NCBI GenBank assembly: GCA_947461225.1
Contig: CANHJV010000016.1
Location: 1 to 38,044 of the forward strand
Direction: 5' to 3'
Source of the DNA: Gemmatimonadota bacterium
GTDB taxonomy: Bacteria > Gemmatimonadota > Gemmatimonadetes > Gemmatimonadales > Gemmatimonadaceae
DNA: 38,044 nt
This document shows, piece by piece, positions 1 through 38,044 of the stretch. Numbering within the stretch: position 1 is the stretch's first letter; every line of letters begins with the position of its first letter. Position numbers and translations under genes: made by a program. The notes under the pieces are model-generated. The model worked only from the letters and a program-made list of their open reading frames with translations, searched no databases and was not told the DNA's origin.

Positions 1-73
1 CGGTCGTTAAGCCAAGCAGCGCCGATGGTACTCCGGTCGAGAGACCGCGGGAGAGTAGGCCGATGCCGGCACC
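1..73 (+). rRNA. rrf: 5S ribosomal RNA, 3' part (5' end outside window)
   Basis: The first roughly 73 bases match the 3' half of bacterial 5S rRNA. They contain the conserved AGCGCCGATGGTA block (about 17-29), a GGTC/GACC stem with a GAGA-type loop, and the GGGAGAGTAGG block (about 49-59) before a final TGCCGGCACC strand that would pair with the missing 5' end. A long hairpin terminator follows within a few bases. The exact 3' end is approximate. This places the window directly downstream of an rRNA operon; only the final gene of that operon is visible. Confidence 0.93.
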
Positions 74-77
74 TTTC

Positions 78-123
78 GAAGCCCCCGTCACCGATCCTTA
101 CGGATTCCGGTGGCGGGGGCTTC
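78..123 (+). terminator. Rho-independent terminator of the rRNA operon
   Basis: Bases 78-93 pair with 108-123 over 16 consecutive positions (one G-U). The stem continues as ATCC/GGAT around a TTAC loop after a two-base bulge. The trailing U tract is weak (TTCTGTG). Its position immediately after 5S rRNA and its very stable GC-rich stem support a strong rRNA operon terminator. Confidence 0.85.
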
Positions 124-174
124 TGTGTAGCACTACCCTTCACGTTCAAGTCGCATTCACCCGAACCTGAGTTC

Positions 175-1053
175 ATGACACGGGCTGGTATCGTAACGGT
201 CGCCGGATTCCCCAATGCCGGCAAATCCACCCTGCTCAACCGACTTGTCGGTGAAAAGCTCGCGATCACGTCGAGCAAAGCGCAGAGTACCCGCCACCGG
301 ATTCTCGGGCTGCGGACGGAGAATGACACGCAGATGGTTATTCTCGACACACCTGGTCTGCTCGAGCCCAAGGACACGCTTCATAGCGCGATGCGAAACG
401 CCGCCCTCGCTGCCGTCCGCGATGCCGATGTCCTCGTGCACGTCGTCGATGCCACCGCGACGATTCCGAGCGACTTCGCCACCGCCGCAGGACTTGAGCG
501 CCCCCCGCGCGCCAAAGTGCTGCTCGCGCTCAACAAGATCGACCTCATTGACGAGCCCAGAAAATTCCAGCTGCTCGAGCATTATCCCGAGGCCGTACTG
601 CTCTCGGCGCACACGGGTGACGGCATGGATCGACTCGTGAAGGCGATCAGCGAGCGACTGCCCGAAAGTCCCTATCTCTATCCCGCCGATGAACTCTCCA
701 CGCAGCCGGTAAAGTTCTTCTGCGCCGAGTTCGTACGCGAAACAGCGCTGGAGCAGCTTGGTGATGAATTGCCGCATGCGCTCGCCTGTGAAATTGAGGA
801 GTTTCGCGAAGGCTCTACTCCACTGTACATTCGTGCGGTCCTGCACGTCGAACGCGACAGCCAGAAACGAATTGTGATCGGAGCCAACGGACAGCAGATC
901 AAGAAGCTGGGACGCGTAGCGCGCGAGAAGATCGAGCGCTTCGTCGGACAACCCGTGTATCTCGACTTGTGGGTGAAGGTACTCCCCAACTGGCGTCGGA
1001 ATCGAAACGCCGTGCTGCGGTTGGGATACGGCGACCCGAACGAAAAGACGTGA
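175..1053 (+). CDS. era: GTPase Era, 30S ribosomal subunit assembly factor
   Basis: Era is a GTPase that binds the 3' end of 16S rRNA and checks 30S assembly. The protein is 292 aa, close to the usual 300. Visible motifs are G1 GFPNAGKST near the N terminus, switch I around KAQSTRHRI, G3 DTPG, G4 NKID, and a C-terminal KH domain with VIGANGQQIKKLG. The reading frame stays open upstream to position 25, inside the 5S rRNA, so the ATG at 175, directly before TRAGIVTVAG, is the plausible start; no strong ribosome-binding site is seen. The stop overlaps the GTG start of the next gene (GTGA). Its position after an rRNA operon suits its function. Confidence 0.97.
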   Translation: MTRAGIVTVAGFPNAGKSTLLNRLVGEKLAITSSKAQSTRHRILGLRTENDTQMVILDTPGLLEPKDTLHSAMRNAALAAVRDADVLVHVVDATATIPSDFATAAGLERPPRAKVLLALNKIDLIDEPRKFQLLEHYPEAVLLSAHTGDGMDRLVKAISERLPESPYLYPADELSTQPVKFFCAEFVRETALEQLGDELPHALACEIEEFREGSTPLYIRAVLHVERDSQKRIVIGANGQQIKKLGRVAREKIERFVGQPVYLDLWVKVLPNWRRNRNAVLRLGYGDPNEKT

Positions 1054-2036
1054 GACGCGGGCGCCCTTGGCTCCAGCGCTGCGTTCGCGCGGCCGTGATA
1101 CTCGCGTTAATCGCGAGCTCGGCCACGCATGCGCGCGCGCAGAACGGAGGGCTCTTTTTGCTGGTCCCGTTCGGAGCGCATGCGGTCGCCCTCGGTGAAG
1201 CCGTCGTGGCTGATTCCGCGTTGGGCACGGAAGCCATGTGGTGGAACGCGGCCGCGCTGGCGCGACTCGGCAAAAAGGAGGTCGCCGTGCACCATTCGCA
1301 AACGCTAATCGCCACCAGCGATATGCTCACGTTTGCGCTTCCTTCGCGTGTCCTCGGGACCATCGCCGCTTCTGCATATCTGGTGAACTACGGTGACCAG
1401 GCGGCGACGGATCCCGTCAACGGCACCGAGATCGGTACGATTACCAACCGCAATTACCAACTCGCCTTGTCGTACGCGACACCGGTAGGGAAGCGGTTGA
1501 GCGCCGGCGTGACGTACAAGTTTGTCATGTTGCGCTTTCAGTGCACGGGAATCTGCGGCAACGTACCCGTTATTTCGGGCTCCACCAGTGCGCTCGATCT
1601 GGGGGCGCAGTACGTGCTCCCTACGACGTTGCCGGTGACGATCGGCGCGTCGGTGCGAAATATCGGACCAGCGTTGCAAGTCAAGGATACGGAGCAGGCT
1701 GACCCGCTCCCACGAATATTTCAGGTCGGAGTAAAGGCGCGGTTGCCGGTGCAGTCGCTGAGCGAGGCCGGTGCATCCCTCGATGTCACCGCGGACGTCC
1801 AACGGGCCGCTGCCCTGACTGGTGCCGCCGGAGGCGTTGGTGTGGTGCTGGGGTACAGGGAGGTCGCGTTCCTTCGCGGCGGCTACAAGCTGCAGCCGGG
1901 CGACGCGAAGGGGCCTTCCATTGGCTTTGGCTTCCAGCGCGGCGGATTCGCGCTTGATCTGGCTCGGCGATTCGATGCGGCGTCGTCGCAGCTCGGCGAA
2001 CCGCCCACGTACATCTCGTTGCGGGCGCGCTTCTGA
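1050..2036 (+). CDS. PorV/PorQ-family outer-membrane beta-barrel protein
   Basis: The 328 aa product has a twin-Arg-rich N terminus, a hydrophobic stretch and an A-R-A-Q cleavage-like site (about residues 25-30), so it is exported. The mature part opens with a GGLFLLVPFGAHAVALGEA-type segment and an EAMWWNAAALA segment, typical of the PorV/PorQ (UPF0164-like) barrel family. Alternating hydrophobic strands and a terminal aromatic residue (RARF) support an outer-membrane barrel. PorV and PorQ are known in type IX secretion in Bacteroidota; no other type IX gene is present here, so the exact role is not assignable. The GTG at 1050 overlaps the era stop; a longer frame from 969 lies inside era and is less likely. 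Confidence 0.75.
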   Translation: MRRGRPWLQRCVRAAVILALIASSATHARAQNGGLFLLVPFGAHAVALGEAVVADSALGTEAMWWNAAALARLGKKEVAVHHSQTLIATSDMLTFALPSRVLGTIAASAYLVNYGDQAATDPVNGTEIGTITNRNYQLALSYATPVGKRLSAGVTYKFVMLRFQCTGICGNVPVISGSTSALDLGAQYVLPTTLPVTIGASVRNIGPALQVKDTEQADPLPRIFQVGVKARLPVQSLSEAGASLDVTADVQRAAALTGAAGGVGVVLGYREVAFLRGGYKLQPGDAKGPSIGFGFQRGGFALDLARRFDAASSQLGEPPTYISLRARF

Positions 2037-2968
2037 TGCGGCGTGGGGTCCTCGCCATGACGAGCGGTCTGCTCGTTATGCTGACGGCTGCGGACGCACG
2101 CGCGCAAGCCGTGGCGCCGGTGGCGCTGAATGCGAGATCCGTGAGGATCGCGTCCGCGCCGGTCAACCGTTGGGAGAGCGCCGTGCCGTCGTCAGTCGAC
2201 GGCACGTCCATTTCGCCGTCCAGCGGTCGCGCGCCGTGGTGGGCACCGGTTCTCTCTGGTCTGGTGCCAGGGGCTGGCCAGTTCGCCATGGGACAGCAGC
2301 GGAGCGTCGGGTATCTCGTGGCCGAGGGGTACCTCATCATCCAGCAGGTGCGCGCCCGACGCGACGCCAACGGGGATCGCGACGCGTATCGCGCGTTGGC
2401 CTTCCAAGTGGCCCGGAAGCCGTTTGGGGGCGAGCGTCCTCGCGGGAGTTGGGACTACTACGAGTCGATGGAGAAGTACCTTGAGAGCGGCGCCTATGAT
2501 CGTGTCCCGGGTGGCGCGCTCGATCCCGAGACGGATGAGACGACCTACAACGGCGCGCGTTGGTTACTCGCTCGCGAGACGTACTGGCTGAACCCCGCGG
2601 TCGCACCGGCCGTCGGCAGCCAGGAGTATCAACGCGCGCTCGCGTTTTATCAGTCGCGCGCCGTGCGGCCGGCCTTTCAGTGGAGTTGGCGCGACGCTCA
2701 GCTGGAGCGCGATGTGTACGCGCAAACCATCGCCAGTGCGAATCGTAGCGGGCAGCGGGCGGTGAACTACGTTGGATTGATCGGCGCCAATCACTTGGTC
2801 AGCTTGATCGACGCGTATATCAGCGTGCGGGTGCGTCGGTTTGGCGGCGCGGGGGTGATGGGACTGAGTATGGAGAGCGTACACACCGTGGTTGAGGCGG
2901 TGGGAGACCCGCGCGACGGCCGGCGGCAACTGCGTACCGCTGTTCGCCTCGTCCCCGTGCTCCGCTAG
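2036..2968 (+). CDS. Exported DUF5683-like protein of unknown function
   Basis: This 310 aa protein begins with a signal peptide (hydrophobic core LVMLTAADARA, cleavage near residue 24). Around residue 75 it has PWWAPVLSGLVPGAGQF, resembling the proline- and glycine-rich membrane segment of DUF5683 proteins, which are often encoded near outer-membrane genes. The remainder is rich in Arg, Tyr and Trp, with a second hydrophobic patch near residue 245 (YVGLIGANHLVSLIDAYI). Its ATG shares one base with the preceding stop (TGATG), so the two exported proteins are probably made together. Family assignment rests on motif resemblance only. Confidence 0.6.
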   Translation: MRRGVLAMTSGLLVMLTAADARAQAVAPVALNARSVRIASAPVNRWESAVPSSVDGTSISPSSGRAPWWAPVLSGLVPGAGQFAMGQQRSVGYLVAEGYLIIQQVRARRDANGDRDAYRALAFQVARKPFGGERPRGSWDYYESMEKYLESGAYDRVPGGALDPETDETTYNGARWLLARETYWLNPAVAPAVGSQEYQRALAFYQSRAVRPAFQWSWRDAQLERDVYAQTIASANRSGQRAVNYVGLIGANHLVSLIDAYISVRVRRFGGAGVMGLSMESVHTVVEAVGDPRDGRRQLRTAVRLVPVLR

Positions 2969-2990
2969 CAGCCGTTACGATCGGCGGCGT

Positions 2991-3011
2991 GGAGGGAGAA
3001 AGCGACCCTCC
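2991..3011 (+). terminator. Weak hairpin, possible terminator
   Basis: GGAGGG (2991-2996) pairs with CCCTCC (3006-3011) across a nine-base loop, 23 bases after the preceding stop codon. No T-run follows, so terminator activity is uncertain. The rest of the 2969-3216 gap shows no convincing gene or promoter. Confidence 0.3.
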
Positions 3012-3216
3012 GGCATCATCATCATTGTGCGTCGTGAAGTGATCGCCGACACATCGTGCCGAACGCCGGCGGTTGATCGTCATTAGTTGAGCGGGGGGGA
3101 CGCGCCGGTCCGCTCCGGCGATGTGGTCGACCGCGACTCCGGTCTGGTAGCGTCCTCCCGTTCGCTCTGGTCAGTGGGTGTTGGCGCCCAGATTCACTCA
3201 GATCCACGCTTCGACG

Positions 3217-4248
3217 ATGACCACTCCCGGCTTCAACGAGCACGTCGCGGTTCATCTGACCCCTGGTCAGGACGAGCCGTCGTGGTTGTCGGCGTGGTGG
3301 GAATCGGCGCGTATTCCGCGGCACCAGACGGCCGATGCGGCCGGTGTCTGTCCTCGGGCGATGAAGTCGCGTCCCAGGTTGATTCTGATCGACGCCCGAG
3401 GTGATGCGGAATGGGAATCGCTCGCCGTCGGAACATGCCGTCGACTCAAGCGCGATGCGTACACGGCGATCGTCCCGGTGCTCGTCATCGTGGCGGCCGA
3501 GCGATTCGCCGAGGCCTTCGAGGCGGGCGCGGATGAGGTCCTCCGAGCCGATGTGAGCGATCAGGAGGCGACGGCTCGGCTGTCGGCCATGCTGCGACGC
3601 AGCGATCGCGACACCGACGTCCATCCGTCGACCCGGCTGCCTGGCACCAGGGAAATCGAAGCCGAGTTGAGTCGGCGAGTGGCATCTGGGGAGAAGTTCG
3701 CGGCGTGCTACGCCGATCTGGACCACTTCAAGGAGTTCAACGATCGGTACGGGTATCACCACGGCGACCAGGTCATCCGGCTGCTGGCGCGTATTCTCCA
3801 TGACGTGGTCAAGGGACTCTGCGTCGAGGAGGGCTTCGTCGGGCACATCGGTGGGGACGATTTTCTCTACACGATCCCTCTCGCCGCCGTCCCCCGGGTT
3901 TGCGACGAGGTTATCCGGGTCTTCGACGAACTGATTCCGTGGCAGTATTCCGAGCAGGACCGTCGTGTGGGATATTTCTTCGGTAAGGATCGGCGCGGCC
4001 AGCTTCATCGCGTCCCGCTGATGACGCTGTCCGTCGGCGTCGTCACCAATCAGCGCCGGCATTTCACACGGGGCATCGAGGTCAGCGAGTTGGCGACGGA
4101 AATGAAGAGTTACGCGAAGACCCTATCAGGTTCTGTGTGGGCAGTCGATCGTCGACGGGACGAACCGGCGGCACCGGTTTCTGCGGGGGCTTCGATCGAT
4201 GCGCTGCGGGAGCGACAGGGGTTTCGCAGCGTTGAAGGCTTGTCATGA
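3217..4248 (+). CDS. Response-regulator-like protein with variant GGDEF (GGDDF) domain
   Basis: From the ATG at 3217 the product is 343 aa; an in-frame GTG at 3178 would add 13 aa. Residues about 40-135 look like a receiver-type fold (LILIDARGDAEW, then VPVLVIVAAE) without a clear phospho-acceptor pocket. From about residue 150 there is a nucleotide-cyclase-like domain: YADLDHFKEFNDRYG, then GGDDF at residues 212-216 where diguanylate cyclases have GG(D/E)EF. A segment containing GYFFGKDRRG and LMTLSVGVVTNQ follows. The Glu-to-Asp change in the signature and the inserted region make cyclase activity uncertain; it could be a c-di-GMP or GTP sensor. The stop overlaps the next start (ATGA). Confidence 0.75.
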   Translation: MTTPGFNEHVAVHLTPGQDEPSWLSAWWESARIPRHQTADAAGVCPRAMKSRPRLILIDARGDAEWESLAVGTCRRLKRDAYTAIVPVLVIVAAERFAEAFEAGADEVLRADVSDQEATARLSAMLRRSDRDTDVHPSTRLPGTREIEAELSRRVASGEKFAACYADLDHFKEFNDRYGYHHGDQVIRLLARILHDVVKGLCVEEGFVGHIGGDDFLYTIPLAAVPRVCDEVIRVFDELIPWQYSEQDRRVGYFFGKDRRGQLHRVPLMTLSVGVVTNQRRHFTRGIEVSELATEMKSYAKTLSGSVWAVDRRRDEPAAPVSAGASIDALRERQGFRSVEGLS

Positions 4249-4871
4249 CGGTATCGTGTCCGGACTGCAAGTCGGTCTTTCGCGTTGATCCGGCCAAGGT
4301 GCCGGCTACGGGCGTGCGCGCTCGGTGCTCTGTCTGCGGCGGCGTGATCGCTATCGGGGGCGGGACGCTTCCGGTCTCCGTGACGCCGGCGTCATCTGCC
4401 GCGGCGGTGGCCCCGTTCGGATCCGGGTCTTCGCGCCCGACGCCGGCCTCTACGGCGCACGCCGGTGCCGCGTTGCCACCAGCCTTGGGCGTTATGACGC
4501 CGCCGGCGCCAGTGGCGTTGCCGACTGCTCTTCCGGTCTCCCAGCCGGTGGCGACACCGACTCCGGTGTCGTCGTCGACCACCGCGACGCCGGCGGCCGG
4601 CAGGCGTCCGATCAACCCCTTCCTCCGGGCCGATCCGGCACAGCGTGCGCGGCGGCTCGCCCGGGCACTCGTCTCCGATCTGGTGGCGTATCATCCGCAG
4701 AAGCGGGACGAAGGACTTCGCGATGGTACGCTGCGGCAGCTCTTTCGTGAAGAGATCAAGAAAAGCTACGAGGAGTACCTTGAGCAGGTTGGGCGCGACG
4801 TCGCCGAGCACTCGCCGCACTTTCAGGAAGCGCTCAACGAGATTCTCGCGGGCGGTCGGCGTCTGTTCTGA
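4245..4871 (+). CDS. Zinc-ribbon (MJ0042-type) protein with Pro/Ala-rich linker and helical C terminus
   Basis: The 208 aa protein starts with a finger carrying CPDC (residues 5-8) and CSVC (about 28-31), typical of MJ0042/zinc-ribbon families. A long, probably disordered Ala/Pro/Thr/Ser-rich linker follows (about 40-120). The C terminus (about 130-208) is charged and helical, with LARALVSDLVAYHP and REEIKKSYEEYLEQVG. It is translationally coupled to the GGDEF-like gene (ATGA overlap), suggesting a shared signalling job. No catalytic motif is seen, and the function is unknown. Confidence 0.7.
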   Translation: MTVSCPDCKSVFRVDPAKVPATGVRARCSVCGGVIAIGGGTLPVSVTPASSAAAVAPFGSGSSRPTPASTAHAGAALPPALGVMTPPAPVALPTALPVSQPVATPTPVSSSTTATPAAGRRPINPFLRADPAQRARRLARALVSDLVAYHPQKRDEGLRDGTLRQLFREEIKKSYEEYLEQVGRDVAEHSPHFQEALNEILAGGRRLF

Positions 4872-4950
4872 TTCTGCCGCTGGAAGCCAGTGCGCTCTCC
4901 GGGTACCTTCCATGTCACTCGAATGCTGGTAACAGCTGGTGACACTACGG

Positions 4951-4975
4951 GCCGCTCTCCTGCGCGGAGGGCGGC
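4951..4975 (+). promoter_or_regulatory. Stable hairpin just upstream of the prfB ribosome-binding site
   Basis: GCCGCTCTCC (4951-4960) pairs with GGAGGGCGGC (4966-4975) over ten positions, one of them G-U, around a TGCGC loop. No T-run follows, so it does not look like a standard terminator for the upstream gene. It ends 13 bases before the GGAGG (4989-4993) that serves prfB. It may stabilise the mRNA or affect prfB initiation; that role is inference. Confidence 0.45.
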
Positions 4976-4999
4976 TCGCGTCGTATCTGGAGGCATGGC

Positions 5000-6125
5000 A
5001 TGCAGGACGGAGAGCGGCTGCGGGTATTGACACGGTCGGAAGAGCGGCTGGTGGACATGCGGAGGTATCTTTGACGTCGACGCCAAGCGCTCGACGCTGA
5101 ACGCGTACGAGAATGAGATGTCCGATGGCGCCTTCTGGAACGATCAGGAGCACGCGCGGGACATCGTGCAGCAGGTCAAGGTGCTCAAAGGCTGGATCGA
5201 GCCCATCGACTCGCTGAGTGCGCGCATCGAATCCGCGCGAGAAATCGACGAACTGCTCGCCCTCGAGCCGGACAACGCCATGTCCAAGGACCTCGACGCG
5301 GAGACCGAACGGATTGTCGAGGAGCTTGACGCGTTCGAGCTGAAGTCGCTGTTGCGCGGACGCGATGACTTCCGCGATGCGCAGATCGAAATCAGTGCCG
5401 GCGCCGGCGGTACCGAGGCCCAAGACTGGGCCCAGATGATCATGCGCATGTACACGCGTTGGGCCGAGCGAAAAGGTTTCGAGCTCGAGATGCTCGATCT
5501 CAGCGAAGGTGAAGAGGCAGGCATTAAGGGCGCCGTGATCGAGATCAAGGGGCAGTACGCCTACGGATTCTTGCGTCCGGAGTCGGGCGTGCACCGCCTA
5601 GTCCGCATCTCGCCGTTCGATTCGCAAGCGCGCCGACATACAAGCTTTGCCTCGGTCTTCGTATATCCTGTCGTGAACGAAGAGATCAACATCGAGATTC
5701 GCGATGAAGACCTGCGCATCGATGTGTATCGCGCGTCCGGCGCCGGTGGGCAGCACGTCAACAAGACGTCGTCTGCGGTGCGCATCACGCACATGCCGAC
5801 CGGTATCGTATGTGCATCGCAGGCCGAGCGCTCGCAGTTCAAGAACAAAGCCACCGCGATGAAACAGCTCAAGAACAAGCTGTATCAGCGCGAGTCCGAC
5901 AAGCTCGCCGCCGCCAAGGCCCTCCTCGATGCCGACAAGCAGGACGTGTCGTTCGGCAGCCAGATCCGCAGCTACGTCTTCCAACCGTACACGATGGTCA
6001 ACGATCACCGCACCGAGCTCAAGATCGCCGACGTCCAGAAGGTCATGGACGGCGGAATCGATCCGTTCATCCAGGCGTACTTGAAGCAGGAGAGCGAAGA
6101 GAAAGCGGAGGGACGCCCCCTATGA
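5000..6125 (+). CDS. prfB: Peptide chain release factor 2, made by +1 programmed frameshift
   Basis: RF2 releases peptides at UGA and UAA stop codons. The coding sequence is in two frames: 24 codons from the ATG at 5000 (GGAGG at 4989-4993, six-base spacing) ending ..MRRYL at CTT, then an in-frame TGA (5072-5074). Skipping one T at 5072 continues as [10 protein letters not shown] in the frame that runs to 6125. The product is 374 aa, near the usual 365. The stop-codon-recognition tripeptide SPF is at 204-206 and the catalytic GGQ at 249-251, one residue off the E. coli numbering. An ATG at 5118 opens the second frame but would drop the first 39 residues. The stop overlaps lysS (ATGA). Confidence 0.97.
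5061..5075 (+). promoter_or_regulatory. RF2 programmed +1 frameshift site
   Basis: The sequence is GGAGG (5061-5065), TAT, CTT, TGA, C. It has the parts of the E. coli prfB site: an internal Shine-Dalgarno element three bases before the slippery CTT, then a UGA stop followed by C, a poor termination context. When RF2 is scarce the ribosome pauses at UGA and slips +1, so RF2 limits its own synthesis. Confidence 0.96.
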
Positions 6126-7612
6126 GCGACGATCTGAACTTCCTGATGAAGGCGCGACGTGACAAGCTCGATGCGCTGCGCGCGGCGGGCACCGAACCGT
6201 TCGCGTACTCCTACGACCGTTCGCATACGACCACGGAGGCCGTGGCGGCCCTCGGTACGTCGGATGAAGGCCCGGAAGTCACGGTGGCGGGTCGTGTTAC
6301 GTCGTGGCGCAGCCAGGGCAAGACGGCCTTTGCCCACTTGGCCGACATGGACGGTCGCGTGCAGCTGTATTTCCGACGCGACGACATCGGCGAGGAGGCC
6401 TGGGCCCAACTCAACGCCTGGGACCTCGGCGACTGGGTCGGGGTACGCGGCTCGATGATGCGTACCAAGACGGGCGAAGCCACGGTCAAGGTGAAAGCGC
6501 CCACGTTGCTCTCGAAGTCGCTGCGACCGCTGCCGTTCGGCAAGGAACAGATGGTCGACGGACAGATGGTGCGCTATTCGGGATTCTCCGATACGGAGCA
6601 GCGTGCGCGTCAGCGCTACGCTGATCTGGCGGTGCATCCCGAGGTGCGCGCGCTCTTTCGCGCCCGTTCGGTGCTGACCCGCAGCATTCGTTCGCATCTT
6701 GATGGGTTGAACTATCTCGAAGTCGAAACGCCGGTGCTGCAACCGCTGTACGGTGGCGCAGCGGCGCGTCCGTTCATCACGCACCATAATACGCTCGACA
6801 TGCCGCTGTATCTGCGGATCGCGGATGAGCTGTATCTCAAACGCCTGATCGTGGGCGGCTTTGAGCGCGTCTACGAAATCGGCCACGATTTCCGCAATGA
6901 GGGCATCGACCGGACGCACAATCCGGAGTTCACGATGCTCGAGTTCTACGAAGCGTTCGCCGATTACACGACGATGATGGCGCGTGTCGAGACGCTGATG
7001 GTCGCGGCCGCCGACGCGATTCGGTCGATTCCGATCGTTGGCGAGAAGGTGCCAATGCTGGTGACGCCGTTCCCGCGCATCGAGTGGGTGCCGTCGCTGT
7101 CAAAGGCGGCCGGCATCGATGTGATGGCGGCGGATGACGCTACGCTGCGCCAGGCGGCGGAGCGGATCGGCGTCCAGAAGGTGGCTACGCTCAGTCGGCC
7201 AAAGGTGCTCGACGAGATGTTCCAGGAACTCGTCGAATCGAAGATCGATACGCCAACGTTCGTGGTCGACTATCCGATCGAACTGTCCCCATTGGCAAAG
7301 CCCAAGCGTGGCGGGCCGGCGGGGCTGACTGAGCGCTTCGAGCTGTTCGCGCGCGGCAAGGAACTCGCGAACGCGTTCTCCGAGTTGAATGACCCGATCG
7401 ATCAGCGCGAGCGCTTCGAAGCGCAGGCCCGCCTTCGCGATGCGGGTGATGATGAGGCGTCTGGCGTGGACGACGATTATCTGCGCGCGATGGAGTATGG
7501 CATGCCGCCGACCGGCGGTGTCGGCATCGGCATCGATCGTCTGTTCATGTATCTCACGGATACGCAGAACATCCGCGACGTGATCCTGTTCCCCACGATG
7601 CGCCCCGAGTAA
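6122..7612 (+). CDS. lysS: Lysyl-tRNA synthetase, class II
   Basis: LysRS charges tRNA-Lys. The 496 aa length fits the family. The N-terminal OB-fold anticodon-binding domain runs from about residue 50 ([21 protein letters not shown]). The class II core follows: motif 1 around [21 protein letters not shown], motif 2 [23 protein letters not shown], and motif 3 [16 protein letters not shown] near the C terminus. A short extra segment ([19 protein letters not shown], about residues 140-158) sits where most LysRS have a compact linker. The frame is open much further upstream inside prfB, but the ATG at 6122 overlapping the prfB stop gives the normal N terminus. A prfB-lysS pair is common in bacteria. 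Confidence 0.97.
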
Positions 7613-7619
7613 TCAGTTC

Positions 7620-8870
7620 GTGACTCGCCTCGAGTTGTCGATCGCCTGGCGCTACCTGCGGAGTCGCCGCGGGTCGCGCCTCCTGTCGCTGATCAGCGTG
7701 ATCGCCATTGGCGGTGTGCTGGTCGGCGTTAGCGCGCTGATCGTCATCATGGGCGTCATGAACGGGCTGCAACGGGATCTGCGCGAGAAGATTCTCGTGG
7801 GCAGCCCGGACGTTCACGTGTTGCCGTACGGCGACGGCATGCGCATGACCAATTGGCGCGACACGCGCGAGGCGGTCGCGGCAACTCCGGGCGTGGTGCG
7901 GGCGGCGCCGTTCGTGAGCACGCAGGGCATGGTGCGAAATCTCTCCGGCTACATGACCGGTACGCAGGTCATGGGTATTCAGGCCGAGGGGGTGTCTGGT
8001 GCGGATGTCACCACCATTCGATCGCATGCCATTCTCGGCGATTTTCATTTCAGGCGGGACAGCGTCTCGCTGCCAGGCGCCGTGCTGGGCAAGCTGCTGG
8101 CGTCCAAGCTCAATGCGTTTCCGGGCGACACGATCGTGCTCGTCGGGGCGGCCGGCCTCGACATGAATGCTTCGACCGGGGCGATCATTCCGCGTCTCGA
8201 CAGTGCGGTGGTGTCGGGGGTGTTCGAGACGGGCATGTACGAGTACGACAATGCCTACCTGTACCTCGAACTCTCTGCGGCGCAGCGCTTCGCCGGTTTG
8301 GGCGACGATGTGACTGGTATCGAAGTGCGTGCGGTCGACCGGTGGCAGGCGCCTGCGGTCGCGGATTCGCTCCGGGCGAACCTCAAGGCACCGGTGCGTG
8401 CGGTGGATTGGCAGGAGCAGAACCGATCGTTGTTTCAGGCTCTGAAACTTGAGCGTCTCGGCATGGGGGTGATCCTGCTGCTTATTGTCGTGGTCGCGGC
8501 CTTCAACATCGTGAGTACACTGACGATGGTCGTGTCGGACAAGACCCGTGAGATCGGTATTCTCCGGGCGATGGGCATGCCGGCCAAGTCGATCCGTCGG
8601 ATCTTTCTGTATCAGGGCATCGTGGTCGGAGCCGTGGGGACGGGCGGCGGAGTCGCGATCGGATTGTTCGTCTCGCTGCTCCTCGAGCAGTATCAGTTGA
8701 TCTCGCTCGACCCGTCGGTGTACTTCATCGACCATCTGCCGGTTGCTATCCAAATTCCCGACGTGCTGATGATCATCGTGTCGAGCCTCGTGATCACCGC
8801 GATCGCCACGTTGTATCCGGCCGCGCAGGCGGCGCGATTGTACCCGGTTGATGCGATCCGCCATGAGTGA
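7620..8870 (+). CDS. lolE: LolC/E-type lipoprotein-releasing ABC transporter permease
   Basis: This 416 aa inner-membrane protein extracts lipoproteins destined for the outer membrane. It starts ELSIAWRYLRSRRGSRLLSLISVIAIGGV, with the first membrane helix at about 22-45. A large periplasmic (MacB-like) domain follows to about 275. Three C-terminal helices follow: VILLLIVVVAAFNIVSTL, then one after IRRIFLYQGIVVG, then VLMIIVSSLVITAIATLY. The cytoplasmic DKTREIGILRAMG coupling segment lies between them. The GTG start at 7620 is the best choice; there is no strong ribosome-binding site. Only one permease gene is present, so it could be a LolC, LolE or single-subunit LolF-type protein. It overlaps lolD by 8 bases. 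Confidence 0.9.
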   Translation: MTRLELSIAWRYLRSRRGSRLLSLISVIAIGGVLVGVSALIVIMGVMNGLQRDLREKILVGSPDVHVLPYGDGMRMTNWRDTREAVAATPGVVRAAPFVSTQGMVRNLSGYMTGTQVMGIQAEGVSGADVTTIRSHAILGDFHFRRDSVSLPGAVLGKLLASKLNAFPGDTIVLVGAAGLDMNASTGAIIPRLDSAVVSGVFETGMYEYDNAYLYLELSAAQRFAGLGDDVTGIEVRAVDRWQAPAVADSLRANLKAPVRAVDWQEQNRSLFQALKLERLGMGVILLLIVVVAAFNIVSTLTMVVSDKTREIGILRAMGMPAKSIRRIFLYQGIVVGAVGTGGGVAIGLFVSLLLEQYQLISLDPSVYFIDHLPVAIQIPDVLMIIVSSLVITAIATLYPAAQAARLYPVDAIRHE

Positions 8871-9618
8871 GCTGATGGCGGCGGAGCCGGCCGCGTCCGT
8901 GTCACAGCCGTCCGGTGAACCGCCGGTCGTTCATGCGGTAGGGTTGGTCAAGGAGTTCCTTGGCGGCGACGGCGGCGTGATCCGGATTCTCGATGACGTG
9001 TCGATTACGGTGCAGCGCGGCGAGATGGTCGCCGTCGTTGGCGCGAGCGGGGCGGGCAAGAGCACCTTGCTCCACGTGCTGGGCGCGTTGGAGCGTCCAT
9101 CGGCGGGTCGGATCGAGCTTGCCGGACACAGCGTCGGGGGGCTCGATGACGACGCTGTGGCCACGCTCAGGAACCGTGCGGTCGGGTTTGTGTTTCAATT
9201 TCATCACCTCCTGCGCGAGTTTTCGGCGCTGGAGAACGTGATGATGCCGCTGCGTATCGCGGGTGTCGCTCCGCGCATCGCGCAACAGCGGGCTGAGCAC
9301 TTGTTGGAACGAGTTGGCCTCTCAGCGCGTCGCCATCATCGTCCTGGGGCGATGTCGGGCGGCGAGCAGCAGCGCACGGCGGTGGCGCGCGCACTGGCCG
9401 CCGAGCCCGCGCTCCTGTTGGCCGACGAGCCCAGCGGGAATCTGGACCTGCACAACGCGGAGCGGCTTCATGAGCTGTTCTCTGAACTCGCTCGTGATCT
9501 CTCGCTGGGTCTGATCGTCGTGACCCACAATCAGTCGCTGGCCGCCCGAGCCGATCGGGCGCTCTTGTTGGAAGGAGGACGGTTGGTGGTAACGAACGGA
9601 CTGGGGACGGAGGGCTGA
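8863..9618 (+). CDS. lolD: Lipoprotein-releasing ABC transporter ATPase LolD
   Basis: The 251 aa ATPase powers the adjacent permease. Visible motifs are Walker A GASGAGKST (about residue 60), the Q-loop region FVFQFHHLLREFSALENV typical of the MacB/LolD group, the signature MSGGEQQR, and Walker B LLLADEPSGNLD followed by VVTHNQ. The ATG at 8863 lies within the end of the permease gene and gives a short poorly conserved leader before VVHAVGLVKEF. The stop overlaps the next gene (TGATG). Confidence 0.94.
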   Translation: MSELMAAEPAASVSQPSGEPPVVHAVGLVKEFLGGDGGVIRILDDVSITVQRGEMVAVVGASGAGKSTLLHVLGALERPSAGRIELAGHSVGGLDDDAVATLRNRAVGFVFQFHHLLREFSALENVMMPLRIAGVAPRIAQQRAEHLLERVGLSARRHHRPGAMSGGEQQRTAVARALAAEPALLLADEPSGNLDLHNAERLHELFSELARDLSLGLIVVTHNQSLAARADRALLLEGGRLVVTNGLGTEG

Positions 9619-10106
9619 TGATCTGCGACAATTGCCAAGAGCGCGACGCTGTCGTGCATCTGACGCGAATCGTGGACAACGCGGTCACGCAGCTCCATCT
9701 CTGCGAGAAGTGCGCCGCGGCGAAGGGGGTCGAGACCACCGTCGCGGTCGCGCAGCACCCGCTCGGCGACATTCTGCAGGCCGTGCAGCAGCAGGCGTCC
9801 ACGACGAGTGAGGACGCCGCGGCCTGTTCGTTCTGCGGGGCCACGGCGCGTGACTTCCGCGCAACGGGTCGACTAGGCTGTCCACATTGTTACGACGCGA
9901 TGGAAAAGAGTCTGCGCGAGCTGTTGCGCCGACTGCACGGCAGTTCGAGGCACGTGGGGCAGCGTTATGACGCGCCCGTCACGCATGTGGCCACGCCGAA
10001 GCCCGACTCGATTCACGATTTGCGCGATCGCCTGCAACGGGCGGTTCAGACTGAGCAGTTCGAACTGGCCGCGGAGTTGCGCGACCGCATCAAGGTGATC
10101 GAATGA
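9618..10106 (+). CDS. mcsA: McsA-like zinc-finger/UVR protein, activator of McsB
   Basis: The 162 aa product has four CxxC pairs (C3/C6, C29/C32, C70/C73, C88/C91) and a C-terminal UVR motif (LRDRLQRAVQTEQFELAAELRDRI). This is the architecture of McsA, which binds zinc and activates the arginine kinase McsB. It lies directly before mcsB with an ATGA overlap. The repressor gene ctsR, usual upstream of mcsA in Bacillota, is absent; lolD is there instead. The stand-alone resemblance is to general UvrB/UvrC-motif proteins, but the gene order makes McsA the best name. Confidence 0.88.
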   Translation: MICDNCQERDAVVHLTRIVDNAVTQLHLCEKCAAAKGVETTVAVAQHPLGDILQAVQQQASTTSEDAAACSFCGATARDFRATGRLGCPHCYDAMEKSLRELLRRLHGSSRHVGQRYDAPVTHVATPKPDSIHDLRDRLQRAVQTEQFELAAELRDRIKVIE

Positions 10107-11203
10107 CGTCCTCGCGGCCGGCGCTGGATCTCTCGCTGTTGCCGGACGGCGGCGTGCGGTGGCTGGATGCCTCGGGCCCGAACGCCGATGTCGTGATCTC
10201 GACGCGGATGCGCCTCGCCCGCAACGTGTCCGGCTACGCCTTTACCGGTCGCGCCCGCGACGGCGAGCGACTGCGGATGCTGGCGCAGGTTCGGGACTCT
10301 CTCGGGGGCGTCCCGTCGCTCAGCGGCAGCCTGCTGGTTCGTCTCGACGACCTGAGCACGGTCGACCGGCAGCTGCTCCATGAGCGCCATCTGGTCAGCA
10401 AGGAGCTGGCGGGACTCGACCCTCAGCATCCGATTCGGACTGGCGCGGCCGTGTTTCTGGGCGAATCGGTCGGACTGCTGGTGAATGAAGAGGACCACCT
10501 CCGGCTGCAGGCGCTTCGGTCGGGCTTCGCCGTGCCTCAGGCCTTCGACTCCGTACACCGATTGGATCGTGAGCTCGGCTCGCAGGTCCCGTATGCGTTT
10601 CATCGGGAGTTTGGGTTCCTCACGGCCTGTCCGACCAACGCCGGCACCGGCCTCCGGGCCTCGGTCTTGATTCACCTTCCTGGGTTAGTGCTCACGAAGG
10701 AGATCGGCAAGGTCTTGTCCGGGTTGCAGCAGATGGGCCTTACGTATCGCGGGCTGTACGGCGAAGGAAGCGAAGTGGTCGGCAATTTCTTCCAGCTGTC
10801 CAATCAGACGACGCTGGGGCGTTCCGAGGACGAGCTGCAGGACCTCTTGGTCCGCGTCGTGCGCCACGTGATCGAACGGGAGGAGGAAGCGCGTCGTGTC
10901 CTCGTCCGTGACGCGGGCTATATTATCGAGGACAAGTTGTGGCGCGCCTACGGGACGCTGCGGTACGCCCGCAGTCTGACCTTCGACGAGGCCATGAACT
11001 ACCTGAGTGGAGTACGTCTGGCGGTGGGTCTGAAACTGATCACCGGGCTCAGTGTATACACTCTTAACAAGCTCCTGATCTTTGCCCAGTCAGCACACCT
11101 TGCTCACCTCGAGCAGCGTACATTGACGGAAAGCGAGACCAATCTGGCGCGCGCCAAATACGTGCGGCAGGTATTGGTGAGCGAAGGCGGCGGCGTCGAA
11201 TGA
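10103..11203 (+). CDS. mcsB: Protein-arginine kinase McsB
   Basis: McsB phosphorylates arginine residues, marking proteins for ClpC. The 366 aa protein aligns by eye with the phosphagen-kinase fold: VVISTRMRLARNVSGY at about 30-45, EFGFLTACPTNAGTGLRAS near 170-190 (the conserved CPTN-GTG-RAS block), and YRGLYGEGSEVVGNFFQLSNQTTLG near 215-235. Creatine-kinase-type N-terminal regions are missing, as expected for McsB. The C-terminal site that reads RDxxRA in characterised Bacillus proteins appears here as TNLARA (residues 346-351). The gene overlaps mcsA and is followed 28 bases later by clpC, the expected partner. Confidence 0.93.
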   Translation: MTSSRPALDLSLLPDGGVRWLDASGPNADVVISTRMRLARNVSGYAFTGRARDGERLRMLAQVRDSLGGVPSLSGSLLVRLDDLSTVDRQLLHERHLVSKELAGLDPQHPIRTGAAVFLGESVGLLVNEEDHLRLQALRSGFAVPQAFDSVHRLDRELGSQVPYAFHREFGFLTACPTNAGTGLRASVLIHLPGLVLTKEIGKVLSGLQQMGLTYRGLYGEGSEVVGNFFQLSNQTTLGRSEDELQDLLVRVVRHVIEREEEARRVLVRDAGYIIEDKLWRAYGTLRYARSLTFDEAMNYLSGVRLAVGLKLITGLSVYTLNKLLIFAQSAHLAHLEQRTLTESETNLARAKYVRQVLVSEGGGVE

Positions 11204-11231
11204 TCCGCTTCCCTACGACCCTGAGGGGACG

Positions 11232-13736
11232 ATGAACGGCTACAACTTCACCGAGCGGGTGCGGAAGGTTCTCGCGATGGCACGCGAGGAAGCGGCACGA
11301 CTGCATCACGAGTATGTGGGCACCGAGCATATCCTGCTCGGCCTGATCCGCGAGGGTGAGGGCGTTGCGGCGGCGGTGCTGCAAAACCTCAACGTGGATC
11401 TCGACGACGTTACCCAGAAGATCGAGGACACCGTCAAGAAGGGGAAAGCGGCGCAGGCGACCGGACCTGATCTGCCGTACACGTCGCGCGCCAAGAAGGT
11501 GCTCGAGCTCGCGATGGCGGAAGCCCGCGACCTCAATCACAGCTACGTCGGTACCGAACATCTGCTGCTGGGCCTCCTCAGGGAAGAGAAGGGGATCGCG
11601 GCACAGGTGTTGACTGACGCGGGCGTGAATCTTGAGGCGGCGCGGGCGGAAACGCTGCGCCTCCTCGGCACGGAAATGCCGCAGGGTGGTCAAGCGCCGC
11701 AGGCGGAGAAGGTCGGCAGCGTGCCGCCGTCGGCTGCGCCGGCGAAGGGCGACAAGAAGTCAAAAACGCCGGCACTCGATCATTTCTGCCGTGACCTCAC
11801 GCAGCTGGCTGCGGAAGGGCAGCTCGATCCCACGATCGGACGCGCGAAGGAAATCGAGCGCGTCATGGAAGTGCTGACGCGCCGGAAGAAGAACAACCCG
11901 GTGCTGATCGGCGAGCCCGGTGTCGGCAAGACCGCGATCGTGGAAGGACTCGCGCAGCTCATCGCGAACGGTGACTGCCCGGATTCGCTCCGTGACAACC
12001 GCGTGCTCTCGCTCGACATGGCGGCTGTCATCGCCGGCACGAAGTATCGTGGTCAGTTCGAGGAGCGCCTCAAGGCGGTCATGAACGAGATCGCGCAGAA
12101 CAAGCAGGTCATTCTGTTCATCGACGAGTTGCATACGCTCGTCGGAGCCGGTGCGGCCGAAGGCGCGATCGACGCCAGCAACATGCTCAAGCCGGCACTT
12201 GCCCGCGGCGAACTGCAGTGCGTCGGTGCGTCCACGCTGAACGAGTACCGCAAGTACATCGAAAAGGACGGAGCCCTCGAGCGTCGATTCCAGACGGTCG
12301 TGGTCGAGCCGCCCTCGATCGATGAGACCGTGCAGATTCTGCAGGGGCTTCGCAAGAAGTACGAAGACCACCACCGCGTGAATATTCCTGACGAGACGTT
12401 GCTCGCGGCGGCCAAGCTATCGGAACGCTACATCACCGACCGCTTCCTGCCGGATAAGGCGATCGACGTGATCGACGAGGCGGGCGCACGGGCGCGTCTA
12501 GCGGCGCAGGTGCCGCCGGCGGAGGTGGCAGAGCTCAAGGAGCAGCTGGAAGCGATCAATAGCGAGAAGGAAGCGGCGGTTCGCGATCAGAATTTCGAGC
12601 GCGCGGCCTCGTTGCGGGATAACGAGCGGGATTTGCAGGCGCAGATCCGTCGGAAGCAGGAAGACTGGGAGCAGCGGCGTCAGTCGCATCGCCCCACGCT
12701 GGGGGAGGAGGAGATCGCGTTCATCGTGAGCCGCTGGACGGGCATTCCCGTCACGCGCCTGCAGGAAGCGGAAACGTCGCGTCTGCTCCGGATGGAGGAC
12801 GAGCTGCACCAGTCGGTGGTCGGTCAGGATGAGGCCATTAAGGCGCTCGCCCGCTCGATCCGCCGTAGCCGGGCGGGCCTCAAGGATCCGCGTCGTCCCA
12901 TCGGCTCGTTCATCTTCTCGGGGCCCACGGGCGTCGGTAAGACCGAGCTGGCGCGGTCGCTGGCCAAGTTCCTGTTCGCCGATACGTCGGCCCTGATCCG
13001 CGTCGACATGAGCGAATACATGGAGAAGTTCTCCGTGTCGCGGCTCATCGGTGCGCCGCCGGGGTACGTAGGTTACGAAGACTCCGGCACGCTCACGAAG
13101 GCCGTGCGGCGCAAACCGTACTCGGTGGTCCTCTTGGACGAAATCGAGAAGGCGCACCCGGACGTGTTCAACATCCTGCTGCAGGTGCTCGATGAGGGTC
13201 ACCTTACCGACAACTACGGTCGGGTGATCGACTTCAAGAACACCGTCGTCATCATGACGTCGAACGTGGGCGCCAAGGATATTACCCGGGGCAAGTCGCT
13301 GGGCTTCGCCGGGAACGATGCGCGTGGGGATTTCGAGCGTATTTCGGAGAAGGTGAAGGAGGAGATGGGGCGGGTGTTCAACCCCGAATTCCTCAACCGC
13401 CTCGACGACGTGATCGTGTTCCACCCGCTCGGGAAGGAGCATATTTCGAAGATCGTGTCGATCCTGTTCGCCGACGTGCAGAAGCGTCTGGCTGAGGAGG
13501 AGATCACGATCAAGCTGACCGACGCGGCGACCGAGTTCCTGGTCGACCATGGGCACGACGAGCACTATGGCGCTCGTCCGCTCAAGCGGGCGATTCAGCG
13601 GTACATCGAGGATCCGCTGTCCGAGAAGATCCTGCTGGGCGAGTTCTCCAAGGGGGACGAGATCGAAGTCGCGGTTTCGACCACGGAGAAGGAGAAACTG
13701 GAGTTCCGCGTCCTGTCCCCTACGCCTCAGGCGTGA
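11232..13736 (+). CDS. clpC: ATP-dependent Clp protease ATP-binding subunit ClpC
   Basis: ClpC unfolds proteins, including arginine-phosphorylated ones, for ClpP. The 834 aa protein has two N-terminal repeats ([21 protein letters not shown] at about 20 and [21 protein letters not shown] at about 100). AAA1 has Walker [10 protein letters not shown] (about 227). A middle domain with a UVR motif ([15 protein letters not shown], near 455) follows, and AAA2 has GPTGVGKTE (about 564). The UVR-containing middle domain distinguishes it from ClpA and ClpB. The ATG at 11232 is preceded by AGGGG. A strong terminator follows 13 bases after the stop. clpP is not in the window. Confidence 0.97.
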
Positions 13737-13749
13737 GACAGGATCAGCG

Positions 13750-13776
13750 GCGGCCGGACCCTTGGGGTCCGGCCGC
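13750..13776 (+). terminator. Rho-independent terminator after clpC
   Basis: GCGGCCGGACC (13750-13760) pairs perfectly with GGTCCGGCCGC (13766-13776) around CTTGG, followed by TTGCCGTTT. It begins 13 bases after the clpC stop and separates the mcsA-mcsB-clpC unit from bamA. Confidence 0.88.
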
Positions 13777-13790
13777 TTGCCGTTTCGGTG

Positions 13791-13796
13791 TATATT
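13791..13796 (+). promoter_or_regulatory. Possible -10 element for bamA
   Basis: TATATT lies 8 bases before the bamA ATG. The bases where a -35 would sit fall in the clpC terminator and do not match the consensus. If real, the transcript would start close to the ATG. It is placed between a terminator and a new operon, where a promoter is expected. Confidence 0.3.
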
Positions 13797-13804
13797 CAAA
13801 GGCT

Positions 13805-16267
13805 ATGCTGAAGAGCGTCCCCCAAAGAACGGCCCGGTTGGTGTTGGCCGGAATCGCCCTGTGTGCGTCTGCGGTAGCCCCTCGTGCGGCGGCCGGCCAA
13901 GACGTGACGGGGCGCTGTGCGTCCCCAGACTCCATTGCGATCCGTGGCAACACGCGAACGCCTGATGCGCGCATCCGTGGCGAGATGGGTCTGACGCCCG
14001 GAACGCCCCTCAATTTTCCGTCGATTCAGCGCTCCATGAAGGGGCTGTATGCGCTGAACCTGTTCGACGATGTCCAGCTGCTCTGCGATCTCGAGAGTGT
14101 GCCGGAAAAGGTGCTGACCATCATTCAGGTACGGGAGCGCGCGATCCTTGGCGAGATCAAGGTCGTCGGCCCGAAGAACGTCTCTGAGCGGTCGGTGCGT
14201 GACAAGATCGATCTGCTGGTCGGCCGCCCGATCGACCCGATGATGCTGGCCAAGGCGCGGGCGCGTATCGACTCGACCTACGAAGCCGCCGGATACTATC
14301 TGGCGCAGGTGCGGATCGACTCGGTCACGATGGATGACGATCGCATCGGTATCACCTACACGGTCGATGAGGGGCGTCGTCTGGCGATTGCCGGCATCGA
14401 CATCGTGGGCAATACGTCGGTCAAGGAAAAGCAGGTCGTGTCGGCGATGAAGACCAAACCCGAGGGGTTCTGGTGGTTCCGCAAGGGCGAGTTCGACGAA
14501 GACAAATACGTCGGTGACTTGGGTGAGCGTCTTCCGGCCTTGTTCTCGCGCCTTGGTCACGTCGATATGCGCATCGCGAAGGATACGCTCATCGTCGATC
14601 GTGAGAAGGGCAAGGGACTGGTGCAGATCGGCATCGAGGAAGGGCCTCGCTACCGCATCGGTACGTTCGAAGTCGCGGGCAACCGCCGGTTTCCCTCCGA
14701 AGATCTCAAGAAGTTCTACCCATTCGAAGGCAACGATCCTACCCTCACGCAGCGAGTGAAGGGGTTGATCAAGCGCGAGGCTGCGGCGCCCGAAGGCATC
14801 TTCGATCAGCACAAGTGGGATGACGCGATCGAAAAGGTGAACGCCGAGTATCGCAATAACGGCTATCTCTATGCGCGCATCAATCCCGTACTTGAGCGCA
14901 AGCTTGAAGGACCGGACTCCGTACCGACGGTGAACCTGCGGTGGGAGATCGACGAGAAGAATCCGGCCATCGTCAACCGCATCGAGATCCTCGGGAATGA
15001 CTTCACGGCCGACGATTGCATTCGACGGCAGATCTTCCTGGTGCCCGGTGGCGTCTTCAATCAGGCCGCGCTGATTCGCAGCTATCAGAGCATCGGCAAC
15101 ATGAATTTCTTCGAGTCGCCGATGCCGTTCCCGGACTATCGTCCGGTGAACGATCAGGGCGACGTCGATATCGTCTTCCGCGTGAAGGAGAAGCGGACCG
15201 GCTCGATCAACTTCGGCGCGTCGATGGGGCAGGGCGGCGTTGGTTTTGGTGGATTCATCGGTCTTGAGCAGCCCAACCTGTTCGGCCTGTGTAAGCAGGG
15301 GAAGCTGAACTGGCAGTACGGCCGGTTTTTCAACGACTTCACGGCCACCTACACTGACCCTGCGCTTCGTGGGTCGCGGGTGTCCGGCGCGCTCAGCGCG
15401 TACCGCACGCAGTCGCGCTTCATCGTCGGCAACCTCGGTCAGAATATCCGGACCGGTTCGCAGCTGCGTTTTGGCTTGCCGGTCCCTTGGTCGTACTTCT
15501 CGACCATGGCTGTTTCGTACAACGGCGAATCCGCCACGTTTACGTCGGGTACGATCCAGAATACGTGTACCAAGAACTGCTTCCGCTCGAACCTCGGCCT
15601 GGAATACACGTACGACACACGGATCGATCTGCCGTTTGCGACGGGCGGTTCCATGCGTTCGGTCACGGCTGACTTCAGTGGTGGTCCTCTTGGGGGAACC
15701 GTGAACTTCCAACGTGTCACCACCGAAATGCGCGCGTACACGCTGCTGGGGCAGCTCGGGGGAACGAACCCGGGTTCGCAGCCTATCAAGTTTACGATGG
15801 GGCTGACGGCCCGCGCCGGCAGCCTGTTCGGCAACTCTGGCCCGTTCTTCTTCCAGCAGCAATTTGCGGTCGGCGGCGTCATGTTCGGTCAGCAGCTCCG
15901 CGGGTATCCGGAGTTCTCGATTACCCCCATCGGCTTCAACCCGAACACGGACCAATACCGCTCCGATCCGGCGTCGTTCGGTAACGCGTTTATGACCCTT
16001 ACGGGTGAAATCGGCGTCCGGTTCAATCAGATGTTCTACCTCAATGCGTTTACCGACGCCGGCAACAACTGGGCGTCGGCACGGCAGATCAATCCGACCC
16101 GGCTCTTCCGTTCCGCGGGATTCGGGGTATCTACCGTAACGCCGTTGGGACCGCTTGGATTGGACATGGCGTATGGTTTTGATCGCACGACAGTGGATCT
16201 GGTAACCGGACGCGTTCGGCCCGATCCCAAGTGGCAGTTCCATTTCCGACTCGGTCAGCTCTTCTAA
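13805..16267 (+). CDS. bamA: Outer-membrane protein assembly factor BamA
   Basis: BamA inserts beta-barrel proteins into the outer membrane. The 820 aa product has a signal peptide (LVLAGIALCASAVAPRAAAG) and periplasmic POTRA-type repeats from about residue 40 (SIAIRGNTRTPDARIRGE, then ILGEIKVVGPKNVSERSVRD, LAIAGIDIVGNTSVKEKQV, YRIGTFEVAGNRRFPSEDL). A last POTRA-like repeat (NRIEILGNDFTADDCIRRQ) precedes a C-terminal barrel ending FHFRLGQLF, with the terminal Phe of barrel proteins. The ATG at 13805 gives the signal peptide; the frame runs further upstream through the terminator, which is unlikely to be coding. No clear ribosome-binding site is seen. skp follows at once. Confidence 0.96.
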   Translation: MLKSVPQRTARLVLAGIALCASAVAPRAAAGQDVTGRCASPDSIAIRGNTRTPDARIRGEMGLTPGTPLNFPSIQRSMKGLYALNLFDDVQLLCDLESVPEKVLTIIQVRERAILGEIKVVGPKNVSERSVRDKIDLLVGRPIDPMMLAKARARIDSTYEAAGYYLAQVRIDSVTMDDDRIGITYTVDEGRRLAIAGIDIVGNTSVKEKQVVSAMKTKPEGFWWFRKGEFDEDKYVGDLGERLPALFSRLGHVDMRIAKDTLIVDREKGKGLVQIGIEEGPRYRIGTFEVAGNRRFPSEDLKKFYPFEGNDPTLTQRVKGLIKREAAAPEGIFDQHKWDDAIEKVNAEYRNNGYLYARINPVLERKLEGPDSVPTVNLRWEIDEKNPAIVNRIEILGNDFTADDCIRRQIFLVPGGVFNQAALIRSYQSIGNMNFFESPMPFPDYRPVNDQGDVDIVFRVKEKRTGSINFGASMGQGGVGFGGFIGLEQPNLFGLCKQGKLNWQYGRFFNDFTATYTDPALRGSRVSGALSAYRTQSRFIVGNLGQNIRTGSQLRFGLPVPWSYFSTMAVSYNGESATFTSGTIQNTCTKNCFRSNLGLEYTYDTRIDLPFATGGSMRSVTADFSGGPLGGTVNFQRVTTEMRAYTLLGQLGGTNPGSQPIKFTMGLTARAGSLFGNSGPFFFQQQFAVGGVMFGQQLRGYPEFSITPIGFNPNTDQYRSDPASFGNAFMTLTGEIGVRFNQMFYLNAFTDAGNNWASARQINPTRLFRSAGFGVSTVTPLGPLGLDMAYGFDRTTVDLVTGRVRPDPKWQFHFRLGQLF

Positions 16268-16281
16268 ACCCCGGACATCTT

Positions 16282-16890
16282 ATGCGACTTTCCTCGTTCG
16301 TTGGCGCTTGCGCCTTGGTGCTTGGCGTTCCCGCCCTGGCTTCCGCTCAGGGACAGAAGTTCGCCTATGTGAACTCTGCCGCGATCCTGCAGTCGGCCCC
16401 TGGCCGTACCGAGGCCGAGGCGCAGTTTGATAAGGACATGACGTCCATGCGCGCGGCCGTGCAGAAGCTCTCTGATTCGCTCAATACGTTGCAGGAGGCG
16501 TATGCGAAGGAGGAGGTCTCTCTTTCGCCGGCGGCGAAGGAAGCCCGTCTGAAAACGCTTCGCGAGAAGCAGGCGGACTATCAGGAGCGCGTCCAGAAGA
16601 TGCAGGAGCAGGCTCAGGCTCGTGAAGCCGAGTTGATGCAGCCCATCATGGACAATGTGCGCAAGGTGCTCGATGACATGCGTTCCGAGGGCGGTTTCGC
16701 CTTCATCTTCGATGTCGCCGCGGGCTCGCTGATCGTGTCGGCTGATAAGAATCTCGACATTACGGACCGCGTTGTCTCGAAGCTGCGTCTTGCCGCCCCG
16801 CGCGCGGCGCCGGCCGCTGCCAAGCCCGCCCCGTCTGGTCCGACGAGCGCGCCGGCCGGTCTGAACACCAAGAAGCCGCCCACGGAGTGA
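16282..16890 (+). CDS. skp: Periplasmic OmpH/Skp-family chaperone
   Basis: Skp holds unfolded outer-membrane proteins in the periplasm. The 202 aa protein has a signal peptide ([17 protein letters not shown], residues about 6-23), then [16 protein letters not shown] as in the Skp core, and a long coiled-coil arm (about residues 50-125, rich in K, E, Q and A). The [23 protein letters not shown] segment returns to the trimer body. An Ala/Pro-rich tail ends the protein. The ATG at 16282 is 14 bases after bamA, and a bamA-skp-lpxD order is classic. The stop overlaps lpxD (GTGA). Confidence 0.93.
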
Positions 16891-18005
16891 TCGCCGCAGT
16901 GAGCGGCGGTTCTACGGATCCGCAGGCGGGCGGCGGTGATGGGCAACAGCCCATCACCGCCGCTGCCGTTGCGGCGCAGGTGGGTGGCGTGCTCATTGGG
17001 GATGGCACGATCGAAGTGCGCGGTATCGCCCCGCTCGATCGCGCCGGTCCTGATGAGCTAAGCTTCCTGTCGCATCTCCGGTACGGACAGTGGTTTTCCA
17101 CGTCTCGCGCCGGCGTCGTGCTGATTGCGCCCGAATTCGCCGATCTCGTGGGGACCCCGTCCACCCGGATCGTCGTATCCAAGCCAGTAGATGCGATGGT
17201 CACGCTGCTGGCGCGATTTCACCGCAGGGAGCCGCGCGCACTGGGGGTACACCCTTCCGCTGTGATCGGACGCGATGTCCGGCTCGGGGACGGGGTGACG
17301 ATCGACCCCTTCGTCGTGATCGGGGACGGGGCGGTGATCGGCGACGGGAGCTGGATTAGTTCGCACGCCGTCATCGGTGCTGGGTCGATACTCGGGGCGG
17401 ACGTCCGCGTGCATGCCACCGCCGTCGTGTACCCATTCACCGAACTTGGCGATCGCGTGATCCTGCATGCGGGGGCAAGCGTGGGACGTGAGGGTTTTGG
17501 ATTTGTCCCCCACGCGACCGGCGTCGCGCGCATTCCCCACGCTGGGCGCTGCATTCTCGAACATGACGTCGAGGTCGGTGCGAACAGCTGTATTGACCGT
17601 GGCAGCGTGGACGACACGATTATCGGCGCTGGGACCAAGATCGACAATCTCGTCCAGATCGCCCACAACGTGCGTATCGGGCGCGGCTGTTTCTTCGCGT
17701 CGCAGTCCGGTATCGCCGGTTCGGCGCGCATCGGCGACGGCGTACAGGTTGGTGGACAGGCGGGGGTCGGTGGTCATGGTACCATCGGGGCGAAGGCCAA
17801 TTTGGCGGGCGGCGCCGGGGTGATCGGCAACGTGCCGGCCGGAGAAACCTGGTCAGGGTATCCCGCGCGGCCGCACAAGGAACATCTCCGCGCGTCGGCC
17901 GCCATCGCTCGTTTGGCAAAGATCGTTCGCCCCCTCGAGCAGCTCGTGAGCGAGCCCACGGCACCGCGCCGCGCCGATCGCGGCCCCGAGGGGAGCGTCA
18001 CATGA
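16887..18005 (+). CDS. lpxD: UDP-3-O-acylglucosamine N-acyltransferase LpxD
   Basis: LpxD adds the second acyl chain, on the amine, in lipid A synthesis. The 372 aa protein has the N-terminal uridine-binding domain ([12 protein letters not shown], then [15 protein letters not shown]) and a left-handed helix of hexapeptide repeats from about residue 115 ([21 protein letters not shown]). The catalytic His is H260 in IAHNVRIG, and the C terminus is helical. The GTG at 16887 overlaps the skp stop; another GTG at 16899 is possible. The stop overlaps lpxC/fabZ (ATGA). Confidence 0.95.
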
Positions 18006-19330
18006 TCGCCAAGGCAGGGACGCGTTCTGCCGCCGTCGTCGGTCCGGCGAAGGCGCTGGCAGGACAGCGTCGCACGATCGGCGGCGAGGCGGAGGTCGAC
18101 GGCATCGGTCTTCATCTCGGTCAGCCATGTCGTCTCACCTTCCGGCCCGCACCCACGGGGACCGGCATCGTTTTTCGCCGGACAGACATCGCGGGCGCTC
18201 CGCCGATTCCCGCTCGGGTGGAGATCGCGGTCGAAGCCGAACGTCGGACGCAGCTGGGTGCCGGAGCGGAGGCGTTTCACACCGTCGAGCATGTGCTCGC
18301 CGCGGTGGGTGCCCTGGAGATCGACGATCTCGAGATCGGGATGGACGGACCGGAGCCTCCGATCATGGATGGAAGCGCCGCCCCGTTTCTGGAGGCGTTA
18401 CAGCGCGTCGGCGTGGTGGCCAACGGTGGTCGTCCCGAATGGCTGGTACTCCGGAAGTCGATTCGCGTGGTGGATGGTGAGTCGGTCTACGAGGCCCGTC
18501 CGTCCATGGGGTTGTCGCTCGACGTCACCATCGACTTTTCGCACCCCCTCATCGGCATCCAGCGCACGCAGTGTATGGTGACTGCGGAGAGTTTCACGCG
18601 CGAGCTCGCGTCGGCCCGAACGTTTGGGTTCCTGCACGAAGTGGACGCGCTTCGATCAAGAGGATTGATTCAAGGGGCGTCCACGGCCAACGCTGTGGTG
18701 CTCGACGCCAACGGCGTAGTGGATACAACGCTTCGTTGGCCCGATGAGTTTTCCCGGCACAAGGCGCTCGATTGCGTCGGGGACCTCGTTCTCGCTGGTG
18801 CGCGCGTCCGCGCGCACATCGTCGCTCACAAACCGAGTCACCGGGGCACGGTCGCTCTGGTTCGAGCCCTCGTGCAACACGCCGTCCGGGAGCCCGCCGT
18901 GTATTCCATCGAAGATATCATGCAGGTGCTGCCGCACCGCTATCCGTTTCTGCTTGTCGATCGCATTCTGGAGATCGAGGAAGGGAAGCGGATTGTGGGG
19001 CTCAAGAACGTCACGATCAACGAGCCGTTCTTTCAAGGTCATTTCCCTGGGCATCCGATTATGCCCGGCGTGCTGATCATCGAATCGATGGCGCAGGTAG
19101 GCGGCATGCTGCTCATGCGCACGATCGCCGATCCGTCGAGCAAGGTCGTGTACTTCCTGTCGCTCGATAACGTCAAGTTCCGCCGCCCGGTGAAGCCCGG
19201 TGATCAGCTGCGGCTCGAGATGGAAGTGCTGCAGATTCGCGGCACGATGTGCAAGATGCGTGGCGTCGCCACGGTGGATGGACAGGTGGTCACGGAGGCA
19301 GATATGGCCGCAATGGTTCGCGATCGATGA
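18002..19330 (+). CDS. lpxC/fabZ: Bifunctional LpxC deacetylase / FabZ dehydratase fusion
   Basis: The 442 aa protein joins two enzymes. Residues about 20-300 are LpxC, the zinc deacetylase that commits UDP-GlcNAc derivatives to lipid [10 protein letters not shown] has zinc ligand H93 and H97, and [10 protein letters not shown] carries H253 and D257. Residues about 301-442 are FabZ, the hydroxyacyl-ACP dehydratase of fatty acid synthesis: [13 protein letters not shown], then [22 protein letters not shown] with the catalytic His and Glu. The fusion is known in Bacteroidota and relatives and links the two pathways that compete for hydroxyacyl-ACP. There is no stop or internal start between the halves. 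The stop overlaps lpxA. Confidence 0.97.
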
Positions 19331-20103
19331 CTGCACGAATCCATCCGACGGCATTGGTCGATGCATCGGCGCGGCTCGGCGACCAGGTCGAGGTAGGGCC
19401 GTGGGCGATCATCGGTCCGCAGTGTACCATCGGCAACGGCACGCAGATCGCGGCGCGCGCCACCCTCGAGCGCAACGTACGGCTCGGTGAGCGTGTGCAG
19501 ATTGGCATCGGGGCGATTCTCGGTGGCGATCCGCAGGATCTCAAGTATCGCGGTGAAGAGACGTGGGTGGACATCGGGGACGAGACCTCCGTCCGCGAGT
19601 ACGCGACGATCAATCGTGGTACCGCGCACTCGGTCACGACCAGCGTGGGTCGCAACTGCTTCCTGATGAGCTACGTGCATCTCGCGCACGACTGCCACAT
19701 CGGCGACAACGTGATCATCTCGAACGGCACGCAGTTGGCCGGACATGTCACGGTTGAAGACAAAGCGACGATTTCCGGCTTGTGCGCGGTACATCAGTTC
19801 TCGCGGATTGGCCGGCATTCGTTCATCGGCGGATGTTCGCGTGTGGCGCAGGATGTCCCCCCCTTTGTTCGGGCCGTTGGCAATCCGATCAAGCTGTTCG
19901 GTCTGAACTCCGTGGGATTGCGCCGCACGGGCTTCGAGGAGGAGGTGGTTCGTGAGCTCAAGCGTGCGTACCGCTTTTGCTTCCGGTCCGATCTCAATCT
20001 GGGACAAGGCGTGGAACGGGCACGTGCCGAGCTGACGATGCTCCCCGAAGTACAGCACTTTCTCGACTTCATCGAAGCGAGCCAGCGAGGCGTCGGATTC
20101 TGA
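19327..20103 (+). CDS. lpxA: UDP-N-acetylglucosamine acyltransferase LpxA
   Basis: LpxA starts lipid A synthesis by moving a hydroxyacyl chain onto UDP-GlcNAc. The 258 aa length is typical. Hexapeptide repeats begin at once (HPTALVDASARLGDQVEVGPW). The catalytic His is H121 in LAHDCHIG, and GGCSRVAQDVPPFVRAVGNP is the usual region around the acyl-chain ruler, with a helical C terminus (GFEEEVVRELKRAYRFCF). The ATG at 19327 overlaps the lpxC/fabZ stop; the frame is open further upstream inside fabZ. Whether the 3 position of the acceptor is OH or NH2 in this organism is raised by the next gene. Confidence 0.96.
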   Translation: MTARIHPTALVDASARLGDQVEVGPWAIIGPQCTIGNGTQIAARATLERNVRLGERVQIGIGAILGGDPQDLKYRGEETWVDIGDETSVREYATINRGTAHSVTTSVGRNCFLMSYVHLAHDCHIGDNVIISNGTQLAGHVTVEDKATISGLCAVHQFSRIGRHSFIGGCSRVAQDVPPFVRAVGNPIKLFGLNSVGLRRTGFEEEVVRELKRAYRFCFRSDLNLGQGVERARAELTMLPEVQHFLDFIEASQRGVGF

Positions 20104-20114
20104 GAACCACGACC

Positions 20115-21146
20115 ATGACCCCGGAGTCGCGCGCCTTCTCCAATCGCGATGCGCCCCGCGTCGGCGTCGTGGGCGCCGGTGGTTTAGGTGTGCACCACGT
20201 CCGTATTCTCCGCGATCTGTGCGGTGATCGCTTCGCCGGGTTTGTCGATGAGAATCCCGGCCGCGCGGCCGAAGTGGCCACGCAGCACGGTGTCCGTGTG
20301 TTCTCCTCGTTGTCCTCAATGCTCGACGAGGTCGATGCGGTCTCGATCGTCGTACCGACCACGGCACACCATGCGGTGGCATCGGCGGTGCTCGATCGCG
20401 GTAAGCACGTATTCGTCGAGAAGCCGTTCACCGTCACACTGGCGGAAGCGGATGATCTGCTCGCGCGAGCACGTGCTGCCGGCGTGTTGCTGCAGGTCGG
20501 CCATGTCGAGCGGTTCAATCGTGCGGTGCGCGCGGCGATGCCGTACGTTGACGGGCCGCGATTCATCGAGAGCGACCGACTCGCGCCGTTCAATCCGCGT
20601 GGCTCGGATGTCGCCGTCGTGCTCGATCTCATGATTCATGACCTCGATCTTGTGCACACGCTCGTAGGGCTTCGCGTGTCCGAGGTGCAGGCTATGGGGA
20701 TGCCGGTACTCACGCCGCAGATCGACATTGCCAATGCGCGTCTCACATTCGCCAACGGCGCGGTGGCGAACATCACGGCGAGCCGTGTCTCGCGTGAACG
20801 GCTTCGAAAACTGCGCATTTTTCAGCGCAGTGGGTACATCTCGCTTGATCTCGCCGCGGGTACGGGTGAGTTCTTTCGATTGCGCGGGGACTTCGATCCG
20901 ATGCTGCTGGCGCGTGCGCCGCGTGCCCTCGAGGAGTTTGTCGAGCGGGTGCCGCTCGATGCACCAGATGGTGAACCGCTGGTGTTGGAGCTCTCGCAGT
21001 TTCTTGGCGCGATTGCAGGCCGCAATCCGGTCGCGGTGACGGGCGAGGAGGGTCGCGAGGCACTCGAGGCGGCGCTGCGCATCGTCACGGCGATTGAAGC
21101 GGCGCAGCAGGTCATGCGAGCCTCCGACGAGTCGACGCGTGCGTGA
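20115..21146 (+). CDS. Gfo/Idh/MocA oxidoreductase in the lpx cluster (GnnA-like)
   Basis: The 343 aa protein has a Rossmann NAD(P)-binding start VGVVGAGGLGVHH (G20-A-G22-G-L-G25), the family EKP at residues 102-104, and the VLDLMIHDLDLV segment expected to line the active site. The ATG at 20115 follows lpxA by 11 bases, and the frame open upstream lies within lpxA. A gene of this family, gnnA, sits between lpxA and lpxB in Acidithiobacillus, where with aminotransferase GnnB it makes UDP-GlcNAc3N for amide-linked lipid A. No GnnB-like gene is present here. A related sugar dehydrogenase role is likely, but the substrate is inference. It overlaps lpxB by 8 bases. Confidence 0.8.
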   Translation: MTPESRAFSNRDAPRVGVVGAGGLGVHHVRILRDLCGDRFAGFVDENPGRAAEVATQHGVRVFSSLSSMLDEVDAVSIVVPTTAHHAVASAVLDRGKHVFVEKPFTVTLAEADDLLARARAAGVLLQVGHVERFNRAVRAAMPYVDGPRFIESDRLAPFNPRGSDVAVVLDLMIHDLDLVHTLVGLRVSEVQAMGMPVLTPQIDIANARLTFANGAVANITASRVSRERLRKLRIFQRSGYISLDLAAGTGEFFRLRGDFDPMLLARAPRALEEFVERVPLDAPDGEPLVLELSQFLGAIAGRNPVAVTGEEGREALEAALRIVTAIEAAQQVMRASDESTRA

Positions 21147-22263
21147 GATTTTGTTCGTCGTCGGCGAGGCGTCCGGCGATTTGCACGCAGGGAAGGTGGC
21201 CGAGGCGCTTCGCGCGCTGGCTCCGGACCTGGCGATGGCGGGCGTCGGGGGAGGGCACATGCGCACCGCTGGTGTTGAGATTATCGAAGACGTCGAGAAC
21301 CTCGCGGTGATGGGTTTCGCGGAAGTCGTCAGGCACATCCCGAAGCATTACGCGCTTCTTGGCCGTCTGCGCGCTCGCATTGAGAGTGGCCGGGTGGCGT
21401 TGGTGGTCCTGCTCGACTATCCGGGCTTCAATCTCAAGGTTGCCGAAGTCGCGAAGAAGGCGGGCGTGCCGGTTTTGTATTACATCACGCCGCAAGTCTG
21501 GGCGTGGGGGGCCGGACGATTGCCCAAGCTCGCGCGTCTGGTCACGAAGGCGGCGTCGATCCTGCCGTTCGAAGAAGGGTTGCTGCGACGACACGGGGTG
21601 GATGCCACGTTCGTCGGGCATCCGCTGCTCGATCGTGCGCAGTCCTTGCCCACGCCAGCGACCGCGCGCGCAGCACTGGGATTGCCAGCCGACGGACCGA
21701 TCCTCGCGGTCTTTCCTGGGAGCCGCCGAGCCGAGTTGGCGCGACATCTGAAGCCGTTCATGGAAACGGCATCGCTGCTGCAGGCTCGGATCCCGGGATT
21801 ACATGTCGTCGTCAGCGTCGCACCGACGGTGCAGATCAGCGCCGCCGATTGTCCGTTTCCGCGCGTGCACGGCGCCTCGTTCAACGTGTTGCGTGCTGCG
21901 ACCGCCGGACTCTTGAAGAGTGGCACCACGACGCTTGAAGCCGCCGTAGCGGGACTTCCGCATGTTATCGGCTATCGCACCAGTGCGATCACGTACGCGA
22001 TTGCGCGTCGCGTGGTAAAGATCCCGCATATCGGGCTGGTGAACGTGGTGGCGCATCGAGAGGTCTCGCGGGAGTTCGTCCAGGACGCGTACCAGCCCAG
22101 CCACGTTGCTGATGCGCTCCTCCCACTTCTCGATCCGCACAGTGCTGAGCGTGCGCTGGCCGAAGCGGGGCTGAGCGAAGTGCGCGGCATGCTCGGTACT
22201 CCTGGTGCGTCGGTTCGTGTCGCCACGATGATCCGCGACCTCGTCGCGGCCAGCTCCGCGTGA
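21139..22263 (+). CDS. lpxB: Lipid-A-disaccharide synthase LpxB
   Basis: LpxB joins UDP-diacylglucosamine and lipid X into the lipid A disaccharide. The 374 aa product begins VREILFVVGEASGDLHAGK, the family N-terminal signature, and contains MGFAEVVRHIPKHY, LLDYPGFNLKVA, YITPQVWAWGAGR, VFPGSRRAEL and LKSGTTTLEAAV, all in the expected order for this glycosyltransferase fold. The GTG start at 21139 overlaps the preceding gene and places that motif at the N terminus. The stop overlaps the next start (GTGA). Confidence 0.96.
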   Translation: MREILFVVGEASGDLHAGKVAEALRALAPDLAMAGVGGGHMRTAGVEIIEDVENLAVMGFAEVVRHIPKHYALLGRLRARIESGRVALVVLLDYPGFNLKVAEVAKKAGVPVLYYITPQVWAWGAGRLPKLARLVTKAASILPFEEGLLRRHGVDATFVGHPLLDRAQSLPTPATARAALGLPADGPILAVFPGSRRAELARHLKPFMETASLLQARIPGLHVVVSVAPTVQISAADCPFPRVHGASFNVLRAATAGLLKSGTTTLEAAVAGLPHVIGYRTSAITYAIARRVVKIPHIGLVNVVAHREVSREFVQDAYQPSHVADALLPLLDPHSAERALAEAGLSEVRGMLGTPGASVRVATMIRDLVAASSA

Positions 22264-22928
22264 CGTCACCGCCTACGATCGATGTGCGCACGCGCGTTGC
22301 CATTCGGCTCGGCACGTGGGTGCTCTACGCGCTCGGCGCCACCTGGCGTGTGACGGTTCATGGCCGACAGGCGCTGCTCAACCGCGCGCCCGAGGCGTCG
22401 CGCGTCGTGCTCACGCTCTGGCATGGGCAGATGCTGCCGCTCCTTTGGGCACATCGCCAGCCCACGGGCGTGATGATCAGCGAGCACAAAGATGGCGAGA
22501 TCATCGCGCGAATCATTGAGACTTTTGGATTCTTCGGCGTTCGCGGCTCTTCGTCGCGCGGAGGCACGCGGGCGCTGCTTGAGGGCGTTCAGGTGCTCAG
22601 GCATGGTGCCGACATGGCGATCACGCCCGATGGCCCTCGTGGACCGCGCTACAGTTTTGCGCCCGGCGCGCTCGTGCTGGCGCACCGGGCCAGCGCGCCG
22701 ATCGTGTCACTTGTCGCGCACGTGGATCGTAAGTGGCAGTTGCGTAGTTGGGATGGCTTCGAAATCCCCAAGCCGTTTGCTCGGGTCACGATTGAGTACG
22801 GCGAGCCCGTGATGCTGGCCGATCCCGATGTGCGGACCGCTGCGGCGCGGACGGACGAGTTTGGTCGGCGGATGCATGAGGCCCTCGCGCGCGTAGCGGC
22901 TCTCGCGGGTGAGTCCGCGCGCACGTGA
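22260..22928 (+). CDS. DUF374 lysophospholipid/lipid A acyltransferase-like protein
   Basis: The 222 aa product has an N-terminal hydrophobic segment (VAIRLGTWVLYALGATW), then VVLTLWHGQMLPLLWAHR, SEHKDGEIIARIIETFGFFGVRGSS and MAITPDGPRGPRY. These are hallmarks of DUF374 proteins, which are related to LPLAT acyltransferases and resemble LpxL late acyltransferases. The gene lies between lpxB and lpxK with GTGA-type overlaps, so a late acyl transfer to lipid A is plausible but not proven. The GTG at 22260 overlaps the lpxB stop. Confidence 0.83.
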   Translation: MTSPPTIDVRTRVAIRLGTWVLYALGATWRVTVHGRQALLNRAPEASRVVLTLWHGQMLPLLWAHRQPTGVMISEHKDGEIIARIIETFGFFGVRGSSSRGGTRALLEGVQVLRHGADMAITPDGPRGPRYSFAPGALVLAHRASAPIVSLVAHVDRKWQLRSWDGFEIPKPFARVTIEYGEPVMLADPDVRTAAARTDEFGRRMHEALARVAALAGESART

Positions 22929-24004
22929 TGGCGTTCGTGTCGTACGTGTGGCGTTCGTCCGCTGCCGGCGCGCGCCTTGCGCGCATGGTGCTCGCGCCCT
23001 GCAGTTGGTTGTTTGGGGCAATCGTGGCGCGTCGAAACGCCGGATTCGACAGGCGCGCGCTCCGCGGGGCGCTGGCATTGCCTGCTCTCCCCGCCCTGTC
23101 GGTCGGGAACCTGACGGTGGGCGGCACGGGGAAGACGCCGGTGGCATCCTGGTTCGTGTCTCGTCTTCGCGCCGGTGGTGCGTCGCCGGCGTTGGTCTTG
23201 CGTGGCTACGGGGACGATGAGTGGCGTGTCCATGGGCTGCTCACCCCTGGCGTCCCGGTCGTGGTGGCACCCGAGCGGGCTGTTGGACTGGTGACGGCGC
23301 GAAGCAGGCAGTGCGACTGCGCGGTACTCGATGACGCGTTTCAGCACCGACAGGTGGCGCGGACCGAGGATGTCGTCCTGGTGAGCGCGGACGCATGGCA
23401 GGAGCCGCTTCGTCTGCTGCCGTCCGGGCCGTATCGGGAGCCGCTCGGGAGTCTGAACCGGGCGTCGGTGGCGGTGATCACCGTCAAGGCGGCGAGCGGC
23501 GACACCGTGCAGGCGGTGCGGGAGGCGATCCGACGTGCGGCTCCGTCTGTGCCGATCGCGCAGCTGAGATTGGCGCCGGGCGGCGTGCGACTCGCCGCGA
23601 CGATCGGCGGCGGCGCCCAGTCGGTCCCGCGCGGACTGTCGAACGACATGGCATGGCTTCGCGGACGGGAGACGCTCCTTGTGAGCGCGATCGCCGATCC
23701 TGAGGCGTTCGGTCGACAAATGGAGGCGGCTGGGGCGGTTATCCGGCATCACGCGGTGTACCCAGACCATCACGCCTTTGTGGCCGGCGATGTCGCGGAC
23801 ATCGTGGCCCGGGCCGGTCCGTCAGTCGCTGTGGTTTGCACGCTCAAAGATGCGGTCAAACTGGTGCCGCTTTGGCCTCGCGCCGGAGCCGCCCTTTGGT
23901 ATGTTTCGCAGACTGTGGTGGTCGAGCAAGGCGCCGAGATACTGGAGCAGGTGGTGGCTCGAGTATTGGCGGCGCGCAGGGCCACCACTCCCACCGCCGG
24001 CTGA
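22928..24004 (+). CDS. lpxK: Tetraacyldisaccharide 4'-kinase LpxK
   Basis: LpxK phosphorylates the lipid A disaccharide at the 4' position. The 358 aa protein has SVGNLTVGGTGKTPV (Walker A, about residue 60) preceded by an N-terminal amphipathic segment, then LRGYGDDE, and VLDDAFQHRQVARTEDVV carrying the conserved DD-FQH motif. The DHHAF-type segment (YPDHHAFVAGD) and CTLKDAVKL appear later, as in the family. The ATG at 22928 shares one base with the upstream stop; a GTG at 22925 is equally possible. This is the last gene of the lpx run. Confidence 0.94.
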   Translation: MAFVSYVWRSSAAGARLARMVLAPCSWLFGAIVARRNAGFDRRALRGALALPALPALSVGNLTVGGTGKTPVASWFVSRLRAGGASPALVLRGYGDDEWRVHGLLTPGVPVVVAPERAVGLVTARSRQCDCAVLDDAFQHRQVARTEDVVLVSADAWQEPLRLLPSGPYREPLGSLNRASVAVITVKAASGDTVQAVREAIRRAAPSVPIAQLRLAPGGVRLAATIGGGAQSVPRGLSNDMAWLRGRETLLVSAIADPEAFGRQMEAAGAVIRHHAVYPDHHAFVAGDVADIVARAGPSVAVVCTLKDAVKLVPLWPRAGAALWYVSQTVVVEQGAEILEQVVARVLAARRATTPTAG

Positions 24005-24028
24005 GTCCGGCCCAAAATACCTGGCGAA

Positions 24029-25339
24029 ATGGCTATCGACCTCCTCCGCCTGCCGACGGACAGTATCGTCCGCCCGGATAAGGACAGGTTCCTCAACGAA
24101 GAGAATCCGTTCGAAGCGATGATGTCTCGCTTCGACCGCGCCGCCGAGCTGCTCGATCTTGAGCCCGGCATTTACAAGATTCTTCGCAATCCTGAAAAGC
24201 AGCTGATCGTTTCGGTACCCGTACAGCTCGACAACGGGGATGTGGAAGTGTTCACCGGCTACCGCGTGCTGTACAACACGTCTCGTGGACCGGCCAAGGG
24301 CGGTATCCGCTTCGACATGAAGGTCACCCTCGAGGAAGTGAAGGCCCTCGCCGCGTGGATGACCTGGAAGTGCGCGGTCGTGAATCTGCCGTTCGGCGGC
24401 GCGAAGGGCGGGGTGATCTGCGATCCGCTCACGATGAGCGTCGGTGAACTCGAGCGTGTCACGCGCCGGTACACGAAGGGCATCATCTCGCTGCTGGGAC
24501 CCGACACCGACGTTCCGGCGCCCGATGTGAACACGAACGAACGGGTGATGGCGTGGGTGATGGATACGTACTCGATGCATGTCGGTCGCACCGAGAATGC
24601 CGTGGTGACCGGGAAGCCGATCGAGATGGGTGGCTCGCAGGGACGCCGTGAGGCGACCGGGCGCGGCTGCATGCTGGTGACCCGCGAGGCGCTCGACCAC
24701 CTCGGCCTTTCCATGAAGGGCGCGACGGTGGCTGTGCAGGGCTTCGGTAACGTTGGCTCGACGGCCGCCAAGTTGATGGCGGCCCAGGGGTGTAAGATCG
24801 TGGGCATCGGCGACCGCGCCGGCTCCTTCTACAACGAGAAGGGGATCGACGTCGACGCCGCGATCGCGTACGTCGAGAAGCATCGCTCGCTCGAGGGCTT
24901 CACCGGCGCGGAGATGATTGACGCGGAGACGTTGCTGACGCTCGACGTGGATGTGCTGGTACCGGCAGCGCTCGAGAACGTCATCACGACGAAGAACGCC
25001 GCCCGCATCCGCGCCAAGGTGATTTGCGAGGGCGCCAACGGCCCGACGACGGCCGCCGCAGATCCGATTCTCGACGAGAAGGGCATCTTCGTGATTCCCG
25101 ACATCCTCGCCAACGCCGGCGGTGTCACCGTGTCGTATTTTGAGTGGGTGCAGGATCGCATGGGCTACTTCTGGTCAGAGGCCGACGTGAACGAGCGTCT
25201 GGGTGGCATCATGACCCGCAGCTTCCAGGATGTGCTCTCGCTGTCGAAGCAGCATCGCGTGAACATGCGAACGGCGGCGTACATGCTGTCGATCAGCCGG
25301 GTGGCCACCGTGCACCGCCTTCGCGGCATCTACGCGTGA
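24029..25339 (+). CDS. Glu/Leu/Phe/Val dehydrogenase, probably NAD(P)-glutamate dehydrogenase
   Basis: The 436 aa protein converts glutamate and 2-oxoglutarate if the family assignment holds. It has [19 protein letters not shown] and [15 protein letters not shown] with the catalytic Lys, [22 protein letters not shown], and a C-terminal Rossmann domain with [14 protein letters not shown]. The length is typical of hexameric bacterial enzymes. A gap of 24 bases follows lpxK, without an obvious ribosome-binding site. Cofactor preference cannot be read reliably. Its role beside the lpx genes is not clear. Confidence 0.9.
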
Positions 25340-25367
25340 TGGTGGTGGCGGCGCTGCATCCGGAGCC

Positions 25368-25832
25368 ATGCGGGTTTCGCTGCTGGTAATCGGCCGGCCC
25401 CGTCATGCGGGGCTGGCCGACGCCATTCGGGACTATGAGACGCGAGCGGCGCGTTATTGGCCGCTTGACGTCGTCGAAGTCAAAGAGGAATCGGGACGTG
25501 GACTGACGCCGACGCTGGTGATGGAGCGGGAGGCCGAGCGGTTGGCCGATCGAATTCCTGCCGATGCGCAGATCGTTGCGTGCGATCCGGGTGGGGAGTC
25601 GATGGACTCGACCCGCTTCGCCGGTTGGCTGCAGGATCAACGGGAACAGGCGCGAAGCGTCGCGTTCGTCATTGGCGGCGCGCATGGCCTCGGCGAGTCC
25701 GTGCGTGGCCGCGCGTCCCGCCGTCTGTCGTTGGCGCCGTGGACGTTGCCGCATGAGGTAGCGCGGCTGGTGCTCTCGGAGCAATTGTACCGAGCGGGCA
25801 CCATCATTCGAGGCGAACCGTACCACAAGTGA
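25368..25832 (+). CDS. rlmH: 23S rRNA pseudouridine-1915 N3-methyltransferase RlmH
   Basis: RlmH methylates a pseudouridine in helix 69 of 23S rRNA in assembled ribosomes. The 154 aa length fits the SPOUT family. The C-terminal knot is clear: FVIGGAHGLGESVRGRA, then LSLAPWTLPHEVARLVLSEQLYRAGTIIRGEPYHK, which is the family ending. The N terminus is VSLLVIGRPRHAGLADAIRDYETRA. A gap of only 28 bases follows the dehydrogenase gene. Confidence 0.95.
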   Translation: MRVSLLVIGRPRHAGLADAIRDYETRAARYWPLDVVEVKEESGRGLTPTLVMEREAERLADRIPADAQIVACDPGGESMDSTRFAGWLQDQREQARSVAFVIGGAHGLGESVRGRASRRLSLAPWTLPHEVARLVLSEQLYRAGTIIRGEPYHK

Positions 25833-25841
25833 GCAGAGGGC

Positions 25842-27458
25842 GTGACTGTCCGTGAACCAATTCCGATGTCGATAGACGGCGTGATCGTACGGACGGCCCC
25901 ACTGGGCGGCAGCACGCTGTCGCAAGCGGTGCAGCGCGGTGACGTCGGCGCGGAGTGGTATGCCCTGCGGCCCACGACGCCGGCGGCATGGCGTGACCAC
26001 GCGCTGCAGGTACGTGCCTCACTTGGTGGATTCGACTGGCTTACGACGCTGGCCCCCGCCTTGGCGGCGACCGGTGCGGCTGCCGACCGGTTGGCTCAGG
26101 CGGCGGCGCGGGGCGTCGTCGTCACAACGGGGCAGCAGCCGGGACTCTTCGGTGGTCCGGCCTACACCTGGAGCAAGGCGCTCAGCGCGCTCTCACTCGC
26201 GGACGAATTGTCCGCGGCGATTGAGATGCCGGTGGCGCCCGTCTTCTGGGCCGCCAGCGACGACGCCGACTGGATGGAAGCTGCGGTCACCCACGTGGCC
26301 ACGTCGCGTGGCCTTCAGACGTTGTCTCTGATCGGGCCAGCGACCGAAGGGGTCGCGATGGCCGACGTGCCCCTCGGCGATCTCACGGCGGCCAGAGCCG
26401 CCCTCGCGGCGGCGTGTGGCTCGGCGGCGCAGGCCAGCGTGATGGCCGCCGTCGATGCCGCCTACGTGCCGCACGCGACCGTGGGTGCGGCATACGTGCA
26501 ACTCCTGCGGGCACTGCTCGAGCCGCTCGGTATCGCAGTGCTCGACGCGGCGCATCCGGCGTTCCGAGCGGCGTCGGATCGTTTCCTCCGTCATGCGCTC
26601 ACGGCGGCAGCGTCCGTCTCGGGGGCTCTGGCGGCCCGCACGCAGGCGATCACGGCGGCCGGGTACGCGCCGCAGGTCGATGTGATCGACGCCCTGTCCT
26701 TAGTGTTTCACAGCGGCGTGGTGTCGAATGGGGAGGGTGTGCAGCGCGTGCGGGTGCGGGTTCCCGTCGCTGAGGCCGCCACGGTCGCTCGCGAGGCGGA
26801 GACTGGTACGTTGGGGGCCAACGTGCTGCTGCGCCCCGTGTTGGAACGCTCCCTCCTGCCCACGCTGACCTATCTGGCTGGCCCCGGCGAACTGGCCTAT
26901 TTCGCACAGATCACGCCGATCGCCGAGGCGCTTGGCGCGTCGGCGCCGGTTGTGTCACCCCGGTGGGCCGGCGAAGTCCTCGATGGTGATGCGTATCGTG
27001 CACTCGATCGGCTGGGCCTGAGCGAGCCGATGCTCCGCGAGGCGCATGCCGCCGAACAGCACGTGGCGCAGCGACTCCTCGACGACGGGATCAGCGACAC
27101 GCTGGAACGACTTCGCGTGGCGATCGATGCCCAGCTGCGCGCGTTGCGCGACAGTGTCGACGGCGCCGGTGCGCCCGTCAGTCACGAGGTGATCGCTGGG
27201 CTGTCGCGAGACCTCACCCACCGGATCGATAAGTTCGAGCATCGCGTGCTTGGCGGCGTGAAGCGTAACGAAGTCGACGCGATGCGCGAGCTCGCGTGTG
27301 TCCGGGCCTCGTTGAGACCTCTCGGGAAGTCTCCCGAGCGTGTACTCAATCTGTTGCCGTCTCTCGCGCGATTCGGCGTCGGGCTATTGCTCCGTCTCCG
27401 AGACGCGTCCGTCCCGCACGCGCAGTCGCTCGTGCACGGAACGCGCGCCGACTCATGA
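25842..27458 (+). CDS. bshC: Bacillithiol biosynthesis cysteine-adding enzyme BshC
   Basis: BshC adds cysteine to GlcN-malate in bacillithiol synthesis in Bacillota. The 538 aa protein has the family features GVVVTTGQQPGLFGGPAYTWSKA (about residue 90), APVFWAASDDADWMEAA, LVFHSGVVSNGEGVQRVRV-like central segments, and a C-terminal coiled coil (RDLTHRIDKFEHRVLGGVKRNE). The start is uncertain: GTG 25842 or ATG 25866 (MSIDG). bshA and bshB are not in the window, so bacillithiol production is a prediction. The stop overlaps murJ (ATGA). Confidence 0.88.
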   Translation: MTVREPIPMSIDGVIVRTAPLGGSTLSQAVQRGDVGAEWYALRPTTPAAWRDHALQVRASLGGFDWLTTLAPALAATGAAADRLAQAAARGVVVTTGQQPGLFGGPAYTWSKALSALSLADELSAAIEMPVAPVFWAASDDADWMEAAVTHVATSRGLQTLSLIGPATEGVAMADVPLGDLTAARAALAAACGSAAQASVMAAVDAAYVPHATVGAAYVQLLRALLEPLGIAVLDAAHPAFRAASDRFLRHALTAAASVSGALAARTQAITAAGYAPQVDVIDALSLVFHSGVVSNGEGVQRVRVRVPVAEAATVAREAETGTLGANVLLRPVLERSLLPTLTYLAGPGELAYFAQITPIAEALGASAPVVSPRWAGEVLDGDAYRALDRLGLSEPMLREAHAAEQHVAQRLLDDGISDTLERLRVAIDAQLRALRDSVDGAGAPVSHEVIAGLSRDLTHRIDKFEHRVLGGVKRNEVDAMRELACVRASLRPLGKSPERVLNLLPSLARFGVGLLLRLRDASVPHAQSLVHGTRADS

Positions 27459-29029
27459 GTGACGCCAGGGGCGGACGCTCCGCGTTCGTCGTTGGTGCGG
27501 GAATCCTCATCAGTCGCGTCGTCGGGCTCCTGCGGAATACCGCCTTCGCCTATTACTTCGGCTCGGGTGCGGCGTCGGACGCCTACAACGCGGCGTTCAA
27601 GATTCCGAACGCCGTACGCAATCTGCTGGGCGAGGGGACGTTGTCCGCGTCGTTTGTCCCGGTGTACAGCCGCATGTTGGTACGAGACGATCCAAGGGCC
27701 GCCAGAGCGTTGGCCAACGCGGTCCTTGGTTTGTTGCTCGTGGCGGTCTCCCTGCTCACGCTGGCCGGAATCGCCGCGGCTCCGATCCTCACCAGCGTGC
27801 TCGCCCCGGGCTTCGATCCCGCGACCCAGGAATTGACCACGCGACTGACCCGCGTGCTGTTTCCGATGACTGGACTGATGGTGCTGAGTGGCTGGTGCCT
27901 CGGCATTCAGAACTCGCACCGACGGTTCTTTTGGTCATACGCCAGCGCGGCGCTCTGGTCCGTGGCGCAGATCGCACTCCTCCTGGTGTGGGGACGGCGT
28001 GCCCCAGATGCGATGACGCTCGCGTACTGGTTGGCCTGGGCGACGCTGGGCGGCGCCGTGCTGCAGATCGCCGCACAGATGCCGGAAGTGCTTCGACTCG
28101 TCGGGGCGATCCGCCCGTCCTTCGATCGTTCGGCCGAAGGCGTAATGCAGACGCTCCGTAACATTCTCCCCGTGGTGACCGCGCTCGGCGTGGTGCAAAT
28201 CTCATCGTTCATCGATTTACAGATCGCGTCGTATCTCCCGCAGGGTGCCGCCACCAACATGTCGTACGCGAATACTTTGGCGATGCTGCCAGTATCGTTG
28301 TTCGGCGTGTCCGTTGCCGCGGCGGCACTGCCGGAATTCGCGCGTGACAGTGGAACACTGGCGCTCGAAGCATTGCTCGAACGCCTTCGCGGCGGCTGGC
28401 AGCGTATCCTCTTTTACATCGTGCCCAGCGCGGTCGTTTTTATTACACTTGGCGATTATTGCGTCGGTATTCTTTATCGCGCCGGACGATTTGGCGCCGC
28501 CGAACAACAATCGGTGCATTGGGTGCTCGCCGCGTATGCCATCGGCCTCGTCAGCTTCGGCTCGGTCAAGCTACTCGGATCCGCCTATTACGCGCTGCAG
28601 GACTATCGCACCCCGCTGCGTGCGTCGATCGCGAGTATCATCGTGTCCGCTGCGGTATCGATCGGCATCGCGGTCCCGATGCGTTCACTGCCGATGGCCG
28701 CCGCCGGGATCGCGCTTGGCTCGGCAATGGGATCGTATGTCAATTTGGCGATTCTGTCGCGCGGGCTGCGGCAGCGGCTCGGCACGCTGTATACGACGGC
28801 GATGTGGCGGGGAACGCAGCGCATCGTCGTTGCCGCGACGGTGGCCGGCCTGCTGTCGGCCTTGCTTCGCGTGGCGCAGGAACGATGGTTCTCCGACGTG
28901 CATCCCCGTGTGGCGGGACTGCCTGTCTTGGCGGGTTTCGGCGTGACGTATCTGGTGGTGGCCTGGGCCATGGGCTCCGCCGAAGCGGCGCGTTGGCTGC
29001 GCCTTCCGAGGCGGACGTCGGGCGAATGA
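27455..29029 (+). CDS. murJ: Lipid II flippase MurJ
   Basis: MurJ moves lipid II across the inner membrane for peptidoglycan assembly. The 524 aa protein starts FVVGAGILISRVVGLLRNTAFAYYFG and continues DAYNAAFKIPNAVRNLLGEGTLSASFVPVYSR, the family signature. It has about 14 hydrophobic segments spread through the length, with the lipid II-binding-type Arg residues in the early helices. The ATG at 27455 overlaps the bshC stop; the upstream open frame lies inside bshC. The stop overlaps uvrC. Confidence 0.95.
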   Translation: MSDARGGRSAFVVGAGILISRVVGLLRNTAFAYYFGSGAASDAYNAAFKIPNAVRNLLGEGTLSASFVPVYSRMLVRDDPRAARALANAVLGLLLVAVSLLTLAGIAAAPILTSVLAPGFDPATQELTTRLTRVLFPMTGLMVLSGWCLGIQNSHRRFFWSYASAALWSVAQIALLLVWGRRAPDAMTLAYWLAWATLGGAVLQIAAQMPEVLRLVGAIRPSFDRSAEGVMQTLRNILPVVTALGVVQISSFIDLQIASYLPQGAATNMSYANTLAMLPVSLFGVSVAAAALPEFARDSGTLALEALLERLRGGWQRILFYIVPSAVVFITLGDYCVGILYRAGRFGAAEQQSVHWVLAAYAIGLVSFGSVKLLGSAYYALQDYRTPLRASIASIIVSAAVSIGIAVPMRSLPMAAAGIALGSAMGSYVNLAILSRGLRQRLGTLYTTAMWRGTQRIVVAATVAGLLSALLRVAQERWFSDVHPRVAGLPVLAGFGVTYLVVAWAMGSAEAARWLRLPRRTSGE

Positions 29030-30981
29030 GCGCCGAACATGATCAACGCCTCAGTGATGCCTTGCTGGTTCCTGAGGATGACTGGACCAGCGCGGCCATC
29101 GCGCGCGGCATGCCACCCAGCGTTGCCCAGAAGCTGCCGCATTTACCTGAGTCGCCCGGCGTGTATCTCTGGAAAGATGCCGAGGGACAGGTGCTCTACG
29201 TGGGGAAAGCCAAGCGACTACGCTCGCGCGTGAAGAGTTATTGGGCCCAAGACCACCTGAGTAGTCCAAAGACCCGCGGCTTGATGCGCAAGGTCCGGGA
29301 GCTGGATACCATCGTGGTGCCGAGCGAGTCGCACGCGCTGATTCTCGAAGCGACACTGATCAAAGAGTATCACCCCCGGTTTAACATCGCGCTCCGTGAC
29401 GATAAGTCGTATCCGTACATTAAGGTCACGGTGCAGGAGCCGTTCCCGCGCGTGATCGTGACGCGCCGCCTGCAAGATGACGGCGCACGGTACTTCGGTC
29501 CGTACACGGATGTCGGATCGATGCGTCGCGCGCTGAACGTGGTCAAGCGGATTTTCACGGTGCGGTCGTGTCACTACAACCTGCCGCGAGAAGTGCCGGA
29601 ACGCCCGTGTCTCGACTATTTCATCAAGCGTTGTCAGGCGCCGTGCGTGGGATATCAGACCACGGGCGACTATCGCGCGATGATCGACGAGGTGGTGTGG
29701 TTTCTTGACGGGCGCACCAGTGAGGTGGTGCGCCATGTTCGCGAGCGCATGCTGGACGCGTCGGAGCGACTGGATTTTGAGCGCGCCGGTGAACTGCGTG
29801 ATGCGTTGCGTCATCTCGAGTTTATGGAAGAGCCGACGGTCGTGCTCGAGGTCGAGGGCGGTGACCGTGACGTCGTCGGCTACGCGCGCGACGGCGAAGA
29901 TGCTTGTGTCGTCATCATGCGTATCCGCGGCGGCAAATTGCTCGCCCGCGATCACCGTCTGGTGGAACACGCGGAAGACGAAGATGACGGCGCTGTTCTC
30001 GGCGCCTGTCTCGCGCAGTGGTATCGCACCGCCGAGGCGCGCGCCGCCGACTTGTTGGTGCCGTTTGACTTCGAAGATCGTGAGTCACTCGAGGCATCAC
30101 TCGAGAGCACGAAGATTCGCATCCCGCAGCGCGGACCGCGCCGTGCGCTCGTGGATCTCGCCGACAAGAACGCGCAGCATCTACTTGAAGAGTTCAAGCT
30201 CGCGGCGCTCGAGGCCGATGAGCGCGCCGTCGATCCGGTGTACGAATTGCAGCGTGAGCTGGGCTTGCCTCGGCTCCCGCGATCGCTCATTTGCTTTGAT
30301 ATTTCGCACGCTCAGGGCACCGACGTGGTGGCGAGCGCGGTGTGGTTCGAGAATGGCCGCCCGAAACGGGCGGAGTATCGCAAGTTCAAGATCGCGATCT
30401 TCGAGGGCAACGACGACTTCAAGTCGATGCATGAGGTCGTCACGCGATACTTCACGCGTCGCGTGACCGAGGAGCTGGTGCTTCCCGATCTGGCCGTGAT
30501 CGACGGTGGCAAGGGACAGCTCGGTGCGGCGCGTGCGGCGCTCGACGCGCTCGGGATCACGTCGATCGGCTTAATCAGTCTGGCCAAGCGTGATGAAGAG
30601 ATCTTCCTGCCCGGCCGGAGTGATCCTGTGCGACTGCCGCGTCGGTCGCCGGCGCTGCGGATGCTGCAGCAGGCCCGCGATGAGGCCCACCGTTTCGCCG
30701 TCACTTTTCAGCGACAGAAGCGCGCGGCGCGTACGATCACGTCGGAGCTTCTGAAAATTCCCGGCGTCGGCCCCACCAAGCGGCGGGCTCTCCTCACGGC
30801 CTTCGGGAGTGTGCAGGGGGTTCGCGAGGCTTCGGTCGAGCAGATCGCCGCCGTGCCCGGCTTTGGTCCTGGCTCGGCGGAGCGACTGCTCTCGGCGCTG
30901 GGCGTTCCCTCCCGTGTAACTCCGGCGGATATTCCCACGGATCCGCCTTCTGACGTTTCTCTCGACTCGACTCTCGAATGA
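29026..30981 (+). CDS. uvrC: UvrABC excinuclease subunit C
   Basis: UvrC makes both incisions in nucleotide excision repair. The 651 aa protein has a GIY-YIG domain (LPESPGVYLWKDAEGQVLYVGKAKRLRSRV, about residues 43-72), Cys-containing PCLDYFIKRCQAPCVGY, a UVR motif (LDFERAGELRDALRHLEF), and an RNase H-like domain (ICFDISHAQGTDVVAS, then VIDGGKGQLGAARAAL). C-terminal helix-hairpin-helix repeats follow (KIPGVGPTKRRALLTAFGS, AVPGFGPGSAERLLSALG). The ATG at 29026 overlaps the murJ stop and gives a short N-terminal extension before the nuclease domain. The stop overlaps threonine synthase. Confidence 0.97.
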   Translation: MSAEHDQRLSDALLVPEDDWTSAAIARGMPPSVAQKLPHLPESPGVYLWKDAEGQVLYVGKAKRLRSRVKSYWAQDHLSSPKTRGLMRKVRELDTIVVPSESHALILEATLIKEYHPRFNIALRDDKSYPYIKVTVQEPFPRVIVTRRLQDDGARYFGPYTDVGSMRRALNVVKRIFTVRSCHYNLPREVPERPCLDYFIKRCQAPCVGYQTTGDYRAMIDEVVWFLDGRTSEVVRHVRERMLDASERLDFERAGELRDALRHLEFMEEPTVVLEVEGGDRDVVGYARDGEDACVVIMRIRGGKLLARDHRLVEHAEDEDDGAVLGACLAQWYRTAEARAADLLVPFDFEDRESLEASLESTKIRIPQRGPRRALVDLADKNAQHLLEEFKLAALEADERAVDPVYELQRELGLPRLPRSLICFDISHAQGTDVVASAVWFENGRPKRAEYRKFKIAIFEGNDDFKSMHEVVTRYFTRRVTEELVLPDLAVIDGGKGQLGAARAALDALGITSIGLISLAKRDEEIFLPGRSDPVRLPRRSPALRMLQQARDEAHRFAVTFQRQKRAARTITSELLKIPGVGPTKRRALLTAFGSVQGVREASVEQIAAVPGFGPGSAERLLSALGVPSRVTPADIPTDPPSDVSLDSTLE

Positions 30982-32123
30982 CTCCTGCGTCCTGGACTCT
31001 GCGCTGTTCCGCGTGCGATACAGCGGCCGATCGTGATCGTGCCTCCGTGTGCGGCGCGTGCGGACAACCCCTCTTCGCTCAGTACGCCCCCGTGCCGAAG
31101 GGGACACCGCTGGCCGACCGCTGGGATGCCTGGCGCTATGCGCCGTTCATGCCGCTTGAGGCTGGCGAAGTGCCCGTGTCCCTTGGCGAGGGGCTAACGC
31201 CCATGATCGAAGCGCCCGCGCTGGCCGCGGCGACTGGCGTACGACGGCTGTGGATAAAGGATGAGTCGCAGAATCCGACGGTCTCGTTTAAGGCCCGTGG
31301 GATGAGTGCCGCCGTGACCCGTGCCAAGGCCCAGGGGTATCCGGGCCTCGTGGTGCCGACTGCAGGCAATGCCGGTGCGGCTCTCGCCGCGTATGGCGCG
31401 GCGGCCGGTCTCCCCGTTCGGGTGTTCGCGCCGCGCACCACGCCGCGTCCGATTCTCGATACGATCGAGGCGCTTGGCGCCACGTTGGTCCGAATCGAGG
31501 GGCATATCGGCGACGCCGGCAAGCTGGCGATCGCGTATGCCGCCGAGTCCGGATATTTCAATGTCTCCACGCTTCGTGAGCCATATCGCGTGGAAGGCAT
31601 GAAGACGATGGGCTTCGAAATGGCCGAGCAGCTTGGCTGGCGGTTGCCCGACGCGCTGGTGTATCCGACTGGTGGCGGGGAAGGGACGATCGGCATCTGG
31701 AAGGCGATCAACGAACTGATGGCCGGTGGCTGGCTCCCCGGCGGCGCCACCCAGCCGCGGTACGTGGTGGCGCAGGCCGCGGGATGTGCGCCGATCGCGC
31801 GCGCGTTTGCGGCGAACGAAGACCGCGCGACTCCGTGGGTCGACCCCGTGACATACGCGAGCGGCCTTCGGGTGCCGTCCCCTCTGGGAGACCGGCTGTT
31901 GCTGCGCGTTCTGCGCGAGACGAACGGCATCGCTGGCACCGCGTCCGAGGAGGCCATCCGGGACTGGACGCTACGCCTCGCGACGGCAACCGGGATCGAC
32001 GCTGCCCCTGAGGGGGGGTGCGCCCTGTCCGTCCTTCGCGACGCGGTGACGGCGGGCACACTCTCGGCCGATGCCGAGGTTGTGGTGTTCAATACCGGCA
32101 GCGGCGCTTCGTACCGCGCGTAA
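30978..32123 (+). CDS. thrC: Threonine synthase
   Basis: Threonine synthase converts O-phosphohomoserine to threonine with PLP. The 381 aa protein carries an N-terminal zinc-ribbon-like pair (CSAC near residue 10, CGAC near 26), then VSLGEGLTPMIEAP and WIKDESQNPTVSFKARG, with the PLP lysine at K105. VVPTAGNAGAALAAYGAAAGLPVRVF and PTGGGEGTIGIWKA bind the cofactor phosphate. The layout is that of the zinc-ribbon-bearing type of threonine synthase. Related fold type II enzymes are the main alternative. Confidence 0.88.
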   Translation: MTPASWTLRCSACDTAADRDRASVCGACGQPLFAQYAPVPKGTPLADRWDAWRYAPFMPLEAGEVPVSLGEGLTPMIEAPALAAATGVRRLWIKDESQNPTVSFKARGMSAAVTRAKAQGYPGLVVPTAGNAGAALAAYGAAAGLPVRVFAPRTTPRPILDTIEALGATLVRIEGHIGDAGKLAIAYAAESGYFNVSTLREPYRVEGMKTMGFEMAEQLGWRLPDALVYPTGGGEGTIGIWKAINELMAGGWLPGGATQPRYVVAQAAGCAPIARAFAANEDRATPWVDPVTYASGLRVPSPLGDRLLLRVLRETNGIAGTASEEAIRDWTLRLATATGIDAAPEGGCALSVLRDAVTAGTLSADAEVVVFNTGSGASYRA

Positions 32124-32158
32124 ATGCGTTTCTCATGGCACCTACGAGGAGAGCAGTG

Positions 32159-33646
32159 ATGAAGGCTCGGATGTGGACAGCGGTTGTGAGCGCGACGGTC
32201 CTCAGCGCTGGGTTGCCGATGGCTTCCTCGGCTCAGGGTGCGTGCGAGATCAACGACAGCAGCCCGTTTCAGGTGAATGGTGCGAAGCAGTACATCATCG
32301 CCGCGGCCAATTCCCGACGCGCGGATGAGGTCCCCAAGCACCTGCAGAATGCGATTCGTGTACTCACCGACGACCCCTCGAAGATCAAGAACGACGCGGG
32401 TCGGCAGTGGATGTTGTTGCGCGCGTACGCGCAGTGGCTCCAGCGTGAGAATGCGAGCTACGTGATGAAGCGAGGCGACGTCGGCTTCACGCAGAATCCA
32501 GCCGGCTCACAAAACCTGCTGCTCGGTCTGGATTCAGCGGCGACGGCCCTCGAGTCGATGCTGCCGCAATGCAAGGAGAGGGTGCGTCCGTATCGGGCGC
32601 AGTTCTTCGGCGAGATCCTGAACAAATCGATCGCGGCGATGGGGGCCGAGCAGAACGACTCGGCGTCGTATTTCGCGAATCTGTCGCTTCAGGTGGCCGG
32701 GGCTGATCCGCGTCCGTGGAACGTCTTGTCAGCGGTGTACCAGAAGCAGAACAAGACGGACAGTGCGATGATCGCGATGGAGAAGGTGATCGCGCTGTCC
32801 GGATCGGATACGCTGTACGCGAAGGTCAAGCAACAGAGCCGCTACAACCTGGCGGTGATCACGCTGACCCGTGCCGAGGCGGAATCCGCCGGCGACAAGA
32901 AGGACGCCCAGATCAAGACCGCGCGCGCACTGCTCGAGTCCTATCTGAAGGATACGCCTGGCGACGCGAATGCCGCGCAGGCGCTGGGGCGGGCCGTTCG
33001 GCTGTCGGGCGACACCGCGGCGGTGACGGCTATCTTTTCCGACATGCTGAATGCACCGGAGAAGTTTTCGGCCGACCAGCTGTTTGAGGCCGCGTCGAAT
33101 GCGGCAGCGACCGGTCATGACCCGGATGCGGCCAAGCTGTTCGAGAACGGGCTGAAGAAGAATCCCTATCATCGTGTGGCGCTGTTGAACTACGCCAACG
33201 TGCTCTTCACGCTCAAGGATACCGAGCGTATGGCGCCGGTCGTGGCGCGCCTCATCGAGGTTGACCCCAACTTCGACCGTGGCTATCGCCTCATGGCGGG
33301 GCTGTGGCAGCTTCGGGCGCGTGCCGAGTCGGACGCGGCCAAGAAGAAGTCGGCCAACGATTCGGTGCTGTTCTACCTCGACAAGCAGACCAAGACCAAT
33401 CCGCGGGTCGACATCACGTTGGCACAGAAGTCGGCAACCGCCTATTCCGTGCAGGGGACGGTCAACAACGAAGGCAGTGCGACGGCCTCGTGGACGATGA
33501 AGATCGAGCTCCTAGATGCCGCCGGTGCGGTGGTCGCCACGAAGGATGTGGCGATCGGGCCGGTCGATGCGGGTGGCAACACCACCTTCTCCATAAAGCT
33601 CGATGCGCCAAAAGCTGTGGCGTATCGCTATGCTCCCCTCAAGTAA
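32159..33646 (+). CDS. Exported TPR-repeat protein with C-terminal FxLYD-like domain
   Basis: The 495 aa protein has a signal peptide (WTAVVSATVLSAGLPMASSAQ, residues about 6-27) and helical repeats with TPR character at about 150-400 (for example ANLSLQVAGADPRPWNVLSAVYQ and AAKLFENGLKKNPYHRVALLNYAN). It ends with a beta-rich domain (about 415-495: SVQGTVNNEGSATASWTMKI, then AIGPVDAGGNTTFSI) resembling FxLYD domains. GAGGAG at 32146-32151 sits seven bases before the ATG at 32159, the strongest ribosome-binding site in this part; the preceding in-frame ATG lacks one. No enzyme motif is seen; a periplasmic scaffold is inference. Confidence 0.8.
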   Translation: MKARMWTAVVSATVLSAGLPMASSAQGACEINDSSPFQVNGAKQYIIAAANSRRADEVPKHLQNAIRVLTDDPSKIKNDAGRQWMLLRAYAQWLQRENASYVMKRGDVGFTQNPAGSQNLLLGLDSAATALESMLPQCKERVRPYRAQFFGEILNKSIAAMGAEQNDSASYFANLSLQVAGADPRPWNVLSAVYQKQNKTDSAMIAMEKVIALSGSDTLYAKVKQQSRYNLAVITLTRAEAESAGDKKDAQIKTARALLESYLKDTPGDANAAQALGRAVRLSGDTAAVTAIFSDMLNAPEKFSADQLFEAASNAAATGHDPDAAKLFENGLKKNPYHRVALLNYANVLFTLKDTERMAPVVARLIEVDPNFDRGYRLMAGLWQLRARAESDAAKKKSANDSVLFYLDKQTKTNPRVDITLAQKSATAYSVQGTVNNEGSATASWTMKIELLDAAGAVVATKDVAIGPVDAGGNTTFSIKLDAPKAVAYRYAPLK

Positions 33647-33660
33647 GTCCATGTTCTAAA

Positions 33661-33689
33661 TTGACTTCGGGGCTCACAGTTCGTATATT
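33661..33689 (+). promoter_or_regulatory. Near-consensus sigma70-type promoter before the DUF512 operon
   Basis: TTGACT (33661-33666) and TATATT (33684-33689) are separated by exactly 17 bases, each differing from the housekeeping consensus in one position. The transcript would begin near 33696, right at the first leader hairpin. It starts 15 bases after the TPR gene stop. Confidence 0.8.
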
Positions 33690-33698
33690 TTCTCAAGT

Positions 33699-33724
33699 GG
33701 GCGGCCGCGCTACGGTTGCCGCCC
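33699..33724 (+). promoter_or_regulatory. Leader hairpin at predicted 5' end of the DUF512 operon mRNA
   Basis: GGGCGGC (33699-33705) pairs with GCCGCCC (33718-33724) across a 12-base loop. The stem begins about three bases after the predicted transcription start. The CCCC at 33722-33725 could instead pair with the GGGGG at 33735-33739 of the following terminator, so the two structures may compete. Confidence 0.55.
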
Positions 33725-33733
33725 CTTGTCATC

Positions 33734-33767
33734 CGGGGGAAGGCCTTTGGGCCTCGTCCCCCGTTTT
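33734..33767 (+). terminator. Terminator or attenuator upstream of DUF512
   Basis: CGGGGG (33734-33739) pairs with CCCCCG (33758-33763). An inner AGGCC/GGCCT stem (33741-33745 with 33750-33754) and a TTTT run at 33764-33767 complete a rho-independent terminator. It lies downstream of the promoter and 11 bases before the DUF512 ATG, so it may attenuate the operon, or end an upstream transcript or a short RNA of about 70 bases. Confidence 0.7.
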
Positions 33768-33778
33768 CGTCCCGGGTC

Positions 33779-35074
33779 ATGGTTCGCGTCACACGTGTAC
33801 AGCCAGGAAGCATTGCCGACGAGATCGGCATCGTTCCCGGCACTGAACTCCTCGCCGTCAACGAACGGCCGTTGGAAGACTTCCTTGATTGGGAGTTCCT
33901 GACGGCCGATGAGGCGTTCCTCGTGTCGGCGCGACTGCCCGATGGGTCGGAAGTGGAGTACGACATTGAGCGCGAAGGTGGCGAGCCGATGGGGGTGGAG
34001 CTTGCTCCGCCCACGGTCCGACGGTGCGCCAACCGCTGCGAGTTCTGCTTCATCGAAGGGCTCCCGAAGGGACTTCGGAAGGGCCTGTATATCCGCGACG
34101 ACGATTATCGGCTGTCGTTCGCCTACGGCAACTTCGCGACGTTGTCGAACGTGAAGGAGCGTGACATCGCACGCATCCTCGAGTATCGCCTCTCCCCGCT
34201 CTACGTGTCGGTACATGCGACGCCGTGGGAAGCGCGGAAGGTGCTCCTGAACAATCCGCGCGTCCCGAACATCGTCGATCAGCTGACGCGGCTGGCCGAG
34301 GGGGGCATTCAGTTCCATGGGCAGATGGTGATCGTGCCTGGCCTGAATGACGGCGACGTGCTCGAAGAGTCGCTCACCGACCTCTGGAATCTCGGTGATG
34401 CCGTGATGTCGGTGGCGCTCGTACCGGTGGGCGTCACGCAGTTCTCGCATCTCTACAACGGCAAGTCGATGGATGCGGTGAACGCGCGCCTCCTGCTCGA
34501 CACCGTACATCGGTGGTCGGAGCGCGGTCTCGCCGAGCGTGGCGACCGGTGGGTATTCGGCTCCGACGAGCTCTATTTGCTCTCCGATGAACCGCTCCCG
34601 GACATGGAGCATTACGGCGACTTCTCGCAAATCGAGAATGGCGTCGGTGCCGTCACCTCACTGCGGTCACGCGTGCGCGACGGCTTGTCGCAATTGCCGC
34701 GCCTCGACGGCAAGAAGATTGGTGTCGTGACGGGTGTCTCCATGACGCCGTTGATGCCCGAGTTGCTCGACCTGCTGCGTGAAGCCACCGGCGCCGAGTT
34801 CTCGCTCATCACGATGGAGAACTCGTTGTTCGGGCCGACCACGACCACGGCCGGTTTGCTGGTGGGCGCCGACATTCGCAAGGCGCTCACGGATCGGCAT
34901 GATCTCGATCTCGCGCTCATTCCCGCCGAGTGCATCAACGACGATGGACTCTTCCTCGACGAAGAGTCGTTCGTGGCGGTGCGAGAATCGCTGCCGATGC
35001 CGGTATATCCCTCGTACGATTTCATAGACGCGCTGGTCCCGGAAGGTGACGCGGCGTTCCAACCCGCCGCATGA
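33779..35074 (+). CDS. DUF512 protein with PDZ-like N terminus and radical-SAM-type Cys motif
   Basis: The 431 aa protein opens with a PDZ-like domain (VQPGSIADEIGIVPGTELLAVNERPL). A CxxxCxxC motif (C83, C87, C90 in RRCANRCEFCFIEG) is what a radical SAM iron-sulfur centre requires. The region YVSVHATPWEARKVLLNNP and the DUF512 C-terminal half (SVGVTQFSHLYNG-like, later LITMENSLFGPTTTTAGLL) follow. The chemistry is not known. The ATG at 33779 gives the PDZ start; the frame is open upstream through the terminator. The ATGA overlap with der, then plsY and gpsA, repeats an order seen in Clostridia-like genomes. Confidence 0.85.
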   Translation: MVRVTRVQPGSIADEIGIVPGTELLAVNERPLEDFLDWEFLTADEAFLVSARLPDGSEVEYDIEREGGEPMGVELAPPTVRRCANRCEFCFIEGLPKGLRKGLYIRDDDYRLSFAYGNFATLSNVKERDIARILEYRLSPLYVSVHATPWEARKVLLNNPRVPNIVDQLTRLAEGGIQFHGQMVIVPGLNDGDVLEESLTDLWNLGDAVMSVALVPVGVTQFSHLYNGKSMDAVNARLLLDTVHRWSERGLAERGDRWVFGSDELYLLSDEPLPDMEHYGDFSQIENGVGAVTSLRSRVRDGLSQLPRLDGKKIGVVTGVSMTPLMPELLDLLREATGAEFSLITMENSLFGPTTTTAGLLVGADIRKALTDRHDLDLALIPAECINDDGLFLDEESFVAVRESLPMPVYPSYDFIDALVPEGDAAFQPAA

Positions 35075-36384
35075 GTCTTCCAGTCATCGCCATCATCGGA
35101 CGTCCCAATGTCGGGAAGTCCCATCTGTTCAATCGTATCGTCGGAGAAGCGTCGGCGATCGTCAGCGAGGAAGCGGGTACCACCCGCGACCGCCATTTCG
35201 GTCAGGCCGATTGGGCTGGCCACCACTTCTGGCTCGTCGACACCGGCGGTCTCGTCGAAGATTCGAACGAGCCCATGGATGTCGCCATCCGCAAGCAGGT
35301 CATGCAGGCGATCGAAGAAGCCGATCTGCTGATGCTCGTCGTGGACGCCAAGGTCGGCGTGCATCCCAGTGATGCGCGCCTCGTCGATCTTCTGCGTCTC
35401 GCGAAGAAGCCGTGGGTGCTCGTCGCTAACAAGGTCGACGATCCCAATAGCGCCGACTTCTACGATTTCTATCGACTCGGCGTGGCCGACGTGTATCCGG
35501 TGTCGGCCGCGAACGGGAAGGGCTCGGGCGACCTGCTCGACGCGGTCGTGGCGGCCATTCCGGAAACGGACGAAGTGCCGTCGGAAGCGGTGCGTATCGC
35601 CGTTATTGGCCGGCCCAACGTGGGGAAGTCGTCGTTCGTCAACAAGCTGCTCGGTGAGGAGCGTCTGGTGGTGAACGACGAATCGGGCACGACGCGCGAT
35701 TCGATCGACGCGCCGATGCGCTATCACGACAAGGACATCATCTTCGTCGACACGGCCGGCTTGCGGCGTCAGTCGAAGATTGATGACGGCATCGAGTTCT
35801 ACTCGGCGCTGCGCACTCGCCGCGCCATCGATTCGTCCGATGTCTGCATTCTGATGGTCGATGCCACGGAAGGCCTGCAGAATCAGGATCTCAAGATCGC
35901 GACGCTGGCGTGGGAAGCCGGGCGCGGTCTGATCATGGTGATCAACAAGTGGGACCTGTACGCCGACAAGACAGACAAGAGTTCGGCGAAGTTCCGCAAA
36001 GACGCCGTGGAGAAAGTGCCGTATCTCGGTTTCGTGCCGTTCCTGTTCACGTCCGCGCTGACGGGACAGCGCGTGAGCAAGGTGCTCGACATCGCGCTCG
36101 AGGTGCAGGAGCAGCGTACGCGCCGCATCTCCACGTCGCAGGTCAATGATGCGCTGCAGGAGATCATCGCACGATTGCAGCCACCCCAGGCCGCCGGCCG
36201 GGAAGTGAAGCTGAACTACGCTACGCAGGTGGAGACCTCTCCTCCGACGTTCGCGTTCTTCGGTAACCATCCCGAGTTGATCCCCGAGAACTACATCCGC
36301 TTCATCCATAATCAGTTGCGGGAGAAGTGGGGATTCACCGGCTCGCCGATGCGCATCATCATGCGGAGCAAGCGCGAGTCGTGA
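35071..36384 (+). CDS. der: Ribosome assembly GTPase Der (EngA)
   Basis: Der is a double GTPase needed for 50S ribosome assembly. The 437 aa protein has G1 GRPNVGKSHLFNRIVGEASA at the N terminus and a second GRPNVGKSSFVNKLLGEERL near residue 180. Each G domain has its own DTGG/DTAG and NKVD/NKWD motifs. A C-terminal KH-like domain (LNYATQVETSPPTFAFFGNHPELIP, then FIHNQLREKWGFTGSPMRIIMR) follows. The ATG at 35071 overlaps the DUF512 stop and the stop overlaps plsY (GTGA). Confidence 0.97.
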   Translation: MSLPVIAIIGRPNVGKSHLFNRIVGEASAIVSEEAGTTRDRHFGQADWAGHHFWLVDTGGLVEDSNEPMDVAIRKQVMQAIEEADLLMLVVDAKVGVHPSDARLVDLLRLAKKPWVLVANKVDDPNSADFYDFYRLGVADVYPVSAANGKGSGDLLDAVVAAIPETDEVPSEAVRIAVIGRPNVGKSSFVNKLLGEERLVVNDESGTTRDSIDAPMRYHDKDIIFVDTAGLRRQSKIDDGIEFYSALRTRRAIDSSDVCILMVDATEGLQNQDLKIATLAWEAGRGLIMVINKWDLYADKTDKSSAKFRKDAVEKVPYLGFVPFLFTSALTGQRVSKVLDIALEVQEQRTRRISTSQVNDALQEIIARLQPPQAAGREVKLNYATQVETSPPTFAFFGNHPELIPENYIRFIHNQLREKWGFTGSPMRIIMRSKRES

Positions 36385-37019
36385 GTCCCATGCTCGCCCA
36401 GGCCGCGGCGTTGTGTGCCGCGTACGTCATCGGCTCCTTTCCTACGGCGTACCTCGTGGGAAGGGTGAACGATGTCGATCTGCGGACGGTTGGCTCTGGC
36501 AACCTCGGCGCCACGAATGTCTTTCGGACGCTCGGGTGGAAATGGGGGCTGCTCGTGTACGTGGTGGACGGCCTCAAGGGGGCGTTCCCAGTATTGTGGC
36601 TGCCCGGTGCCATCGGTATGGCGGCGGGATGGCCATGGGGCGTGGTGTTCGGTCTCCTTGCCATTCTGGGTCATGTTCGCCCCGTGTTCCTGATGGGGAA
36701 GGGCGGAGGCAAAGGGGTCGCCACCGCGAGTGGTGTGTTCATCGCCTTGGCCCCCGTCCCGGCACTTTGTGCCATGATCGGTTTTGTGATTGTTGTGGCC
36801 ATTTCCCGCTACGTCTCGCTGGGTTCCCTGGTCGGCGCGGTCGTGTTGCCCGTCGCGTTGATGCTACAGGAGGGTGCCGTCACCCCGTTGGTGCTGGTGG
36901 GTGCGGCCGTGGGCGCCTTCGTGTTCTGGACGCACCGCGAGAACATCGGCCGCCTACGCCGCGGGGAGGAACGTCGTATCGGACGGAGCTCATCGACTAC
37001 CAGCGGAGGTCGCGCGTGA
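36381..37019 (+). CDS. plsY: Glycerol-3-phosphate acyltransferase PlsY
   Basis: PlsY transfers acyl groups from acyl-phosphate to glycerol-3-phosphate, the first step in phospholipid synthesis. The 212 aa membrane protein shows AAYVIGSFPTAYLVGRVNDVDLRTVGSGNLGATNVFRTLG, the family's catalytic loop, and FGLLAILGHVRPVFLMGKGGGKGVATASGV, the second conserved block. About five hydrophobic segments are visible. The GTG at 36381 overlaps the der stop; an ATG at 36390 is an alternative. It supplies the acylation step that follows gpsA chemistry. Confidence 0.95.
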   Translation: MSPMLAQAAALCAAYVIGSFPTAYLVGRVNDVDLRTVGSGNLGATNVFRTLGWKWGLLVYVVDGLKGAFPVLWLPGAIGMAAGWPWGVVFGLLAILGHVRPVFLMGKGGGKGVATASGVFIALAPVPALCAMIGFVIVVAISRYVSLGSLVGAVVLPVALMLQEGAVTPLVLVGAAVGAFVFWTHRENIGRLRRGEERRIGRSSSTTSGGRA

Positions 37020-38023
37020 CGGACGGTGCGCTTGTGTGCGCTGTGATCGGGGGTGGTGCATGGGGGACGGCGATCGCCGATCGTCTCGTGCGCAACGGCC
37101 ATCGCGTGACGCTCTGGGCCCGCGAGGAAGATGTGGTCGAGGCGGTCAACGCGCGGCGCGAGAATCCACGGTTTCTGCCGGAGGTCACGTTGGCGCCGGG
37201 CCTCATGGCGAGTCGCGATATGGCGCTGGCACTTCAGGGCGCCGGTCTCGTGGTCTACGCCGCCCCTTCGCACGTCCTGCGTGCGGTGGTCGCGTCGTCT
37301 GCCGGCTCGATCGCGCCGGGAGCGGTATTGTCGGTGGCCACCAAGGGTATCGAACGTGAGACGTTGGCCTTGATGACGGACGTCGTCGCGCAGGAAGCGC
37401 TCGGACATGCGGTGGTGGCGGTGAGCGGTCCGAGCTTCGCGGCGGAAGTCGCGCAGGGACAACCCACGGCCGTCGTAGCGGCGAGCTCGTCGCACCACGC
37501 GGCAATGTTGGTACAGGGGGCCATGAGTGCCGCTGCGTTCCGCGTGTACACGAGCGACGATGTCACGGGGGTAGAGCTCGGCGGTGCGCTTAAGAACGTG
37601 ATGGCTGTGGCGACGGGGATTCTCGACGGTCTTGGACTCGGGTACAATCCGCGCGCGGCGCTAATGACGCGCGGGTTGGCGGAAATGACGCGCCTCGGCG
37701 TGTCGCTCGGGGCGCGAGCCGAGACGTTTGCCGGCTTGGCAGGCCTCGGCGATCTCGTGCTGACATGCACCGGAGCGCTCTCCCGTAATCGGGCGCTCGG
37801 CGTGGCGATCGGGCAGGGCCAGTCGCTTGACGAGGCGCTGGCCGGCAAGGACAGTGTCGCGGAGGGTGTGCTGAACGCGCAGAGCGCCAAAGCGCTGGCC
37901 GACCGTGCCGGTGTCGAGATGCCGATCATCGATGCGACCTATCGCATTCTGTTCGACGGGCAGGCGCCGCGCGAAGCCGTTGCCGAGTTGATGGCGCGCG
38001 AACTGCGCGCGGAGCGCGACTGA
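37016..38023 (+). CDS. gpsA: NAD(P)-dependent glycerol-3-phosphate dehydrogenase GpsA
   Basis: GpsA makes sn-glycerol-3-phosphate from dihydroxyacetone phosphate, the substrate of PlsY. The 335 aa protein has VIGGGAWGTAIADRLVRNGH at the N terminus, AVSGPSFAAEVAQGQPTAVV in the middle, GVELGGALKNVMAVATGILDGLGLG with the catalytic Lys, and LGDLVLTCTGALSRNRALG as in the family. The GTG at 37016 overlaps the plsY stop. Only 21 bases remain after the stop, too few to identify the next gene. Confidence 0.96.
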   Translation: MTDGALVCAVIGGGAWGTAIADRLVRNGHRVTLWAREEDVVEAVNARRENPRFLPEVTLAPGLMASRDMALALQGAGLVVYAAPSHVLRAVVASSAGSIAPGAVLSVATKGIERETLALMTDVVAQEALGHAVVAVSGPSFAAEVAQGQPTAVVAASSSHHAAMLVQGAMSAAAFRVYTSDDVTGVELGGALKNVMAVATGILDGLGLGYNPRAALMTRGLAEMTRLGVSLGARAETFAGLAGLGDLVLTCTGALSRNRALGVAIGQGQSLDEALAGKDSVAEGVLNAQSAKALADRAGVEMPIIDATYRILFDGQAPREAVAELMARELRAERD

Positions 38024-38044
38024 CGTGGCTGCACTGCGCGGCGA

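Follow-up and report, generated by a model that had tools for sequence, protein, structure and literature searches.

Introduction

The rimP-leader is an attenuator of the rimP-nusA-infB operon (Naville and Gautheret 2010, PMC2965389), and a read-through that is constant or set by a protein had been proposed for it (PMC2965389). A different arrangement is that of AlpA, a cellular protein that passes a terminator by way of a promoter element (PMC7969949). Terminators are also placed in the leader ahead of housekeeping operons in the ribosomal-protein and riboswitch attenuators. Leaders of the ompA type carry stabilising hairpins at their 5′ termini.

The leader described here is from a Gemmatimonas genome (family Gemmatimonadaceae) and lies within a window of 38,044 nt, i.e., the whole stretch of DNA that was analysed. 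It precedes genes for Der, a ribosome-assembly GTPase, and for phospholipid synthesis. The likeness to the rimP-leader is in a short terminator-type leader with a conserved G-rich 5′ arm and a C-rich 3′ arm, in the lack of a visible antiterminator or aptamer, in a variable distance to the start codon, and in an operon with a ribosome-maturation gene downstream. However, the phylum is another one and the operon is DUF512-der-plsY-gpsA, not rimP-nusA-infB; the stem is GGGGGA...CCCCC as opposed to GGGc...gCCC in rimP, and there is an extra hairpin at +1. In an Rfam search of the der-operon leader the rimP-leader is not matched, even at E <= 5. With AlpA and Q the locus shares an element embedded in the promoter and a terminator-type hairpin right behind the promoter (PMC7969949), but the der-operon element overlaps the −35 box and persists without a terminator in leaderless relatives. 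In contrast to the ribosomal-protein and riboswitch attenuators, there is no conserved sensor domain and there are no mutually exclusive helices. The first hairpin, at the predicted 5′ end, is similar in position to those of ompA-type leaders, with the difference that a terminator-type hairpin and a U-tract follow it. A search of the literature revealed nothing on Gemmatimonas transcript starts or on a leader of the der operon.

The promoter and leader of the operon

The features of the locus are listed below; hp1 and hp2 are the first and second hairpins.

End at 33646 (stop codon 33644-33646): upstream TPR gene
33645-33667, + strand: palindromic element AAGTC-N13-GACTT, left half on the TPR stop codon, right half on the −35 box
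33661-33666, + strand: −35 box TTGACT, followed by the 17-bp spacer that is present in nearly all promoters found in the family
33684-33689, + strand: −10 box TATATT, predicted +1 at 33695-33697
33694-33728, + strand: hp1, with a CAAG...CUUG base, −22.6 kcal/mol, covarying
33734-33763, + strand: hp2, terminator-type, CGGGGGAAGGCC-UUUG-GGCCUCGUCCCCCG, −21.7 to −23.6 kcal/mol, covarying
33764-33770, + strand: U-tract UUUUCGU after hp2, 5 T in 8 counted from 33764
33774-33776, + strand: weak Shine-Dalgarno-like GGG (RGG), GG columns nearly invariant, GAGG, AAGG or AGGG in relatives
33779-35074, + strand: first operon gene, a PDZ / radical SAM / DUF512 protein (PF19238, PF04459, PF17820)
35071-36384, + strand: der (engA), ribosome-assembly GTPase (MMR_HSR1 twice, PF14714)
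36384-37019, + strand: plsY, glycerol-3-phosphate acyltransferase (PF02660), start codon inside this stretch or just ahead of it
36980-38023, + strand: gpsA, glycerol-3-phosphate dehydrogenase (PF01210, PF07479), start within this stretch

The gene order DUF512-der-plsY-gpsA thus begins at the ATG at 33779, downstream of the TPR gene end at 33646. DUF512 was recently reported as a cobalamin-binding domain in radical SAM enzymes (PMC11659888); a cobalamin riboswitch is absent from the leader.

A promoter sequence, TTGACT-17-TATATT (33661-33689), had been noted from the window sequence alone, and the observation is confirmed. The site has 10/12 consensus matches and is the better of only two promoter-like sites within 8 kb, where shuffled sequences yield 1.1. 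The promoter is conserved in most Gemmatimonadaceae genera, with the 17-bp spacer in nearly all cases. When the region was extracted from 135 relatives representing 33 Gemmatimonadaceae genera, the promoter was recognisable in 126 of them, with a −10 box of the TAnnTT type and a spacer of 17 bp in nearly all. The AAGTC-N13-GACTT form of the palindrome is that of Gemmatimonas; AAGT-N12-TTG, at the same spacing, is found in 102 of 150 upstream regions from the family and order. A palindrome regulon was sought in the genus genomes and none was found, the element being present only at the der-operon promoter.

Together, hp1 and hp2 make up both the minimum free energy and the centroid structure of the leader, and the folding z-score is −2.5 for the leader alone and −3.1 when the first codons are included. 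A hairpin near the predicted +1 was expected from the sequence-only reading and is found as hp1. The terminator predicted there, with TTTT 11 bases ahead of the start codon, agrees in form and spacing with hp2: between the TTTT at 33764-33767 and the ATG at 33779 there are exactly 11 bases. A stable GC-rich hairpin and a directly adjoining U-tract, two characteristics of an intrinsic terminator, are both present in hp2. It should be noted that a simple terminator scan did not list hp2; the bulge in the hp2 stem is the probable reason. By inspection of the window sequence, neither an ATG nor a ribosome-binding site was seen in the leader upstream of hp2. Rfam gave no match at the gathering cut-off and only chance matches at E<=5, in accord with the earlier statement that no known riboswitch motif is present.

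Comparison of hp2 with the 3′ ends of genes

Control statistics for terminators were taken from two complete genomes with home-made gene calls, over 800 kb in G029 and 400 kb in G174. A hairpin of <= −15 kcal/mol followed by at least 4 T in 8 is found in 29/114 convergent 3′ regions of G029, compared with 8/140 coding controls. A count of T>=5 is reached by only 12 of the 41 G029 hits at <= −10 kcal/mol, and typical tails at the convergent 3′ ends are TTTCGTGC and TTCGTTGT. With −21.7 kcal/mol and 5 T in 8, hp2 followed by TTTTCGTC falls inside the range of genuine convergent 3′ ends in G029, and its U-tract is as good as or better than that of most true 3′-end terminators of that genome, although the Gemmatimonas (g1) U-tract has just 4 uninterrupted U. 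Because of this comparison, hp2 is rated on sequence grounds as an ordinary or above-average terminator by the standard of the genus.

When leaders of the genus were scored for hairpin plus tail, 26/28 outscored at least 57 of 60 dinucleotide shuffles. A looser search for the pattern GGGGGAAG...CTTCCCCC returned the der-operon leader and scattered other sites, including hairpins beside tRNA genes; the tRNA-adjacent hairpins of the genus share the GGGGGAAG...CTTCCCCC form and have short T-tails.

Another leader in G029 likewise has a hairpin and a U-tract (GAGGCTCGTGCAATCGCACGGGCCTT followed by TTGCTTTT), about 70 nt ahead of a start codon. It belongs to a divergent gene that starts with MIIVTVPGISESALARL (stretches L088-L127) and is possibly another attenuator.

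Conservation of the leader in Gemmatimonas

Orthologues of the DUF512 protein are found in 29/30 genus genomes. The sequence-only reading had named a lack of conserved pairings in relatives as grounds for abandoning it; hp1 and hp2 are conserved in 27 Gemmatimonas leaders, both with compensatory changes, in a single copy per genome and always ahead of the same gene. From 24 distinct Gemmatimonas leaders an alignment was made and used for a covariance model, which gives a strong match in 28/30 genus genomes, all at the DUF512 gene. Further copies elsewhere in the genomes were sought with this model and none is convincing, the weak remainder resembling unrelated GC-rich hairpins.

Covariation statistics were taken from the same 24-leader alignment. 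Paired cells amount to 93.5%, as compared with 90.1% in shuffles, and pairing falls to about 51% when the partner is slid by one base. Changes on both sides occur in 8/26 pairs, with 27 double-change cells compared with 9.4 +/- 2.9 in shuffles. In hp1, 94.3% of cells are paired and double changes are seen in 5/15 pairs. For hp2, they are seen in 3/4 pairs of the upper stem; its lower stem is 98.6% paired with one-sided changes only, mostly to G-U. Almost every Gemmatimonas leader retains the U-tract, with 4-7 T in 8. The loops and the linker vary freely in the alignment, and no conserved unpaired sensor or aptamer-like loop was found in it. As judged from these comparisons, the leader is a real, single-copy, conserved RNA structure.

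Leader states in the Gemmatimonadaceae

Two states are found in the family. A leader of roughly 50-124 nt is present in 100 sequences, and 26 sequences are leaderless, with the ATG 5-9 nt past the −10 box. Both states occur in genus g46. Sequences with the ATG 5-9 nt past the −10 box include L033, L034, L153, L166, L198, L200, L203, L214, L215, L220 and L221, and likewise L224-L226, L229-L232, L235, L242, L247 and L248. Because of this short distance, the der operon mRNA is predicted to be leaderless or nearly so in such relatives.

A GGGG...CCCC hairpin is found in 68/100 leaders, many of them with poor U-tails. The tails vary with genus. In 13/16 species of g46 a hairpin begins 4-6 nt after the −10 box and is followed by 5-7 T in 8; all 13 leaders have a short hairpin of textbook terminator form, and the distance from hairpin to ATG is about 26-52 nt. 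A terminator placed in this way would act on an unusually short RNA, of only about 22 nt, and the abutment of a terminator on +1 in g46 is the most unusual feature encountered. A textbook terminator hairpin starting at the predicted +1 is seen in L146, L147, L199, L201, L202 and L204-L211. Elsewhere, L135 (g23) has a 20-nt hairpin with 8 T, L024 and L025 have a long U-tract after the stem, and in g4 and g30 the hairpins are strong and the tails moderate. The GGGG...CCCC hairpin has a poor U-tail in g23, g24, g35, g43 and others (CCCCCAUUGCAC, CCCCCGUCGC), and the poor tails in these four genera speak most strongly against a terminator role in all genera.

The family offers a natural comparison, with one promoter followed by a weak terminator, by a textbook terminator at +1, or by no leader. 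Because of this comparison, it can be tested directly to what extent, and at how early a point, intrinsic termination may limit a housekeeping operon.

Possible roles of the leader

The explanation that we favour, at a probability of roughly 0.6, is a conserved leader terminator that lacks a sensor and is similar to the rimP-leader, with read-through that is either constant or under the control of a trans factor. Transcription would start at about 33695-33697, as suggested by the promoter conserved throughout the family, and the nascent RNA would fold hp1 at its very 5′ end, then hp2 with the U-tract. From form and phylogeny we infer that hp2 and the U-tract act in vivo as an intrinsic terminator of the leader. 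Some polymerases would then stop near 33768-33770 and release a short RNA of about 70-75 nt, as the position of the U-tract suggests, and the remainder would enter the operon and set its expression. The promoter is upstream of hp2, so that a terminator-like hairpin does lie between promoter and start codon on the path of the operon's RNA polymerase, as the sequence-only reading had stated in placing the operon behind a terminator. Read-through would most likely be a fixed leak, or depend on a protein whose target is RNA polymerase or the hairpin; these are favoured over an RNA switch that responds to a ligand because there is no conserved antiterminator and the terminator hairpin of a sister genus starts at +1. 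Any regulator and its signal are likewise presumed. In addition, hp1 may protect the 5′ end of the message.

The terminator-type hairpin is probably a built-in brake on the gene cluster. A point against this is that the leader is missing from 26/135 sampled relatives, so that the operon as such can do without attenuation. Leader attenuators that lack a visible sensor are a known kind of element, of which this would be a new instance, and if the explanation is true, it places an attenuator with no recognisable sensor in a phylum with few studies of regulatory RNA.

Rated next, as possible though clearly less probable, is a role of the leader as a structured 5′ UTR that serves the stability or translation of the mRNA. 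In this case hp1 would block exonucleases, hp2 would keep the ribosome-binding site insulated, and there would be hardly any termination. Consistent with this is the start of hp1, with its covarying base, at the predicted +1 in every aligned Gemmatimonas leader, as well as a predicted fold in which the AUG and the Shine-Dalgarno region are mostly unpaired. The hairpin itself could also be the conserved feature, because several genera keep it with a poor U-tail, and poor tails are frequent among the leaders with GGGG...CCCC. However, Gemmatimonas has kept the U-tract adjoining the stem, long U-tracts are seen in g46, L135 and L024/L025, and a U-tract is unnecessary for stability.

An antitermination of the AlpA or lambda-Q type, whereby a dedicated protein on the −35 palindrome would join RNA polymerase and enable it to pass hp2, is improbable. 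It has the precedent of AlpA, where the terminator is 54 nt after +1 (PMC7969949), and the palindrome, of fixed spacing and unique to the der-operon promoter in each genome, does lie beside a promoter-proximal terminator-type hairpin. However, the element of AlpA is between the −35 and −10 boxes and not over −35, and the palindrome is retained in 15/26 leaderless relatives, among them every g34 sequence and the three g46 sequences that lack a leader. It probably serves initiation and is not an antitermination device, because it is kept in relatives that have no leader and no terminator. The wider proposal, that in the Gemmatimonadaceae one palindrome promoter serves the operon either by a leaderless or nearly leaderless mRNA or by way of a terminator directly at or after +1, with a promoter-loaded factor deciding read-through in early elongation, is equally improbable; if true, it would be a cellular housekeeping counterpart of AlpA/Q antitermination.

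It is very improbable that hp2 merely terminates the upstream TPR transcript. In Gemmatimonas the upstream gene is in tandem and ends shortly ahead of the promoter, an arrangement that would allow it, and the sequence-only reading had considered that the operon might then be served by another promoter. However, hp2 is downstream of the operon's own promoter, there is no second promoter between hp2 and the ATG, and the 11 bases between U-tract and ATG are too short for any promoter. The leader type tracks the genus and not the upstream gene, which is variously TPR, larC-like or thrC-like by inspection. In G174, a complete genome from the genus whose textbook terminators begin at +1, the gene upstream (1590419-1591846) is divergent and on the minus strand, the operon (DUF512-der-plsY-gpsA-merR-surE) starts at 1591927, and a terminator is still present between them. 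Because of the divergent orientation, the G174 terminator cannot end the upstream transcript.

The least probable explanation is the RNA on/off switch of the sequence-only reading, with the 3′ arm of hp1 pairing with the 5′ arm of the terminator; as a conserved switch of competing hairpins it is rejected by the alignment, by constrained folding and by partition-function folding. The positions given for the alternative helix are right as letters (CCCC at 33722-33725 with GGGGG at 33735-33739), and in nascent RNA without the 3′ arm of hp2, the 5′ arm pairs upstream with a probability of 0.62 in the window's own species. However, this value is about 0 in L009, L024, L025 and L027, with a mean of 0.24, and in the full leader forcing the alternative helix costs 9.7 kcal/mol or more and its summed probability is about 1e-6. 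The helix is mostly formable in relatives because each strand is fixed by its own hairpin. Alignment of relatives, the check suggested earlier for covariation of both alternative stems, upholds hp1 and hp2 and fails the alternative helix, which has double changes in 0/4 pairs and scores exactly as in shuffles of the genus alignment. A switch is also opposed by the absence of a conserved loop, aptamer-like sequence or Rfam match, and by the g46 terminators, which have no RNA upstream for an antiterminator.

Upstream regions in other families of the order

The DUF512 gene is directly preceded by a tRNA gene (GCGGGCGTAATTCAG...), apparently for tRNA-Gly, in L037, L040, L042 and L050, which belong to other families of the order. 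A GC-rich hairpin is present between the two genes in L040 and L050.
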